Below, piece after piece: positions 1-64,000 of a DNA stretch of 64,000 nucleotides. The DNA comes from Burkholderia ambifaria. Lineage in GTDB: Bacteria > Pseudomonadota > Gammaproteobacteria > Burkholderiales > Burkholderiaceae. How positions within the stretch are numbered: position 1 is the first letter of the stretch; each line of letters begins with the position of its first letter. The position numbers and the translations under genes are program-made. The stretch spans positions 31,774-95,773 of the forward strand of contig NZ_LKPJ01000008.1 in assembly GCF_001443045.1 (NCBI RefSeq), read 5' to 3'. A model generated the notes under the pieces. That model ran no database searches, had not been told where the DNA came from, and saw only the letters and a program-made list of their open reading frames with translations.

Positions 1-2
1 TG

Positions 3-665
3 CGGCGCGAGGAAGTCGCGCAGCTGTGCGGAGTCAGCCCGACCTGGTACACGTGGATCGAACAGGGTCGCCCGGTGTCGGCGTCGGCCGACGCGCTCGC
101 GCGGATCGCCGTCGCGCTGCAGCTGTCGAAGGCCGAACGCGCGTACCTGTTCGAGCTGGCCGCGCAGCGTGATCCGGCCGAGCCCGACGTCGCGGCCGGC
201 GACCTGCCGCCGACGCTCGCGGCAACCGTCGCCGCGATCGCCACGCCCGCTTACGTGCTCGACCGGCAATGGAACGCGCTCGCGTGGAACGCACCGGCCG
301 CCGCGCTGTTCGCGGGCTGGCTCGACGGCGAGCATGACCGCAATCTGCTGCGCTTCACGTTCATGGCACCGGCCGCGCGCACGCTGATCGTCGACTGGGA
401 AACCCGCGCGCGGCGGCTCGCGGCCGAATTCCGCGCGGACTCGATCCGCCACCTCGCCGACGCGCCGACCCGCGCGCTGATCGACGCGCTGATGGCCGGC
501 AGCGACGCGTTCGCGCAATACTGGGCGTCACAGGACGTGTTCGAGCGCGAAGGCGGCCTGCGCGAGTTCGACCATCCGGCCGACGGCCGCCTCGTGTACC
601 AGCAGATCACGCTGAAACCCGCGCACCGCGAGGACCTGAAGCTCGTCGTACTCGTGCGCGACTAG
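3..665 (+). CDS. XRE-family regulator with MmyB-like domain (5' truncated)
   Basis: Probable DNA-binding transcription regulator cut by the window start. The frame is open from base 3, and the first visible residues (RREEVAQLCGVSPTWYTWIE) form the recognition part of an XRE/Cro helix-turn-helix. The rest, about 170 residues, resembles the MmyB-like ligand-binding domain (PAYVLDRQWNALAWN near its start), a PAS-like fold found in Actinobacteria and Proteobacteria. The ligand is unknown. MmyB-type regulators often control a neighbouring dehydrogenase, but that neighbour would lie outside the window. An internal ATG exists at 75, but the helix-turn-helix homology upstream shows that it is not the start. 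No terminator is obvious before argH. Confidence 0.8.
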   Translation, partial: RREEVAQLCGVSPTWYTWIEQGRPVSASADALARIAVALQLSKAERAYLFELAAQRDPAEPDVAAGDLPPTLAATVAAIATPAYVLDRQWNALAWNAPAAALFAGWLDGEHDRNLLRFTFMAPAARTLIVDWETRARRLAAEFRADSIRHLADAPTRALIDALMAGSDAFAQYWASQDVFEREGGLREFDHPADGRLVYQQITLKPAHREDLKLVVLVRD

Positions 666-804
666 GGCCCGTTCCCGCCGGTAACGGGGACAGGCGCCGC
701 GGACGGCCCGCGCCGGCGAAGGCCGGCGGCCGGGCCCGCGAATGTTAGAATCGCGGGATTCCCTCGGCGGCGTACGCCGCCCAACTCCCCTTCGAAGAAT
801 CGCC

Positions 805-2214
805 ATGACGTCCCAACTGCACAAAAAGGGCGAGGCCTGGTCGGCCCGCTTCTCGGAACCGATGTCGGAGCTGGTCAAGCGCTACACGTCGTCGGTGTTT
901 TTCGACAAGCGCCTCGCGCTCGTCGATATCGCCGGCTCGCTCGCGCACGCGAGCATGCTCGCGGCGCAGAAGATCATCAGCGCCGACGACCTCGCCGCGA
1001 TCGAACGCGGGATGACGCAGATCAAGGGCGAGATCGAGCGCGGCGAATTCGAATGGCAGCTGGATCTCGAGGACGTCCACCTGAACATCGAGGCGCGCCT
1101 GACCGCGCTGATCGGCGACGCCGGCAAGCGCCTGCACACGGGCCGCTCGCGCAACGACCAGGTCGCGACCGACATCCGTCTGTGGCTGCGCGGCGAAATC
1201 GACCGCATCGGCGGCCTGCTGAACGACCTGCGCGGCGCGCTGGTCGACCTCGCGGAAAAGAACGCGGACACGATCATGCCGGGCTTCACGCACCTGCAGG
1301 TCGCGCAGCCGGTCACGTTCGGCCATCACCTGCTCGCGTACGTCGAGATGTTCACGCGCGACGCGGAACGCATGCGCGACTGCCGCACCCGCGTGAACCG
1401 CCTGCCGCTCGGCGCGGCCGCGCTCGCGGGCACCAGCTACCCGATCGACCGTCACGCGGTGGCGAAGACGCTCGGCTTCGACGGCATCTGCGCGAACTCG
1501 CTCGACGCGGTGTCGGATCGCGACTTCGCGATCGAGTTCACGGCCGCATCCGCGCTCGTGATGACGCACGTGTCGCGCTTCTCCGAGGAACTCGTGCTGT
1601 GGATGAGCCCGCGCGTCGGCTTCATCGACATCGCCGACCGCTTCTGCACCGGCAGCTCGATCATGCCGCAGAAGAAGAACCCGGACGTGCCCGAGCTCGC
1701 GCGCGGCAAGACGGGCCGCGTGAACGGCCACCTGATGGCGCTCCTCACGCTGATGAAGGGCCAGCCGCTCGCGTACAACAAGGACAACCAGGAAGACAAG
1801 GAACCGCTGTTCGACACGGTCGACACCGTTGCCGACACGCTGCGGATCTTCGCCGAGATGGTCGCGGGCATCACCGTGAAGCCGGACGCGATGCGCGCGG
1901 CCGCGCTGCAGGGCTTCTCGACCGCCACCGACCTCGCCGACTACCTCGTGAAGCGCGGGCTGCCGTTCCGCGACGCGCACGAAGCCGTCGCGCACGCAGT
2001 GAAGATCTGCGACGACCGCGGCATCGACCTGGCCGACCTGACGCTCGACGAAATGAAGCAGGAACTGCCGAACGTCGCGCATCTGATCGGCGACGACGTG
2101 TTCGGCTACCTGACGCTCGAAGGTTCGGTCGCAAGCCGCAACCACCCGGGCGGCACCGCGCCCGATCAAGTGCGTGCGGCCATCAAGGCTGCCCGCGCCG
2201 CGCTCGGCAAGTAA
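805..2214 (+). CDS. argH: Argininosuccinate lyase
   Basis: Cleaves argininosuccinate to arginine and fumarate, the last step of arginine biosynthesis; cytosolic homotetramer. At 469 residues it has normal length. The fumarase/aspartase-superfamily signature [12 protein letters not shown] begins at about residue 283 and carries the catalytic serine loop; the substrate-binding segment [12 protein letters not shown] is near residue 110. The frame is open upstream to 742, but the ATG at 805 gives the family N-terminus ([16 protein letters not shown]), so the extension is rejected. It stands alone with short spacers on both sides. A weak hairpin at 2227-2252 may end the transcript. Confidence 0.95.
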
Positions 2215-2226
2215 GCCTGCCGTCAC

Positions 2227-2252
2227 GGACGGACACCTTCGGCGTCCGTTGT
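2227..2252 (+). terminator. Weak terminator-like hairpin after argH
   Basis: ACGGACACC and GGCGTCCGT can pair around a TTC loop with one mismatch, followed by a broken T-rich tract (TTGTTCATTCGTTC). It is weaker than the other terminators in this window and may only attenuate. Confidence 0.35.
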
Positions 2253-2316
2253 TCATTCGTTCATTCGGGCGGCCGCCGTGCCGCCCGTCGCCTTCCCCGC
2301 ATCCCGGATACCGCCG

Positions 2317-3000
2317 ATGACCTTCTCCGCCGCGCTCTTCGACATGGACGGCCTGCTCGTCGATTCCGAGCGGACCATCATGAACACGTGGATCGACGTG
2401 TCGAACGCACACGGCGTCACGTTGACCGAGATCGACTACCTGCAGATCGTCGGCCGCTCGTTCGCCGAAGGCCAGGTGATTCTCGCGCGGCTGATCGGCG
2501 ACGCCGACACGTTCGACGCCGTGCGCATCCGCGTGCGCGAGCATCTCGCCGCGCCCGAACCCCATCCGAAGTTTCCGCTGAAGTCCGGCGCGCTTGCGCT
2601 GCTCGAGGCGCTCGCGCAGGCCGGCATTCCGTGCGCGGTCGCGTCGTCGTCCGCGCAGGACGTGATCCGTGCGCGGCTCGACGCGGTCGGCGTGCTGCCG
2701 TTCTTCCGCGCGATCGCGGGCGGTGACGAAGTCGCGCGCGGCAAACCCGACCCGGCCGTGTACCGGCTCGCGGCCGAACGCCTCGGCGTGCCGGCGCACG
2801 CGTGCGTCGCGTTCGAGGACAGCGACTTCGGCGCGCAGTCGGCCGCCGGCGCCGGCGCATCGGTCGTCACCGTGCCCGACCTGAAGGCACCGACGCCCGA
2901 GATCGTCGCGCTGAGCCTGCACGTGCTCGCGTCGCTCGACGATGCGGTCGCGCTTGTGCCGTCGTGGTTCGGCCGTCTGGACACGCAGCAACCCGCGTAA
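2317..3000 (+). CDS. HAD-family hydrolase (sugar-phosphate phosphatase-like)
   Basis: A 227-residue haloacid-dehalogenase superfamily phosphatase with a C1 cap. Motif I, FDMDGLLVDSE, starts at residue 8, with Asp9 the expected nucleophile and Asp11 the acid/base. Motif II is the serine pair near AVASSSAQ, motif III the lysine in GKPDPAVY, and motif IV FEDSDFGAQSA. The pattern and length resemble YniC/beta-phosphoglucomutase-type enzymes acting on small sugar phosphates; the true substrate cannot be read from sequence. A GTG 39 bases upstream would add 13 residues, but the ATG at 2317 puts motif I at the usual distance from the N-terminus. A strong terminator follows. Confidence 0.85.
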   Translation: MTFSAALFDMDGLLVDSERTIMNTWIDVSNAHGVTLTEIDYLQIVGRSFAEGQVILARLIGDADTFDAVRIRVREHLAAPEPHPKFPLKSGALALLEALAQAGIPCAVASSSAQDVIRARLDAVGVLPFFRAIAGGDEVARGKPDPAVYRLAAERLGVPAHACVAFEDSDFGAQSAAGAGASVVTVPDLKAPTPEIVALSLHVLASLDDAVALVPSWFGRLDTQQPA

Positions 3001-3026
3001 GCGCCGCACGCGGCGCACCCAATGCA

Positions 3027-3054
3027 AACGGGCACCCGAGGGTGCCCGTTTTGC
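3027..3054 (+). terminator. Rho-independent terminator after the HAD gene
   Basis: AACGGGCACC pairs perfectly with GGTGCCCGTT around CGAG and runs into TTTTG. The reverse strand also has an A/T flank, so it may serve the convergent LprI-like gene as well. Confidence 0.85.
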
Positions 3055-3089
3055 GTTGCCGCGCCGGATGACCGGCGTCGCGGCGATCC

Positions 3090-3935
3090 CTACTTGTTGC
3101 CGGCCGTCTCCGACAGCCGCTTCATCGTCGCGATGCGCGCGCCGATCAGGTCGACGCGTCCGTCCTCGCCGACGAGCGGCGCCGTCGCATCGCGGAACGC
3201 GACCCACGCGCGTTGCGCGCGCGCGAGCGTCGCGGCCGAATGAGCGGGCATCTTGCGACGCAGCTTCTGGTAGTAGCGGTTCAGATCGAACAGCGCATGC
3301 TCACACGCGGCATCCTGCACGCACGGCCGCACGCGGCCGATCACCGGATCGCGCGGTGCGGCGCTCGCCGATTTCGCGCCGGCAGCGGCGGCCGCGCCCG
3401 GCGCCGCATTCGCGCCGCCCTGGGCACCACCCTGCGCACCGCTCGTGGCCGCGACCGGCACGGCGGCAGGCGGCGGCGCATAGCGGTCGGCCGCCGCGCG
3501 CAGCGCCAGCGCGCGATCGCGCACCGGCTGCAGTTGCATGTCGGCGCTCGACATCGCGTACGAGGTGCCGCGCGTCGTGTCGTACACGGCCTTCAGTAGC
3601 TGAATTTCATCCTTGCGCCACGTGACCCAGTGGCGCTGGCTGTCCTGCCAGCCGCGCTTCGCATCGGCCGGCGCATTGTTCGACAGGCGCTGGTACGCGC
3701 CGTCCATCACCGCCTGCCACTGCTGCTGCGTCTCGCCCATGCACTGGATCTGGCCGGCCGGCGACGACCGGTCGCGCCGCGCGAGGCACTGCCGCATCGC
3801 GACGTCGATCGGGTCGGCCGCCGCCACTTCCGCATGCGCGACATTCAGCCCCGCCGGCCCTGCCGACCAGCTCGCCCAGACGACGAGCGCGGCCAGCGCC
3901 GTGCGCATCGCCCGGATTCGTCTCTGCGTCGCCAT
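3090..3935 (-). CDS. LprI-like (DUF1311) exported protein with two modules
   Basis: A 281-residue exported protein; the second Met (base 3908) gives a cleaner signal peptide ending AGLNVAHA and may be the true start. Residues about 35-150 form one LprI/DUF1311 module (MRQCLARRD, QIQCMGE, GWQDSQRHWVTWRKDE). A low-complexity Ala/Gly/Pro linker follows. The C-terminus holds a second, shorter module (CVQDAACEHALFDLNRYY, RAQRAWVAFRDATAPL). DUF1311 includes the mycobacterial lysozyme inhibitor LprI, but most members are uncharacterised. Its start overlaps the stop of the upstream decarboxylase gene as TGATG, implying translational coupling. Function is unknown beyond a likely periplasmic location. 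Confidence 0.75.
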   Translation of the reverse strand: MATQRRIRAMRTALAALVVWASWSAGPAGLNVAHAEVAAADPIDVAMRQCLARRDRSSPAGQIQCMGETQQQWQAVMDGAYQRLSNNAPADAKRGWQDSQRHWVTWRKDEIQLLKAVYDTTRGTSYAMSSADMQLQPVRDRALALRAAADRYAPPPAAVPVAATSGAQGGAQGGANAAPGAAAAAGAKSASAAPRDPVIGRVRPCVQDAACEHALFDLNRYYQKLRRKMPAHSAATLARAQRAWVAFRDATAPLVGEDGRVDLIGARIATMKRLSETAGNK

Positions 3936-6214
3936 CAGTCGCGCACGCAATCGACGAAGTACTCGACGCGACCGTTCACTTCTTCCGCGACGAGACCGTG
4001 GATGTCGGTATGGAAACCCGGGAAGCGCTCGTTGAAGTCGCGCGCGAACCGCAGGTAGTTCACGATCGTCTTGTTGAAGCGCTCGCCCGGGATCAAGAGC
4101 GGAATGCCCGGCGGGTACGGCGTCAGCAGGATGCTCGTCACGCGGCCTTCGAGCTCGTCGAGCGGCACGCGGTCGATCTTGCGGTGCGCGAGCTTCGCGA
4201 ACGCGTCCGACGGCTTCATCGCCGGCTCCATGTCCGACAGGTACATCTCCGTCGTCAGGCGCGCGATGTCGTTCGCACGGTACACGTCGTGGATCTGTGT
4301 GCACAGGTCGCGCAGGCCGACGCGCTCGTAGCGCGGATGCTGCGCGACGAATTCCGGCAGCACGCGCCACAGCGGCTGGTTGTTGTCGTAGTCGTCCTTG
4401 AACTGCTGCAGCTCGGTCACCATCGAGTTCCAGCGGCCCTTCGTGATGCCGATCGTGAACATGATGAAGAACGAGTACAGGCCGGTCTTCTCGACGATGA
4501 TCCCGTGCTCGGCCAGGTACTTCGTGACGATCGCGGCCGGAATGCCCGTCTCGCCGAACTCGCCGTCGACGTCGAGCCCCGGCGTGATGATCGTCGCCTT
4601 GATCGGGTCGAGCATGTTGAAACCTTCCGCCAGCGGGCCGAAGCCGTGCCAGTGGTCGTTCGGCTTCAGCATCCAGGCCTCGCGCGAGCCGATGCCCTCT
4701 TCCGACAGTTCGTCCGGGCCCCACACGCTGAAGAACCAGTCGTCGCCGTACTCGGCGTCGACCTTGCGCATCGCGCGGCGGAAGTCGATCGCCTCGGCGA
4801 TCGATTCCTCGACGAGCGCGGTGCCGCCCGGCGGCTCCATCATCGCGGCCGCGACGTCGCACGACGCGATGATCGCGTACTGCGGGCTCGTCGACGTGTG
4901 CATCAGGTACGCCTCGTTGAAGCGGTGCTTGTCGAACGTGCGGTTCTCGGAATCCTGCACGACGATCTGCGACGCCTGCGAGATGCCCGCGAGCAGCTTG
5001 TGCGTCGAGTGCGTCGCGAACACGAGCGCGCCCGTGCGCGGACGGCCGTCGCCGATCGCGTGCATGTCGCGGTAGAAATCGTGGAACGTCGCGTGCGGCA
5101 GCCACGCTTCGTCGAAGTGCAGCGTGTCGAGCAGGTCGCCGAGCAGATCCTTGATCATCTCGACGTTGTAGACGACGCCGTCGTACGTGCTCTGCGTGAT
5201 CGTCAGGATCCGCGGCTTCATCTCCGGGTTCTGGCGCATCGCCTCGCGCGCGAACGGGTTCGCCTCGATCTTCTTGCGGATGTTCTCCGGCTTGAATTCA
5301 TCGCGCGGGATCGGGCCGATGATGCCGAAGTGGTTGCGCGTCGGCGTGAGGAACACGGGAATCGCGCCCGTCATCGTGATCGCGTGCAGGATCGACTTGT
5401 GGCAGTTGCGGTCGACCAGCACGATGTCGCCGGGCGCGACCGTCGCGTGCCAGACGATCTTGTTCGACGTCGACGTGCCGTTGGTCACGAAGAACAGGTG
5501 GTCCGCGCTGAAGATGCGCGCCGCATTGCGCTCGGACGCCGCGACCGGGCCCGTGTGATCGAGCAGCTGGCCGAGTTCGTCGACCGCGTTGCAGACGTCC
5601 GCGCGCAGCATGTTCTCGCCGAAGAACTGGTGGAACATCTGGCCGAGCGGGTTCTTCAGGAACGCGACGCCGCCCGAGTGGCCCGGGCAGTGCCACGAGT
5701 ACGAGCCTTCGTCCGCGTACTTCACCAGCTCCTTGAAGAACGGCGGCGCGAGCGAGTCGAGATAGACCTTCGCCTCGCGGATGATGTGGCGCGCGACGAA
5801 CTCCGGCGTGTCCTCGAACATGTGGATGAAGCCGTGCAGTTCGCGCAGGATGTCGTTCGGCAGGTGGCGCGACGTGCGCGTCTCGCCGTACAGGAAGATC
5901 GGGATGTCCGCGTTGCGGCGGCGCACTTCGGTGACGAACGCGCGCAGCTCGATGATCGCGGTCGCGAGCTCGGGCAGCTCGCCGTCCGGACCCGTTTCGC
6001 CGAGCATGAGTTCGTCGTCGTCGATCGACAGGATGAAGCACGACGCGCGGCTCGACTGCTGCGCGAACGACGTCAGATCGCCGTAGCTCGTGAGGCCGAG
6101 GACTTCGACGCCCTCCTTCTCGATCGCTTCGGCCAACGCCCGGATGCCGGAGCCCGAGATGTTCTCGGAGCGGAAATCTTCGTCGATGATGACGACGGGG
6201 AAACGAAACTTCAT
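3935..6214 (-). CDS. Orn/Lys/Arg decarboxylase, PLP-dependent (fold type I)
   Basis: Large cytosolic amino-acid decarboxylase of 759 residues, the usual length for the inducible family (SpeC/LdcC/CadA/AdiA). It has an N-terminal response-regulator-like wing domain (VVIIDEDFRSENISGSGIRA), then the PLP domain with the motif FATHSTHKLL, whose Lys406 should form the Schiff base, and a C-terminal substrate domain. Products would be putrescine, cadaverine or agmatine; the family does not reveal which substrate is used. The role may be acid resistance or polyamine supply. It is first in a two-gene unit with the LprI-like gene, overlapping by TGATG. dcd lies 81 bases upstream on the same strand. Confidence 0.9.
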   Translation of the reverse strand: MKFRFPVVIIDEDFRSENISGSGIRALAEAIEKEGVEVLGLTSYGDLTSFAQQSSRASCFILSIDDDELMLGETGPDGELPELATAIIELRAFVTEVRRRNADIPIFLYGETRTSRHLPNDILRELHGFIHMFEDTPEFVARHIIREAKVYLDSLAPPFFKELVKYADEGSYSWHCPGHSGGVAFLKNPLGQMFHQFFGENMLRADVCNAVDELGQLLDHTGPVAASERNAARIFSADHLFFVTNGTSTSNKIVWHATVAPGDIVLVDRNCHKSILHAITMTGAIPVFLTPTRNHFGIIGPIPRDEFKPENIRKKIEANPFAREAMRQNPEMKPRILTITQSTYDGVVYNVEMIKDLLGDLLDTLHFDEAWLPHATFHDFYRDMHAIGDGRPRTGALVFATHSTHKLLAGISQASQIVVQDSENRTFDKHRFNEAYLMHTSTSPQYAIIASCDVAAAMMEPPGGTALVEESIAEAIDFRRAMRKVDAEYGDDWFFSVWGPDELSEEGIGSREAWMLKPNDHWHGFGPLAEGFNMLDPIKATIITPGLDVDGEFGETGIPAAIVTKYLAEHGIIVEKTGLYSFFIMFTIGITKGRWNSMVTELQQFKDDYDNNQPLWRVLPEFVAQHPRYERVGLRDLCTQIHDVYRANDIARLTTEMYLSDMEPAMKPSDAFAKLAHRKIDRVPLDELEGRVTSILLTPYPPGIPLLIPGERFNKTIVNYLRFARDFNERFPGFHTDIHGLVAEEVNGRVEYFVDCVRD

Positions 6215-6295
6215 GGGCGATTCTCCAAAAAGAACGACCGCGGCGCGTCACGCGCAGCGGTCACCCGGAAACTGGTGAGACGTTATGCAACCAGA

Positions 6296-6865
6296 TCAGG
6301 TTTTCGGCAGCGTGACACCGCGCTGACCCTGATACTTGCCGCCGCGATCGGCGTACGACACGTCGCACACTTCGTCGCTTTCGAAGAACAGCACCTGCGC
6401 GACACCTTCGTTCGCGTAGATCTTCGCGGGCAGCGGCGTGGTATTCGAGAACTCCAGCGTGACGTAGCCTTCCCACTCGGGTTCGAACGGCGTCACGTTG
6501 ACGATGATCCCGCAGCGCGCGTACGTCGACTTGCCGAGGCAGACCGTCAGCACGGTGCGCGGGATGCGGAAATATTCGACGGTGCGGGCCAGCGCGAACG
6601 AGTTCGGCGGGATGATGCACACGTCGCCCTTGAAATCGACAAACGAACCCTCGTCGAAGTTCTTCGGATCGACGATCGTCGAGTTGATGTTCGTGAAGAT
6701 CTTGAATTCGTCCGCGCAGCGGATGTCGTAGCCGTAGCTCGACGTGCCGTAGCTGACGATCCTGCGACCGTCCTCGGACGCGCGAACCTGATCGGGCACG
6801 AACGGCTCGATCATCTTGTGCTCTTCGGCCATGCGCCGAATCCACTTGTCGGACTTGATACTCAT
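6296..6865 (-). CDS. dcd: dCTP deaminase
   Basis: Deaminates dCTP to dUTP, the main source of dUMP for thymidylate in many bacteria; trimeric cytosolic enzyme. Its 189 residues match the monofunctional family. Typical segments are seen: [13 protein letters not shown] near residue 42, [12 protein letters not shown], the catalytic-Glu region [14 protein letters not shown] near residue 138, and [14 protein letters not shown] at the C-terminus. The start ATG is preceded by GGAGG at a spacing of five bases, but this Shine-Dalgarno lies inside the 3' arm of a perfect 10-bp hairpin (6866-6900), an unusual arrangement described separately. Confidence 0.95.
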
Positions 6866-6942
6866 GCCAGCCTCCGCCGGGCCGTCCCAAGGAGGCTGGC
6901 CGTCCCCTCGGGGGACAGCGAACGAAGTGAGCGTTGGGGTCG
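6866..6942 (-). repeat. Tandem hairpin element abutting the dcd start codon
   Basis: Immediately upstream of the dcd ATG are two perfect inverted repeats. GCCAGCCTCC (6866-6875) pairs with GGAGGCTGGC (6891-6900), and GTCCCC (6902-6907) pairs with GGGGAC (6911-6916). An AGCGAACGAAGTGAGCGTT segment follows. The compact, palindromic, intergenic character suggests a member of a dispersed extragenic repeat family as found in Burkholderia genomes; only one copy is visible here, so that part is inference. On the minus strand the ribosome-binding GGAGG lies within the first stem. Confidence 0.55.
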
Positions 6943-7060
6943 TTTCATATCGGGGCGCCTGGAAACGCTGCGTGACAGTCGGTAAGGGCCACTGGCGTGA
7001 CGCAGCGACCCGGAAAGGCGCACATTTTACGCGATCATCGGGCCGCGCACGCGGCGGCCG

Positions 7061-7597
7061 TCAACGGATCACGCCGCAAGCGAGCGCGGGGCCCGCGCCA
7101 TGCTGCGGAAACGCGGGGTCGCTCGAGTCGCGGTGCACCAGCACTGCGCGGGTCAGCGCGGAGCGCACGCCGTCGAGGGCCAGATCGGGCGCGACGATGA
7201 AACCGGCCGCGACGCCGTTCGCATCCGCATGGATGTTGCCGAGATCGCCGGCGACACGCGCGCCCGCACGCAAGCGGTCGGCCGCCGGCGCGAACACCTG
7301 GCCGGCGCTCGAGCCGTCGCCCGCGTTGCAGTCGCCGCGCTCGTGCACTTGCAGCGCGTGATCGCTGTTCGGCGGCAGGCCGACCAGGTTGTACGTGACC
7401 TGGACGCCGTCCGGACGTTCGACGAACGTCACCGCGCCGCGTGCCTGCGAGCCGACGGTCGGCTGCAACTGCGCATCGGCGCGCTTTTCGTGCGACGAGG
7501 AAAAAGAGGTACAGCCGGCCAGGAGGCCCAGCGCGGCGGCGGCCAGCAGCGCGCGCCGCGCGCGGCCGGCGCGCACGCCGTGATGTCGTTGGTTCAT
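7061..7597 (-). CDS. Cu/Zn superoxide dismutase-like lipoprotein lacking most metal ligands
   Basis: A 178-residue SodC-family protein. The N-terminus (ALGLLAGC, lipid Cys29) predicts a lipoprotein. The SodC beta-barrel is recognisable from VTYNLVGLPPNSDHALQVHE to the ending ACGVIR, and Cys90 and Cys174 keep the conserved disulfide. Key residues are changed: the copper-ligand motif HxH reads QVH (Gln83), GGHFNP reads GQVFAP (Val101), the HxGDLGN histidine is Val115, and the active-site Arg before ACGVI is Ala. His85, Asp118 and His155 remain. Dismutase activity is therefore unlikely. It is comparable to B. subtilis YojM, a SodC-like protein that also lacks copper ligands. The frame extends upstream to 7747, but the lipobox fixes the ATG at 7597. 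Confidence 0.8.
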   Translation of the reverse strand: MNQRHHGVRAGRARRALLAAAALGLLAGCTSFSSSHEKRADAQLQPTVGSQARGAVTFVERPDGVQVTYNLVGLPPNSDHALQVHERGDCNAGDGSSAGQVFAPAADRLRAGARVAGDLGNIHADANGVAAGFIVAPDLALDGVRSALTRAVLVHRDSSDPAFPQHGAGPALACGVIR

Positions 7598-7730
7598 TCG
7601 ATCCTCATGCCGGCTGGCGGCCGTTTGACACGGCGGCCATGCCGGGCGGGTAAAGGGACCCGGGAAAAGTCGCCATGATACCGCGCCTCGCGGCGCCGTA
7701 AACAGCGTGAGGCCCCGCCCCGCAAGGGTT

Positions 7731-8822
7731 TTACGTATTTTGAACAACGATCGACGGGAACTTCGACGTCATGTCGCGCGCGCGCTCGGCGATCGCCAGC
7801 GCGACCCCGCGCGCGATGTCGCGGTAGCGCCGCGCCAGCGCACCTTCCGGATCGGCCACGACCGTCGGCGTGCCGCTGTCGGCGCGCTCGCGGATCGCGA
7901 TGTCGAGCGGCAGGCTGCCGAGCACGTTCACGCCGTAGTCCTGCGCCATCCGCTCGGCGCCGCCCGCGCCGAAGATGTGCTCCTCGTGACCGCAGTTCGA
8001 GCAGATGTGGATGCTCATGTTCTCGACGATACCGAGGATCGGAATCCCGACCTTCTCGAACATCTTCAGGCCCTTCTTCGCATCGAGCAGCGCGATGTCC
8101 TGCGGCGTCGTCACGATCACGGCGCCCGTCACCGGCACGCGCTGCGCGAGCGTGAGCTGGATGTCGCCCGTGCCCGGCGGCATGTCGACGATCAGGTAGT
8201 CGAGCTCGCGCCAGTTGGTCTGGCGCAGCAGCTGCTCGAGCGCCGAGGTTGCCATCGGGCCGCGCCATACCATCGGGTTGTCTTCCTCGATCAGGAAGCC
8301 GATCGAGTTCGCCTGCAGCCCGTGGCCGACCAGCGGGTTCATCGACTGGCTGTCGGGCGACTCGGGGCGTTGGCCGTGAATGCCAAGCATGGTCGGCAGC
8401 GACGGGCCGTAGATGTCGGCATCGAGGATGCCGACCGACGCGCCCTCCGCGGCGAGCGCGAGCGCGAGGTTGACGGCCGTCGTGCTCTTGCCGACGCCGC
8501 CCTTGCCCGACGCGACCGCGACGATGTTCTTCACGTTGGGCAGCAGCTTCACGCCGCGCTGCACCGTGTGCGCGACGATCTCCTGCGACACGGCGACACG
8601 TGCGTCGCGCACGCCCGGCACGGCCTTCAGCGCATCGGCGATACGTGCGCGCACGTCGTCGTGCTGGCTGCGCGCGGGATAGCCGAGCACCACGTCGACC
8701 GCCACGGCGTCGCCGTCGATCGCGACGTTGCGCACGCCCTTGTTCGCCGCGTACGGGCGGCCGGTATTGGGGTCGACGACAGCCGCCAGCGCGGCGTCGA
8801 CTTGTGCCCGGTCAATGCTCAT
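7731..8822 (-). CDS. apbC: Iron-sulfur cluster carrier ApbC (Mrp/NBP35 family)
   Basis: P-loop ATPase that binds and passes on Fe-S clusters; cytosolic dimer. At 363 residues, it has an N-terminal MIP18/DUF59-type domain (about 5-80), a deviant Walker A ASGKGGVGKST at 105-114, the switch region VDMPPGTGD near 212, and the cluster-binding pair C274-S-N-C277. The frame is open to 8921, but the ATG at 8822 gives the family start MSIDRAQVDAAL. It is transcribed away from the OmpA-family gene, with a 352-base intergenic region between them. Confidence 0.92.
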   Translation of the reverse strand: MSIDRAQVDAALAAVVDPNTGRPYAANKGVRNVAIDGDAVAVDVVLGYPARSQHDDVRARIADALKAVPGVRDARVAVSQEIVAHTVQRGVKLLPNVKNIVAVASGKGGVGKSTTAVNLALALAAEGASVGILDADIYGPSLPTMLGIHGQRPESPDSQSMNPLVGHGLQANSIGFLIEEDNPMVWRGPMATSALEQLLRQTNWRELDYLIVDMPPGTGDIQLTLAQRVPVTGAVIVTTPQDIALLDAKKGLKMFEKVGIPILGIVENMSIHICSNCGHEEHIFGAGGAERMAQDYGVNVLGSLPLDIAIRERADSGTPTVVADPEGALARRYRDIARGVALAIAERARDMTSKFPSIVVQNT

Positions 8823-9174
8823 CGAAACTCCATGAAAACGTTTTTCTCTCGCGCAAACGTCAAAAAATATCAAATTACGCGGCGAAAATCGGGAAAAGTG
8901 AAAGAATCTGTTGCACGCCATTGCGCGAACGCGCGCGGCGGCGCACTCTTCGCGTGCGGTATGCTATGGGGCCAAATCGGCCGTCAACCGCCTATATTGT
9001 AGAGGCTGACGCGTCACCCTGTCCGGAACAGCCACGCTGGCAAACAGGGCATGCGGCCGTCTCGGCGGCTGCCGCGAGCACGGGCCTGCCCTCCTTTTTC
9101 GGGCGCCCGTGGAGGGAGCCGTAATTGTTGTTTGTCGTCGTTGTCGACTCGTTCAACCAAGAGAGGAATCCAAG
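8823..9174. promoter_or_regulatory. Divergent intergenic region, apbC / OmpA-family lipoprotein
   Basis: No gene is supported in these 352 bases. The apbC-proximal part is comparatively A/T-rich (bases 8830-8910) and should hold the apbC promoter. Towards the lipoprotein gene there is a TATATT box at about 8992-8997 and a hairpin-prone GC segment at about 9080-9112 in the leader. The lipoprotein ATG has the clear ribosome site AGAGAGGA. Confidence 0.4.
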
Positions 9175-9816
9175 ATGAACATGAAAATCGCGACCCGCCT
9201 GTCCGTCTTCGCATTGGCCGGCGCATTGCTGGCAGGCTGCGCCACGCAGCAAGGCAACAACACGGCCGTCGGTACCGGCACGGGTGCAGCGCTGGGCGCG
9301 GGCATCGGCGCACTGGCCGGTGGCGGCAAGGGCGCGGCGATCGGCGCGGGCGTCGGCGCACTGGTCGGCGGCGTGACGGGCTACAACTGGCAAGCGATCA
9401 AGAACAAGCTCGCACCGTCGGCAGCGAAGACGGGTACGCAAGTGACCGAGCAGCCGGACGGCTCGCTGAAGCTGAACGTGCCGAGCTCGGTGACGTTCGC
9501 GACGAACCAGTACGCGATCACGCCGGCCTTCACGCCGCTGCTGAACGACCTGGCGACGACGCTGAACCAGAACCCGCAAGTGACGGCCTCGATCGTCGGC
9601 TACACGGACAGCACCGGCTCGGCACAGCTGAACCAGACGCTGTCGCAGAACCGTGCGCAGAGCGTCGTGAACGCGCTCGCGCAGCGCGGCGTCGCCGGCG
9701 GCCGCCTGTCGGCACAGGGCATGGGCCCGTCGAACCCGATCGCGGACAACGCGACCGAAGCCGGCCGTGCGCAAAACCGCCGCGTCGAGATCTACCTGCG
9801 CGCAGCACAGCAGTAA
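9175..9816 (+). CDS. OmpA-family lipoprotein with glycine-zipper segment
   Basis: Outer-membrane lipoprotein of 213 residues. The signal peptide ends in the lipobox LLAGC (Cys22). Residues about 30-65 form a glycine zipper (repeated GxGxxxG such as GTGAALGAGIGALAGG), likely to insert in or lie against the membrane. The C-terminal half, from about residue 95, is an OmpA/Pal peptidoglycan-binding domain, with the hallmark GYTDSTGSAQLNQTLSQNRA and a final AQNRRVEI. It probably tethers the outer membrane to peptidoglycan. The frame extends upstream to 9109, but the lipobox and the ribosome site just before 9175 set the start. Confidence 0.9.
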   Translation: MNMKIATRLSVFALAGALLAGCATQQGNNTAVGTGTGAALGAGIGALAGGGKGAAIGAGVGALVGGVTGYNWQAIKNKLAPSAAKTGTQVTEQPDGSLKLNVPSSVTFATNQYAITPAFTPLLNDLATTLNQNPQVTASIVGYTDSTGSAQLNQTLSQNRAQSVVNALAQRGVAGGRLSAQGMGPSNPIADNATEAGRAQNRRVEIYLRAAQQ

Positions 9817-10192
9817 GCATCGCCACGAGAGGAAACGGGGCCGTGCGCCACGCGCACAGCCCCGCCGTACAGGGCTTCCAGCGGGACCCGTAACAAATCG
9901 AAAAAAATTTCGAACTTCTGTCGCGGCCCGCGGTCTCTCATTACGGTACGCGGCTGGCGCTGCCGGCGCGTCACCATTCTCCTCTTGTCGTTGTTGCTCC
10001 GGGGCCGTATCCGCCCCGGTTTTTTTTGCCCGCCATTCGTCTGCCGCACCGCAACATCACACCGCCGGGCACGCCGCCCGGGCGACCCCGCCCCTTCCGG
10101 CGCCCGATCCGGAATACCCGCCCCGACTGACCTGCGCGCGCCCCTGCTAGAATCGCAGTTTCCGTCGTTTCCGCCGTTCTTCTACAGACCCT
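9817..10192 (+). other. Gene-free stretch between the lipoprotein gene and metG
   Basis: These 376 bases hold no convincing gene. A hairpin without a T-run (GGGGC..GCACAGCCCC, about 9835-9868) follows the lipoprotein gene. A second, strong terminator stands at 9999-10027. Between them an A-rich patch (9898-9917) and the pyrimidine-rich TTCTCCTCTTGTCGTTG precede the terminator, so a short independent RNA is possible. The metG promoter presumably lies at 10140-10190, where TAGAAT is seen. Confidence 0.4.
9999..10027 (+). terminator. Strong Rho-independent terminator upstream of metG
   Basis: CCGGGGC (9999-10005) pairs with GCCCCGG (10013-10019) around a seven-base loop and is followed by eight T residues. 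It lies about 180 bases after the lipoprotein stop, so it may end that transcript or a separate small RNA. Confidence 0.85.
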
Positions 10193-12355
10193 ATGTCCGC
10201 ATCCGACCTCACTTCCGTGCAGGCTGCGGCGCCGCAAGGTAGCCGCCAGATCCTCGTTACGTCCGCACTGCCCTATGCCAACGGCCAGATCCACATCGGC
10301 CACCTGGTCGAGTACATCCAGACCGACATCTGGGTGCGGACGCTGCGAATGCACGGCCACGAGGTCTACTACATCGGCGCCGACGACACGCACGGCACAC
10401 CGGTCATGCTGCGCGCGGAGAAGGAAGGCCTCACGCCGAAGCAGCTGATCGACCGCGTATGGATCGAGCACAAGCGCGACTTCGACAGCTTCGGCGTGTC
10501 GTTCGACAACTTCTACTCGACCGACTCGGACGAGAACCGCGTGCTGAGCGAGAAGATCTACCTCGCGCTGAAGGAAAACGGCCTGATCGCCGAGCGCGAG
10601 ATCGAGCAGGCGTACGACCCCGTCAAGGAAATGTTCCTGCCGGACCGCTTCATCAAGGGCGAGTGCCCGAAGTGCCACGCGAAGGACCAGTACGGCGACA
10701 ACTGCGAAGTGTGCGGCTCGACCTACCTGCCGACCGAACTGCTGAACCCGTACTCGGTGGTGTCGGGTGCGACGCCGGTGCGCAAGACGTCCAAGCACTA
10801 CTTCTTCCGCCTGTCCGACCCGCGCTGCGAGTCGTTCCTGCGCGAATGGGTCAGCGGCCTCGCGCAGCCCGAAGCCACCAACAAGATGCGCGAATGGCTC
10901 GGCGACGCCGGTGAAGCCAAGCTCGCCGACTGGGACATCTCGCGCGACGCGCCGTACTTCGGCTTCGAGATCCCCGGCGCGCCCGGCAAGTACTTCTACG
11001 TGTGGCTCGACGCACCGGTCGGTTACTACGCGAGCTTCAAGAACCTGTGCGACCGCAAGGGCATCGACTTCGATGCGTGGATCCGCTCGGGCTCGACCGC
11101 CGAGCAGTACCACTTCATCGGCAAGGACATCCTGTACTTCCACACGCTGTTCTGGCCGGCAATGCTCGAGTTCTCGGGCCATCGCACGCCGACCAACGTG
11201 TTCGCGCACGGCTTCCTGACGGTCGACGGCGCGAAGATGTCGAAGTCGCGCGGCACGTTCATCACCGCGCAGAGCTACATCGACACGGGCCTGAACCCCG
11301 AATGGCTGCGCTACTACTTCGCCGCGAAGCTGAACGCGACGATGGAAGACATCGACCTGAACCTCGACGACTTCCAGGCGCGCGTGAACAGCGACCTCGT
11401 CGGCAAGTATGTGAACATCGCGAGCCGCGCGGCCGGCTTCCTGATCAAGCGTTTCGACGGCCGCGTGCAGGACAGCGCGATGAACCATCCGCTCGTCGCG
11501 AAGCTGCGCGATGCGATTCCCGCGATCGCCGCGCACTACGAAGCGCGCGAATACAGCCGCGCGCTGCGCCAGACGATGGAACTCGCGGACGAAGTGAACG
11601 CATACGTCGACGGCGCGAAGCCGTGGGAACTCGCGAAGGATCCGGCCAACGCGGTCGCGCTGCACGAAACCTGCAGCGTGAGCCTCGAGGCGTTCCGCCT
11701 GCTGTCGCTCGCACTGAAGCCGGTGATGCCGCGCGTGGCCGAAGCCGTCGAGACCTTCTTCGGGATCGCACCGCTCGCGTGGACCGATGCCGCGAAGCCG
11801 CTGTCGTCGGCGCAACCGATCAAGGCGTACCAGCACCTGATGACGCGTGTCGATCAGAAACAGGTCGACGCGCTGCTCGCGGCGAACCGCGATTCGCTGC
11901 AGGCCGAGGCCGCCGGTGCCGCGGCCGCCGGGGCGACCGCCGCCAACGCCGCGAAGGATGCGAAGAACGCCAAGGCGAACGCGAAGGTCGCGGCCGCGAA
12001 TGGTGCGGACGACAGTCCGATCTCGATCGACGATTTTGCGAAGGTCGACCTGCGCATCGCGAAGATCGTCGCGTGCCAGGCCGTCGAAGGCTCGGACAAG
12101 CTGCTGCAACTCACGCTCGACATCGGCGAGGAAAAGACCCGCAACGTGTTCTCGGGCATCAAGTCGGCTTACCAGCCCGAGCAGCTCGTCGGCAAGCTGA
12201 CGGTGATGGTCGCGAACCTCGCGCCGCGCAAGATGAAGTTCGGGCTGTCCGAAGGGATGGTGCTCGCCGCGTCGGCTTCCGACGAGAAGGCCGAGCCGGG
12301 CCTCTACATCCTCGAGCCGCACAGCGGCGCGAAGCCCGGCATGCGCGTGAAGTAA
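10193..12355 (+). CDS. metG: Methionine--tRNA ligase
   Basis: Charges tRNA-Met and initiator tRNA; cytosolic class I synthetase. It is 720 residues, long-form (MetG1-like). The HIGH motif reads HIGH at 34-37 and the KMSKS loop KMSKS at 348-352. The zinc knuckle [18 protein letters not shown] lies near residues 160-175, and the anticodon-binding domain follows. After an Ala/Lys-rich linker (about 565-610), an EMAP/Trbp tRNA-binding domain ([15 protein letters not shown]) closes the protein and supports dimerisation. The start ATG opens a short variable N-terminus before the conserved [13 protein letters not shown] good terminator follows. Confidence 0.97.
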
Positions 12356-12381
12356 GCGTCACCCGCCTGCGCTCGAGCACG

Positions 12382-12415
12382 AAAGCCTCGCACGATACGT
12401 GCGGGGCTTTTTTTC
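12382..12415 (+). terminator. Rho-independent terminator after metG
   Basis: AAAGCCTCGCAC pairs with GTGCGGGGCTTT (one G-T wobble) around a five-base loop, followed by a T-run. Confidence 0.85.
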
Positions 12416-12661
12416 ATGACGCGGCGCGCGCAGCACCGCCCGGCGCTTCGCATGGCTCGCGTTGCGCGAGCCAGCCGCCTGCGACAGCCGCCGCCGGCAT
12501 GTCCATGCCGTCGCAGGTCGAACGATCCGCTTCGCGCCGCCGCTCACATTCACGCCGTCCACCGCGACGCCGCGACGCGAGAAGGCCTCGACACACGCGT
12601 GCGCGCCAACCCGAGACCGGGTGCGACGGTCTGAGCGGGGCCGGACAGCGCCCCTTCTTCA
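12416..12661. other. Intergenic space between metG and tamB (convergent)
   Basis: Nothing coding is supported here. The open frames in this stretch are Arg-rich and lack ribosome sites or family resemblance, as expected for random GC-rich sequence. No terminator for tamB could be identified with confidence. Confidence 0.4.
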
Positions 12662-15600
12662 TCACCGCTGGCTGAACCAGCGATCGAAGCGCCGCGTGTA
12701 GTTCAAGTCGACGCCCTGGAACGTGCCGCCGTACGCGGACACCGACCAGAAGCGCGTCAGGTTGATCGTCGCCTTGAACGCGTTGCTCGCCGACTGCAGC
12801 CCCTGCTCGAAGCCCAACACGAAGCGCTCGTTGATCGCCTTCGAGACCTGGATGACCTGCGGGTCGGTCAGGCCGACGTCGCTGCGGCCGATCGAGAATT
12901 CGTCGAGACCAATGCTCTGCGCGACGCGCTTGCCGGTCGCGCTGCCGAGCAGCGCGAGCGCGGCAGTCATCGCGTTTTGCTGGCCGACGTTGTTGCCCTG
13001 GTCGGTGCCGTGGCCGAACAGCAGCCACGACAGCTTCTCGTTGTCGGTGACGTTCGGCTCGGACACGAGCTTGACCGTCGGCGACTGGATCGTGCCGGTG
13101 ACCTGCACGCCGGCCTCGACCTCCTGGTTGCGCCGCATCGCGAGGATGTTCACGCCCGGATTCGACACCGGGCCGTTGAACGTGAAGAAACCGTTCTCGA
13201 CCGCGAGCTTGCGGCCGAACGACGTATACGTCGACCCTTCCGTCACGCGCACGTTGCCGACCGCGCGCAGCGGCACGCCCGGCGCACTCATCACGGTGAT
13301 CGTGCCGCGCAGCCCGAGATCCGCGCCGTGGCCCCTGAAGCGGAAGTTGTTGCCGAGGCCGATGTCGATGTTCGCGCGCGGCGCGAGCGACGGCGCCGGC
13401 TTCTCGTCGACCTTCTGCGGCTTCGTGGCTGCAGTGCCGGTCGGCGTCTCGCCGCGCACCGTGCCGTCCGGCCGCACGATCACGACGTCGTCGGACAGGT
13501 GCGGCGCCGATTCCTCCGGCAGGTCGAACAACGCGCGGTCGACGACGAACTTGCCGTCGATCGACAGCGCGCCGCGCGGCCCGTCGTTCGCGACAGTCGC
13601 CTTGCCCGACAGCGACAGCTTGCGGTCCGGCGCCGCGAACAGCTCGAGCTTGTCCGCGACGATGCTCGCGGTTAGGTCCGGCGCCTCGCCATCGAGACGC
13701 ACGCGGCCGAGCGCGCGCAGCGTGCCGTCGCCGCCGTGGAACTCGACCTGCTGGAATTCGACGAGGTTCTCCGCGAGCTTCACGCGCACGATGCCGTCCT
13801 TCAACTGCACGCCCTGGTCGACGAGCGTCGCGGACAGATCGTCGCCCGTCAGCATCCCCGACACGTTCGGCTTCACCGGCGTGCCCGCGATCGTCAGGTG
13901 CAGCGCTGCGCGCCCGCCGAGCAGGTAGCTCGGCCCGAGCAGGTTGCCGGTCGCCTTCAGCGACGGGATGTCGGCGTCGATGCGGCCCGACAGCGGGCCG
14001 TCGTCGACGACGCCGAACACGCCGTCGCGCAGCGCGAACGGCACGGTGACGTTCGCGTCGAGCGAGCCGATCCGGTTTGCCTTCGCGAGCGCCACCACGT
14101 TGAGCCGGTTGCCCGGCGCGAAGCTCGCGCGCGCGGACAGGTCGGTCAACCCGAGCGATGCGATGCCGCGCCCGGACTCGATCGTCACGTCGCCGCCGCG
14201 CCGTTTCATCTGCACGTAGCCGGTCGCGTTCGCGCCGAGCGAGAAGTCCCAGTCGGCATCGAGCACGACGTCGGTGCGAAGCGGCGGCCGCTGGCCGGTC
14301 AGCTCCTGACGAACCTCGAGGAAACGCGCGACCGATGCGTCGCGCACGGAGCCTGCCGAGCGCATCTGACCGTGATCGAACACGAACGACTTCAGGTCGA
14401 TCGCCGCGCCTTCGAGCGTGAGCCGCGTCGCGCCGAGCGTCACGCGGCCAGCGCCGGCCGACACGGCGAGCGGCGACTGCAGCGCCACCGCCGGCGTGCC
14501 TCGGTTCGCGAGACGCGTGACGGTGCCGTCCCAGCGCATCCCGTCGCGGCTCTCGACCACGCCGCCGTTCGCCGCGAGCGTCAGGTCGATCACGCGGCCG
14601 CCGGCCATCCCGATCGCCGACGCGTCGAGCGTGTGCTTCGCGCGCGTGCCGTCGAGATTCGCGCGCAGCGACTTCAACTGCAGCGAGCCGAGCGCGATGT
14701 CGGTCGCGTCGGCCGTGAACACGAGCGCGCCATGCGCGCCGTCGCGGATGTCGGCACGGCCCTGTGCCGCGCCGATCCGGTTCGAGCCGACCACGACGTG
14801 CTGGGCCTTGTAGGTGGCCGTCACGTTCGGATGCGCGAAGCTGCCGGTCAGGTCGCCCTGCGCCTGCACGAGGCCCTGCATGCCGAAACCGAGCCGATCG
14901 AGCTCCGGCGCGTCGATGACGAAGCGCAGCCGGTCGCCAGGCGCGCCGAAACTGCCGCGCAGGTCGACGTGGTTGCCCGCGATCGACAGAGTTGCGTTGC
15001 TCGGCAGGATCCGCGTGCCGGCCAGTTGCACGACGCCGGCGCCGGTCAGCGGCACGCCGTCGTACAGGCTGTCGCCGAGCTTGAAGGTCGCCTTCGTCGA
15101 CACCTGCGGTGCGAACGCGCCGGAGACCGTCAGCGTGCCCGACACGCGCGTCTCGCCGCGCGGGGCCTGCGCCTTGGCTGCCGCCTTCGCCGTTTTTGCC
15201 GCCGGCTTGCCGCCGCCCGCGCCCGGCGCCTTCATCGCGGCGAGCAGCAGCGGATCGAACGCGGTCAGCGTCGCCTTCGCGTCGTAGCTCGAATGTGCGT
15301 CGTGACGGAACACGCCGGTCAGGTCGATGCGACCCTTGCCCGCGGTCACGCGCGCGTCGGTCAGCACCGTCTGCTGCGGCGTCAGCGCGACCTTCGCACG
15401 CGCGCCGAGCGCGAGCTTCGGATCGTTCAGGTTGAAGTCGACCGTCGTCACGTCGCTGGCGAGCGTCACGCCGAGCGGGCCGCCGAGGCGCATCGGCCGC
15501 AGTTCGGCGACGAATGCATTGAGGTCGAGATTCGCGACCTTCAGGTCGAAGCGGCCCTTGCCGCCCGTCAGCGTGCCGCGGCCGGTCACGCTGCCGTCGC

Positions 15601-16711
15601 GGATCAGTTTCAGCGCGAGGCCGTCGATCCGCTGCGCGTGCGCGTCGAGATTCACCGTCGCATGCGCGTCGACGACCGGCAGCAGGTGCTCGCCGAGCGT
15701 GCCAGGCTTCGCGTTGACGATCGACACTGGGCCCGTCACCGCGAACCCCTTCGCCGGTGCGGCGCCGGCCGGCGCGCTCACCGGCGCCAATTCCGCACGC
15801 ACCGCGAGATCGGCGGCCGGCGCGCCCGGCGCAATCGCCTGCGGATTCAGGTGATCGAACGCGAGCGACGCGCGCGTGAGCGGCACCGCGCCGAACGGCG
15901 CGGCCTCGACGTGCGCGCGCCCGTTCAGCTTCATCCCGCTCGCGGCAACGTCGGCAACAAGCGCTTCGAGCGAACCCGATACGCTCGCGCTCGCGTTGAC
16001 CGGTTCGTCGGCGAGCTTGCCCACGTAGGTCGCGTTGCCCGTCAGCGCGAACGGCTTCACGCCGTCGAGCTTCGCCCGCGCGGTCAGCGCGCCGTATGGC
16101 GTGTCGACGCCATCGAGCGCAAGTTCGTGGTGACGGCCGTCGCTGCGGCCGTTCAGTGCAAGGTGGTCGAGCTGCGTCGTGGAGCCGCCTTCGTGGATCG
16201 CCAGGCGATCGACGCGCAGGTCGTCGATCCGCAACTGCAGCGGCAGGCTCAGGTCCTGCGGCGTCGTGGCCGGCGTCGACGGCCCCGGCGCGATCCGCAC
16301 GTCGATCGTGCCCGCGCGCAGATACGCGATCGACAGCCGCCACGGCGCGCGGGTCAACGCCCAGCGGCCGTCGAGCCGGTCGATCCGCACTTCGGTGCCC
16401 GCGCCGCCGGGGCTCGTCCACGCGAAGCCGCGCAGCCGTACGCCGGTCGCGAGCGCGCCACCTTCCAGCGTGCCCGCGAGCCGACCGCCCAGCACGCGCA
16501 CGGCCGCCTGCCACGCGAGCCGCGTGCCGGGCTCGGTCGCCGCGGCGGCCAGCACGAGCCCGGCCGCCAGCACGACGAGCAGCACGACCGTCGCGAGCGT
16601 CCACGCGACGACCCGGCCCGCCCGAGCGCGGCGCGGCGCGCGCGGCGGTGCATCGGGCGCGGGCGAGTCCGGATCGTGAGGCGGCGGCGTGTCGTTCGGG
16701 TCCTTCGTCAT
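12662..16711 (-). CDS. tamB: Translocation and assembly module protein TamB
   Basis: Very large inner-membrane-anchored periplasmic protein of 1349 residues. A Pro/Arg-rich cytoplasmic tail is followed by one membrane segment at about 34-58 (VVAWTLATVVLLVVLAAGLV) and then a long AsmA/TamB-type repetitive beta region. The conserved C-terminal domain (DUF490) includes SWLLFGHG and the ending RRFDRWFSQR. In the family it partners the outer-membrane barrel TamA and serves barrel-protein assembly or lipid transfer between membranes. Here tamA lies directly upstream, 28 bases away on the same strand, so the pair is an operon. Confidence 0.93.
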   Translation of the reverse strand: MTKDPNDTPPPHDPDSPAPDAPPRAPRRARAGRVVAWTLATVVLLVVLAAGLVLAAAATEPGTRLAWQAAVRVLGGRLAGTLEGGALATGVRLRGFAWTSPGGAGTEVRIDRLDGRWALTRAPWRLSIAYLRAGTIDVRIAPGPSTPATTPQDLSLPLQLRIDDLRVDRLAIHEGGSTTQLDHLALNGRSDGRHHELALDGVDTPYGALTARAKLDGVKPFALTGNATYVGKLADEPVNASASVSGSLEALVADVAASGMKLNGRAHVEAAPFGAVPLTRASLAFDHLNPQAIAPGAPAADLAVRAELAPVSAPAGAAPAKGFAVTGPVSIVNAKPGTLGEHLLPVVDAHATVNLDAHAQRIDGLALKLIRDGSVTGRGTLTGGKGRFDLKVANLDLNAFVAELRPMRLGGPLGVTLASDVTTVDFNLNDPKLALGARAKVALTPQQTVLTDARVTAGKGRIDLTGVFRHDAHSSYDAKATLTAFDPLLLAAMKAPGAGGGKPAAKTAKAAAKAQAPRGETRVSGTLTVSGAFAPQVSTKATFKLGDSLYDGVPLTGAGVVQLAGTRILPSNATLSIAGNHVDLRGSFGAPGDRLRFVIDAPELDRLGFGMQGLVQAQGDLTGSFAHPNVTATYKAQHVVVGSNRIGAAQGRADIRDGAHGALVFTADATDIALGSLQLKSLRANLDGTRAKHTLDASAIGMAGGRVIDLTLAANGGVVESRDGMRWDGTVTRLANRGTPAVALQSPLAVSAGAGRVTLGATRLTLEGAAIDLKSFVFDHGQMRSAGSVRDASVARFLEVRQELTGQRPPLRTDVVLDADWDFSLGANATGYVQMKRRGGDVTIESGRGIASLGLTDLSARASFAPGNRLNVVALAKANRIGSLDANVTVPFALRDGVFGVVDDGPLSGRIDADIPSLKATGNLLGPSYLLGGRAALHLTIAGTPVKPNVSGMLTGDDLSATLVDQGVQLKDGIVRVKLAENLVEFQQVEFHGGDGTLRALGRVRLDGEAPDLTASIVADKLELFAAPDRKLSLSGKATVANDGPRGALSIDGKFVVDRALFDLPEESAPHLSDDVVIVRPDGTVRGETPTGTAATKPQKVDEKPAPSLAPRANIDIGLGNNFRFRGHGADLGLRGTITVMSAPGVPLRAVGNVRVTEGSTYTSFGRKLAVENGFFTFNGPVSNPGVNILAMRRNQEVEAGVQVTGTIQSPTVKLVSEPNVTDNEKLSWLLFGHGTDQGNNVGQQNAMTAALALLGSATGKRVAQSIGLDEFSIGRSDVGLTDPQVIQVSKAINERFVLGFEQGLQSASNAFKATINLTRFWSVSAYGGTFQGVDLNYTRRFDRWFSQR

Positions 16712-16739
16712 GCGGTTCGTCGTGGAGCGGGCAATAAGG

Positions 16740-18566
16740 TCAGAAAGCGATGCCGAGCGTCAGGTACGGGCGCACGCTGTGATTGCGCAGCCCGTACGCG
16801 ACGTCGACGTTGATCGGGCCGACGGGGCTGCGCCAGCGCGCGCCGATGCCGACACCCGGGTAGAACACGCGCTCGCCCCACGCATCGGTCGCGGTGCCGA
16901 TGTCGAAGAACGTCGCGGCCCCCCAGTCGCGGTTGAACCAGTGCTGGTATTCGGCGGTGCCCGTCATCAGGTACTTGGTCGGCAGCACGGAGCCGTCGAC
17001 GTTGTTGCCGATGCTCTGGTAACCGTAGCCGCGCACCGAGTTCGAGCCGCCCGCGCGGAACAGCAGCGACGCCGGCACGCCGGCCGAGCTGCCGCTCGTG
17101 AACACTCCGCCCAGTTCAGCGCGGAACACGAACAGGTCGCGCTTGCCGATCGGCACGTACTGCTGGCCGCGCGCGTAACCGCGGATGAAGGTCTGGTCGG
17201 TCAGCGCGCCCTTGATCGCGAAGCCGGCCTCCGCGTGGATCAGGTTGCCCGAGCGCGGGAACAGCGGATCGTCGACGTTGCGGCGCGTCCAGGCCCACTG
17301 CGGCACCAGCGCGCGGCTCGTGGTGGGGCTCGCGCCGTTCTGGTCGAGCCGGTCCTGGTAGTACATCAGCGAATAGGCGTAGTCGATGAACTGACCGGTG
17401 CGCGTGCGCTGCACGCCGACCCGCGCGCTGTAGATGCGCGTGTCCGACACGTTGGTGTTCGTGTACGACGCGAGCACGCTGTTGGTCCACCCTTTCGCGC
17501 CGGGCGGCATCGACAGCTGGACCTGGCCGTACTGCTGGATCTGGTCGAGCCGGCCCGACACGGTGAGCGGCCACGCGGCGCCGAACGTGTCGAGGTACGT
17601 GTAGGAGCCCTGCACGTGCGGGCCCGTATCGGTCGCGTAGCCGACGCCGCCGCGAATGCTGTTGTACGGGAACTCGCTGACCTTCACGTGCACGGGCGTG
17701 CGCTCGGGCTTCGCGATATCGTCGCCGACATCGATCGCGACGCTCGCGTAGTACGGCGTGTTCTGCAGTTGCCGCTGCAGCTCGGTGATCCGCCGTGCGT
17801 CGTAGATCTCGCCTTCCGACAGCGGATTGACGTTCGTGACGATCTTCTCCGGATAGCGGCGCACGCCGTCGACGTCGACCTTGCCGATCGTAAACGTCGG
17901 ACCGCTGTCGAACGTGACGGCCAGCGTCGCGCGCTGCGTGCGCGGATCGATGCGCGCCTCCGACGACGCGATCTTCGCGCCCAGGTAGCGGCGCGACTGC
18001 AATTGCCTGAGCGCCGCCCCCTTCGCGCCGTCCCAGTCGGACTGCGTGAACGGGTCGCCCGGCTTCAGCGAGAACGCGAAGCGGGTCGCGGCCTCCTGCT
18101 TCGGATCCTCGGTATCGACCGGCCCCTTGAACGTCAGGTCGACCGTCGACACGACGGTCTGCGGCCCGGGATCGACGGCGACGCGCACGTCGCGCCTGCC
18201 GTCGCGCGTGCGCACGTCGGTGCGCACGACCGGCGAGAAATAGCCGGCCGTCGCGGTCAGGTCGCGCACCTGCTGCGGCGTGGCGGTCACGAGGAAGTCG
18301 AACTGGTCGTCGCTGATGTCGTCGCGCTTCGCGAAGCGCGCGATGTCGAGATGGGTCTTGAGGAGCTTGCGGATCGAGCGCGGCGCGTCGATGTCGACGT
18401 CGTACTTCGCGTAGGCCGGCAACACGACGCACGCGGCGAGACAGCCCACGAGGGCAGTCCGGGCCGCGGCACCGGCGCCGCGCCGTGCGCGATCGCCGGG
18501 ATCACGGGCCGCGCGCGGATTCGCCTCACGCGCCGGATGTGCTTGCTGGTTCGCCTGACCCGCCAA
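16740..18566 (-). CDS. tamA: Outer-membrane barrel protein TamA (Omp85 family)
   Basis: Outer-membrane Omp85-superfamily barrel of about 608 residues, the likely partner of the adjacent TamB. After the signal peptide (ALVGCLAACVVLPAYA) come POTRA-type periplasmic repeats (for example FTIGKVDVDGVRRYPEKIV). The 16-strand bacterial surface-antigen barrel has the RGYG-type motif SVRGYGYQSIG and ends in LGIAF, an aromatic terminal residue typical of BAM substrates. No ATG exists near the signal peptide. The TTG at 18566 is chosen because it follows GAGGACGAGG at proper spacing and yields a normal n-region; a shorter GTG inside the hydrophobic stretch is less credible. Confidence 0.88.
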   Translation of the reverse strand: MAGQANQQAHPAREANPRAARDPGDRARRGAGAAARTALVGCLAACVVLPAYAKYDVDIDAPRSIRKLLKTHLDIARFAKRDDISDDQFDFLVTATPQQVRDLTATAGYFSPVVRTDVRTRDGRRDVRVAVDPGPQTVVSTVDLTFKGPVDTEDPKQEAATRFAFSLKPGDPFTQSDWDGAKGAALRQLQSRRYLGAKIASSEARIDPRTQRATLAVTFDSGPTFTIGKVDVDGVRRYPEKIVTNVNPLSEGEIYDARRITELQRQLQNTPYYASVAIDVGDDIAKPERTPVHVKVSEFPYNSIRGGVGYATDTGPHVQGSYTYLDTFGAAWPLTVSGRLDQIQQYGQVQLSMPPGAKGWTNSVLASYTNTNVSDTRIYSARVGVQRTRTGQFIDYAYSLMYYQDRLDQNGASPTTSRALVPQWAWTRRNVDDPLFPRSGNLIHAEAGFAIKGALTDQTFIRGYARGQQYVPIGKRDLFVFRAELGGVFTSGSSAGVPASLLFRAGGSNSVRGYGYQSIGNNVDGSVLPTKYLMTGTAEYQHWFNRDWGAATFFDIGTATDAWGERVFYPGVGIGARWRSPVGPINVDVAYGLRNHSVRPYLTLGIAF

Positions 18567-18604
18567 ATATGACCTCGTCCTCGGTTGTCTCGGTTTCGTG
18601 GAAA

Positions 18605-18626
18605 ACCCTGTATTTGACCACAGGGT
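18605..18626. promoter_or_regulatory. Inverted repeat between tamA and the DUF3460 gene
   Basis: ACCCTGT and ACAGGGT are perfect 7-base inverted arms with an 8-base spacer, in the 267-base divergent region. The form suits a dimeric repressor site or a short hairpin. The binding factor is unknown. Confidence 0.3.
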
Positions 18627-18833
18627 GCAGGCGTCGAAGCTTAATGTTTGCAAACCGCGCCGCGGGCGGACGTGACCGCGGCGCAGCGCTTGCCGGCCCC
18701 CGCGCTGGCGCTGGCCGTGCCCCGGCCAGCGGATTCGACGCGCGATTGCCGCCGGCTGTTCCCCGCGATGCGGTAAAATCCCGCCATCGAGAATCCGGCG
18801 CACCGTGCGCCGCCCGAAACGGAAAGCCAAGCC

Positions 18834-19022
18834 ATGCCGTACCAGTCCGACGTCACGCAATTCCTGAACCAGCTCAAGCAACAGAAGCCGACGCTCGAAG
18901 AAGAGCAGCGCAAGGGCCGCTCCCTGCTGTGGGACAAGCAGCCGATCGACCTCGACGAGCGCGCCGAGCAGCAGGAATCGCGCGTGAAGCAAACGTCCTA
19001 CGTCTACTACCAGAACTTCTGA
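18834..19022 (+). CDS. DUF3460 family protein
   Basis: Small soluble protein of 62 residues, charged and helical (NQLKQQKPTLEEEQRKGRSL), recognised as the betaproteobacterial DUF3460 family. No function is known. A purine-rich stretch (CGGAAAGCC) precedes the ATG. It ends four bases before the scpA GTG, so the two are very likely co-transcribed, which may connect it with chromosome segregation. Confidence 0.8.
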   Translation: MPYQSDVTQFLNQLKQQKPTLEEEQRKGRSLLWDKQPIDLDERAEQQESRVKQTSYVYYQNF

Positions 19023-19026
19023 CGAC

Positions 19027-19899
19027 GTGAGCGCCGCCGACGAGGCCAGCGCCGCCCGGCAGGACGACGCGATCGCCGCGCCCGCGGGCGCCGACTCGAC
19101 GCCCGACACGGTAGACGGTGTCGCGGCGTTCGCACGCCTGTACGGCGAGCCGCTCTTCAAGCTGCCGCAGGATCTCTACATCCCGCCCGATGCGCTCGAG
19201 GTGTTCCTCGAGACGTTCGAAGGCCCGCTCGACCTGCTGCTGTACCTGATCCGCAAGCAGAACTTCAACGTGCTCGACATCCCGATGGCGCAGGTCACCG
19301 CGCAATATCTCGGTTACGTCGACCAGATCCGCACGTCGAACCTCGAGCTGGCGGCCGAATACCTGCTGATGGCCGCGATGCTGATCGAGATCAAGTCGCG
19401 GATGCTGCTGCCGGTCAAGAAGGCCGACACCGGCGAGGAAGCCGAGGATCCGCGCGCGGAACTCGTGCGCCGCCTGCTCGAATACGAGCAGATGAAGCTC
19501 GCCGCGCAGCGCCTCGACCAGCTGCCGCAGCTCGGCCGCGACTTCCTGCGCGCCGAGGTCTACATCGAGCAGAGCGTCACGCCACGCTTCCCCGACGTGA
19601 ACTCGGACGACCTGCGCGCCGCGTGGGCCGACGTGCTCAAGCGCGCGAAGCTCGTCCAGCACCACAAGATCTCCCGCGAGGAGCTGTCGGTGCGCGAACA
19701 CATGAGCCTGATCCTGCGCCGCCTGCAGAACGCGCGCTTCATGGAGTTCGCCGACCTGTTCGACACGTCGCGCGGCGTGCCGGTGGTCGTCGTGAACTTC
19801 ATCGCGATGCTCGAGCTCGCGCGCGAATCGCTCGTCGAGATCACCCAGGCCGAACCGTTCGCGCCGATCTACGTGCGCCTCGCCTACCTGCCCGCGTAA
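19027..19899 (+). CDS. scpA: Segregation and condensation protein A
   Basis: Kleisin subunit of the SMC-ScpAB condensin-like complex; bridges SMC heads and binds ScpB. It is 290 residues. The N-terminal kleisin helices begin at FEGPLDLLLYLIRKQ (about 60-75), preceded by a poorly conserved Ala/Asp-rich tail. The middle is charged and helical, and the C-terminal winged helix holds FMEFADLFDTSRGVPVVVVNF. Translation should begin at the GTG at 19027, four bases after the DUF3460 stop. scpB is not in the window. SMC-ScpAB alongside or instead of MukBEF is usual in betaproteobacteria. Confidence 0.92.
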   Translation: MSAADEASAARQDDAIAAPAGADSTPDTVDGVAAFARLYGEPLFKLPQDLYIPPDALEVFLETFEGPLDLLLYLIRKQNFNVLDIPMAQVTAQYLGYVDQIRTSNLELAAEYLLMAAMLIEIKSRMLLPVKKADTGEEAEDPRAELVRRLLEYEQMKLAAQRLDQLPQLGRDFLRAEVYIEQSVTPRFPDVNSDDLRAAWADVLKRAKLVQHHKISREELSVREHMSLILRRLQNARFMEFADLFDTSRGVPVVVVNFIAMLELARESLVEITQAEPFAPIYVRLAYLPA

Positions 19900-20997
<1,098 letters not shown>

Positions 20998-21038
20998 CGG
21001 GCCGCCCGCCCTCGCCTCTCACGCATCACGGAGATACC

Positions 21039-21425
21039 ATGCAGCGCCATATGCTCAAATCGAAGATTCACCGCGCGGCCGTCACGCACTGCGAGCTGCA
21101 TTACGAAGGCTCGTGCGCGATCGACGAAGACCTGCTCGAAGCAGCGAACCTCGTCGAAAACGAACGGATCGACATCTGGAACATCAACAACGGCGAGCGC
21201 TTCTCGACGTACGCGATCAAGGGCGAGCGCGGCAGCGGGATGATCTCGCTGAACGGCTCGGCCGCGCGTCGCGCGCAACTCGGCGACCTCGTGATCATCG
21301 CGGCGTTCGCGATGGTCGACGAAGCCGAGCTGCAGGCCGGCTGGAAGCCGAAGCTCGTGTTCATCGACGAAGGCAACAAGATCAAGGGCCATCGCGATCA
21401 CGTGCCGACGCAGAACTGGACGTAA
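21039..21425 (+). CDS. panD: Aspartate 1-decarboxylase proenzyme
   Basis: Decarboxylates L-aspartate to beta-alanine for pantothenate synthesis. It is made as a proenzyme that cleaves itself between Gly24 and Ser25 to create the pyruvoyl cofactor; the site is visible as HYEGSC at residues 21-26. Length is 128 residues, as usual, with Tyr/Thr catalytic region [17 protein letters not shown]. The ATG at 21039 is preceded by GGAG at good spacing and places the cleavage site at the canonical 24/25. Confidence 0.96.
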
Positions 21426-21517
21426 TACGGCCGGCCATCGGCGTGTCACGACACGCCGGGTAGCTGTCGCGGCGCCCCGCGCGTCATGGCGGCCGGAGCC
21501 GCGCAACCGTATGAAAA

Positions 21518-21558
21518 CAAAGGGCCTGATCCGGCGCGATGCCGGATCAGGCCCTTTG
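21518..21558. terminator. Bidirectional terminator between panD and the ParA gene
   Basis: An exact 18-base inverted repeat with a GCGAT loop (arms at 21518-21535 and 21541-21558, beginning CAAAGGGCCTGAT). The A-rich and T-containing flanks let it act for both convergent genes. Confidence 0.85.
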
Positions 21559-21615
21559 TCATTCACTCTGCCTTGCTCACCGTGCCCCGGCTTCGCCCGG
21601 TTCGGCCAACGCGGA

Positions 21616-22275
21616 TCAGGACGCCTTCGCGACCTTCTCCGCTTTCGACGCACGGCGCTCGGCCCATTCGACGATCGGCCGCCACTGCTCGAGATCCTTC
21701 TCGACACGGTTCTTCGCGACGTCCCACAGCGTCAGGCCGTGCGCGGCGATCTGCACGTAGTTCTGCGTGTCGCGCACGTAGCCGAGCACCGGCAGCCCGA
21801 GCCCCTCGACGAAACGGTGCAGCTGGTCGGACGAGCGCGTACGCGCGTCGACCCGCATCCCGACGATCCCGACCTCGACGCTGCCCTTGCGCACCGCCTT
21901 CTCGCCGGCGAGGCGCTCCAGAAACTGCTGGGTCGCGAGAATATCGAACATCGACGGCTGTAGCGGCACGATCACCTTGTCGGCGAGCTGCAGCGCGACG
22001 TTGAGCCGGTTGCCGTGCAGGCCGGCCGGCGTGTCGATCACCGCATATTCGAGGCCGCGCGGCGGCTTCGTCGGCGCGTCCGGATCGAGATCCCATGCCT
22101 CGATCGCCGGCAGGCCAGCCGGCCGCAGGTCGAGCCATGCATGCGCGGACTGCTGCCGGTCCAGATCGGCGAGCGCGACCCATGCGCCCTGCGCCGCGAA
22201 ATAGCCGGCAAGATTGGTGGACAGCGTGCTCTTCCCCACGCCGCCCTTCGGATTCGCCACCACGATGACCGTCAT
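21616..22275 (-). CDS. ParA/MinD-family ATPase (orphan)
   Basis: A 219-residue deviant Walker ATPase. It begins MTVIVVANPKGGVGKST, with the signature lysine of KGGVGKS, then DLDRQQSAHAWL as A' motif and VIDTPAGLHG as Walker B. The C-terminus is Lys/Glu-rich. ParA proteins position plasmids, chromosomes or protein complexes through ATP-dependent dimerisation on DNA. No parB, parS-like repeat or chemotaxis/cellulose gene lies next to it, so the cargo is unknown. The frame is open to 22371, but the Walker motif at residues 9-16 from the 22275 ATG fits the family. Confidence 0.85.
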   Translation of the reverse strand: MTVIVVANPKGGVGKSTLSTNLAGYFAAQGAWVALADLDRQQSAHAWLDLRPAGLPAIEAWDLDPDAPTKPPRGLEYAVIDTPAGLHGNRLNVALQLADKVIVPLQPSMFDILATQQFLERLAGEKAVRKGSVEVGIVGMRVDARTRSSDQLHRFVEGLGLPVLGYVRDTQNYVQIAAHGLTLWDVAKNRVEKDLEQWRPIVEWAERRASKAEKVAKAS

Positions 22276-22401
22276 GAATTCCCCCGAGAAGGCCGCGCGG
22301 CGCGTGCCGCATGGCAGGCGCCGCTCGATTGCGGATACAGGGAGCGATGATATCGGCAAACGGGGTGTCACCGGAACGGGTTGCGCCGATGCCTGCCCCG
22401 T

Positions 22402-22815
22402 TTATGCGGGTCGCGTCGCCGCGCGCGGCGCGCCGAGCGCGAAGGCGCCGCCGCCCAGCAGCGCCTGCACGGCCAGCGTGACGGCCCAGAACGCCGGGTA
22501 TTCCCAGCCGCCGTGCGGCGATGCGAAGCCCCAGCCGTTCGGCAGATGCGCGGACACCGCGCCGAGCATGAACGGCAGCAGCACGAGCGCGGCAATGCGC
22601 ACGCGGAAGCCCGCAAGCAGCGCGAGGCCGCCGGCCAGCTCGACGAAGGCCGTCACGTACGCGAGCCAGCCGGGCAGGCCGATCGACGCGAAGAACTGCG
22701 CGGTGCCGGGCAGCGTGAAGACGAATACCTTCTGCGCGACATGCGCGAGGTACAGCACGCCGAGCGCGACGCGCAGCAGCGTCGCGCCGAGATCGTTCAG
22801 ACGATTGGGGTTCAT
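22402..22815 (-). CDS. DoxX family membrane protein
   Basis: A 137-residue inner-membrane protein with four predicted membrane helices (for example LLRVALGVLYLAHVAQKVF and FVELAGGLALLAGF). It matches the DoxX/YphA family, whose members have been linked to thiosulfate-quinone oxidoreductase or redox stress, though most are uncharacterised. The phrase FFASIGLPGWLAYVTAFVEL is typical. It reads towards the ParA gene with a 126-base gap and is probably a separate transcript. Confidence 0.85.
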   Translation of the reverse strand: MNPNRLNDLGATLLRVALGVLYLAHVAQKVFVFTLPGTAQFFASIGLPGWLAYVTAFVELAGGLALLAGFRVRIAALVLLPFMLGAVSAHLPNGWGFASPHGGWEYPAFWAVTLAVQALLGGGAFALGAPRAATRPA

Positions 22816-22979
22816 GGCGAATTCCTTCGTGAGTGGGTGAGAATGGATCGCACTCTATTCGAATCGATTCGACCGATAAACACGCCACAAGGCTTTAACT
22901 GATTCCCACAAGGAACGAATCGAGCTGTAAAAAAGGGCATGACCGATCATGCCCTGACGCTCCATTTCCAATACGCTCG

Positions 22980-23120
22980 TCAGCCGCCGCTCTTGCCCTG
23001 CCCGGCGTCGCCGGAGCCAGCCGGACCGCCGCCCGGTGCGTACGAATCACACGCGTGCGCAACCGCCGACGCGCCCAGCAGCACCGCGAGCAGCACGCTC
23101 AACCACCATCGAGCCTTCAT
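22980..23120 (-). CDS. Small secreted peptide, unknown
   Basis: A 46-residue product: an N-terminal signal peptide (MKARWWLSVLLAVLLGASAVAHA) followed by only about 23 residues, Gly/Ser/Pro-rich with a single Cys (CDSYAPGGGPAGSG). A purine-rich GAGCGCGACG precedes the ATG. The good signal sequence supports a real gene, but the short low-complexity mature part gives no function. It lies 82 bases upstream of the cobQ stop on the same strand. Confidence 0.5.
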   Translation of the reverse strand: MKARWWLSVLLAVLLGASAVAHACDSYAPGGGPAGSGDAGQGKSGG

Positions 23121-23202
23121 CGTCGCGCTCCTTCGGGCGGACCTCCGCCCACCTGAGTTGTACGCGATCCTCCGCAAAATACCAGGCCGGCCGCGCCGTA
23201 CG

Positions 23203-24705
23203 TCAGCGGAACTCGGCGTACAGCGCGCGCAGGTCGAGATGCTCGGCGAACGAATCGGCCAGCCGCTCGAGCGACGCCTCGCGCAGCGCCGGATAGTCGA
23301 TGCGTTCCGCGCCGTCGAGCCCCGCCCACGCGAGCAGGGCCGCGCACGCGTCGGGCGCGTCGAACAGCCCGTGCACGTAGGTCGCGAGGATCTGCCCGTC
23401 GGGCGATACCGCGCCGTCCGTGCGCACGCCGCCCGGTGCGTCGCCCGTTGCCAGTTCCAGCGCAGGCGCGGCGAGCGCGGGCCCGCGCGTGTCGCCCATG
23501 TGGATCTCGTAGCCGTGCACGGCGGCCGCGCCGGGCAGCGCGAGATGCCCGGCCACGTTCTTTAGCGTCTTGTCCGGCTGCAGCGTCGTGTCGAAGTCGA
23601 GCAGGCCGAGCCCCGGCACGCTGCCGGGCGCACCCTCGAGGCCGAGCGGATCGTCCAGCGTGCGGCCGAGCATCTGCATCCCGCCGCAGATGCCGATCAC
23701 CTTGCCGCCATAGCGCAGGTGCCGGCGGATCACAGCGTCCCAGCCCGCGTCGCGCAGCCACGCGAGATCGCGCTGCACGCTCTTCGAGCCGGGCAGGATC
23801 AGCAGGTCGGCGTCCGGCACCGGGCCGCTTTTCCAGTACGTGAACTCGACCTGCGGATGCGCGCGCAGCGGATCGAAATCGGTGTGGTTGCTGATCCGCG
23901 GCAGTGCAGGCACCACCACGCGCAGCACGCCGGCGTCGCCGCGCGCGGCGGCGCTGCGCGCCTGCGACGGCAGCATGTCCTCGGCGTCGAGCAGCAGCCC
24001 GTGCAAGTACGGCAGCACGCCGAATACCGGCTTGCCCGTCTGCGCGCGCAGCCAGTCGAGGCCCGGTTCGAGCAGCTTGATGTCGCCGCGGAAGCGGTTG
24101 ATGACGAAGCCGCGCACGCGCGCGCGCTCGCTGTCCGACAGGCACGCGAGCGTGCCGACCAGGTGCGCGAACACGCCGCCGCGGTCGATGTCGGCCACCA
24201 GCACGACCGGGCAGTTCACGCGTTCGGCGAAGCCCATGTTCGCGATGTCGCCGTCGCGCAGGTTGATCTCGGCCGGGCTGCCCGCGCCTTCGACGAGCAC
24301 CGTGTCGTAGCCGGCGCGCAGCCGCGCGTACGACTCGAGCACTGCGTCGAACGCGACCGGCTTGTAGTCGTGGTACGCACGCGCATCGAGGTTCATGCGC
24401 GCCTTGCCGTGAATGATCACCTGCGCGCCGCGATCGCTCGTCGGTTTCAGCAGCACCGGGTTGAAATCGGTATGCGGCGCCACACCCGCGGCGAGCGCCT
24501 GCAGCGCCTGCGCACGACCGATCTCGCCGCCGTCGGCCGTCACCGCGCTGTTCAGCGCCATGTTCTGCGGCTTGAACGGCGCAACGCGCGCGCCCGCGCG
24601 GCGCGCGAGGCGGCACAGGCCCGCGACGAGCGTGCTCTTGCCGGCGTCGGACGTCGTGCCCTGGATCATCAACGTGCCGCGCGGCTGCGGTTCGGGTGCA
24701 TTCAT
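23203..24705 (-). CDS. cobQ: Cobyric acid synthase
   Basis: Amidates adenosylcobyrinic a,c-diamide at positions b, d, e and g, using glutamine and ATP, in cobalamin synthesis. The 500-residue protein has the DTBS-like ATPase domain ([21 protein letters not shown] at the N-terminus) and a C-terminal class I glutamine amidotransferase domain with the nucleophile in [16 protein letters not shown] three codons upstream is possible, but ATG 24705 is preferred. It is divergent from cobU with 75 bases between, too short for a riboswitch. Confidence 0.95.
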
Positions 24706-24780
24706 CGTGTGCAAGGTCGTGGCGAAGCAAAGGCCGCATTATCGCCCGCGCCGCCGCACGCGCGCCGTTACAATCACGCG

Positions 24781-25341
24781 ATGATTCCGCACGACCTCAC
24801 CTTCGTCCTCGGCGGCGCGCGCTCGGGCAAGAGCGCGCACGCCGAGCGGCTCGCCGCCGACAGCGGCCGCCCCGTCACCTATATCGCGACCGCGACGGCG
24901 ACCGCCGCCGATGCCGAATTCGAACGGCGCATCGCGCATCACCGCGCGCGCCGGCCGGCCGACTGGGGCTTCGCCGATGCGAGCGTCGACCTCGCCGGCA
25001 CGTTCGCGCGGCTCGACGATCCGCGCGCGTGCCTGCTGGTCGACTGCCTGACGCTGTGGCTCACGAACCTGCTGTGCCCGCTTGACGGCGAACCGCTCGA
25101 CGATGCGCAGTACGCGGCGCAAGTCGAGCGGCTCGAGCACGCGTTGCGCAACGCACGCGCGCAGGTGATCGTCGTCAGCAACGAAATCGGGCTCGGCGTC
25201 GTGCCGCTCGGGTCGGTCACGCGCCGCTACGTCGACGAGCTCGGACGCCTGAACCAGCGCATCGCCGCGCTCGCGACACGCGTGACACTGCTGGTGGCCG
25301 GGCTGCCGCTCGAGCTCAAGGCCGGAGCGCCGTCATGCTGA
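24781..25341 (+). CDS. cobU: Adenosylcobinamide kinase / cobinamide-phosphate guanylyltransferase
   Basis: Bifunctional enzyme that phosphorylates adenosylcobinamide and transfers GMP to it, activating the nucleotide-loop side of cobalamin. The 186-residue protein has the P-loop GGARSGKSAHAE at residues 11-22, the guanylyltransferase region FERRIAHHRARRPADW near 56, and LLVDCLTLWLTNLL. The ATG 24781 is the natural start although the frame is open far upstream. Its end overlaps the cbiB start by seven bases, opening the operon cobU-cbiB-cobD-btuF. Confidence 0.93.
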   Translation: MIPHDLTFVLGGARSGKSAHAERLAADSGRPVTYIATATATAADAEFERRIAHHRARRPADWGFADASVDLAGTFARLDDPRACLLVDCLTLWLTNLLCPLDGEPLDDAQYAAQVERLEHALRNARAQVIVVSNEIGLGVVPLGSVTRRYVDELGRLNQRIAALATRVTLLVAGLPLELKAGAPSC

Positions 25342-26279
25342 TGCTGTCGCTGCCGGTCGTCGCGATGCTCGCGGTCGCGGCCGCGCTCGTCGATCGCCTC
25401 GTCGGCGAACCGGCCGGCTGGCATCCGCTCGTCGCGTTCGGCCGGCTCGCCGGCCGCATCGAAGGCGCACTGAACACGGGCCGGCGCGGCCGCGCGGTTG
25501 GCGTTGCCGCATGGGTCGCGGCGGTGTTGCCGCCGGTGGCCGTCGCCGCATGGCTCGCGGCCGTGCTGCCGTGGCCGCTCGCGGCCGCGCTGCACGTCGC
25601 GCTGCTATGGTTCGCGCTCGGCGCGAAGAGCCTCGCCGACCACGTCGCGCCGATCGCCGCCGCGCTGCTGCGGCACGATCTCGACGCCGCACGCGCGCTG
25701 ACCGCGCGGATCGTGTCGCGCGACACGAGCGAAGCCGACGAAGGCGCGCTGTCGCGCGCGGCCGTCGAATCGGCGCTCGAAAACGGCAACGATGCGATCT
25801 TCGGCGCGCTCTTCTGGTTCGTCGTCGCGGGCGGCCCCGGCGCGCTGCTGTTCCGGCTCGCGAACACGCTCGATGCGATGTGGGGCTACCGCACGCCACG
25901 CTTCCTGACCTTCGGCTGGGCCGCCGCGCGCCTCGACGATGCACTCAACTGGATTCCCGCGCGCCTCACCGCCGCGAGCTACGCGCTGCTCGGCGACACG
26001 GCCGCCGCGTGGCGCTGCTGGCGCACGCAGGCACGCCACTGGGACAGCCCGAACGCGGGCCCCGTGATGGCCGCGGGCGCCGGCAGCCTGAACGTGCAGC
26101 TCGGCGGCCCGGCCGTCTATCACGGCGAAATCGAAGAGCGCCCCGCGCTCGGCACCGGCGCGCCCGCAACGGCCGTGCACGTCGTCGCCGCGCTGTCGCT
26201 CGTCACGCGCACGCTCGCGCTGTGGCTCGCGCTGCTCGTCGCGAGCGGCGCACTCATCCTCGCTACCCATCATGTCTGA
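25335..26279 (+). CDS. cbiB: Adenosylcobinamide-phosphate synthase CbiB
   Basis: Integral membrane enzyme that attaches the aminopropanol phosphate arm to cobyric acid (called CobD in Pseudomonas nomenclature). The 314-residue protein has several membrane segments and the family motifs DRLVGEPAGWHPLVAFG near the N-terminus, SRDTSEADEGALSRAAVES near residue 130, and ANTLDAMWGYRTPRF. It overlaps cobU by seven bases and the following PLP gene by eight, implying coupled translation. Confidence 0.93.
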   Translation: MLMLSLPVVAMLAVAAALVDRLVGEPAGWHPLVAFGRLAGRIEGALNTGRRGRAVGVAAWVAAVLPPVAVAAWLAAVLPWPLAAALHVALLWFALGAKSLADHVAPIAAALLRHDLDAARALTARIVSRDTSEADEGALSRAAVESALENGNDAIFGALFWFVVAGGPGALLFRLANTLDAMWGYRTPRFLTFGWAAARLDDALNWIPARLTAASYALLGDTAAAWRCWRTQARHWDSPNAGPVMAAGAGSLNVQLGGPAVYHGEIEERPALGTGAPATAVHVVAALSLVTRTLALWLALLVASGALILATHHV

Positions 26280-27291
26280 CGCACGCATCCCGCACGGCGG
26301 CAACCTGCACGAAGCCGCGCGCCGCCACGGCATTCCGTACGACGCCTGGCTCGACCTGTCGACCGGCATCAATCCGGTCGGCTATCCGGTGCCGCCGGTC
26401 CCGGCCGACGCATGGCGCCGGCTGCCCGACGACGGCGATGCGCTCGCCGCGCGCGCGGCCGACTACTATCACGCGCCCGATGCCGAGCACGTGCTGCCGG
26501 TCGCCGGCAGCCAGGCCGCGATCCGCGCGTTGCCCGCGCTGCTGCCGACCGGCGACGCCGGCGTCGCGACACTCGCGTATGGCGAATATGCGCCTGCCTT
26601 CGCGCGCCACGGCCATCGCGTCGTACCGCTCGACATCGACGCGGACGTGTTGCATGCGACGTTGCGTCACGTCATCGTCGGGAATCCGAATAATCCGACC
26701 GCCGAATCCGTGCCAACCGAACGGCTGCTCGGCTGGCATGCGCAGCTGTCGACACGCGGCGGCACGCTGATCGTCGACGAGGCATTCGCGGATACCGGCG
26801 CCACCCCATCGCTCGCGCAGTACACCGATCGTCCGGGTCTCGTCGTGCTGCGCTCGGTCGGCAAGTTTTTCGGGCTTGCCGGCATTCGTGCAGGCTTCGT
26901 GCTCGCGCATCCCGACCTGATCGCCGCATTGCGCGACGTGCTCGGCGCCTGGACCGTCAGCGGCCCCGCGCGTCATGCGGTCGCCGCCGCGTTCGCCGAT
27001 CGCGCATGGCAGGCTGCCGCGCGCGATCGGCTCGCGGCCGACGGCGAACGACTCGCCACGCTGCTGCGCATGCACGGCTTCGCAGTACGTGCGACACCGC
27101 TCTTCAGCTGGACCGACGACCCGCGCGCCGCCGCGCTGCATGCGGCGCTCGCCGCGCGCGGAATCTGGACACGGCACTTCGCGCGACCGTCGAGCATACG
27201 CGTCGGCCTGCCGGGAAGCGAAGCCGAATGGCAGCACATCGCCGACGCGCTCGCGCAGTGCGTCCCGGCGCTGCAACGGGCATCCGCATGA
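26272..27291 (+). CDS. cobD: L-threonine-O-3-phosphate decarboxylase
   Basis: PLP enzyme producing aminopropanol phosphate for CbiB (CobD in Salmonella naming, CobC in Pseudomonas). It is 339 residues, aminotransferase class I/II fold. GGNLHEAARRHG and DLSTGINPVGYPVP near the N-terminus are typical of the family; VGNPNNPT and LIVDEAFADT hold cofactor-binding residues, and SVGKFFGLAGIRAGF carries the Schiff-base lysine. It overlaps cbiB by eight bases and btuF by ATGA. Confidence 0.92.
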   Translation: MSDARIPHGGNLHEAARRHGIPYDAWLDLSTGINPVGYPVPPVPADAWRRLPDDGDALAARAADYYHAPDAEHVLPVAGSQAAIRALPALLPTGDAGVATLAYGEYAPAFARHGHRVVPLDIDADVLHATLRHVIVGNPNNPTAESVPTERLLGWHAQLSTRGGTLIVDEAFADTGATPSLAQYTDRPGLVVLRSVGKFFGLAGIRAGFVLAHPDLIAALRDVLGAWTVSGPARHAVAAAFADRAWQAAARDRLAADGERLATLLRMHGFAVRATPLFSWTDDPRAAALHAALAARGIWTRHFARPSSIRVGLPGSEAEWQHIADALAQCVPALQRASA

Positions 27292-28199
27292 ACGTTCGCC
27301 TGTTCCGCCGGCTACCGCCGCTCGTAACACTCGTCGCGCTCGCGCCTTTCGCTCATGCCGACGTCACGGCACACGACGATGCCGGCAATACCGTCACGCT
27401 GCCTGCGCCGGCGCAACGCGTGATCAGTCTCGCGCCGCATGCGACCGAGCTGGTCTACGCGGCTGGCGGCGGCGCGAAGCTGGTCGGCACCGTCACGTAC
27501 AGCGACTATCCGCCCGCCGCGCAGGCCGTGCCGCGCGTCGGCGACAACAAGGCACTCGACCTCGAGCGGATCGCCGCGCTGAAGCCGGACCTGATCATCG
27601 TCTGGCGGCACGGCAATGCCGAACGGCAGACCGATGCGCTGCGGGCGCTGCACATCCCGCTGTTCTTCAGTGAACCGAAGCATCTCGACGACGTGGCGAC
27701 GTCGCTGCGCCGGCTCGGCACGCTGCTCGGCACGGAACCGGTCGCCGACGCGGCCGCGGCATCGTTTTCGCGCGACATCGCGGCGCTGCGCGCGCGTTAC
27801 GCGACGCGTCCGCCCGTCACGATGTTCTTCCAGGTATGGGACCGGCCGCTGACGACGCTCAACGGCGCGCACCTGTTCAACGACGTCATTGCGCTGTGCG
27901 GCGGCCGCAACGTGTTCGCGGCGCTGAAGCCGCTCGCGCCGACCGTCACCGACGAGGCCGTGCTCGCGGCGAATCCTGAAGCGATCGTGACGACGAGCGC
28001 CGGCGCGACGCGCTCGGATGCGCCGCTGCCGAGCCTCGCGCGCTGGCGTGCCTGGCCCGCGCTGACGGCCGTGGCGCACAACAACCTGTTCGCGATCGAC
28101 GGCGACCTGCTGACCCGTCCGTCGCCGCGGATCGCGCAAGGCGCGGCTGCGCTGTGCGAGGATCTCGACGCCGCGCGGGCGCGGCGGCCGGCGCGCTGA
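27288..28199 (+). CDS. btuF: Periplasmic cobalamin-type ABC substrate-binding protein
   Basis: A 303-residue class III binding protein. It has a signal peptide (LVTLVALAPFAHA), then VISLAPHATELVYAAGGGAKLVG and LKPDLIIVWRHGN, typical of the BtuF/FepB cluster with two lobes joined by a long helix. Its place as the last gene of a cobalamin operon (ATGA overlap with cobD), and a BtuCD pair on the other strand, argue for cobalamin or cobinamide as the ligand, though sequence alone does not exclude a siderophore. The start overlaps the preceding stop, fixing the ATG. Confidence 0.85.
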   Translation: MNVRLFRRLPPLVTLVALAPFAHADVTAHDDAGNTVTLPAPAQRVISLAPHATELVYAAGGGAKLVGTVTYSDYPPAAQAVPRVGDNKALDLERIAALKPDLIIVWRHGNAERQTDALRALHIPLFFSEPKHLDDVATSLRRLGTLLGTEPVADAAAASFSRDIAALRARYATRPPVTMFFQVWDRPLTTLNGAHLFNDVIALCGGRNVFAALKPLAPTVTDEAVLAANPEAIVTTSAGATRSDAPLPSLARWRAWPALTAVAHNNLFAIDGDLLTRPSPRIAQGAAALCEDLDAARARRPAR

Positions 28200-28246
28200 T
28201 TCCGGCCTTCGGCGCCCTGCGGCGCTTCGGAGGCGGACGCGAGCGC

Positions 28247-28831
28247 CTACGCGTCCCAATGGACGACTTCCCACGGGCGGTCGGCATCATCCATGCGCAG
28301 CCACACGACGCCGCCCGTCGGTACCGGTCGCGACAGCACCGTATCGAGCGGCACGCGCAACGCGTGCGACGCGAGCGCGCGAATCACGCCTGCATGCGTG
28401 AGTGCCCATTGCGGCGCATCGGTCTGCGCGACCGTGCCCGCGATCCGCGCGACACGCGCGGCGAACCGTGCGACGCTTTCGCCGCCGTGCGCGCATGCGT
28501 GCATCAGGTCGGCCGCCCACGCGTCGAGCGCGGCGCGGTCGATGTCGTCCCAGCGCTGCAGCTCCCACGTGCCGAAGTCCATTTCCCGCCAACCCGCGTC
28601 GCACCGCAGCGGCACGTCGAGCGCTTGCGCGAGCCGTTCGGCGACCGACGCGCAGCGCACAAGCGGGCTTGTCCAGACCTGTTCGGGCAACGGCGCTGCG
28701 AGCGCCGCCAGACGCTCGCGCACGGCCTGCGCGCCCGCATCGGCCGATGCCGCGAGCGGCACGTCGCTGCGCCCGTAGCAGACGCCCGGCTCGACATCGA
28801 CGGCCGGATGGCGGATCAGGACGAGGTCCAT
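28247..28831 (-). CDS. cobC: Alpha-ribazole phosphatase (histidine phosphatase family)
   Basis: Removes the phosphate from alpha-ribazole phosphate or adenosylcobalamin phosphate at the end of the nucleotide-loop pathway. The 194-residue phosphoglycerate-mutase-like protein has the catalytic LVLIRHPAV at residues 3-11, followed by CYGRSDVPL as in CobC proteins. WREMDFGTWE and LTHAGVIRAL supply the acid and the second histidine. It is the last gene of the btuC-btuD-cobT-cobS-cobC unit and overlaps the end of cobS by 16 bases. Confidence 0.87.
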   Translation of the reverse strand: MDLVLIRHPAVDVEPGVCYGRSDVPLAASADAGAQAVRERLAALAAPLPEQVWTSPLVRCASVAERLAQALDVPLRCDAGWREMDFGTWELQRWDDIDRAALDAWAADLMHACAHGGESVARFAARVARIAGTVAQTDAPQWALTHAGVIRALASHALRVPLDTVLSRPVPTGGVVWLRMDDADRPWEVVHWDA

Positions 28832-29592
28832 CCGAGCACCACCAGATAGATCGCCAGTTCACTCAGTTGCTGCGCGAAGCCGAGACAGTCGCCGGTATAG
28901 CCGCCGATCCGCTTCACGAAATAGCGGGCCGCCCATGCACGCACGATCACGAGCGCGACGAGGGCCGCAATGCCCGCGCGCCAGTCCGGCCAGATGAGCC
29001 ACGGCAGCCCGAATGCGGCCGCGACCGACGCCGAGCGTGCACCCATGCGCTGCGCGACCGGTTTCGCCTTGCCCTCCGGCCGGACGTAGTCGAGCGACAT
29101 CAGCAGGCTCACGGCCGCCGCGCGGCTCGCCGCATGTGCGGCGATCATCGTCCACGCGGCGCGCAGCGGCGGCATGGCCGCGAGCGCCTGCCATTTCAGG
29201 CCGAGCGCGATCACGAGCGCGACCGCGCCGAACGTGCCGATTCGCGAGTCGTGCATGATGCGCAGCACGTCGTCGCGCGCATAGCCGCCGCCGAACGCAT
29301 CGCAGCTGTCGGCGAGGCCATCCTCGTGGAACGCGCCGGTCGCGAGCAGCGTCGCGGCCATCGACAGCCCAACTGCGATCGACGCGGGCAGCACGCGCAG
29401 CGCCGCGAGATAGACGAGCGCGCCCCACGCGCCGACGCATGCGCCGATCAGCGGGAAGTAACGCGCGGCCTGGTCGAGATCGCCCGCCGCGTAGCCGATC
29501 GCGCGCGGCACCGGCACGCGCGTGAAATAGCCGAGCGCGACGAAGAAGTAGCGCAGTTCGGCGCGTACGCCGCGCGCGTGCTCAGGCGTCAC
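28816..29592 (-). CDS. cobS: Adenosylcobinamide-GDP ribazoletransferase (cobalamin synthase)
   Basis: Membrane enzyme joining adenosylcobinamide-GDP with alpha-ribazole. About 258 residues with many hydrophobic helices. Family motifs are FFVALGYFTRVPVP at the N-terminus, the acidic FHEDGLADSCDAFGGG near residue 75, and MHDSRIGTFGAVALV. No suitable ATG exists: the frame extends to 29799 only as low-quality Arg/Ser sequence, so the GTG at 29592 (MTPEHARGVRAELRYF) is chosen. It overlaps the cobT stop by eleven bases. Confidence 0.9.
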   Translation of the reverse strand: MTPEHARGVRAELRYFFVALGYFTRVPVPRAIGYAAGDLDQAARYFPLIGACVGAWGALVYLAALRVLPASIAVGLSMAATLLATGAFHEDGLADSCDAFGGGYARDDVLRIMHDSRIGTFGAVALVIALGLKWQALAAMPPLRAAWTMIAAHAASRAAAVSLLMSLDYVRPEGKAKPVAQRMGARSASVAAAFGLPWLIWPDWRAGIAALVALVIVRAWAARYFVKRIGGYTGDCLGFAQQLSELAIYLVVLGWTSS

Positions 29593-30637
29593 GATTGTCG
29601 ACGCCTGCGGATTCGAAGCTCGCCATCTCGGTGAGGAACGCGGCCGCCGCGCGCACCAGCGGCAGCGCGAGCGCGGCGCCCGTGCCTTCACCGAGCCGCA
29701 GGTCGAGCGCGAGCAGCGGCTTCGCGCCGAAATGCTCGAGCATGCGCCGGTGGCCGGCCTCGTGCGACGTATGCGAAAACACGCAGTAGTCGCGCACACC
29801 GGGCGCGATGCGCTCGGCGACGAGCAGCGCGGCCGTCGCGATGAAACCGTCGACGAGGATCGTCATCCGCTCGCTCGCGGCCGCGAGATACGCGCCCGTC
29901 ATCATCGCGATCTCGAAGCCGCCGAACGTCGCAAGCACGTCGAGCGGCGCGATCGCGTGCGAATGCCGGACGAGCGCGCGGCCGAGCACCGCGCGCTTGT
30001 GTGCGAGCCCCTGGTCGTCGAGGCCCGTGCCGCGCCCGACGCACGCGTCGATCGGCACGTCGAGCAGCCGGCTCATCAGGCATGCGGCCGACGACGTGTT
30101 CGCGATCCCCATCTCACCGAAGCCGATCACGTTCGTGCCGAGCGATGCGTGCAGACGTACGCGTGCGGCGCCGGCCGCGAGCGCGGTGTTCGCCTCGTCG
30201 CGCGTCATCGCGGGCTCAACCGCGAAGTTGCGCGTGCCGCGCGCGATCGGCAGCGACACGAGCCGGTCGGACACCGGCAGCGGCGACGCGACGCCCGCAT
30301 CGACGATCTCGAGCACGCTCTGCGCGACACCCGAGAACGCATTGATCGCCGCGCCGCCGGCCAGGAAGTTCGCGACCATCTGCGCGGTGACCGACTGCGG
30401 ATACGGGCTCACGCCCTCGGCCGCGATCCCGTGGTCGCCGGCGAACACGATCGTGACGGGGCGCTGCACCTGCGGCCGCTCGGTATGCTGGATCAGGCCG
30501 ATCTGCAGCGCGATCGCCTCGAGCTGGCCAAGACTGCCCGGCGGCTTGGTCTTGTGATCGATCACATGCTGCAGGCGCTTGCGCAGCGTGTCGTCGAGCG
30601 GCGCGATCGCGGGCGGGAAGTCGGTCGGTTTCGTCAT
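29582..30637 (-). CDS. cobT: Nicotinate-nucleotide--dimethylbenzimidazole phosphoribosyltransferase
   Basis: Makes alpha-ribazole phosphate, the lower-ligand nucleotide of cobalamin. The 351-residue protein has the family marks KPPGSLGQLEAIALQIGLIQ, VFAGDHGIAAEGVSPYP, GEMGIANTSSAA with the catalytic-Glu neighbourhood, GRGTGLDDQGLAHK and FGGFEIAMMTGAYL. The stop overlaps the cobS start and a 52-base gap separates it from btuD, so it belongs to the riboswitch-led operon. Confidence 0.95.
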   Translation of the reverse strand: MTKPTDFPPAIAPLDDTLRKRLQHVIDHKTKPPGSLGQLEAIALQIGLIQHTERPQVQRPVTIVFAGDHGIAAEGVSPYPQSVTAQMVANFLAGGAAINAFSGVAQSVLEIVDAGVASPLPVSDRLVSLPIARGTRNFAVEPAMTRDEANTALAAGAARVRLHASLGTNVIGFGEMGIANTSSAACLMSRLLDVPIDACVGRGTGLDDQGLAHKRAVLGRALVRHSHAIAPLDVLATFGGFEIAMMTGAYLAAASERMTILVDGFIATAALLVAERIAPGVRDYCVFSHTSHEAGHRRMLEHFGAKPLLALDLRLGEGTGAALALPLVRAAAAFLTEMASFESAGVDNRDA

Positions 30638-30689
30638 CGGAAGGTTGCCTCGTTGGCGCGGCCGCTGCCGCGCATCGAAAGAAGGGAGT

Positions 30690-31502
30690 TCATCGCCGCT
30701 CGGGCCACGCAGGCAGCAGCGCGTCGCGGCCGTTCTCGCGAATCAGCACGAGCGGATAGCCGAACGCGTCGCTCGCGCGCGCCGGCGTCAGCACGTCGTG
30801 CACGGGGCCCGCCCACGCATGGCCGCGGCCGTCGAGCAACAGCGCGTGCGTCGCGAAACGCCGCGCGAGATTCAGGTCGTGGCACGAGAACAGCACCGTG
30901 CACGGGCCCGCGTCGAGCCACGCGCCCAGCGCGGTCAGGCCATCGATCTGGTGATGCAGGTCGAGATGGGCGAGCGGTTCGTCGAGCAGCATCAGCGGCG
31001 CGTCCTGGCACAGGGTCGCGGCCAGCGCGACGCGCTGCCGCTCGCCGCCCGACAGCGACAGCACGTCGCGCGACGCGAGCTCGGCGAGCCCGAACGTCGC
31101 GAGCGCGGCGCGCGCGGCCGCACGGTCCTCGTCACGCTCCCAGCCCCAGCCACCGAGATACGGAAAGCGGTTGAGCAGCACCGTGTCGAATACCGTCGCG
31201 CTGAACGCGTCGTGCAGTTGTTGCGGCATCAGCGCGCGGCGCCGCGCGAGCGCTTCGGGCGACCACGCGGCGAGCGGCCGGCCGTCGATCTCGATGTGAC
31301 CGCCGGCCGGCTGCTGCAGGCCCGCGAGCGTCGCGAGCAGCGTCGTCTTGCCTGCGCCGTTCGGCCCCGCGACGCACCAGATCTCGCCGGGCCGGAACTC
31401 TTGCGTGAAGCCGTCGAGCAGCGTCCGTGCGCCGGCCTTCAGCGTCAGGTCGACCGCCGCGCAGGCCATGTCGCCGCCGGTGTGCGATACGGTGTGCGTC
31501 AT
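30690..31502 (-). CDS. btuD: Cobalamin-type ABC transporter ATP-binding protein
   Basis: ATPase of a type II ABC importer, 270 residues. Walker A is GPNGAGKTTLLATLAGL near residue 46, the Q-loop follows at PQQLHDAF, the signature reads LSGGERQRVALA, Walker B PLMLLDEPLAHLD, and the H-loop histidine lies in SCHDLNLARRFA. The ATG overlaps the btuC stop by four bases. The riboswitch and the cobT-cobS-cobC neighbours indicate corrinoid rather than iron-siderophore transport. Confidence 0.9.
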   Translation of the reverse strand: MTHTVSHTGGDMACAAVDLTLKAGARTLLDGFTQEFRPGEIWCVAGPNGAGKTTLLATLAGLQQPAGGHIEIDGRPLAAWSPEALARRRALMPQQLHDAFSATVFDTVLLNRFPYLGGWGWERDEDRAAARAALATFGLAELASRDVLSLSGGERQRVALAATLCQDAPLMLLDEPLAHLDLHHQIDGLTALGAWLDAGPCTVLFSCHDLNLARRFATHALLLDGRGHAWAGPVHDVLTPARASDAFGYPLVLIRENGRDALLPAWPERR

Positions 31503-32518
31503 CGCATCGGTCTCCTCAGCAACATCCACAGGAACACCGGCACGCCGATCAACGCGGTCATCACGCCGACCGGCAATTGCACGGGCGCGATCGCGGTGCG
31601 CGCGAGCAGGTCCGCCGCCATCACGCCGCCGCCGCCCGCGAGCATCGCGGCGGGCAGCAGCATGCGCTGGTCGTTGCCGAATGCGAGCCGCAGCGCGTGC
31701 GGCACGACGAGGCCGACGAAGCCGATCGTGCCGGCCGTCGTCACCGCGGCCGCGGCGGCCAGCGACGCGACGAGGTAGATCCGCATGCGCAGTCTCGCGA
31801 CCGGCACGCCAAGCGCATGTGCAGTCGCGTCGCCGCGCAGCAGCACGTTGAGTTGCGGCGCGGCCGGCAGCGCGACGCAGGCGGCCACCAGCAGCGCACC
31901 CCATGCGAACCAGGGCGCCGTCACGCCGTTCAGGTCGCCCGTCAGCCAGAAGATGATGCCGCGCAGCCGCGCATCGGGCGCGAGCGACAGCAGCAGCGTG
32001 ACGAGCGCGCCCCACCCGGCCGCGATCACGACACCGGTGAGCAGCAGCCGCGGCGACGCATCGCGCGAATCGCCGCGCCACAGCTCGCGGCGAGCCAGCC
32101 CGAGCACGAGCGCGACCGACGCGAGCGAGCCGGCGAACGCGGACGCATCGACGAGCCACCACGCGGCGCCCGCGATCATCGCGACGAGCGCGAAGCCCGC
32201 CGCGCCGCCCGACACGCCGAGCACGTACGGCTCCGCGAGCGGATTGCGCAGCAGCACCTGCAGCAGCGCACCGGCGAGCGCGAGCAGCGCGCCGCAGGCG
32301 AAACCCGCGAGCGCGCGCGGCAGCCGCAGCGTGCGCACGATGTCGGCGAACAGCGCGTCGCCGCCGTGCGGCACGAGCGACGCGAGCGCCTGCCACGGCG
32401 ACATCGGCACGCTGCCGATCGACAGCGACGCGACGAACAGCAGCGCGACCACGGCCGCAAGCACGGCCCAGATCGCGGCGGCACGCGCGGCGCTCATGCG
32501 GCGTACGGCATCGCGCAT
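31499..32518 (-). CDS. btuC: Cobalamin-type ABC transporter permease (FecCD family)
   Basis: Inner-membrane permease, about 339 residues with some ten membrane helices. FecCD-family motifs include TLRLPRALAGFACGALLALAG, RNPLAEPYVLGVSGGAA and the late GFVGLVVPHALRL that contacts the ATPase. The frame continues upstream to 32683, but residues before Met at 32518 (or Met at 32497) do not belong to the permease: they resemble the C-terminus of BtuB (see the pseudogene entry). No strong ribosome site distinguishes the two starts. Confidence 0.88.
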   Translation of the reverse strand: MRDAVRRMSAARAAAIWAVLAAVVALLFVASLSIGSVPMSPWQALASLVPHGGDALFADIVRTLRLPRALAGFACGALLALAGALLQVLLRNPLAEPYVLGVSGGAAGFALVAMIAGAAWWLVDASAFAGSLASVALVLGLARRELWRGDSRDASPRLLLTGVVIAAGWGALVTLLLSLAPDARLRGIIFWLTGDLNGVTAPWFAWGALLVAACVALPAAPQLNVLLRGDATAHALGVPVARLRMRIYLVASLAAAAAVTTAGTIGFVGLVVPHALRLAFGNDQRMLLPAAMLAGGGGVMAADLLARTAIAPVQLPVGVMTALIGVPVFLWMLLRRPMR

Positions 32519-32542
32519 GACGCGCGACAGGTCGGCTGACCA

Positions 32543-32922
32543 CTGTTGCCGACCGAGCGCGGCACGGGCGTCGCGCTTCGGCGCGTTGTAGGCATACGCA
32601 AGCTCGTTATCCTTGTCGAACGGGTTGTTGCGCCGCACGCCGGCCATACCGGCATGCAACGGCCGCGATCCGCCGGGCCGCACCTTCGCGCGACCGGCGT
32701 TCTGCGCAATATAGTGGAAGGTGCCGCATCGGGTCGATCGGCGTGGTGACGACGAGCGTCGGCGCCGATCCCGGACGAATCGGCGTCCGCCGCGGCCTGC
32801 GCGACGGCGGCAAGCGGTACGCCGCGGCGTGCGCCGAATGCCGTGCGGACGATTGGGGTCAGCATCGAAGACAAGTCCCGTGAAGCACTGCGCGCCCCGC
32901 TTCCCCGCAGGCCGCGCGTCAT
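32543..32922 (-). pseudogene. btuB: Remnant of a btuB TonB-dependent receptor gene
   Basis: About 380 bases between riboswitch and btuC contain scraps of a receptor gene that would normally be about 1.8 kb. From 32922 or 32865 a signal-peptide-like segment reads GVPLAAVAQAAADADSSG. After a frame change, GSAPTLVVTTPIDP (about 32729-32770) looks like the TonB-box/plug start of BtuB (TLVVTA). Further on, NNPFDKDNELAYAYNAPKR (about 32571-32627) matches the receptor C-terminus, where BtuB has NLFDKDYE..YGYxTxGR. Most of the plug and barrel are missing. The location between a cobalamin riboswitch and btuC is where a functional btuB would be expected. The identification rests on short motifs. Confidence 0.55.
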
Positions 32923-32939
32923 GAAGCCGTGCTGGCTCC

Positions 32940-33180
32940 TCGCCTCGGCCGGTATCCGGGCTGGCGGCGTACCGGCTCGCCTTCCCGCGCGTGTCACGCG
33001 CAGTGGCCCGCGCCCGCGTGCGACCTGCACGCGAAACGCGCCCGAGCCGGCCTGCGTCACGCGACGCGGCCGCTTACCGTTGCGGGGGCAGCGCAGGTTG
33101 GCGATCTCCGGGCGGAGCGCGCGGCCTGCTTCCCGTTTAGTTTAACCGCGCGACGCACGCGCGAGCACCGAGGCGGCGCC
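32940..33180 (-). ncRNA. Cobalamin riboswitch (AdoCbl class)
   Basis: Read on the minus strand, the conserved pieces occur in order: GGTGC (33165-33169), GGGAAGCAGG (33125-33134), the core CGCTGCCCCCGCAACGGTAA (within 33071-33093), and the B12 box AGCCCGGATACCGGCC (32947-32962). These are diagnostic of the cobalamin aptamer, and the roughly 240-base span is normal. It precedes the btuB remnant and the btuC-btuD-cobT-cobS-cobC operon, so corrinoid should repress that operon. Exact ends and the expression platform are not resolved; since btuB is eroded, the original sequestered ribosome site may no longer control anything useful. Confidence 0.9.
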
Positions 33181-33363
33181 AGTTTAGGAGCCGGCCGCGC
33201 GAGCGTCAAGAAAGCGGCCGGACGCGTGCCTGGCGCGCGCCGCGAACACGCCGGAGCCGTGTATTCGCGGCAAGAAGCCGGGGTGTTACGACTGGAAACG
33301 TTACAGATGTCGGAATGCGCGTTATTCCGCGCTAAAATGCTGGGTCTTTAGAGGACGCAGCAG
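33181..33363. promoter_or_regulatory. Divergent promoter region, riboswitch operon / zapB-like gene
   Basis: No gene is seen. The minus-strand promoter of the riboswitch transcript must lie here. On the plus strand a TAAAAT box (33333-33338) and the ribosome site GAGGA stand before the zapB-like ATG; GGAATGCGCGTTATTCC (33312-33328) is a short inverted repeat of unknown meaning. Confidence 0.4.
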
Positions 33364-33714
33364 ATGCTCAACGAACTCGAAACTTTATCTCAAAATATTG
33401 GCCGTCTGATCTCGCTGAACAAGCGCTATCACTCGGAACGGCTCGCGCTCGAGGAGCAGGTCGCGCAAATGCGCGCGGAAGCGGACGCGGTCCGCGCGGA
33501 ACTTGCGCAACTGCGCGACGAACGCAATGCGCTCGCGGCCGAGCGCGACACGCTGTCGGCGAAGATCGACGACGCCCAGGTCAAACTGAACGCGATTCTC
33601 GAAAAGCTGCCGCGCACGAAGAATGCGGAGCAAACCGACAACCAGCTCGACCTGCTGGATGCGCAGGCGCGCACGGATAGCGACGACGCGGCCAGCCACG
33701 GAGAACATGCATGA
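33364..33714 (+). CDS. ZapB-like coiled-coil cell-division protein
   Basis: A 116-residue protein, nearly all coiled coil from about residue 5 to 80 (repeated LxxLxxERNALAAERD pattern), with an acidic disordered tail. It resembles the short coiled-coil family encoded directly before zapA in many proteobacteria, comparable to ZapB, which crosslinks ZapA at the Z-ring. Its stop overlaps the zapA start (ATGA), supporting joint function. Coiled-coil similarity is unspecific, so the exact name is less sure than the context. Confidence 0.75.
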   Translation: MLNELETLSQNIGRLISLNKRYHSERLALEEQVAQMRAEADAVRAELAQLRDERNALAAERDTLSAKIDDAQVKLNAILEKLPRTKNAEQTDNQLDLLDAQARTDSDDAASHGEHA

Positions 33715-34025
33715 GCACCAAGCAGATCGAAGTCTCGATTCTCGGTCAGCCCTATCGGCTCGCCTGTTCGGCCGAGACCGAAGCGGCGCTGCTCGAGGCC
33801 GTCGCGCGCGTCGACGCCGAAATGTCGAAGATCCGCGCGAACAGCTCGGTGCGCGGCACCGATCGCATCGCGGTAATGGCGGCATTGTCGCTCGCATCCG
33901 AATTGCTGCGGCTGCAAACGAGCGTGCGGCACGGTGAAGCATTTCCGGCGGAAGAAATCCGTCGTACAATGCATCAGATGAACGAACAGCTCGGCGCGGT
34001 GCTCGCACAGCACGAGACGCAGTAA
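33711..34025 (+). CDS. zapA: Cell division protein ZapA
   Basis: Stabilises FtsZ filaments at mid-cell. The 104-residue protein has the N-terminal globular part (IEVSILGQPYRLACSAETEAALLEAV), the conserved VRGTDRIAVMAALSLASELL, and a C-terminal coiled coil. The start is coupled to the upstream ZapB-like gene. The 6S RNA gene lies directly downstream, a linkage conserved across beta- and gammaproteobacteria. Confidence 0.92.
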   Translation: MSTKQIEVSILGQPYRLACSAETEAALLEAVARVDAEMSKIRANSSVRGTDRIAVMAALSLASELLRLQTSVRHGEAFPAEEIRRTMHQMNEQLGAVLAQHETQ

Positions 34026-34104
34026 CGTTTGATCGATGCGTCGATTCCCCTTGATCTCGGCGATCAACGGTGGTCAAATTGGCGCAACGAAACACAGTTC
34101 AGTC

Positions 34105-34287
34105 AGCTTCCCTGCCTGGTTCGCCAAGGTCATATATTCCTTGAACCAATGCCATGTGCACGGTTGCGGAAATTTGTAGCACGGGCGCGCGCGTCACTCT
34201 GTCTGATGTACCCGATGTGCTGCTAACTGCGACCAATTCTGAACCCCAGGTTCAGGATGCCGGCCTAGCGGCCAAGGCGGGGGCCTA
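34105..34287 (+). ncRNA. ssrS: 6S RNA
   Basis: The roughly 180 bases after zapA have the features of 6S RNA, which binds sigma-70 RNA polymerase as an open-promoter mimic. The closing stem pairs CCCTGCCTGG (34110-34119) with CCAAGGCGGGG (34272-34282). An internal hairpin such as TCTGAACCCCAGGTTCAGGA sits near the 3' side, equivalent to the E. coli CTTGAACCAAGGGTTCAAGG, followed by GCCGGCCTAGCGGCC. CCTTGAACCAATGCCATGTGC is on the 5' side. Position just after zapA is the conserved location. Ends are approximate, and processing sites cannot be read here. Confidence 0.85.
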
Positions 34288-34290
34288 TCC

Positions 34291-34325
34291 AACGGCATCG
34301 GGCGAGTCCCGATGCCGTTTCCTTT
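34291..34325 (+). terminator. Terminator after 6S RNA
   Basis: AACGGCATCGGG and CCCGATGCCGTT form a perfect 12-bp stem with a five-base loop, followed by TCCTTTTG. Confidence 0.85.
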
Positions 34326-34357
34326 TGTAGCAGCCTCTTTCTGCGTCGATCACGACC

Positions 34358-34819
34358 ATGCAATACTGGCTGATGAAGTCCGAACCGGACGAAGCAAGCA
34401 TCGACGACCTCGCGCACGCGCCGCAGCATTCGCTGCCCTGGACCGGCGTGCGCAACTATCAGGCGCGCAATTTCATGCGCGACACGATGAAGATCGGCGA
34501 CGGTGTGCTGTTCTATCACTCGAGTTGCCCCGAGCCAGGCATCGCGGGCCTCGCCGAAGTCTCGTCGACACCCTACCCCGATCCCACCCAGTTCGATCCC
34601 AAAAGCCCGTATTACGATCCGAAGTCGACGCAGGAAGCACCACGCTGGCTGCTCGTCGACGTGCGCTTCGTGAAAAAGTCGCCGCTCGTGCCGCTCGCCG
34701 CGCTGCGCGAACACGACGAACTCGCCGACATGCGCGTGCTCGCGCGCGGCAACCGACTGTCGATCACGCCCGTCACGCGCGCCGAATGGCGCTTCATCAC
34801 CGAAAAGCTGATGAAGTAG
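34358..34819 (+). CDS. EVE domain-containing protein
   Basis: A 153-residue PUA-like EVE-domain protein related to human THYN1. Hallmarks are YWLMKSEPDEASIDDL at the N-terminus, WTGVRNYQARNFMRD, GDGVLFYHSSC and WLLVDVRFV. EVE domains bind modified bases such as 5-methylcytosine or modified RNA, so a role in reading nucleic-acid modification is likely but unproven. It replaces the fau (ygfA) gene that follows 6S RNA in enterobacteria. Confidence 0.88.
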   Translation: MQYWLMKSEPDEASIDDLAHAPQHSLPWTGVRNYQARNFMRDTMKIGDGVLFYHSSCPEPGIAGLAEVSSTPYPDPTQFDPKSPYYDPKSTQEAPRWLLVDVRFVKKSPLVPLAALREHDELADMRVLARGNRLSITPVTRAEWRFITEKLMK

Positions 34820-34922
34820 GCGCACGCAGTAAGGCGCGTGCAGCTCGCGCACGCCAAAGGTCAAATCCGGTCAACACGCGCCACGATCACGGAACTCGCG
34901 GAGCGTTCGCGCGGCCTAAGCA

Positions 34923-34957
34923 ACCGCTGTCGTCCGATCGGGCGACGGCCGTTTTTT
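34923..34957 (+). terminator. Probable terminator after the EVE gene
   Basis: An imperfect GC stem (CCGCTGTCGTCC with GGGCGACGGCCG around GATC) followed by six T residues. It lies about 100 bases after the stop. Confidence 0.6.
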
Positions 34958-35024
34958 GTCGCGCGGTACGCCCGCGTCGCGCACGCGTGATCCGCGTGCG
35001 CGCCCTCGCACAAGGAATCCAACA

Positions 35025-35765
35025 ATGACCAAGAAATCCACACTCGCGCTGTCGCTCGCCCTCGCCGTCGCCGTGCCCGTCGCGCTGACGCTCGCGTCGC
35101 CGGCCGCGCACGCGCAAACTGCGAACCCGCACTTTCCGGAGCCGGCGGGCGTGCTGTCGCTGTCGTCGCAGGCCAGCGCCGACGTGCCGCAGGACATCAT
35201 CCACATCACGCTGTTCTACGAACAGCAGGCGAAGGACCCGGGCAGCCTGACGTCCGCGCTGAACCAGCGCGCCGATGCGGCGCTCGCACAGGCGAAGGGC
35301 GTATCGGGCGTCACCGCACACACCGGCGCGTTCTCCGTATATCCGAGCACCGATCGCGACGGGAAAATCTCCGCATGGCGCGGCCGTACCGAAGTCGTGC
35401 TCGAATCGCGCGACTTCGCGGCGGCGTCGAAACTCGCGGGCCAGTTGTCGAACCAGATGCAGGTCGCGAACGTCGAGTTCTCGCTGTCGCCCGAAGCGCA
35501 GCGTGCGGCCGAGCAGAAGCTCACGACCGAAGCGATCAAGTCGTTCCGTGCACGCGCGGACGAAGCCGCGAAGGCCTTCGGCTACAGCAGCTACTCGATT
35601 CGCGACGTGAACGTCGGCGGCGGCCGCAATGTGCAGCCGTACACGCGCATGATGGCGATGGCCGCGGCGCCGATGGACAACGCGAAGATGAGCGCGCCGA
35701 TCTCGGTCGAAGGCGGCAAGGCGACCGTGTCGGTGACGGTCAACGGCTCGGTGCAGATGAAGTAA
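35025..35765 (+). CDS. SIMPL-domain periplasmic protein (DUF541)
   Basis: A 246-residue exported protein. The signal peptide ends SPAAHAQ, and the mature part begins with VLSLSSQASADVPQDIIHITL, a SIMPL/DUF541 start. The domain continues through WRGRTEVVLESRDFAAASKLAGQ and FRARADEAAKAFGYSSYSIRDVNVGG. E. coli YggE of this family is linked to oxidative-stress defence; others bind signalling complexes, so the role here is open. The frame extends to 34956, but AAGGA before the 35025 ATG and the signal peptide set the start. Confidence 0.87.
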   Translation: MTKKSTLALSLALAVAVPVALTLASPAAHAQTANPHFPEPAGVLSLSSQASADVPQDIIHITLFYEQQAKDPGSLTSALNQRADAALAQAKGVSGVTAHTGAFSVYPSTDRDGKISAWRGRTEVVLESRDFAAASKLAGQLSNQMQVANVEFSLSPEAQRAAEQKLTTEAIKSFRARADEAAKAFGYSSYSIRDVNVGGGRNVQPYTRMMAMAAAPMDNAKMSAPISVEGGKATVSVTVNGSVQMK

Positions 35766-35793
35766 CGCGCATCGCGCGACGCTCGGCAGATGC

Positions 35794-35823
35794 GAAAACG
35801 CCGGCCCGAAGGCCGGCGTTTTC
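35794..35823. terminator. Bidirectional terminator, SIMPL gene / lgt
   Basis: GAAAACGCCGGCC and GGCCGGCGTTTTC form a perfect 13-bp stem with a CGAA tetraloop; A and T tracts within the arms allow use from both sides. Confidence 0.85.
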
Positions 35824-35933
35824 ATTTGTGATCCTGCGCTTTGCGATCCTGCGGTCGGTGCGCATGCCGATCGTGCGCATCGGCATCGCATCACGCGTCA
35901 TACGTCACACGGAGCGCGCATGACACAACTCCA

Positions 35934-36824
35934 TTACGCAACCGCATTCGCCGCGCGGCGGCGATACGCCCACACCATCAGCGCAATGCCCGTGAGAATC
36001 ATCGGCAGCGACAGCCACTGCCCCATCGACAGGCCGAGGGCGAGCAGGCCAAGGAAATCGTCCGGTTCGCGCGCGAATTCGACCGTGAAGCGCGCGAGCC
36101 CGTAGCCGATCAGGAACAGCGCGGACACCGCCCCCATCGGCCGCGGCTTGCGCGAGAAGAAGAACAGCGCGAAGAACAGCGCAATGCCTTCGAGCGCGAT
36201 TTCGTAGAGCTGCGAAGGATGGCGCGGCAGCATCTGGTATTGCATGAACACGTCGGCGAGATGCCACTTCTCGACGAGCGCCGGATGCTTCGGCAGCCAT
36301 GCCGCGTCGTCGCGCATCGCGCCCGGGAACATCATCGCCCACGGCGAATTCGGATCGGTCACGCGACCCCACAGCTCGCCGTTGATGAAGTTGCCGAGCC
36401 GCCCGGCCGCGAGCCCCGTCGGCACCATCGGCGCCACGAAATCGGTGACCTGCAGCCAGTGGCGCTTGCGCTGCCACGCGAACAGCGCCATCGCGAGCGT
36501 CACGCCCAGGAAGCCGCCGTGGAACGACATCCCGCCCTCCCACACCTTGAACACGTCGAGCGGATGCGAGAAGTAGAAGTCGGCCTTGTAGAACAGCACG
36601 TAGCCGAGCCGGCCGCCGAGCACGGTGCCGAGCACGCCGTAGAACATCATGTCGTCGATGTCCTTCGCGGTCCAGCCCTGCGCCGCGACATGCGGCAGCT
36701 TCAGGCGGATCCGGCCGACGACGATCGCCGCGATGAAGCCGACGAGATACATGAGGCCGTACCAGCGCACGGCCAGCGGCCCGAGGTGGATCGCTACGGG
36801 GTCGAAATTCGGGTGAATGATCAT
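35934..36824 (-). CDS. lgt: Prolipoprotein diacylglyceryl transferase
   Basis: Inner-membrane enzyme that attaches diacylglycerol to the lipobox cysteine of prolipoproteins, the first step of lipoprotein maturation. The 296-residue protein has about seven membrane helices. [15 protein letters not shown] near residue 20, SFHGGFLG near 100, and the Lgt signature [14 protein letters not shown] near 140 hold the known essential His/Arg/Asn residues. The ATG at 36824 gives [19 protein letters not shown], the usual start. Its LysR neighbour reads in the same direction but is probably separate. Confidence 0.96.
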
Positions 36825-36913
36825 GGGTTAGCGATGAAGTTTTCGAATGCGGTACGGCGCTCGCACCGGCGCCGCACCGCGCATTGGACGGCGCCGGCGC
36901 GCCATCGTTCGCA

Positions 36914-37831
36914 TCACGCGGCGAGACCGTGTGCGCGCACGACGTCGATGAAACCGGCAAGCACGGGGCTGACATCCCCCGTGCGCCACACGAGGCCCGT
37001 CTCGACGACCGGCGCGTCGCCGGCGAGCGGCCGGTAGACCACGCCGGTGCGCCGCAGGTTACGCAGCGACTGCGGCACCAGTGCGACACCCATGCCGGCC
37101 GACACGAGGCTGACGATCGTCTGCATCTGGATCGCCTCCTGGCCGATGCGCGGGGTTTCCCCCGCCGCGCCGTAGCAGCCCGTAATGATGTCATAAAAGC
37201 CGGGCGCCAAACGGCGCGGGAAGATCACGAGCGGCAACGCGGCCAGCTCGGCCAGATGCACGGGTTCGTCTTCGGGCACGTCCGGCGCCGCGGCCGCCGG
37301 CATCGCGACCACCAGCGGCTCGCGCACGACCGGCAGGTACGACAGCCCGGCCGCGTGGCGCGGCGGCACGGGCGGAATCACGAGCCCCGCGTCGATGCGG
37401 CCCGCGACGAGTTCGTCGATCTGCACGTCGCTCGTCGCCTCCGCGAGCTGCAGCCGCACCTGCGGATAGCGCGCGCCGAACGCGCGCAGCAGCGACGGCA
37501 GCAGCCCGTAATCGGCGGTCGACACGAACGCGAGCGACAGCGAACCGGCTTCGCCGCGCGCGAGGCGCCGTGCGAGCGGCGGCAGCGCGTCGGCCGACGC
37601 GAGCAGCCTGCGCACGTCGGGCAGCAGCGCGGCACCCACCGCCGTCAGCGCAACCGAGCGCTTGGTGCGCACGAACAGCGCGACACCGAGCGCATCCTCG
37701 AGCGCCCGGATCGCCTGCGACAGCGGCGGCTGCGTCATCGACAGGCGCTCGGCTGCGCGGCCGAAATGGCGCTCGTCGGCGACGGTCACGAAATAGCGCC
37801 ACTGGCGCAGGTCGGGTGTCGGGTCGGCCAT
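36914..37831 (-). CDS. LysR-family transcription regulator divergent from ilvD
   Basis: A 305-residue regulator. The N-terminal winged helix-turn-helix reads RYFVTVADERHFGRAAERLSMTQPPLSQAI; residues about 90-300 are the periplasmic-binding-like effector domain. The arrangement, divergent from ilvD with 135 bases between, is the classic layout for a LysR protein acting on the neighbouring gene, so branched-chain amino acid control is a reasonable guess. The ligand is unknown. Confidence 0.88.
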   Translation of the reverse strand: MADPTPDLRQWRYFVTVADERHFGRAAERLSMTQPPLSQAIRALEDALGVALFVRTKRSVALTAVGAALLPDVRRLLASADALPPLARRLARGEAGSLSLAFVSTADYGLLPSLLRAFGARYPQVRLQLAEATSDVQIDELVAGRIDAGLVIPPVPPRHAAGLSYLPVVREPLVVAMPAAAAPDVPEDEPVHLAELAALPLVIFPRRLAPGFYDIITGCYGAAGETPRIGQEAIQMQTIVSLVSAGMGVALVPQSLRNLRRTGVVYRPLAGDAPVVETGLVWRTGDVSPVLAGFIDVVRAHGLAA

Positions 37832-37966
37832 GCTTCACTCATTCGCAAAACGACTTAATAGGCGACAAATAATATATTGGACATCCCAAACCGGAAACTC
37901 CATTCTTGACTGATCCGAACCGGCGCGCCGTTCGCGGGCGTCGCCAATACAACGATGGAGCTCCCC
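37832..37966. promoter_or_regulatory. LysR / ilvD divergent promoter region
   Basis: The segment 37850-37890 is A/T-rich (ACAAATAATATATTGG), unlike its surroundings, and is the likely operator and promoter zone. The ribosome site for ilvD is GGAG at 37957-37960. Confidence 0.45.
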
Positions 37967-39640
37967 ATGCCGTACAACCGTCGCTCGAAGCACATCACGC
38001 AAGGCGTGGCCCGTTCGCCGAACCGCTCGATGTATTACGCACTCGGCTATCAGAAGGACGATTTCGACAAGCCGATGATCGGCATCGCGAACGGCCACTC
38101 GACGATCACGCCGTGCAACTCGGGCCTGCAGCGGCTGTCGGACGCGGCCGTCGCGGCAGTCAAGGCGGCCGACGCGAACCCGCAGATCTTCGGCACGCCG
38201 ACGATCTCCGACGGCATGTCGATGGGCACCGAGGGGATGAAGTACTCGCTGGTGTCGCGCGAAGTGATCGCCGACTGCATCGAGACCTGCGTGCAGGGCC
38301 AGTGGATGGACGGCGTGGTGGTGGTCGGCGGCTGCGACAAGAACATGCCGGGCGGGATGATCGCGCTCGCGCGCCTGAACGTGCCGGGCATCTACGTGTA
38401 CGGCGGCACGATCCGCCCCGGTCACTGGAAGGGCCGCGACCTGACGATCGTGTCGTCGTTCGAGGCGGTCGGCGAGTTCACCGCGGGCCGGATGTCGCAG
38501 GAGGATTTCGAGGGAGTCGAGCAGAACGCGTGCCCGACATCGGGGTCGTGCGGCGGGATGTACACCGCGAACACGATGAGTTCGTCGTTCGAGGCGCTCG
38601 GCATGTCGCTGATGTACTCGTCGACCATGGCGAACCCCGACCAGGAGAAGGTCGATTCGGCCGCCGAATCGGCGCGCGTGCTGGTCGAGGCGGTGAAGCG
38701 CGACCTGAAGCCGCGCGACATCATCACGAAGGCGTCGATCGAGAACGCGGTGTCGCTGATCATGGCAACCGGCGGCTCCACCAACGCGGTGCTGCACTAT
38801 CTCGCGATCGCGCACGCGGCGGAGGTCGACTGGACGATCGACGACTTCGAGCGCATCCGCAAGCGCGTGCCGGTGATCTGCGACCTGAAGCCTTCGGGCC
38901 AGTACGTCGCGACCGACCTGCACGCAGCCGGCGGCATTCCGCAGGTGCTGCGGATCCTGCTCGATGCAGGGCTGCTGCACGGCGACTGCATGACGATCAC
39001 CGGCCGCACGATCGCCGAGGAGCTGAAGGACGTGCCGGGCGTGCCACGCGCGGACCAGAACGTGATCTTCCCGATCGATCGCGCACTGTACAAGGAAGGC
39101 CATCTCGCGATCCTGAAGGGCAACCTCGCGGAAGACGGTGCGGTCGCAAAGATCAGCGGCCTGAAGAACCCCGTGATCACGGGCCCGGCGCGCGTGTTCG
39201 ACGACGAGCAAAGCGCGATGGACGCGATCCTCGGCGACCGGATTCGCGCCGGCGACGTGCTGGTGCTGCGCTATCTCGGCCCGCAGGGCGGCCCCGGCAT
39301 GCCGGAAATGCTCGCGCCGACGTCGGCGATCATCGGCAAGGGGCTCGGCGAATCGGTCGGCTTCATCACGGACGGCCGCTTCTCGGGCGGCACCTGGGGA
39401 ATGGTGGTCGGCCACGTCGCGCCCGAGGCGTTCGTCGGCGGCACGATTGCGCTCGTGCAGGAAGGCGATTCGATCACGATCGATGCGCACCGGCTGGTGC
39501 TGCAGCTGAACGTCGACGACGCGGAACTCGCGCGCCGGCGCGCTGCGTGGAAGCAGCCGACGCCGCGCTACACGCGCGGCGTGCTCGCCAAGTACGCGGC
39601 CCTCGCGCGTCCGGCGAACAAGGGCGCCGTCACCGGCTGA
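37967..39640 (+). CDS. ilvD: Dihydroxy-acid dehydratase
   Basis: Dehydrates dihydroxy-isovalerate and dihydroxy-methylvalerate in valine, leucine and isoleucine synthesis. The 557-residue protein has Fe-S ligands in [12 protein letters not shown] and [38 protein letters not shown] lies at the C-terminal side. An ATG four codons earlier (37955) is in frame, but it overlaps the ribosome site GGAG, and [19 protein letters not shown] is the family N-terminus. The length puts it in the short 2Fe-2S-type group found in Burkholderia and plants. Confidence 0.94.
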
Positions 39641-39766
39641 CGCGGCGCGCGGGGCATGCGACCCCATTGCAGGCGGCCGCCGGGAAAACGCGCAAAACGT
39701 GCTTTCCCTTTGCTTTTATAATGCGCGAATCGTGAAGCCGGCCGTCCCCCGCCGGCGGAGAACTGC

Positions 39767-40096
39767 ATGAAACAGACGATATTGCGCGCGCTGCTCGTGG
39801 CGCTGCTGACCGGCAGCGCGGCGGCGGCCCACGCCGACCAGGCCGGCAACGGGCTCGCGCTCGCACAGCGCAAGAACTGCATGACCTGCCATGCGGTCGG
39901 CAAGCTGCTGATGGGCCCATCGTTCCATGACATCGCCGGCAAGTACGCGGCACGCGCCGACGCCGTCGATTACCTCGCGCAATCGATCGTGAAGGGCAGT
40001 GTCGGGGTGTGGGGCAGCGTGCCGATGCCCGCCAATACGCAGCTGACGAGCGCCGAAGCACACACGCTCGCGCAGTGGGTGCTGTCGCTGCATTGA
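39767..40096 (+). CDS. Class I c-type cytochrome
   Basis: Periplasmic electron carrier of 109 residues. The signal peptide ends AAAAHA, and the heme motif CMTCH follows at about residues 38-42. The distal methionine is likely in GSVPMPANTQL near residue 89, as in cytochromes c551/c552. A good GGCGGAGAA ribosome site precedes the ATG. No oxidase or dehydrogenase gene is adjacent, so the partner is unknown. Confidence 0.9.
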   Translation: MKQTILRALLVALLTGSAAAAHADQAGNGLALAQRKNCMTCHAVGKLLMGPSFHDIAGKYAARADAVDYLAQSIVKGSVGVWGSVPMPANTQLTSAEAHTLAQWVLSLH

Positions 40097-40244
40097 ATTG
40101 GACCGGATGAGCGGGCGGCGTGCATGCACGCCGCGCTTCCCGTCGGGCACCGTCCCGCTCTCCTCGACATGACCGGCTCGGCGACCCGTCATTGACGATG
40201 AACGGAACCGCACCCGCGGTTCCGGCGCACGAACGACCGTGCGC

Positions 40245-40991
40245 TCAGCCTGAATGACCGGTCTGGCGACGGCCGATCTCTTCGTCGACCGCGTCGCGAA
40301 CCCACTCCATCACTTCGGTTTCGAGCGCCAACGCCACTTCGCGCGTGATCTGGCCGACCAACCAGGCCGTATGGTCGTGCAGCGCATCGCGGCAGCGGGC
40401 CTCGATCGCCTCGCGCCCTTCCCCGGTCAGATAATTCGTCAGCCGATTGCGCAGACGCTCGGCAATACGCTGCGCGTCCTCCGGCGTCAGCGCGGCGGCC
40501 GCAGGCGTGTCCGGCTGCGATACGCCGGCGAGCTGATCCGTAGCCAGCCCGTCGGCAGCCGGTGCGAGCCCATGCGGCAGCACCGCTTCGTCGGCCTCGC
40601 GCGGCGCCGCCGCGGCAAAGGCGGGCTGCTGCGTGTCATCGGTGGCCAGTGCGGAGCGCAGCGGCGCCTGCATCCCACCAGACTCTTCGGCGACGATGTG
40701 TCCGGCGGCACCGGGTTGCGCCGGTGCGTCGCTGTCTCCGGGCAATTCGACGGTCGGGACGTCCGGCGTCGGCACCGGCTCGACCACCACGGATTCGGGG
40801 TCGGGTCCCACGTGTTCCGATGCGGCGGACGGCGTGGCCGGATGGCCCGGCGCGACCACGTCGGTCAGCGCCGGCACGGCGGCATCGTCGCTCGGCGGCG
40901 CATCGGCCGCGGACGAACGCTCCGGCGCCGGCTTGCCCGGCACCAGCACGTCGGTCAGCGTCGGAATCGAAGAAGATTCGGCTTGTGTCAC
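40245..40991 (-). CDS. DUF2486 family protein
   Basis: A 248-residue protein known from Burkholderia and close relatives. The N-terminal two-thirds is Pro/Ala/Asp-rich and probably disordered. It includes a near-duplicated motif, IPTLTDVLVPGKPA (about 9-22) and VPALTDVVAPGHPA (about 39-52). The C-terminal 80 residues form a helical, conserved domain (ERLRNRLTNYLTGEGREAIEARC, LALETEVMEWVRDAVDEEI). It lies 25 bases downstream of holC, so pepA, holC and this gene probably form one transcript. No function is known. Confidence 0.8.
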   Translation of the reverse strand: MTQAESSSIPTLTDVLVPGKPAPERSSAADAPPSDDAAVPALTDVVAPGHPATPSAASEHVGPDPESVVVEPVPTPDVPTVELPGDSDAPAQPGAAGHIVAEESGGMQAPLRSALATDDTQQPAFAAAAPREADEAVLPHGLAPAADGLATDQLAGVSQPDTPAAAALTPEDAQRIAERLRNRLTNYLTGEGREAIEARCRDALHDHTAWLVGQITREVALALETEVMEWVRDAVDEEIGRRQTGHSG

Positions 40992-41016
40992 GGGGATGCT
41001 CCGTCGACGGTTTCGG

Positions 41017-41433
41017 CTAGCTGCCCTGCTTGTAGTTGTTCAGCGCGTATCCGCGATCGCGGTAGAAGCGGTAGCGGTCGCGGCCCGCGGCCAGTTCGTC
41101 CGGCGCGTTGCCGACCACTTCGAGCAGGCGCTCGAAACGGGCGAACTGCGCGGGCACGGCCGCACCGAGGTTCAGCAGCACATGGTGATGCGGCGCCTGG
41201 TCGAGATCGGCGGTCAGCACGATCGGCGTGCCGGCCGCGTGCGCGCTGTCGACGCCGCAATGCGGGATGAAATCGAGCGGCGAGAACGTCCAGAGCCGCT
41301 CGTCGAGCGCGCGCAGGCGCGCGGGTTCCGCGAGCACGACGACCGGCTGCCCGGCCTGATAGGCCTTGCGCAGCAGCCGGCATGCATACGCGAGCGAATC
41401 GCCGACGTTCGAATGGAAATCGATTCGCGTCAT
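41017..41433 (-). CDS. holC: DNA polymerase III subunit chi
   Basis: Clamp-loader accessory subunit that links the replisome to single-strand-binding protein. The 138-residue protein is recognised by TRIDFHSNVGDSLAYACRLLRKAYQAG at the N-terminus and LDERLWTFSPLDFIPH near residue 50. It follows pepA by 40 bases, an order conserved in many proteobacteria. Confidence 0.9.
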   Translation of the reverse strand: MTRIDFHSNVGDSLAYACRLLRKAYQAGQPVVVLAEPARLRALDERLWTFSPLDFIPHCGVDSAHAAGTPIVLTADLDQAPHHHVLLNLGAAVPAQFARFERLLEVVGNAPDELAAGRDRYRFYRDRGYALNNYKQGS

Positions 41434-41473
41434 TGCCCGCGTACCCGCATCGTCGTAAGACCTGCCATCACTA

Positions 41474-42985
41474 TCACTGGCCGGCGCGGTCGATCAGGAA
41501 CTGCGCGAGCAGCGGCACCGGACGGCCGGTCGCGCCCTTCGCCGCGCCCCCCTTCCATGCGGTACCGGCGATGTCCAGGTGCGCCCACGGATAGCTTTCC
41601 GTGAAGCGCGACAGGAAGCACGCCGCCGTCACGGCACCGGCCGGACGCCCGCCGATGTTCGCGATGTCCGCGAAATTCGACTTCAGCTGATCCTGGTACT
41701 CGTCGTCGAGCGGCATGCGCCATGCCGGGTCGTTCGCTTCGCGCGATGCGTCGAGCAGTTCGCCCGCGAGTGCATCGTCCTTCGAGAACAAGCCGCTGTT
41801 ATGGGCGCCGAGCGCGATCACGCATGCGCCCGTCAGCGTCGCCACGTCGATCACCGCGGCCGGCTTGAAGCGCTCCGCATAAGTCAGCGCGTCGCACAGG
41901 ATCAGGCGACCCTCGGCGTCGGTGTTCAGCACCTCGATCGTCAACCCCTTCATGCTGGTGACGATATCGCCCGGCTTCGTCGCGTTGCCGCCCGGCATGT
42001 TCTCGCAGGTCGGCACGATCGCGACCACGTTGATCTTCAGGCCCATTTCGGCGACCGCACGCATCGTGCCGAGCACCGAACCGGCGCCGCACATGTCGTA
42101 CTTCATCTCGTCCATGCCCTCGCCCGGCTTCAGCGAGATGCCGCCCGTGTCGAACGTGATGCCCTTGCCGACCAGCACGACCGGCGCGGCCTTCGCGGCG
42201 GCACCCTGGTAATGGAGCACGATGAACTGCGGCGGCTCGACCGACGCGCGCGCCACCGACAGGAACGAGCCCATCTTGAGCGCCTGGATCTGCTTCAGGC
42301 CGAGCACCTCGGCCTTCAGACCCCAATCCTTCGCGATCTTCTTCGCGGTGTTGCCGAGATAGGTCGGCGTGCACACGTTGCCGGGCAGGTTGCCTAGATC
42401 GCGCGTGAGATCCATCCCGTTCGCGAGCGCGACGGCCTGCTTGACCGCCAGCTTCGCCGCCTTTTCATCGGCCGGATCGACGCTGAACACGACTCGCTTG
42501 AGCGTATGCGACGCCGGTTCCGGCTTGCTCTTCATCTGCGTGAAGCGGTAGGTTTCGTTGCGCAGCGCGAGAATCGCCGCACGCACGCCCCAGTCGGAGC
42601 CGCGCTCGTCGACCGGCAGCTGCGCGAGCGTGAACGTGACCTGGACGACCTTGGTCGCCAGCAGCGCGCGCCATGCGGCCGTCGCTGCATCGTTGTAGGC
42701 TTTCTGGTTGAAAGCATCCTGCTTGCCGAGCCCGACGAGCAGCACGCGCGACGCGCCGATGCCCGATACCTCGGGGAGGAACAGCGTCTTGCCGCGCTTG
42801 CCGTCCATGTCGCCGGCCTTCACCACGCGCGAGATCAGCCCCTTGGTGGCCGTGTCGATGTCGAGCGCTGCGCCTGAAAGGGTCTGCGCCTCGAAGATGC
42901 CGAGCACGATGCAATCGGACTTCCCGGTCAGGAACCCCTTGGCCTCGCCTTTGCTCCAATCACAGCCTTTTATGCTAAAGTCCAT
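41474..42985 (-). CDS. pepA: Leucyl aminopeptidase (PepA)
   Basis: Two-metal M17 aminopeptidase, a hexamer that removes N-terminal residues; E. coli PepA also binds DNA in Xer recombination. Its 503 residues match the family. [15 protein letters not shown] holds the lysine and aspartate metal ligands, and [14 protein letters not shown] is the signature. The N-terminal domain starts [18 protein letters not shown]. It is divergent from lptF with a 122-base gap, as in E. coli and many proteobacteria. Confidence 0.96.
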
Positions 42986-43107
42986 CGCGCTTGTCCTCGG
43001 ATAAAATCTGGGCTAAGGATGAAAGCCGCAATTATCCGCTATTTTTCCCGTGGCGGCGCGAGCGCTCCACCACGCGTGCGCAGCCTCCCGCCCTCTTCTC
43101 ATCAAGA

Positions 43108-44199
43108 ATGATCTTCGAACGCTCCCTCCAGCGCGAGCTTGCGTATACGGCTGGCGCCGTGTTCATGGTGCTGCTCACGATCATGCTCACGACGATGATG
43201 ATCCGCATCGTCGGTTACGCTGCGTCCGGCGAAATCGATCCGCGGGACGTACTCGTGCTGATCGGCCTCACCGTGATCGGCTATCTCGCCGTGATGCTCG
43301 TCGTCACGCTGTTCGTGTCGATCCTGTTCGTGCTGACCCGGTGGTACCGGGACTCCGAAATGGTGGTCTGGCTCGCGTCGGGCGTGAGCCTCACGCGCCT
43401 GATCAAGCCGATCGGCGTGTTCGCCACGCCGATCGTCCTGCTGATCGCGCTCTTCGCGTTCGTCGGCTGGCCGTGGTCGAACCAGCAGAGCAAGATGATC
43501 AAGGCACGCTTCCAGCAGCGCGACGAGATCTCGCTGCTCGCACCCGGCCAGTTCCGCGAATCGGCCGCGAATCATCGCGTGTTCTTCATCGAGAAGATGT
43601 CGCCGGACCAGAGCAAGGTGCAGAACGTGTTCGTCACGTCGACCGAGAACGGCAAGGTCAATATCGTCGTATCGCACACGGGCCATACGGAAACGAAGGA
43701 CGGCGATCGCTTCGTCGTGCTGGAAGACGGCCGCCGCTACGACGGCACGCCGGGCCAGCCGAACTTCAAGATCATGGAGTTCCAGCGCTACGGCGTGAAG
43801 ATCACAAGCACCCCGGTCACCAACGTGCCGACCACCAACAGCACGCCCACGCCCGACCTGCTGCGCAACCCGACGCGCGACAACCTCGCGGAATTCGCGT
43901 GGCGCGCGGGGCTGCCGCTGATCGCGATCAACCTGATGGTGCTCGGGATCCCGCTGTCGTACCAGAACCCGCGCCGCAGCCGCACGATCAACCTCGTGAT
44001 GGCCGTGCTGATCTACCTCACGTACTCGAACCTGCTGAACGTCGTGCAGGCACAGATCGAGCAGGGCAAGATGTCGTTCGGCGTCGGCCTCGTCGGCCTG
44101 CACCTGGTCGTCGCGGTGATCGTCGCGTTCATCTTCTGGTTGCGCGTGCGCAATCGTCCGCTGTTTACACGCGCGCTGTTCGGCCGCTCGGGAGCATGA
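43108..44199 (+). CDS. lptF: LPS export ABC transporter permease LptF
   Basis: One of two permeases that extract lipopolysaccharide from the inner membrane with LptB. It has 363 residues, six membrane helices and a periplasmic beta-jellyroll between helices 3 and 4. It begins MIFERSLQRELAYTAGAVFMV; the frame reaches 42991, but that extension is not family-like. EMVVWLASGVSLTRLIKP is the coupling-helix region. It ends three bases before lptG. Confidence 0.94.
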   Translation: MIFERSLQRELAYTAGAVFMVLLTIMLTTMMIRIVGYAASGEIDPRDVLVLIGLTVIGYLAVMLVVTLFVSILFVLTRWYRDSEMVVWLASGVSLTRLIKPIGVFATPIVLLIALFAFVGWPWSNQQSKMIKARFQQRDEISLLAPGQFRESAANHRVFFIEKMSPDQSKVQNVFVTSTENGKVNIVVSHTGHTETKDGDRFVVLEDGRRYDGTPGQPNFKIMEFQRYGVKITSTPVTNVPTTNSTPTPDLLRNPTRDNLAEFAWRAGLPLIAINLMVLGIPLSYQNPRRSRTINLVMAVLIYLTYSNLLNVVQAQIEQGKMSFGVGLVGLHLVVAVIVAFIFWLRVRNRPLFTRALFGRSGA

Positions 44200-44202
44200 T
44201 CG

Positions 44203-45351
44203 ATGCGGCTCTATGAAAAATATTTCGCGCGGCAGATCTACGTCACGTTCGTCTTCATCCTGTTCGCGTTCTCGGGCCTGTTCTTCTTCTTCGACCTGAT
44301 CAGCGAACTGAACTCGGTCGGGCACGGCAACTACAAGTTCGGCTACGCGGTGCTGCGCGTTGCGCTGCAAACCCCGTCGCGCTTCTACGAGATCATCCCG
44401 GTCGCCGCGCTGATCAGCGCGATCTACGTGTTCGCGCAGATGGCCGCGAACTCGGAATTCACGATCTTCCGCGTGTCGGGCCTCGCGACCAACCAGGCGC
44501 TGCGCTCGCTGCTGAAAATCGGCATTCCGCTCGTGATCATCACCTACCTGATCGGCGAATTCGTCGGCCCGTACGCCGACCAGCTGTCCGAACGCGTGCG
44601 GCTGCAGGCGCTCGGCGCGTCGGTGTCGTCGAACTTCCAGTCGGGAGTGTGGGTGAAGGACACACTCGCGGCCCGTGAGAACGGCGAGCAGGTCACGCGC
44701 TTCGTCAACGTCGGCAGCCTGTCGCCCGACTCGACGATCAGCAACGTGCGCATCTACGAGTTCGACTCGAAATTCCAGCTGCAGAACGTGCGTATCGCGC
44801 AGACGGGCCGCTACGAGCCGCCCGGCCACTGGCTGCTCAAGGGCGTCACCGAAACCGAACTGACGCCGATCAAGCCGATCAGCGGCCAGCCGACGGATGC
44901 GCTGAACCCCGTGTACCGGTCGCAACAGGTGACGCTGCCCGAATACCGGCTGCGCTCGGACCTGACGCCGCAGATCCTGTCGGTGCTGCTCGTGTCGCCG
45001 GAACGGATGTCGCTCATCAATCTGTTCCGCTACATCCAGCACTTGCGCGAGAACCAGCAGGACACGCAGCGCTACGACATCGCGCTGTGGCGCAAGCTGC
45101 TCTACCCGTTCGCGGTGTTCGTGATGCTCGTGCTGTCGCTGCCGTTCGCGTACCTGCATACGCGCGCCGGCGTGGTCGGCGTGAAGGTGTTCGGCGGCAT
45201 CATGCTCGGCATGAGCTTCCAACTGCTCAACACGCTGTTCTCGCACATCGGCACGCTGAATACGTGGCCCGCGCCGCTGACCGCGGCGACGCCGGGCCTC
45301 ATCTATCTCGCGCTCGGCCTGTTCGCGCTCAAGTGGGTCGACCGGCACTGA
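44203..45351 (+). CDS. lptG: LPS export ABC transporter permease LptG
   Basis: Partner permease of LptF in the LptB2FG complex. The 382-residue protein begins MRLYEKYFARQIYVTFVFIL. The coupling region EFTIFRVSGLATNQALRSL is near residue 85, a periplasmic jellyroll occupies the middle, and three C-terminal helices follow. It is longer than E. coli LptG (360). It sits three bases after lptF. Confidence 0.94.
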   Translation: MRLYEKYFARQIYVTFVFILFAFSGLFFFFDLISELNSVGHGNYKFGYAVLRVALQTPSRFYEIIPVAALISAIYVFAQMAANSEFTIFRVSGLATNQALRSLLKIGIPLVIITYLIGEFVGPYADQLSERVRLQALGASVSSNFQSGVWVKDTLAARENGEQVTRFVNVGSLSPDSTISNVRIYEFDSKFQLQNVRIAQTGRYEPPGHWLLKGVTETELTPIKPISGQPTDALNPVYRSQQVTLPEYRLRSDLTPQILSVLLVSPERMSLINLFRYIQHLRENQQDTQRYDIALWRKLLYPFAVFVMLVLSLPFAYLHTRAGVVGVKVFGGIMLGMSFQLLNTLFSHIGTLNTWPAPLTAATPGLIYLALGLFALKWVDRH

Positions 45352-45376
45352 GCGCCGTCACGACGGAGGCTTCGAC

Positions 45377-45760
45377 ATGAGTTCGCATGGCATCGTCCTG
45401 TTCGGCCACGGCGCACGCGATCCGCGCTGGGCCGAGCCGTTCGAACGGCTGGCCGCACGGCTGCGCGGCGCCGGCGCCTCCCCGCCGCACGTGTCGCTCG
45501 CGTTCCTCGAACTGATGACGCCGTCGCTCGACGCAGCCGTCGCCGCGCAGGTCGCGGCCGGCTGCACACGTATCACCGTGGTGCCCGTATTCTTCGGCCA
45601 GGGCGGCCATGTCCGTCGCGACCTGCCGCAACTCGTCGACGCCTGCCGCGCCGCGCATCCGGGGGTCGAGATCCGTTGCGCGACGGCCGTCGGGGAAGAC
45701 GACGGCGTGCTCGACGCCATCGCACGCTACTGCATCGACCAGGTCGGCCGCGACGCGTAA
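45377..45760 (+). CDS. cbiX: CbiX-like sirohydrochlorin chelatase, short form
   Basis: A 127-residue single-domain chelatase of the CbiX-small type, inserting cobalt or iron into sirohydrochlorin as a homodimer. The N-terminal ligand is in GIVLFGHGARDPRW (His10), and the second in VPVFFGQGGHVRRDLP (His at about 78). It starts 25 bases after lptG and faces the siroheme methyltransferase gene convergently. That neighbourhood favours siroheme for the CysI made next door, but cobalt use cannot be excluded. Confidence 0.88.
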   Translation: MSSHGIVLFGHGARDPRWAEPFERLAARLRGAGASPPHVSLAFLELMTPSLDAAVAAQVAAGCTRITVVPVFFGQGGHVRRDLPQLVDACRAAHPGVEIRCATAVGEDDGVLDAIARYCIDQVGRDA

Positions 45761-45781
45761 GCGAATCGGCGGCCCCAAAAC

Positions 45782-45818
45782 AAAAAAGCGCTGGCTTCGG
45801 TGAAGCCAGCGCTTTTTT
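45782..45818. terminator. Bidirectional terminator, cbiX / siroheme methyltransferase gene
   Basis: AAAAAAGCGCTGGCTTC and GAAGCCAGCGCTTTTTT form a perfect 17-bp stem around GGT, effective for both convergent genes. Confidence 0.9.
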
Positions 45819-45888
45819 TCAGCCTGCGGACCGGCGTCAATCCGGCGGCCATCGATGCATCGCTTGCCGCACGGACCGCGCCTTCGAC

Positions 45889-46638
45889 TCAAGCCGCGTC
45901 CCGCAACGCGTCGCCCTCTTTCGCGAGCCGCACGCGTTCGGCGAACGCATCGCCGATCATCAGCAGGCTCGGTTCCGCCGGGTCGAGCCACGCCTGCGCG
46001 TCGCCCGCCGCCATCTGCGCAAGCGTCAGCGTCAGCGTGCGTTCGCGCGCGGTGCTGCATGCCTCGACGATCGCCACCGGCGTCGCGGGCGCGCGGCCCG
46101 CGTCGATCAGTTCCTGCGCGATGCCGGGCGCGCTGTCGCGGCCCATGTAGTAGACGATCGAATCGGCGCGCGCCGCCTCGCGAATCTCGTCGCTGCCCGG
46201 TGCGCGGCTGTGCGTCGCGAACGCGACGCTGCGCGACACGCCGCGCAACGTCAGCGAGCGCTTCAGCGTCGCCGCGCCGGCCAGCGCCGCGGTGATGCCC
46301 GGCACGACCTCGTAGTCGATGCCGGCCGCCTCGAGCGCGCGCATTTCCTCTTCGGCGCGACCGAACAGCATCGGGTCGCCGCCCTTCAGCCGCACGACGC
46401 AACCATGCTCGCGCGCCGCGTCGACGATCTGCTTGTTGATGAAGTGCTGCGCGGTCGAACGCTGCCCGCAGCGCTTGCCGACCGCGATCTTCCGCGCGTT
46501 TGGCGCGTAGTCGAGCATCGCCGGCTCGACGAGCGCGTCGTGCAGCACCACGTCGGCTTGCTCGAGCAGCCGCGCGCCACGCACCGTGATGAGGTCCGCG
46601 GCGCCCGGCCCTGCTCCGATCAGATACACCTTGCCCAT
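45889..46638 (-). CDS. cobA: Uroporphyrinogen-III C-methyltransferase
   Basis: Methylates uroporphyrinogen III twice using SAM to give precorrin-2, shared by siroheme and cobalamin. The 249-residue protein has the SAM-binding start KVYLIGAGPGAADLITVRGARLL, then RLKGGDPMLFGRAEEEM and YEVVPGITAALAGAA. The dehydrogenase/ferrochelatase half of CysG is absent. It ends the cysteine cluster, 94 bases after cysN, so it likely supplies siroheme to CysI. Confidence 0.92.
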   Translation of the reverse strand: MGKVYLIGAGPGAADLITVRGARLLEQADVVLHDALVEPAMLDYAPNARKIAVGKRCGQRSTAQHFINKQIVDAAREHGCVVRLKGGDPMLFGRAEEEMRALEAAGIDYEVVPGITAALAGAATLKRSLTLRGVSRSVAFATHSRAPGSDEIREAARADSIVYYMGRDSAPGIAQELIDAGRAPATPVAIVEACSTARERTLTLTLAQMAAGDAQAWLDPAEPSLLMIGDAFAERVRLAKEGDALRDAA

Positions 46639-46732
46639 GTTTGTCGCTTCGCTTGTCCTGCTCGTGCGGACGGCGGCCGGCCCGCGCCGCCGCGAGGGCG
46701 GCGCTAACCGCCGGTTATGCCGGTTACGTCGG

Positions 46733-48049
46733 TTACGCCGAGAACGCCCGGATCATGCCGGCGGCGACCGTGTGGTGCGTCGCCTCGTCGATCAGCACGA
46801 ACGCGCCCGTGCCCGGATGCGCGTCGTACGTGTCGCAGACGATCGGCTTCTGCAGCGTCAGCGCGACGCGGCCGATGTCGTTCATCTTCAGCTCCTGGCG
46901 GTCGGTCGCGTGCGACAGCGTATGCACGTCGAGCACTTCCTTGACCGCGCCGATCTTCGCGAACACCGTGCTCGTGGTCTGCTTGAGCAGGTACTTGCGC
47001 TGCGGCGACAGCGGCGTCTCGTCGAACCAGCACAGGTCCGCCTCGAGCTTCTTCGCCGGCGCGACCGGCTCGGCGGTCGTGACGAACATGTCGCCGCGCG
47101 ACACGTCGACGTCCTCTGCGAGGCGAATCGTCACCGTCTGGCCCGCGAATGCATGCGCGACGGACGCGGTGCCGCCCGGCACCGGCGCGACGATCTCGGC
47201 GACCGTCGCGGTGCGGTTCGACGGCAGCACGATGATTTCGTCGCCGACCTTCACCTCGCCCGACTCGATCCGGCCCATGTAGCCGCGGAAATCGTCGGCC
47301 GAGCTGCCGTCCTGGCGTGCGACCCACTGCACCGGGAAGCGCAGCGCGTCATGCGCCTGCGTCTCGACCGGCAGCGATTCGAGCACGTCGAGCAGCGGCT
47401 CGCCCGCGTACCACGGCATGCGCTCGCTCGCGCCGACGATGTTGTCGCCCTTCAGCGCCGACACCGGCACGAAACGCACGTCGGTCAGGCCGAGCTGCTT
47501 CGCGAGCGCGACGTACGCGTCGCGAATCTCGTTGAAGCGCGCTTCGCTGTAGTCGACGAGGTCCATCTTGTTGATCGCGACGATCACGTGCTGCAGCGCG
47601 AGCAGCTTCACGATCGCGCTGTGGCGCTTCGTTTGCGGCAGCAGTTCCGCGACGCCGTTCTCGATCGTCACGCGCGTCGCGTCGACCAGGATGATCGCCG
47701 CGTGTGCGGTAGACGCACCCGTCACCATGTTGCGCGTGTACTGCTCGTGGCCCGGCGTGTCGGCGATGATGAACTTGCGCTTCGCGGTCGCGAAATAGCG
47801 GTATGCGACGTCGATCGTGATGCCCTGCTCGCGCTCGGCCTCGAGCCCGTCCGTCAGCAGCGCGAGGTCGATCTCGTCGCCGACGGTGCGCTTGTTCTTC
47901 GCGCGCGACAGCGCGGACAGCTGGTCGGACAGCACGGCCTTGCTGTCGTACAGCAGGCGGCCGATCAGCGTGCTCTTGCCGTCGTCGACGCTGCCTGCGG
48001 TGATGAAGCGCAGCACGCCGAGGTCTTCGGTGTTCTCGATGATGCTCAT
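46733..48049 (-). CDS. cysN: Sulfate adenylyltransferase subunit 1 (GTPase)
   Basis: GTPase subunit of ATP sulfurylase; drives APS formation with CysD. The 438-residue protein has the EF-Tu-like G domain: GSVDDGKSTLIGRLLYD (residues about 17-33), DTPGHEQYTRNM and NKMDLVD, followed by beta-barrel domains. It lacks the C-terminal APS kinase (CysC) domain that is fused in some bacteria. It follows cysD by 22 bases. Confidence 0.95.
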   Translation of the reverse strand: MSIIENTEDLGVLRFITAGSVDDGKSTLIGRLLYDSKAVLSDQLSALSRAKNKRTVGDEIDLALLTDGLEAEREQGITIDVAYRYFATAKRKFIIADTPGHEQYTRNMVTGASTAHAAIILVDATRVTIENGVAELLPQTKRHSAIVKLLALQHVIVAINKMDLVDYSEARFNEIRDAYVALAKQLGLTDVRFVPVSALKGDNIVGASERMPWYAGEPLLDVLESLPVETQAHDALRFPVQWVARQDGSSADDFRGYMGRIESGEVKVGDEIIVLPSNRTATVAEIVAPVPGGTASVAHAFAGQTVTIRLAEDVDVSRGDMFVTTAEPVAPAKKLEADLCWFDETPLSPQRKYLLKQTTSTVFAKIGAVKEVLDVHTLSHATDRQELKMNDIGRVALTLQKPIVCDTYDAHPGTGAFVLIDEATHHTVAAGMIRAFSA

Positions 48050-48071
48050 GATGTGAATGTCCTCGTGTGCT

Positions 48072-49034
48072 TCAGAAATAACCTTGCTTCTTGCGCTGTT
48101 CCATCGCGGCTTCGGAGGCCTGGTCGTCCATCCGGGTCGCGCCGCGTTCGGTGATCTCGGTCACCGCCGTCTCGGCGATGATCTTCTCGACGTCGTCCGC
48201 ATCGCTCGCAACCGGGCACGTGCAGGAAATGTCGCCGACCGTGCGGAAACGCACCTGCGCAAGCTCGCTCGTCTCGCCGTCACGCATCGGCGTGAGCGGC
48301 GTGACCGGCACGAGCAGCCCGTTGCGGCGCACGATCTCGCGCTGGTGCGCGTAGTAGATCGACGGCAGTTCGAGGTTCTCGCGCGCGATGTACTGCCACA
48401 CGTCGAGTTCGGTCCAGTTCGAGATCGGGAACACGCGCAGGTGCTCGCCCTTGTGCAGGCGGGCGTTGTACAGGCTCCACAGTTCCGGGCGCTGCGCCTT
48501 CGGATCCCACTGGCCGAATTCGTCGCGGAACGAGAAGATCCGCTCCTTCGCACGCGCCTTCTCTTCGTCGCGGCGCGCGCCGCCGATCAGCGCGGTATAG
48601 CCGTGCTGTTCGATCGTCTCGAGCAGCGTGACGGCCTGCGCGGCGTTGCGCGAATCGGTTTCGCGGCGCAGCACGACCGTGCCGCGCTTGATCGAATCCT
48701 CGACATGGCCGACCACGAGCTCGGCGCCGAGCTCCTGCGCACGACGGTCGCGGAAGTCGATCACTTCCTCGTAGTTGTGGCCCGTGTCGATGTGCACGAG
48801 CGGGAACGGCAGCGTGGTCTTGCGGTTCGCGCCGAGGCCGAATGCCTTCAGCGCGAGGTGCAGCACGACGACCGAATCCTTGCCGCCCGAGAACAACAGC
48901 GCCGGCTTGCTGCACTCGGCGACCAGCTCGCGCAGGATGTGGATCGACTCGGCTTCGAGCCAGTCGAGGTGGCCCATGCGGCTGTCGGCACCGGTGGGCG
49001 GGGCAAAGGCGGATTGCTCGAGCGTCGTGCTCAT
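48072..49034 (-). CDS. cysD: Sulfate adenylyltransferase subunit 2
   Basis: Catalytic subunit of ATP sulfurylase. The 320-residue protein of the PP-loop superfamily has the pyrophosphatase-type loop LLFSGGKDSVVVLHLALKAF near residue 44 and FPLVHIDTGHNYEEVIDFRD. The C-terminus TRMDDQASEAAMEQRKKQGYF is typical. The frame is open to 49088, but the ATG at 49034 (MSTTLEQSAF) is chosen. It lies 75 bases after cysH. Confidence 0.95.
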   Translation of the reverse strand: MSTTLEQSAFAPPTGADSRMGHLDWLEAESIHILRELVAECSKPALLFSGGKDSVVVLHLALKAFGLGANRKTTLPFPLVHIDTGHNYEEVIDFRDRRAQELGAELVVGHVEDSIKRGTVVLRRETDSRNAAQAVTLLETIEQHGYTALIGGARRDEEKARAKERIFSFRDEFGQWDPKAQRPELWSLYNARLHKGEHLRVFPISNWTELDVWQYIARENLELPSIYYAHQREIVRRNGLLVPVTPLTPMRDGETSELAQVRFRTVGDISCTCPVASDADDVEKIIAETAVTEITERGATRMDDQASEAAMEQRKKQGYF

Positions 49035-49109
49035 GATTTCAGTCCTTCTCTTCTGGGTTCGTGCCGCCCGCTGTCGCAGGCGGCGCAATATTCGGTTTCT
49101 TGTCGGCTT

Positions 49110-49853
49110 TCAGTTCGCGGCGCCGGCAACGGCTGTCGCGGGAATCGGCGTGATCGTGATGTGCAGCCCGCATTCCTTCGTGTCGCGCGACTCCCACCAC
49201 CAGCGGCCCGCCCGGCTGTCCTCGCCGGGACGGATCGCGCGCGTGCAGGGCTCGCAACCGATGCTCGGGTAGCCACGCGCATGCAGCGGGTTGACCGGCA
49301 CGTCGAACGCCTTCAGGTAAGCCCACACGTCGGTTTCCGTCCAGTCGGCGAGCGGGTTGTACTTCGCGATCCCGCGTGCTTCGTCCTGTTCTTCCTCGTG
49401 CAGCTCCGCACGCGTGACCGACTGCTCGCGACGCTGGCCCGTGACCCACGCGCCGACGTCGGCCAGCGCGCGGTTCAGCGGTTCGACCTTGCGGATGTGG
49501 CAGCACGACTTGCGCAGCTCGACGCTTTCGTAGAACGCGTTCAGGCCGTGCTCGGCGACGTACTGGTCGACCGCGTCCTGCTGCGGGTGAAACTGCTCGA
49601 TCTCGTAGCCGTAGCGCTCGCGCACGCGGTCGATCATGCCCAGCGTTTCCGCGTGCAGGCGGCCGGTGTTCAGCGAGAAGATGCCGATCGACACGCCCTT
49701 CGACAGGATCGCGTGCGTGAGCAGCATGTCTTCCGCGGCGAGGCTGCTCGCGAACTTCACCTTCTCGTGCCGTGCGCCGATCTGCGCGAGCAGCGCGTCG
49801 AGGCGCTCGACCTTCGCGGCGAGTTCCGGGCTCAGTGCGGTCGCGCTGCTCAT
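49110..49853 (-). CDS. cysH: Adenylylsulfate (APS) reductase, assimilatory
   Basis: Reduces APS to sulfite with thioredoxin. The 247-residue protein carries the four cysteines that bind a 4Fe-4S cluster in APS-type enzymes, as the pair in KSCCHIRKVEPL and the pair in IGCEPCTRAI. The C-terminal catalytic cysteine is in DTKECGLHITI. PAPS-specific enzymes lack the cluster cysteines, so APS is the likely substrate, consistent with no cysC nearby. Its ATG overlaps the DUF934 stop by four bases. Confidence 0.93.
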   Translation of the reverse strand: MSSATALSPELAAKVERLDALLAQIGARHEKVKFASSLAAEDMLLTHAILSKGVSIGIFSLNTGRLHAETLGMIDRVRERYGYEIEQFHPQQDAVDQYVAEHGLNAFYESVELRKSCCHIRKVEPLNRALADVGAWVTGQRREQSVTRAELHEEEQDEARGIAKYNPLADWTETDVWAYLKAFDVPVNPLHARGYPSIGCEPCTRAIRPGEDSRAGRWWWESRDTKECGLHITITPIPATAVAGAAN

Positions 49854-50392
49854 GCGCTCACCTTGGTGTCGACTGCCGCGGTGCGGCGGCGGAACAGCGG
49901 CGCCGGCTCGTCGAATGCGCCCTGGTAACGCTGCGTGAACTCGCCGAACGCATTCAGCGCGTCGTGGATGTCCTTGTCGGCACGCACCGCGAACGCGTCG
50001 AAGCCGCAACGCGACATATACAGCAGCTGGTCGCGCAGCACATCGCCGATCGCGCGCAGCTCGCCGTTCCAGCCGTGGCGCTCGCGCAGCAGGCGGCCGA
50101 TGCTGTAGCCGCGGCCGTCCGCGAAGCGCGGGAATTCGACGGCGATCAGCGAGATCGCATCGAAATCGGCCACGAGATCGGCCGGCTCGCTGTCCGGCGC
50201 GAGCCACACGCCGAGTTCGTCCTTCGTCTTCGTGGCGACGAGCGCCGCGCGCTCGGCCTGCCACAGGGTGAACGGCACCAGCACCTTGCCGGCCGGCAAT
50301 GCGTCGACCGCGGGCAGCGCACCGTCTTCCGCCGCGCGCACGACCTGCCATGCGTCGTCGATCACTGCGCGGTTCTTGATAATCGAAGCCAT
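49850..50392 (-). CDS. DUF934 family protein (sulfite-reduction associated)
   Basis: A 180-residue protein of the DUF934 family, found beside cysI/cysH in many proteobacteria that lack a CysJ flavoprotein. It has SLIAVEFPRFADGRGYSIGRLLRER and ELRAIGDVLRDQLLYMSRCGFDAF, the family core. It has been suggested to help sulfite reductase receive electrons, but the biochemistry is not settled. The start ATG 50392 (MASIIKNRAVIDDAW) is preferred to a TTG six bases upstream. It lies 25 bases after cysI and overlaps cysH by four. Confidence 0.87.
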   Translation of the reverse strand: MASIIKNRAVIDDAWQVVRAAEDGALPAVDALPAGKVLVPFTLWQAERAALVATKTKDELGVWLAPDSEPADLVADFDAISLIAVEFPRFADGRGYSIGRLLRERHGWNGELRAIGDVLRDQLLYMSRCGFDAFAVRADKDIHDALNAFGEFTQRYQGAFDEPAPLFRRRTAAVDTKVSA

Positions 50393-50417
50393 CTGCAAAT
50401 TCCCTCTACCCGGTTGG

Positions 50418-52097
50418 TTACGCGTTCACTGCCTGGCGCGCCGCATACACGCGCTCCTTGAACGGTGCGATGCCGATGCGGTCGTACGTGTCGATGAAGC
50501 GCTCGCCGTCGATGCGCGTCTCGACGAACGTGTCGATCAGCTTCGCGATCACGTCCGGCACTTCTTCCGCCGAGAACGACGGCCCGATCACGCGGCCGAG
50601 ACGCGCGCCGTTCTGGCCCGTGCCCTGCTCGCCGCCGAGCGACACCTGGTACCACTCGGCGCCGTCCTTGTCGACACCGAGGATGCCGATGTTGCCCACG
50701 TGGTGATGGCCGCACGAGTTCATGCAACCGGAAATGTTCAGCGACAGGTCGCCGAGGTCGTACACGTAGTCCAGATCGTCGAAACGCTGCTGAATCGCCA
50801 GCGCGATCGGGATCGACTTCGCGTTCGCGAGCGAGCAGAAGTCGCCGCCCGGGCACGCGATGATGTCGGTCAGCAGGCCGATGTTCGGCGTCGCGAAACC
50901 GGCCGCCTTCGCCTTTTCCCACACCGCGAACAGGTCGCGCTTCTTCACGTTCGCGAGAATCAGGTTCTGCTCGTGCGACACGCGCAGTTCGCCGAACGAG
51001 TACGCGTCGGCCCAGTCGGCCACCAGGTCCATCTGCGCGTCGGTCGCATCGCCCGGGGCCACGCGATGGTCCTTCAGCGACAGCGTGACAGCGGCATAGC
51101 CCGGCACCTTGTGCGGTGCGACGTTGCGCTCGACCCAACGCGCGAACGCCTTGTTCTCGAGCAGGTGCTGTTCGAACGACGCATCGGTGTCGGCGAGCTT
51201 CTCGTAGACGGGCGGCTGGAAGTATTGCGACACGCGGTCGAGTTCGGCCTGCGTGAGCGTCGACGGGCCGTCCTTCAGGTGCTGCCACTCTTCCTCGACC
51301 TGCTGCGCGAACTTCGCGGGCGACAGCGCCTTCACGAGGATCTTGATACGCGCCTTGTACAGGTTGTCGCGGCGGCCGTAGCGGTTGTATACGCGCAGCA
51401 CGGCTTCGCAGTAGGTGATCAGGTGCTGCCACGGCAGGTCTTCCTTGATCACCGCACCGACGATCGGCGTACGGCCGAGGCCGCCGCCCGCGAGGATGCT
51501 CGCGACCACTTCGCCCTGCGCGTTCTTCTTCAGGTACACGCCGAGGTCGTGGATCTGCACGGCCGCGCGGTCGTCCTTCGAGCCGGACACCGCGATCTTG
51601 AACTTGCGCGGCAGCCATGCGAATTCGGGATGGAACGTCGACCACTGGCGCAGGATCTCGGACCACGGACGCGGATCGATCTCCTCGTCCTGCGCGACAC
51701 CGGCGAACTGGTCGGCCGTGATGTTGCGGATGCAGTTGCCCGACGTCTGGATCGCGTGCATCTGCACCGACGCGAGCTTCGCGAGGATCTCGGGCGTGTC
51801 TTCCAGCTCGACCCAGTTGAACTGGATGTTCGAGCGGGTCGAGAAGTGGCCGTAGCCGCGGTCGTGTTCGCGGGCGATGCGCGCCAGCATGCGGAGCTGC
51901 TCGCTGCGCAGGTTGCCGTACGGAATCGCGATGCGGTGCATGTACGCGTGGCGCTGCATGTACAGGCCGTTCTGCAGGCGCAGCGGACGGAACTCCTCTT
52001 CGCTCAACTCGCCCGACAGGCGGCGGCGCACCTGATCGCGGTACTGTGCGACTCGCTCGTCGACGATCGTCTGGTCGTACTGGTCGTACTGATACAT
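50418..52097 (-). CDS. cysI: Sulfite reductase hemoprotein (nitrite/sulfite reductase family)
   Basis: Six-electron reduction of sulfite to sulfide using siroheme and a coupled 4Fe-4S cluster. The 559-residue protein has two ferredoxin-like halves. The cluster cysteines are in ACPGGDFCSLANAKSIP (near residue 418) and ISGCMNSCGHHHVGNIGI (near 460). The start MYQYDQYDQTIVDERVAQYR is typical of betaproteobacteria. It heads the operon cysI-DUF934-cysH-cysD-cysN-cobA. No cysJ is seen, so the donor may be ferredoxin or a separate flavoprotein. Confidence 0.93.
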   Translation of the reverse strand: MYQYDQYDQTIVDERVAQYRDQVRRRLSGELSEEEFRPLRLQNGLYMQRHAYMHRIAIPYGNLRSEQLRMLARIAREHDRGYGHFSTRSNIQFNWVELEDTPEILAKLASVQMHAIQTSGNCIRNITADQFAGVAQDEEIDPRPWSEILRQWSTFHPEFAWLPRKFKIAVSGSKDDRAAVQIHDLGVYLKKNAQGEVVASILAGGGLGRTPIVGAVIKEDLPWQHLITYCEAVLRVYNRYGRRDNLYKARIKILVKALSPAKFAQQVEEEWQHLKDGPSTLTQAELDRVSQYFQPPVYEKLADTDASFEQHLLENKAFARWVERNVAPHKVPGYAAVTLSLKDHRVAPGDATDAQMDLVADWADAYSFGELRVSHEQNLILANVKKRDLFAVWEKAKAAGFATPNIGLLTDIIACPGGDFCSLANAKSIPIALAIQQRFDDLDYVYDLGDLSLNISGCMNSCGHHHVGNIGILGVDKDGAEWYQVSLGGEQGTGQNGARLGRVIGPSFSAEEVPDVIAKLIDTFVETRIDGERFIDTYDRIGIAPFKERVYAARQAVNA

Positions 52098-52313
52098 TCG
52101 GGGACCCCAGGGTTTTCGTGGTGACTGCGCGACGTCCTAGCCACGTCGCGCCCGAATCTCCGTTCCGCCGCCACCGCCGGCCTTCCGCTGCCTGGCTGGA
52201 TTGCTAATGACGAAAACAGATATCCATATTTGAAAAACTCCGGTGAATCGTAATAAACTCGCCTTATATTTCAAACGACTAAAAAATTCTGTTGATATGC
52301 GGAAGGGTTATAA
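52098..52313. promoter_or_regulatory. cysI / cysB divergent regulatory region
   Basis: Bases 52200-52310 are strongly A/T-rich in a GC-rich genome, with related half-sites ATATTTGAAAAA (about 52225-52236) and TTATATTTCAAACG (about 52263-52276). This is a plausible CysB-binding and promoter zone for the cysteine operon and for cysB itself. cysB has the ribosome site GGAAGG. Exact sites are inferred. Confidence 0.5.
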
Positions 52314-53255
52314 ATGAACCTGCACCAATTTCGCTTCGTGCGCGAGGCCGTCCGGCAGAATTTCAACCTCACCGAGGCCGCCAAGGCGCTGTACACGTCG
52401 CAACCGGGGGTATCGAAGGCGATCATCGAGCTCGAGGACGAGCTCGGCGTGGAGATCTTCACGCGGCACGGCAAGCGCGTGCGCTCGCTCACCGAGCCGG
52501 GCAGGATCATCCTCGCGTCGGTCGAGCGGATCCTGCAGGAGGTTGAAAGCCTAAAAAGGGTCGGAAAAGATTATGCGGCACAGGATCAGGGCAACCTGAC
52601 GATCGCCGCCACTCACACGCAGGCCCGCTACTCGCTGCCGGCCGCGATCGCCGAGTTCAAGAAGCGCTTCCCGAAGGTGCACCTGTCGATCCTGCAAGGC
52701 AGCCCGACGCAGGTCGCCGAGATGGTGATCCACGACCAGGCCGATCTCGCGATCGCGACCGAGGCGATCGCCGACTACAAGGAACTCGTGTCGCTGCCCT
52801 GCTTCCAGTGGCATCACGCGGCCGTGGTGCCTGCCGACCACCCGCTGCTCGAGCGCAAGCCGGTCACGCTGGACGATCTTGCGCAGTACCCGCTGATCAC
52901 GTACGACGACGCGTTCGCCGGCCGCAAGAAGATCAACCACGCGTTCGCGCTGCGCGGGCTGTCGCCGGACATCGTGCTCGAGGCGATCGACGCCGACGTG
53001 ATCAAGACCTATGTCGAGCTCGGCCTCGGCGTCGGGATCATGGCCGACATCGCGTTCAATCCGGAGCGCGACCGCAACCTGCGGCTGATTCCGGTCGGCC
53101 ACCTGTTCGGCAGCAACGTGACGCGCGTCGCGCTCAAGCAGGGCGCCTACCTGCGCAGTTATGTGTATACGCTCGTCGAGCTGCTGTCGCCGACGTTGAA
53201 CCGCAAGCTGATCGAGCAGGCGCTCAAGGGCGAGTCCGAATCGTACGAGCTTTGA
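52314..53255 (+). CDS. cysB: CysB-type LysR regulator of sulfur assimilation
   Basis: A 313-residue regulator. The HTH is MNLHQFRFVREAVRQNFNLT..AAKALYTSQPGVSKAI, the CysB/Cbl signature, and the effector domain has ATHTQARYSLPAAIAEFKKRFP, as in CysB, where it binds acetylserine or thiosulfate. It is divergent from the cys operon and thus the evident activator. CysB and Cbl (SsuR) are hard to separate by sequence; the position beside cysI favours CysB. Confidence 0.9.
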   Translation: MNLHQFRFVREAVRQNFNLTEAAKALYTSQPGVSKAIIELEDELGVEIFTRHGKRVRSLTEPGRIILASVERILQEVESLKRVGKDYAAQDQGNLTIAATHTQARYSLPAAIAEFKKRFPKVHLSILQGSPTQVAEMVIHDQADLAIATEAIADYKELVSLPCFQWHHAAVVPADHPLLERKPVTLDDLAQYPLITYDDAFAGRKKINHAFALRGLSPDIVLEAIDADVIKTYVELGLGVGIMADIAFNPERDRNLRLIPVGHLFGSNVTRVALKQGAYLRSYVYTLVELLSPTLNRKLIEQALKGESESYEL

Positions 53256-53272
53256 CCCGCGTGTATAAACGC

Positions 53273-53306
53273 AGGGGCGCCCGCTCCCCGCTTGGCGCCC
53301 CTTTTT
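53273..53306 (+). terminator. Terminator after cysB
   Basis: AGGGGCGCC and GGCGCCCCT form a perfect 9-bp stem with a twelve-base loop and a T-run, just before the next gene's ribosome site. Confidence 0.75.
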
Positions 53307-53328
53307 GCTGCCCGACGGAGATTCCCGC

Positions 53329-54486
53329 ATGACGCTTCCCGCCCTGTTGCGCCGCGCCGCCGGCGCCGCCCTCGTACTCGCGTGCGCGGCCGCGCACGCC
53401 GACCTGAAGGTCGGCGTCGACCTGTCGTCGACCGGCCCGGCCGCCGCGATCGGCATCACCAGCAAGAACGCGATCCTGATGTGGCCGAAGACGATCGCCG
53501 GGCAGCCGGTGCAGGTGACGGTGCTCGACGACGCATCCGACCCGGGCACCGCCGTGCGCAACATCCGCAAGCTGGTCGACGAGGATCACGTCGACGTCGT
53601 GGTCGGTCCGAACATCACGCCGGCCGCGCTCGCGGCGCTCGACGCGGTGGCAACCGCCCAGACGCCGATGATCACGCTGGTCGGCTCCGGCGCGATCGTC
53701 GAGCCGCAGGAAGGCGCGCGGACCTGGGCGTTCAAGATGGCGCAAAGCGACAGCGCGATGGCCGACGTGATGACGCGCTATATGGCCAACCACGGCGTGA
53801 AGACGGTCGGCTTCATCGGCTTCGCGGACAGCTACGGCGACAGCTGGCTGAACGAGTTCACGCGCTTCGCGCAGGTGCGCAAGATCCGCGTGATCGCGAC
53901 CGAGCGCTTCAACCGCACCGACGCGAGCGTCACCGGCCAGGCGCTGAAGCTGATCGCGGCGAAGCCCGATGCGATCCTGATCGCGGGCTCCGGCACGCCG
54001 GCCGTGCTGCCGCAGCGCACGCTGATCGAGCGCGGCTACAAGGGCGCGATCTACCAGACGCACGGGATCGCGACACCGGAATTCATCAAGCTCGGCGGCA
54101 AGGACGTTGACGGGACGCTGTTCCCGACCCAGCCGGTCGTCGTCGCGCGTACGCTGCCCGCCGACCATCCTGCCCGCAAGGCCGCGCTCGCGTTCGTCGA
54201 CGCGTATGAGGCGAAATACGGCGCCGGTACGGTCACGCAGTTCGCGGGCGACGCGGCGGGCGTGTACCCGCGCCTCGCCGACGCGGTCGGCCGCGCGCTG
54301 AAGACAGCACAACCCGGCACGCCCGCGTTCCGCGCGGCGCTGCGACGCGAGCTCGAGCGCGCGCACGAGCTCGTCGTGCCGAACGGCGTCGTCAACACGA
54401 GTGACAAGGATCACGTGGGGCTCGATCAGCGCGCGAGCGTGATGGGGATCGTGAAGCAGGGCCGGTTCGTCTACCTGAGCCAGTAA
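53329..54486 (+). CDS. Leucine-type ABC transporter substrate-binding protein
   Basis: Periplasmic binding protein of the LivJ/branched-chain amino acid type, 385 residues. The signal peptide ends CAAAHA, and the mature part starts DLKVGVDLSSTGPAAAIGIT. It contains VVVGPNITPAALAALDA, typical of the type I fold. No permease or ATPase gene lies nearby, so it either feeds a transporter encoded elsewhere or acts as a sensor. The ligand is not necessarily leucine; aromatic acids or urea are alternatives. CGGAG precedes the 53329 ATG. Confidence 0.87.
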   Translation: MTLPALLRRAAGAALVLACAAAHADLKVGVDLSSTGPAAAIGITSKNAILMWPKTIAGQPVQVTVLDDASDPGTAVRNIRKLVDEDHVDVVVGPNITPAALAALDAVATAQTPMITLVGSGAIVEPQEGARTWAFKMAQSDSAMADVMTRYMANHGVKTVGFIGFADSYGDSWLNEFTRFAQVRKIRVIATERFNRTDASVTGQALKLIAAKPDAILIAGSGTPAVLPQRTLIERGYKGAIYQTHGIATPEFIKLGGKDVDGTLFPTQPVVVARTLPADHPARKAALAFVDAYEAKYGAGTVTQFAGDAAGVYPRLADAVGRALKTAQPGTPAFRAALRRELERAHELVVPNGVVNTSDKDHVGLDQRASVMGIVKQGRFVYLSQ

Positions 54487-54582
54487 CGCGCGAACAGTCG
54501 CCGGACAGCTTGCCCGGTGGCCCGTTTTCCGCCATAATCCGCGTTTCGCCGCGCACAATCGCATGCGCGGTCAGGAACACAA

Positions 54583-54667
54583 GCCCAGGTGGTGAAATTG
54601 GTAGACGCAGGGGACTCAAAATCCCCCGCCGCAAGGCGTGCCGGTTCGATTCCGGCCCTGGGCACCA
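54583..54667 (+). tRNA. tRNA-Leu (anticodon CAA)
   Basis: An 85-base leucine tRNA. The acceptor arms GCCCAGG and CCTGGGC pair, with encoded CCA at the end. The D arm contains TGGTGAAATTGGTAGACGC, the anticodon loop CTCAAAA sits on a GGGGA/TCCCC stem, and the long variable arm (GCCGCAAGGCGT) is followed by GGTTCGATTCC. The class II variable arm and the CAA anticodon identify it as the reader of UUG. Confidence 0.97.
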
Positions 54668-54695
54668 GCTTTCGCAGCGTCATGCGCTGCACTCG

Positions 54696-54731
54696 AAACC
54701 CGCGCAAGCACATCGCTTCGCGGGTTTTTTG
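54696..54731 (+). terminator. Terminator after tRNA-Leu
   Basis: AAACCCGCG and CGCGGGTTT form a stem with further pairing inside the loop (AAGC with GCTT), followed by six T residues. Confidence 0.85.
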
Positions 54732-54811
54732 TTATTCGCCGCCCGCGCCGCAACGCACGCCGCTCCCCGCCGGTCCAAGCATCATGATCGACGCGCAGCA
54801 CGGAGGCAGCC

Positions 54812-54979
54812 ATGCCCATGCGCACGATATCATCCCCGCTCTGCCGCGGCGTGCTCGCCGCGGTGCTCTCGCTGGTGCTGGGCGGATGCGACGTGCTGAC
54901 CGCGCCGCCCGTACCCGAATGGCCGGGACCGCATGCGCCGTATCCGTTCCCGGACAACGTCCCGCATCGCACCGAATGA
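54812..54979 (+). CDS. Small lipoprotein, 55 residues
   Basis: A short gene with good signals. GGAGG stands seven bases before the ATG, and the N-terminus is a lipoprotein signal peptide (VLAAVLSLVLGGC, lipid Cys26). The mature peptide is about 30 residues, Pro-rich (DVLTAPPVPEWPGPHAPYPF). No known family was recognised. It resembles entericidin-size lipoproteins only in length. It lies between tRNA-Leu and a convergent LysR gene and is its own transcript. Confidence 0.65.
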   Translation: MPMRTISSPLCRGVLAAVLSLVLGGCDVLTAPPVPEWPGPHAPYPFPDNVPHRTE

Positions 54980-55003
54980 CCGGTCGCCTTGCGCCGCATG
55001 CGC

Positions 55004-55906
55004 TCAACCCGTCAGCTCCCGCACGAAGTCGAGAAACACACGCACCTTCGCCGAAACGAGGTTCGACGCGTGGTGATACGCATACAGTGGGAAGGTCTCG
55101 TCCGCCCACTCGGGCAGCAACTGCACCAACCGGCCTTCAGCGACGATGTCTCTCGCGTAGAGTTCGAGCAACTGCGCGACACCCTCCCCGCCGACACACG
55201 CGCCGAGCAGCGCGCCCGTATCGTTGACCGTCAGCCGGCCGGCGGCGTCGAACGGCACCACCTCGTTGCCGCGATGAAATTCCCATCCGTACGGCCGCCC
55301 CGTCACCGGATCGCGGATCAGCACGCAGCGGTGCCCGTCCGCGAGATCCCGCGGGTGCCTCGGCTCGCCGTGACGCGCGACATAGGCCGCCGACGCGCAG
55401 GTGAGCACGTGCGTCTCCAGCAGCAGTCGCGCCCGGTATGACGACGGCTCCGGAATGCCGAAACGCACCGCGACGTCGAACCCGTCGGCGACGAGGTCGC
55501 CCATCCGGTCGCGCACGCTGATCTCGACGGACAGCTCGGGGAAGCGGTCGAGGAATTCGGCCATCCTCGGCGCCAGCACATAGTGGCCGAAGGTGCCGTC
55601 CACGTTGACCCGCAGCCGCCCCCTGACACGCGCCCGGGAACGGCCGGCGTCGACCGCCGCCTCCTCGATGCCGGCCAGCAGCGGCGCGACGGCCTCGTAG
55701 AAGCGCCGCCCTTCGTCGGTCAACGTGATCGCGCGCGCCGTCCGGTTGAAGATCCGGATACCGACACGCTCTTCCAGCCGCGCGACCGCGCGGCTCACCG
55801 CCGGCTGCGTCAGTCCCATCGCCTCGCCCGCGCGCGCGAAGGTACCGGCCTCGATCACCGCCGAGAGCACGCCGATCCCGCTCAGGAGCCTGCTGTCGAA
55901 TCCCAT
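55004..55906 (-). CDS. LysR-family regulator divergent from an SDR gene
   Basis: A 300-residue regulator of the CrgA/AaeR-like group. The HTH reads GIGVLSAVIEAGTFARAGEAMGLTQPAVSRAV, and the effector domain has RGRLRVNVDGTFGHYVLAPRMAEFL. It is divergent from the dehydrogenase gene at 56024 with 117 A/T-rich bases between, and probably controls it. The ligand is unknown. Confidence 0.87.
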   Translation of the reverse strand: MGFDSRLLSGIGVLSAVIEAGTFARAGEAMGLTQPAVSRAVARLEERVGIRIFNRTARAITLTDEGRRFYEAVAPLLAGIEEAAVDAGRSRARVRGRLRVNVDGTFGHYVLAPRMAEFLDRFPELSVEISVRDRMGDLVADGFDVAVRFGIPEPSSYRARLLLETHVLTCASAAYVARHGEPRHPRDLADGHRCVLIRDPVTGRPYGWEFHRGNEVVPFDAAGRLTVNDTGALLGACVGGEGVAQLLELYARDIVAEGRLVQLLPEWADETFPLYAYHHASNLVSAKVRVFLDFVRELTG

Positions 55907-56023
55907 GAGACATACTTTTAGTCATTCTTGATCTGATCATTATTCATTATTTTTATTGATCGAGGAAACCTACATTAGTCCTGTCGCCGGATCGTCCGGC
56001 ACTTACGAACCAAGGAGCAGGAC

Positions 56024-56761
56024 ATGAACGCATCGAAACAGGTCGCCCTCGTCACGGGCTCGTCGCGCGGCATCGGCGCGGAAATCGCCCGCCGTCTCGC
56101 CCGGGACGGCTTCCGGGTCGTCGTGAACTACGCCGGCGGCGCCGCCCCGGCCCGGGAAGTGGTCGACGCGATCGCCGCCGACGGCGGCGAAGCCATCGCG
56201 GTACAGGCGGACGTCGCCGACCCGGCGGCGGTGGCCGCACTGTTCGATGCGGCCGAGCAGGCGTTCGGCCGCATCGACGTGGTCGTCAACAGCGCGGGCG
56301 TCATGAAGCTTGGCGCGCTCGCCGAGTTCGACGATGCGGCCTTCGACCAGACCGTCGCGATCAACCTGAAGGGGGCGTTCAACGTCAGCCGCGAGGCGGC
56401 GAAACGGGTGCGCGACGGCGGGCGCATCGTCAATCTGACGTCGAGCGTGATCGGCATGCGCCTGCCGACCTACGGCGTGTATATCGCGACCAAAGCAGCC
56501 GTCGAAGGGATGACGCAGGTGCTCGCGCAGGAGATGCGCGGCCGCGGCATCAGCGTGAACGCCGTCGCACCGGGGCCGGTCGCCACCGAATTGTTCCTGC
56601 AGGGCAAGAGCCCCGAGCTGGTCGATCGCATGGCGAAGCTGAACCCGCTCGAGCGGCTGGGCCAGCCCGAGGACATCGCCGGCGTCGTCGCGTTCCTCGC
56701 CGGCCCCGACGGCGCGTGGGTCAACGGCCAGATCCTGCGCGCCAACGGCGGCATGTGCTGA
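56024..56761 (+). CDS. Short-chain dehydrogenase/reductase
   Basis: A 245-residue classical SDR. The cofactor loop is TGSSRGIGAEIARRL (residues 12-26) with no acidic residue at the end of beta-2, so NADP is likely; then come NSAGVM, the catalytic Ser in SSVIG and Tyr-Lys in YGVYIATKAA. The tail PEDIAGVVAFLAGPDGAWVNGQILRANGG is typical of 3-oxoacyl-ACP-reductase-like SDRs. The substrate is unknown. An AAGGAG ribosome site precedes the ATG. Confidence 0.9.
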   Translation: MNASKQVALVTGSSRGIGAEIARRLARDGFRVVVNYAGGAAPAREVVDAIAADGGEAIAVQADVADPAAVAALFDAAEQAFGRIDVVVNSAGVMKLGALAEFDDAAFDQTVAINLKGAFNVSREAAKRVRDGGRIVNLTSSVIGMRLPTYGVYIATKAAVEGMTQVLAQEMRGRGISVNAVAPGPVATELFLQGKSPELVDRMAKLNPLERLGQPEDIAGVVAFLAGPDGAWVNGQILRANGGMC

Positions 56762-56929
56762 CCAGTGCCGGGAATCGCATTCGCCGCGAGAGGTTCAGGA
56801 ACATCAGACTCGCCGACCTGCTTGCGCCCCGCGTCGGCGGCGGATCCGCCGCCCGCCGGCCGCAATACATGGCGAATGCCGCCGGCACCCGCCGATCGCG
56901 GTCAGCGCATTCGGGCGCAGCGGCCTTCT

Positions 56930-57859
56930 TCAGTCACCGCTCGCACTCGTGCCCGTGTCGTTCAGCGCATCCGCCATCAACTCCCCGAACCACTCGATGA
57001 ACGCGTTGAGCCGCCGCGACCGGTGCCGGCGATGCGGATACACGGCCGACACGTCCATCGGCGCGGCCCGATGGCCGGGCATCACCTCGACCAGCGCACC
57101 GCTGTCGAGCAGATGCATGACGTCGAACCGCGGAATCTGGATCAGCCCCATCCCGGCAATGCAGCTCGCGATATAGGTTTCGGCGTTGTTGACGATCACG
57201 CGGCTCGGCAACGCCAGTGTGTGCCGCCCACCGTCCGCGCAGTATTCCCAGCCGAGCTCGCGCCCGGTCGTCGGCGACGCATAGCCGATCGCCCAGTGGC
57301 CGTGCGCGAGCGCATCCGGATGCTCGGGCACGCCGCATTCGCGCAGGTAGTCGGGGCTCGCACAGTTGATCAGCGCAAACTGCCCGAGCGGCCGTACGAC
57401 GAGACTGCTGTCCGCGAGCCGCCCGACCCGGATCGCGCAGTCGACGCCTTCCTGCACGAGGTCGATCGACCGGTCGGTCGAGCCGAGCGAGAGCTGCAGC
57501 TTCGGATACTGGCGAAACAGCGAAGGCAGCGCGGGCGCGACCACGCGACGCGCGATCCGGCTCGGCACGTCGACGCTCAGCCGCCCGATCACGTCGCGGT
57601 CGCGGCGGCGGAACAGGCGATCGAGGTCGTCGGCCTCCGCGAGCAGCCGCCGGCCGCGCTCGAGCAGCAGCGCGCCGTCGGCAGTCAGCTGGACCTGCCG
57701 TGTCGTGCGGTGCAACAGGCGCGTGCCAAGCGCCGTCTCGAGCTGCTGGACGGCCGCCGACACGGTCGCGCGCGGCACGTCGAGCGCATGCGCGGCCTTG
57801 ATGAAGCTGCCCATCTCGGCAACCTGAAGGAAGATTCTGACCTGGTCCAGCTTGTCCAT
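56930..57859 (-). CDS. LysR-family transcription regulator
   Basis: A 309-residue regulator of the same CrgA-like group as the one at 55004. HTH residues are in FLQVAEMGSFIKAAHALDVPRATVSAAVQQLE; the effector domain includes GRLSVDVPSRIARRVVAPALPSLF. The frame runs on to 58090, but MDKLDQVRIF at 57859 is the normal start. It reads in the same direction as the SDR gene at 58039, 179 bases downstream of that gene's stop. The target is uncertain. Confidence 0.87.
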   Translation of the reverse strand: MDKLDQVRIFLQVAEMGSFIKAAHALDVPRATVSAAVQQLETALGTRLLHRTTRQVQLTADGALLLERGRRLLAEADDLDRLFRRRDRDVIGRLSVDVPSRIARRVVAPALPSLFRQYPKLQLSLGSTDRSIDLVQEGVDCAIRVGRLADSSLVVRPLGQFALINCASPDYLRECGVPEHPDALAHGHWAIGYASPTTGRELGWEYCADGGRHTLALPSRVIVNNAETYIASCIAGMGLIQIPRFDVMHLLDSGALVEVMPGHRAAPMDVSAVYPHRRHRSRRLNAFIEWFGELMADALNDTGTSASGD

Positions 57860-58038
57860 CGGCGGGTGGAAAAAGTGGGTTCGGACGACCGTCACCGGCA
57901 AACGCCGGGCGTCGCGGCCGATGCCTGCGGCACAGAAGAAACGGGCGCGTAGCTTCGTGCCCGCGCGCCCGTCCATTGTCCATGCAAACGGTCCATTGCG
58001 GGTTCCCGCGCGCACACGGCGCCCGCCGACACGGCCCG

Positions 58039-58812
58039 TTACTTCGTCGTATAGCCGCCGTTGATCAGGATCGTCTGGCCGGTGATCCACCAGCCGTCGG
58101 TCACGAGGTGACGGATGAACGGCACGACGTCCTCGATGTCGGTGAGGCCCGTCTTGCTGAACGGCGACAGCGCGGCCGCCGTCTTGTGATACGCGACCGC
58201 GTCGGCGCCTTCGGCCGGATAGAAGAACGGCGTGTCCATCGGACCCGGCCCGACCGCCGTCACCGAGATGCCGCGCGCGCCGTACTCCTTCGCCGCTGCG
58301 CGCGTGAAGTGCTCGACCGGCGCCTTCGACCCTTCGTAGGCCGCATAGAACGGCGTGAACGCGCCGAGCAGCGACGTCACGAGCGTGACGAGCTTGCCGT
58401 GATCCTCGAGGTGCCGCCCCGCTTCCTTGATGAAGAAGAACGCCGACTTGCTGTTCACCGCGAACATCTCGTCGTATTCGGCCTCCGAAATTTCCGTGAA
58501 CGGTTTCTTCAGCACCTTGCCCACGGTGTTGATCGCGATGTCGATCTTGCCGAAGCGCTGCTTCGCGTCGTCGAACAGTTTTTCGACCGCGGCGGCCGTC
58601 GTCAGGTCGGCCTGGAACGTCGCGGCTTGCGCGCCGGCCGCGCGCACGGCGGCGGCCGTCTCCTCGGCCTGCGCCTGCGACGCCGCGCTGTTGTAGTGAA
58701 TCGCCACCGCCTTCGCGCCGTGGCCGGCCAGGTCCCGGGCGATCAGGCCGCCGAGATTCTTGGCGCCGCCTGCGATCAGGACGACCTTGTCTGCGAGCGT
58801 GTGAGTAGCCAC
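58039..58812 (-). CDS. Short-chain dehydrogenase/reductase
   Basis: A 257-residue SDR. The glycine-rich loop departs from the usual TGxxxGxG and reads LIAGGAKNLGGLIARDL, as in a subgroup with GGAKNLG. The catalytic Ser is in VTSLLGAFTPF, followed by the YAAYEGSKAPV motif, in which Tyr and Lys are kept. The closing GWWITGQTILINGGYTTK is regular. The start codon is preceded by an AAGGAG site. The substrate is unknown. Confidence 0.88.
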   Translation of the reverse strand: MATHTLADKVVLIAGGAKNLGGLIARDLAGHGAKAVAIHYNSAASQAQAEETAAAVRAAGAQAATFQADLTTAAAVEKLFDDAKQRFGKIDIAINTVGKVLKKPFTEISEAEYDEMFAVNSKSAFFFIKEAGRHLEDHGKLVTLVTSLLGAFTPFYAAYEGSKAPVEHFTRAAAKEYGARGISVTAVGPGPMDTPFFYPAEGADAVAYHKTAAALSPFSKTGLTDIEDVVPFIRHLVTDGWWITGQTILINGGYTTK

Positions 58813-59004
58813 GGTTGACTCCTTTTAGCGTTGAATGAAGCTAGGAGTGTAGGCACGCGCAACGCACCGGTCAGCCCGGCGCGGCTGGATGGATTATCCA
58901 GAAAAGCGGTCCAATCGAGCGGCGGGAATGGCGGGCTGCCCCACCGACAGCGGCCGCGAAATCGGCTCGGCGCGATACGATGCGCGGCCCCGGCGCCGCG
59001 CGAA

Positions 59005-59505
59005 TCACCGTGTGTACAGCACCGCGTCGATCTTGCCGAGCAGCCACTGCATGCCGGCCAGATGCTGCTGGTCGTGGCTGCACAGGTAGTGAAGGAGGCC
59101 GCGCACGGTCAGCGCGCCATAGCCTTCGAACTCGCCGGTGCGTGCAAACTGATCGGGCGTGAGGCGCGCCACGAGGCCGAGCGTCTCGCGCCGTGCGTCG
59201 CGAATCGCCGCGAGCACGTCGGATGCGTACGCGGCGTCGTAGCGGCGCGCGATCGCGAGCGCGTCGCCGTCGACCGACACGAGCAGCGGGTGGTCTTCCT
59301 CGAGCATCCGCCGCAGCCGCACGTGATAGCCGTCGATCTCGATGTCGCGCACGTGGCAGAGCTGCCCGAGCGGCGAGAAGTGCTCGCTCGGGATGCCGCT
59401 CCAGTCGTCGGGCGTCCAGCGCGCGTAGCCGTCCGGCACGGCGGCGAAATGGGCTTCGAGCTGGCGGGGAAAATCGGCGAGTGCATCGAGCGTCGTCGGA
59501 TTCAT
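59005..59505 (-). CDS. DinB-fold family protein
   Basis: A 166-residue four-helix protein of the DinB/YfiT type. Three histidines in the expected places (LCHVRDIEIDGYH near residue 50, and HDQQHLAGMQWLL near 145) could bind a divalent metal, as in thiol-dependent transferases of this fold. The thiol and substrate are unknown in Proteobacteria. The start at 59505 gives MNPTTLDALADFPRQLEAHF; the longer frame to 59571 is Arg-rich and rejected. Confidence 0.8.
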   Translation of the reverse strand: MNPTTLDALADFPRQLEAHFAAVPDGYARWTPDDWSGIPSEHFSPLGQLCHVRDIEIDGYHVRLRRMLEEDHPLLVSVDGDALAIARRYDAAYASDVLAAIRDARRETLGLVARLTPDQFARTGEFEGYGALTVRGLLHYLCSHDQQHLAGMQWLLGKIDAVLYTR

Positions 59506-59712
59506 GCGGCAAACTCCGTGGCGGATGAAGACGGCGGCAGCTCTGGCACGGGCCTGCCGCCGCCGTGGCACGACTTCACGCTGAAGCCGTACGTCCCTTG
59601 CGTGCGACGGCCGTCGGTCGCGAAGGATGAGCGCGCGCAGCGCTCCGGCAGCTTACCAGCGCGGGCGGGTTCGTGCCGGTGCCGGCACGCGGCTTGATAG
59701 AATGCGCGCGCT

Positions 59713-60429
59713 ATGGATCTCGAAAGCATTCTCTACACGCAGGGCTTCGGCTCGCGCCGCCAGTGCCGCGGCCTGATCGAAACGGGCCGCGTCACCGTCG
59801 CGGGTGCGAGCGCGACCGACCCCGACGCGTCGTTCGACACCGACGGCCTGGTGTTCACGGTCGACGACACCGCGTGGCCGTTCCACGCCCGCGCGTATCT
59901 CGCGCTCAACAAGCCGGCCGGCTACGAGTGTTCGCGCGAGCCGCAACACCACGCGAGCGTGTTCAGCCTGCTGCCCGCGCCGCTCGTCGCGCGTGGCGTG
60001 CAGTGCGTCGGCCGCCTGGACCAGGACACGACGGGCCTGCTGCTGCTGTCCGACGACGGCCAGTTCGTGCATGCGTACACGTCGCCGAAGCGCAAGGTGC
60101 CGAAGACCTACGTCGCGACCGTGCGCCACCCGCTCGACGACACCCAGCTGGACGCGCTGCGCGCCGGCGTGCAGCTCCACGGCGAGCCGAAGCCGATCGC
60201 AGCGGTCGCCGCCGACGCGCGCGACACGCATGCGCTCGCGCTGACCGTCCTCGAAGGCAAATATCATCAGGTGAAACGCATGGTCGCCGCGGCCAGCAAT
60301 CGCGTCGAGGCACTGCACCGCGAAAGCATCGGCGGCTTCACGCTGCCGGATGACCTGGCGCCCGGCGCGTGGCGCTGGCTCGGGGAAAGCGACCTTTCAG
60401 CCCTGCGCAATCCCGTCAAAACCCTGTAA
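59713..60429 (+). CDS. rsuA: RsuA-family pseudouridine synthase
   Basis: Converts a uridine to pseudouridine in ribosomal RNA, probably U516 of 16S. The 238-residue protein has an N-terminal S4-like domain (MDLESILYTQGFGSRRQCRGLIETGRV). The catalytic aspartate lies in VGRLDQDTTGLLLLSDDG near residue 105, and the KYHQVKRMVAAASNRVEALHR motif follows. The length and the KPAGYECSRE start of the catalytic domain fit RsuA better than RluB, which is longer. Confidence 0.9.
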   Translation: MDLESILYTQGFGSRRQCRGLIETGRVTVAGASATDPDASFDTDGLVFTVDDTAWPFHARAYLALNKPAGYECSREPQHHASVFSLLPAPLVARGVQCVGRLDQDTTGLLLLSDDGQFVHAYTSPKRKVPKTYVATVRHPLDDTQLDALRAGVQLHGEPKPIAAVAADARDTHALALTVLEGKYHQVKRMVAAASNRVEALHRESIGGFTLPDDLAPGAWRWLGESDLSALRNPVKTL

Positions 60430-60534
60430 GGGAAAATCCGCACGACCGTTCGAAGTCCGGCCGCATCGCGGCCGAACGTTCCCCCGCTATACTGAAATCA
60501 CAAGCTGTAAGAGCAGCAATGCAGGGGAGACATC

Positions 60535-60723
60535 ATGAACATCAACCATTCGTTCGAACTGTCGTACGTGACGATCGCGTTCGCGGTCATGGGCGCCATC
60601 GTGATCGGCGCGCTGCTGGCCACGATGCACATGAAGCACAAATACCATCCGAACCTGATTGGCGCGCTGATCGGCGCGTTGCTGTGCTTCCTGCTGATCG
60701 AGGCGTTACCGGCGCTGACCTGA
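60535..60723 (+). CDS. Small membrane protein, 62 residues
   Basis: Two predicted membrane helices (VTIAFAVMGAIVIGALLAT and LIGALIGALLCFLLIEAL) joined by a short positively charged loop (MHMKHKYHPN). GGGAGA precedes the ATG at good spacing, which supports translation. No family was recognised. Its last 18 bases overlap the stop end of the convergent epimerase-like gene. Confidence 0.6.
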   Translation: MNINHSFELSYVTIAFAVMGAIVIGALLATMHMKHKYHPNLIGALIGALLCFLLIEALPALT

Positions 60724-61743
60724 CGCGCTGCGCGGCGCGAGCGTTTGAAGGAATTCGTCTACGGTTGGATAGCGCAACGTCACGCACAATTCGGTCTTGA
60801 GCCGTGCATTGGACAGGCGCCGCGACTCGCGCATGAACGACAGGAGCGTTGGCTCGAGCTGATGCTCGGCGTCCGCGCGACTGATACGCGGCGGCGGCGG
60901 CAGGCCGAATGCCTGTGCGACCCGGTCGAAATACTCTCCCATCCGCAGTTCGCTGTCGTCCGACGCGTGCACGGCGCGCGCCGGCTTGCCGCGCACGGCC
61001 GCGCGGCGCAGGATCGTCGCGAGATCGTCCGCATGGATGTGATTGGTGTAGACGTCGTCGGCCGGCTCGAGCGCCGGCGTGCCGCGTTCGAGCCGCGCGA
61101 GCGGCAATCGGTTCGCCGCGTAGATGCCGGGAATGCGCACGATGCGCGCGGACAGCACGCCGCGCACCGTCGCCGCCCGCAGCTGGCGCTCGGCCGACAC
61201 GCGCCGGAACGCGCGCGGATTCGCGGGGCGCAGCGGCTGCGTTTCGTCGATCCGCGCCCCGCCGCAATCGCCGTATACGCCCGTCGTACTGGCATAGACG
61301 AGCGTCGGCGCGCGAAGGGCGTCGGGTACAATACGCGCTGCCTGAAGCGGCATGCCGGCCTGTCGGGTCGCGGCGCGCAGCGTGCGAAGCCGGCCCACCG
61401 AAGACACCGACGGTGCGCGGGGTCGCCGTGCAGGCACGGACAATGCGGCGATCAACGCACGGGTGCGGCGATCGTCGCGGCCGTCGGATGGCGGCGGTGC
61501 GAGATGCAGGATCGTGCGGGCAAGCCCGGCGATCCGTACGAGTGTCGCCCGGTGATCCAGGTTGCCGACGATCGGCGTCGCGCCGGCCGCGCGCAATTCG
61601 TCGCAGCGGCCCGGATGGCTCGTCAGCGCGACGATGCGCAGGTTGCGGCGCGCGGCGCGCCACTGCGCGACGCAGCGCAGCCCGACGTCGCCGCAGCCGA
61701 CGATCAGTGCGCGCGGCCGGCGCAGGATTCGAGTCGCGATCAT
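60706..61743 (-). CDS. NAD-dependent epimerase/dehydratase-like protein
   Basis: A 345-residue extended-SDR (Rossmann) protein, similar to the YeeZ type. The dinucleotide loop reads RALIVGCGDVGLRCVAQW (residues about 9-26), a GxGxxG form, followed by LVYASTTGVYGDCGG with the Tyr region, and VYTNHIHADDLATIL. The usual YxxxK is not clear, as in many YeeZ-like proteins. ATG 61743 gives MIATRILRRPRALIVG; the open frame to 62271 is not protein-like. Confidence 0.83.
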   Translation of the reverse strand: MIATRILRRPRALIVGCGDVGLRCVAQWRAARRNLRIVALTSHPGRCDELRAAGATPIVGNLDHRATLVRIAGLARTILHLAPPPSDGRDDRRTRALIAALSVPARRPRAPSVSSVGRLRTLRAATRQAGMPLQAARIVPDALRAPTLVYASTTGVYGDCGGARIDETQPLRPANPRAFRRVSAERQLRAATVRGVLSARIVRIPGIYAANRLPLARLERGTPALEPADDVYTNHIHADDLATILRRAAVRGKPARAVHASDDSELRMGEYFDRVAQAFGLPPPPRISRADAEHQLEPTLLSFMRESRRLSNARLKTELCVTLRYPTVDEFLQTLAPRSASGQRR

Positions 61744-61849
61744 GTTGGTTGCGAAATCAGTAGCCACCGTTGCGCGGCGCGCAACGGGTTTGCATTGTAG
61801 CTGCCGTGCGCGACATGCACGGTCCCCACATTTTGTTCTATTTGGTTCT

Positions 61850-62881
61850 ATGGCATTCAACGTTACTCTCAAGCAAAGCGGCCGGCAGTTCCAGGTCGAG
61901 TCGGACGAAACCGTGCTGGCGGCGGCGCTGCGCCAGAACGTCCATCTGCCGTACGGGTGCAAGAACGGCGCGTGCGGCTCCTGCAAGGGCCAGATCGTGT
62001 CGGGCCAGATCGAACAAGGCCCGCACGCCGCGTCGGCATTGTCCAACGACGAACGCACGCGCGGCCTCGCGCTGCTGTGCTGCTCGAAGGCGCAATGCGA
62101 CCTCGAGATCGACGTGCGTGAAATCGCCGGCGTCGACGGCGTGCAGGTGAAGAAGCTGCCGTGCCGGATCGCCGCGCTCGAGCGCCGCGCCGACGACGTG
62201 ATGGTCGTGAAGCTGCAGCTGCCCGCCAACGAGCGCCTGCAATACCTCGCGGGGCAGTACGTCGAATTCATCCTGAAGGACGGCTCGCGTCGCAGCTACT
62301 CGATGGCGAACGCGCCGCACGAGGAAGGCCCGATCGAGCTGCACATCCGCCACATGCCGGGCGGCAAGTTCACCGACCACGTGTTCGGCGCGATGAAGGA
62401 GCGCGACATCCTGCGCTTCGAAGGCCCGCTCGGCACGTTCTTCCTGCGCGAGGACTCCGACAAGCCGATCGTGCTGCTCGCGTCGGGCACCGGCTTCGCG
62501 CCGATCAAGGCGATCGTCGAGCACGTGAAGCACACGGGCATCACGCGCCCGATGACGCTCTACTGGGGTGCTCGCCGCAAGCAGGACATCTACCTCGGCG
62601 AGCTCGCCGAGCAATGGGCGCGCGAGATCCCGAACTTCACGTACGTGCCGGTGCTGTCCGAACCGGACGACGCCGACCAGTGGACCGGCCGCACCGGCTT
62701 CGTCCACCGCGCGGTGATCGAGGACCTGCCCGATCTGTCGGGCCATCAGGTGTACGCATGCGGCGCGCCGGTGATGGTTGAATCCGCGCAGCGCGACTTC
62801 ACGCAGCACCACGCGCTGCCGGCCGACGAGTTCTACGCGGATTCGTTCACGAGCGCCGCCGATCTCGCGCATCCGGTCTGA
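61850..62881 (+). CDS. 2Fe-2S ferredoxin-FAD-NAD(P) oxidoreductase
   Basis: A 343-residue electron-transfer flavoprotein, often annotated as CDP-6-deoxy-3,4-glucoseen reductase. The N-terminal plant-type ferredoxin has cysteines in YGCKNGACGSCKG (residues 37, 42 and 45) and LLCCSKAQCD. The FAD domain has the motif SRRSYSMANAP, and the NAD domain has LASGTGFAPIKAIVEH and VYACGAPVMVESA. It likely passes electrons to an oxygenase or reductase encoded elsewhere; the sugar role implied by the common name is not supported by its neighbours. It is divergent from the epimerase-like gene. Confidence 0.87.
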   Translation: MAFNVTLKQSGRQFQVESDETVLAAALRQNVHLPYGCKNGACGSCKGQIVSGQIEQGPHAASALSNDERTRGLALLCCSKAQCDLEIDVREIAGVDGVQVKKLPCRIAALERRADDVMVVKLQLPANERLQYLAGQYVEFILKDGSRRSYSMANAPHEEGPIELHIRHMPGGKFTDHVFGAMKERDILRFEGPLGTFFLREDSDKPIVLLASGTGFAPIKAIVEHVKHTGITRPMTLYWGARRKQDIYLGELAEQWAREIPNFTYVPVLSEPDDADQWTGRTGFVHRAVIEDLPDLSGHQVYACGAPVMVESAQRDFTQHHALPADEFYADSFTSAADLAHPV

Positions 62882-63109
62882 ACACCGGGCGCGCCCGCGT
62901 CCCCCGCTGCGCGCCGCCGTGTCACATCCGTGGCATCGCGGCGGTTTACAGTGGGGCGCGGGATGCCTTATGCTTGCGCACATGAACCGCTTCCTGTCCG
63001 CTCTCCGACGTCGCCGCTCGCCGCTCCGCCCGGATGCCGCCGGCTCGTCACGGACTCGCGCGTAACCCTTCTCCGCTTCACCGGTTACGCACAAGCTGTT
63101 CGATCCACC
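62882..63109 (+). promoter_or_regulatory. Leader region of the aminotransferase gene with Arg-rich short frame
   Basis: A short frame, ATG at 62970 (or 62982) to TAA at 63063-63065, encodes about 31 residues with eight arginines (for example [11 protein letters not shown]). Its stop codon lies in the 5' arm of an 8-bp inverted repeat, GCGTAACC (63060-63067) and GGTTACGC (63083-63090). A terminator follows at 63110. The layout resembles a transcription attenuator sensing arginine, but GC-rich random frames are also Arg-rich, no good ribosome site is seen and no clear antiterminator pairing was found. Confidence 0.35.
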
Positions 63110-63132
63110 AGCCACGGCCTTCCGTGGCTTTT
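63110..63132 (+). terminator. Rho-independent terminator before the aminotransferase gene
   Basis: AGCCACGG and CCGTGGCT form a perfect 8-bp stem with a four-base loop and six T residues, 44 bases before the next ATG. It ends an upstream or leader transcript. Confidence 0.8.
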
Positions 63133-63175
63133 TTATTGCCCGTTTCCCTTTCAACGCCCGCTGGAGTCTGCTGCC

Positions 63176-64000
63176 ATGCCCCTGAACGATTACCCGATCG
63201 ACTCGCTGATGTACATCACGAACCGCCCCGACATCGTGTTTACGCACGGCAAGGGTTCGTGGCTCTACGATCACACGGGCAAGCGCTATCTGGACTTCAT
63301 TCAGGGCTGGGCCGTCAACAGTCTCGGCCACTGCAACGACGGCATCGTCGAAGCGCTGAAGACGCAGGCCGAGAAGCTGCTGAACCCGTCGCCCGCGTTC
63401 TACAACGAACCGATGGCGAAGCTCGCGGACCTGCTCACGCAGCACAGCGTATTCGACAAGGTGTTCTTCACGAACAGCGGCGCGGAAGCGAACGAAGGCG
63501 CGATCAAGCTCGCGCGCAAGTGGGGCCGCAAGTTCAAGAACGGCGCATACGAGATCATCACGTTCGACCACAGCTTCCACGGCCGCACGCTCGCGACGAT
63601 GTCGGCCAGCGGCAAGCCGGGCTGGGACACGATCTACGCACCGCAGGTGCCGGGCTTCCCGAAGGCCGAGCTGAACGACATCAACTCGGTCGAGAAGCTG
63701 ATCACCGACAAGACCGTCGCGGTGATGCTCGAGCCGATCCAGGGCGAAGGCGGCGTGATTCCGGCGACGCGTGAATTCATGCAGGCGCTGCGCGCGCTGA
63801 CGAAGCAGCACAACCTGCTGCTGATCGTCGACGAAGTGCAGAGCGGCTGCGGGCGCGCCGGCACGCTGTTCGCGTACGAGCTGTCCGGCATCGAGCCGGA
63901 CATCATGACGCTCGCGAAAGGCATCGGCGGCGGCGTGCCGCTCGGCGCGCTGCTGTCGAAGGCCGACGTCGCGGTGTTCGAGGCCGGCGACCAGGGCGGC
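63176..64000 (+). CDS. argD: Acetylornithine aminotransferase-like protein (3' truncated)
   Basis: Class III PLP aminotransferase; 275 codons are visible before the window ends. The N-terminus [22 protein letters not shown] is followed by [19 protein letters not shown] (PLP phosphate binding), [13 protein letters not shown], the PLP-stacking [15 protein letters not shown] and the Schiff-base lysine in [15 protein letters not shown] (about residue 247). It is most like ArgD of arginine biosynthesis; AstC of arginine catabolism and ornithine aminotransferases share these motifs. CTGGAG lies upstream of the ATG. Confidence 0.85.

Follow-up and report, generated by a model that had tools for sequence, protein, structure and literature searches.

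Background

The closest described counterpart of the locus reported here lies ahead of the ppe2 gene of Mycobacterium tuberculosis, where a B12 riboswitch is followed by an upstream open reading frame (the uORF uPPE2) and an AUGA overlap, and where, according to the pertinent passages of the report, termination-reinitiation takes place and expression depends on translation of the uORF (PMC11260477). The same passages state that early stops lowered expression only gradually and that Rho was judged not to be responsible for the loss (PMC11260477). The AdoCbl riboswitch of Escherichia coli btuB, as summarized in the section of the source that deals with it, controls the initiation of translation and also brings about Rho-dependent termination (PMC11162775). 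For gene pairs that overlap by ATGA, termination-reinitiation has been described, and 13 of the 14 pairs examined were strictly coupled (PMC6728339). A literature search that covered titles and the openings of abstracts, with subscription journals mostly outside its coverage, found no account in Burkholderia of the arrangement described below.

The B12 locus and its btuB remnant

We use "the window" for the whole stretch of 64,000 nucleotides of Burkholderia ambifaria DNA that was analysed; its relevant features are collected in Table 1. The covariance-model match to the Rfam Cobalamin family exceeds the gathering score of 31.5 bits (E 1.3e-5), spans the full model (positions 1-189 of 189) and encloses the B12 box, in agreement with the conserved minus-strand blocks that an earlier, sequence-only reading of this DNA had picked out. 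From the end of the riboswitch to the btuC ATG (32497) the distance is 432 nt, of which 368 are counted from an ATG at 32865. The GGGGAA loop of a hairpin in the centroid fold is a candidate kissing-loop partner of the CCCC loop of the aptamer, a predicted pairing; the fold of the whole expression-platform stretch is no better than that of shuffled sequences (z 0.58). Downstream, btuC, btuD, cobT, cobS and cobC follow on the strand of the riboswitch, as that reading had proposed, with btuF, cobD and cbiB beyond them on the opposite strand; cobT, cobS and cobC score above their NCBIfam cut-offs and the assignments of btuC and btuD are weaker. Among the matches listed for btuD, all NCBIfam ABC families fall below cut-off, and the name was given by position and the Pfam ABC_tran domain.

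Table 1. Features of the window around the riboswitch and the adjoining B12 genes
Feature	Position	Strand	Evidence
Cobalamin riboswitch aptamer	32930..33187	-	RF00174, 36.4 bits
Hairpin with GGGGAA loop, candidate expression platform	32890..32917	-	centroid fold
Open frame of the remnant (123 codons, then TGA), spanning the old btuB start and the btuC start	32494..32865	-	ORF; no Pfam family
btuB head (signal-peptide region)	32777..32865	-	remnant nt 1-89 = L082 btuB nt 1-89, 84% identity
Inner btuB piece	32649..32738	-	remnant nt 128-217 = L082 btuB nt 1472-1565, 80%
btuB tail + spacer before btuC	32498..32628	-	remnant nt 238-368 = L082 nt 1823-1953, 80%
ATGA, btuC start overlapping the stop of the remnant frame	32494..32497	-	sequence
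btuC, B12 ABC transporter permease	31499..32497	-	FecCD PF01032; NCBIfam BtuC ranks first with 219.6 bits, under the cut-off of 334
btuD, ABC transporter ATPase; start overlaps btuC end	30690..31508	-	PF00005 (ABC_tran)
cobT	29582..30637	-	TIGR03160 above cut-off
cobS (start uncertain)	28816..29673	-	NF001277 above cut-off
cobC, alpha-ribazole phosphatase	28247..28831	-	TIGR03162 above cut-off
btuF, periplasmic B12-binding protein	27285..28199	+	PF01497; NF002894 193 bits, below cut-off 234
cobD	26272..27291	+	TIGR01140 above cut-off
cbiB	25335..26279	+	TIGR00380 above cut-off

When the 368 nt before btuC are compared by blastn with the intact btuB of a relative (L082), three pieces of the gene are recovered in order, with E values from 6e-18 to 2e-30 and with the tail piece two frames away from the head piece. 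By these matches, the signal-peptide-like piece and FDKDNELAYAYN are the opposite ends of btuB, each in a different frame, as the sequence-only reading had it; TLVVTTP, which it had counted as part of the same eroded gene, is present in the DNA but lies outside every blastn piece, and its origin from btuB is not confirmed. What that reading overlooked is that an open frame runs from the old btuB start codon through the remnant and ends on the start codon of btuC.

The genome to which the window belongs holds six cobalamin riboswitches, two of them on opposite strands about 130 nt apart (G000:C14:419936-420564). Other RNAs in the window are the Burkholderia sRNAs BcKCsr7 and ncS16 and the 6S RNA, at 62968-63134, 9946-10028 and 34106-34287.

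Exchange of the BtuB receptor

The genome of the window encodes an intact BtuB of 642 residues on another contig (C36), with a cobalamin riboswitch (117 bits) about 210 nt upstream. It consists of plug and beta-barrel domains (PF07715 and PF00593), and its best six PDB matches are all BtuB structures, e.g., 1nqf and 1nqe. Its TIGR01779 score of about 344-345 bits falls below the curated cut-off of 599.7 bits, which is also missed by the intact in-place BtuB of L050 (431 bits) and passed by one of 14 control genomes. Uptake through another receptor, which had been offered as one of two explanations of the eroded gene, is supported by this second, intact BtuB with a riboswitch of its own.

The same exchange is seen in most of the genus genomes searched. 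Each of 65 genus genomes has exactly one TIGR01779 match (E <= 1e-40, at most 16 candidates per genome being scored), which by-eye assignment against the btuC matches places beside btuC in 22 genomes; the other 43, the genome of the window included, have a different BtuB elsewhere, and in all 43 this second match is free of internal stops. Inspection by eye found a riboswitch scoring 110 bits or more no farther than 0.7 kb from the second-type BtuB in 42 of these 43, the exception being the 82% complete G057, and in none of the 22 genomes with the in-place gene. Among 200 genomes drawn from the family, with at most six candidates per genome scored, 168 have a match at E <= 1e-60, single in 166 and double in two (G129 and G208), so that B12 receptors in the family mostly obey a one-or-the-other rule. 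The second type occurs in 33 genomes of this draw, 18 from the genus and 15 from other genera, with one match each. When 40 receptors of the second type were placed in a tree (25 of the 43 from the genus and 15 from other genera), the genus and the others fell on separate sides with a support of 93.

The absence of btuB from its place could by itself be read as loss or reduction of B12 uptake in the strains concerned, which we regard as extremely unlikely in view of the stop-free second receptor and of the B. cenocepacia gene BCAM0491, labelled vitamin B12 receptor BtuB in an expression table whose accompanying passage says nothing of the other btuB (PMC3759415). BCAM0491 is probably the second-type BtuB found here. 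Its BCAM number denotes chromosome 2 of B. cenocepacia. Judged by gene content, then, the in-place receptor is displaced by a second BtuB and uptake is not lost, since all 43 genomes without the in-place gene have the second one.

A co-occurrence test on the starred branches of the locus tree yielded four pairs, each of them opposite (p 0.125), a number too small to reach significance. A plasmid search returned seven records whose best matches were confined to positions 232-454 of the query, i.e., the riboswitch. G064 and G063 have nearly identical remnants (L086 and L091) and nearly identical second BtuBs (L198 and L206), yet the locus tree separates the two genomes and groups G063 with relatives that have an intact btuB; joint transfer or recombination is a possible source of the near-identity.

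Reduced btuB loci in the genus

We compared 63 loci (62 fetched stretches and the window) from the 65 genus genomes, leaving out G046, in which the btuC stretch reads N, and G057, which has no btuC match in place. Twenty-two have an intact btuB and 41 are reduced. In the reduced loci the riboswitch is present at gathering score in 40, the window included, and lacking in L093, a stretch resembling the GGGGAA hairpin can be seen by eye in the same number and is likewise absent from L093, and the btuB start codon with M[LP]TPI is found in all 41. The remnants range from 68 to 786 nt, with frames of 23-211 codons, and their sequences are dissimilar between classes.

By anatomy we have grouped the remnants into about five classes, a grouping of our own: class A, in which a junction falls near btuB 1450-1490 (13 loci including the window); class B, of 95 nt, made up of the head to about nt 27 and the last ~75 nt (22 loci); class C, of 218-219 nt (3 loci); class D, of 68 nt (1 locus); and class E, of 416 nt (2 loci that differ at two positions and whose genomes are set apart in the tree). 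In the piece-by-piece mapping, which covered three of the 22 class B loci and all 19 loci of the other classes, a btuB stretch near 1226-1296 turned up in two class C loci only, L079 and L105. In L104 (G010) and L105 (G058) the btuC match is split into two parts that share a few residues, through a frameshift or a sequencing error.

On the locus tree the intact and reduced states require seven changes, at least four of them on starred branches, and a single clade of reduced loci is rejected (AU test, p 2.3e-7), although recombination of the locus can produce the same picture. On this test and on the btuB stretch that L079 and L105 carry, we discarded the idea that all reduced loci go back to one deletion. 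From the tree and the piece mapping, the reduced state seems to have arisen several separate times, or to have spread by transfer. The recent reduction that had been suggested for the window is not borne out: the state is shared by 41 of 63 loci, and the pieces in the window are only 80-84% identical to intact btuB. Relatives do carry a receptor-less stretch at this site, as a conserved element unrelated to the receptor gene would lead one to expect, but it is derived from btuB and variable in length.

The remnant frame and the btuC start

In 36 of the 41 reduced loci, the window among them, the frame that opens at the old btuB start leaves the btuB frame and ends in the TGA of an ATGA at the btuC start. 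The remaining five comprise two ATGA chains, one fusion and two loci with neither. In L045 the stop of the remnant frame lies in an ATGA from which a frame of 32 codons starts, itself ending in an ATGA at btuC; in L059 (reverse strand) btuC is reached through two intermediate ATGA-linked mini-frames, the first of which is a copied piece of the btuC start lying 223 nt ahead of that start; in L068 the remnant is fused in frame to btuC; and in L065 and L105 the remnant frame stops 122 and 45 nt short. In the intact loci, of which 20 of 22 were measured in the frame and Shine-Dalgarno comparisons (L101 and L103 were not parsed), btuB stops 24-128 nt upstream of btuC. L093 has lost the riboswitch and kept the ATGA overlap.

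The Shine-Dalgarno sequence of btuC is mostly weak in the reduced loci, and a comparison of 11 intact loci with the 38 reduced ones that do not belong to class C shows it to be weaker in the latter (Mann-Whitney p 0.003, kinship ignored). Both uncoupled loci belong to class C, whose three members (L065, L105 and L079) have GGAGG before btuC, the strongest Shine-Dalgarno among reduced loci.

In related genera, 51 named loci were screened (some records being labelled Burkholderia sp.), 36 with btuB in place and 15 without. Unlike Burkholderia, 13 of these 15 are without a riboswitch match at gathering score (L140, L144, L149, L150, L155, L162, L164, L173, L182, L184, L186, L187 and L188). The two that keep it, L170 and L160, each have two mini-frames, joined by an ATGA in L170 and separated by a 9 nt gap in L160, and in each the second ends by an ATGA whose ATG lies upstream in the btuC frame and is a candidate start of that gene.

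Chance or selection

One account of these frames is that the remnant is plain decaying btuB, that its frame into btuC is the chance legacy of a few ancestral deletions, and that btuC starts alone or from another promoter. The few independent deletion classes favour it, and so does the GC-rich DNA, which tends to keep frames open: among the 18 remnants longer than 150 nt, three (L056, L085 and L086) are free of stops in all three frames, and the stop-free frames of all 22 class B loci are not unusual, 176 of 1000 neutral simulations (18%) being equally stop-free. Under a null model of random single deletions in 11 intact relatives, however, only 14-33% of trials, depending on length, end directly on btuC, and 14 of the 18 distinct remnant lengths have at least one locus that does, against 4.3 expected (length 219 borrowing its chance from 218, and 218 scored as coupled although L065, one of its two loci, is not). 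The probability would be 2e-6 if the lengths were independent; since the 41 loci fall into about five deletion classes and are not independent, we prefer the chance product over the five classes, each at its main state, which is 0.002. ATGA chains arise in at most 0.1% of random deletions, and the two chains and the fusion connect three of the five misfits to btuC. Gaps whose length is a multiple of 3 are also enriched within the remnants, at 15 of 33 against 2 of 36 upstream in 11 pairs, some sharing rows; with non-overlapping pairs only, the support is weak, the counts being 6 of 13 against 2 of 20 (p 0.035), and the frame is kept in 4 of 5 (p 0.045). The retained riboswitch and the conserved start region likewise speak against mere decay, and we consider an origin of the frames by chance unlikely but by no means negligible. 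Taken together, the evidence makes selection on the remnant frame likely, short of proof.

Selection on a frame might also mean that it encodes a small functional protein, for which the conserved start and the length of some frames, the longest that ends at btuC having 211 codons, could be cited. Substitutions in the remnants show no consistent codon-position bias, the window's remnant gave no match when scanned against Pfam, and the range in length and dissimilarity between classes are hard to reconcile with a common product. In class B, nt 1-21 have a mean identity of 97% and nt 22-95 one of 79%, below the third positions of btuC (84%), with no coding pattern and with the third codon position the most conserved. 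The btuC identities were computed on unaligned letters and were used for this 22-locus class, where 97% at codon positions 1-2 argues against a shift, and not for classes A and "old". A functional peptide is therefore very unlikely; from these comparisons the peptide looks unconstrained and the frame mostly kept.

The remnant as a putative relay

The reading that we favour, with some confidence, is that the receptor has been displaced and that the btuB remnant serves as a translated relay of riboswitch control to btuC. The riboswitch, the btuB pieces, the receptor exchange, the frame with its overlap and the mostly weak btuC Shine-Dalgarno are read from the genomes directly; we infer translation of the remnant, reinitiation, its control by B12 and any involvement of Rho. 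A second BtuB with its own riboswitch would have taken over B12 uptake and made the btuB beside btuC dispensable; deletions would then have removed most of the gene and spared the riboswitch-controlled start codon, the surviving remnants being mostly those whose frame stops at the btuC start or reaches it through ATGA chains or fusion. When B12 is absent, ribosomes would begin at the former btuB start codon, read through the remnant without making a meaningful product, terminate on the start codon of btuC and initiate anew there. When it is present, the riboswitch would block the old start, no ribosomes would be delivered to btuC, and Rho may terminate the untranslated transcript early. The simplest account is thus an exchange of receptors with later decay under a single constraint: since riboswitch control would fall on the foremost start codon, btuC would be reached mainly by ribosomes passing through the remnant. 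Against this reading speak L093, with its overlap but no riboswitch, the 13 loci of related genera that have no riboswitch match, the expression-platform fold that does not surpass shuffled sequences, and the gradual effect of early stops in ppe2. Whether several lineages have in this way discarded all of btuB except the riboswitch-controlled start and any frame or peptide that delivers ribosomes to btuC, even through ATGA chains, seems to us about evenly balanced.

It could also be that the riboswitch acts on transcription only, by Rho or attenuation, and that translation of the remnant keeps Rho off without reinitiation at the ATGA, much as the Rho-dependent termination triggered by the E. 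coli riboswitch might suggest (PMC11162775). Such a mechanism would not favour a stop exactly on the btuC start, since one 24-128 nt upstream, as in the intact loci, would suffice, and in the relevant passages of the ppe2 report Rho is concluded not to be the cause of the loss of expression (PMC11260477); we think it quite improbable.

Pseudogenes are usually taken for debris. If the relay is read rightly, a gene without protein function has retained a reading frame that serves as a conduit from a riboswitch to the neighbouring gene, a case of how translational coupling can constrain the decay of an operon.

Comparison with known systems

The predicted relay resembles that of ppe2 in its B12 riboswitch, its out-of-frame upstream ORF and its AUGA stop/start overlap, the ORF with its overlap being seen in the 36 coupled loci. 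The downstream gene of the ppe2 system is without a Shine-Dalgarno sequence; here its energy is +0.3 kcal/mol in the window, 0.3 to -6.3 in the other reduced loci and -10.0 in class C. The exact overlap need not be essential, because early stops in ppe2 reduced expression only gradually. Unlike that of ppe2, the upstream ORF described here derives from a receptor gene, has seemingly formed several times and feeds a transporter operon, and it suggests a route by which riboswitch-uORF relays can arise. With E. coli btuB the locus shares a cobalamin riboswitch before the btuB start; the difference is that the window keeps the start and the receptor gene behind it is gone. The stop/start overlap is the same as that of the ATGA gene pairs, but those consist of two real genes, whereas here the upstream frame is a remnant.
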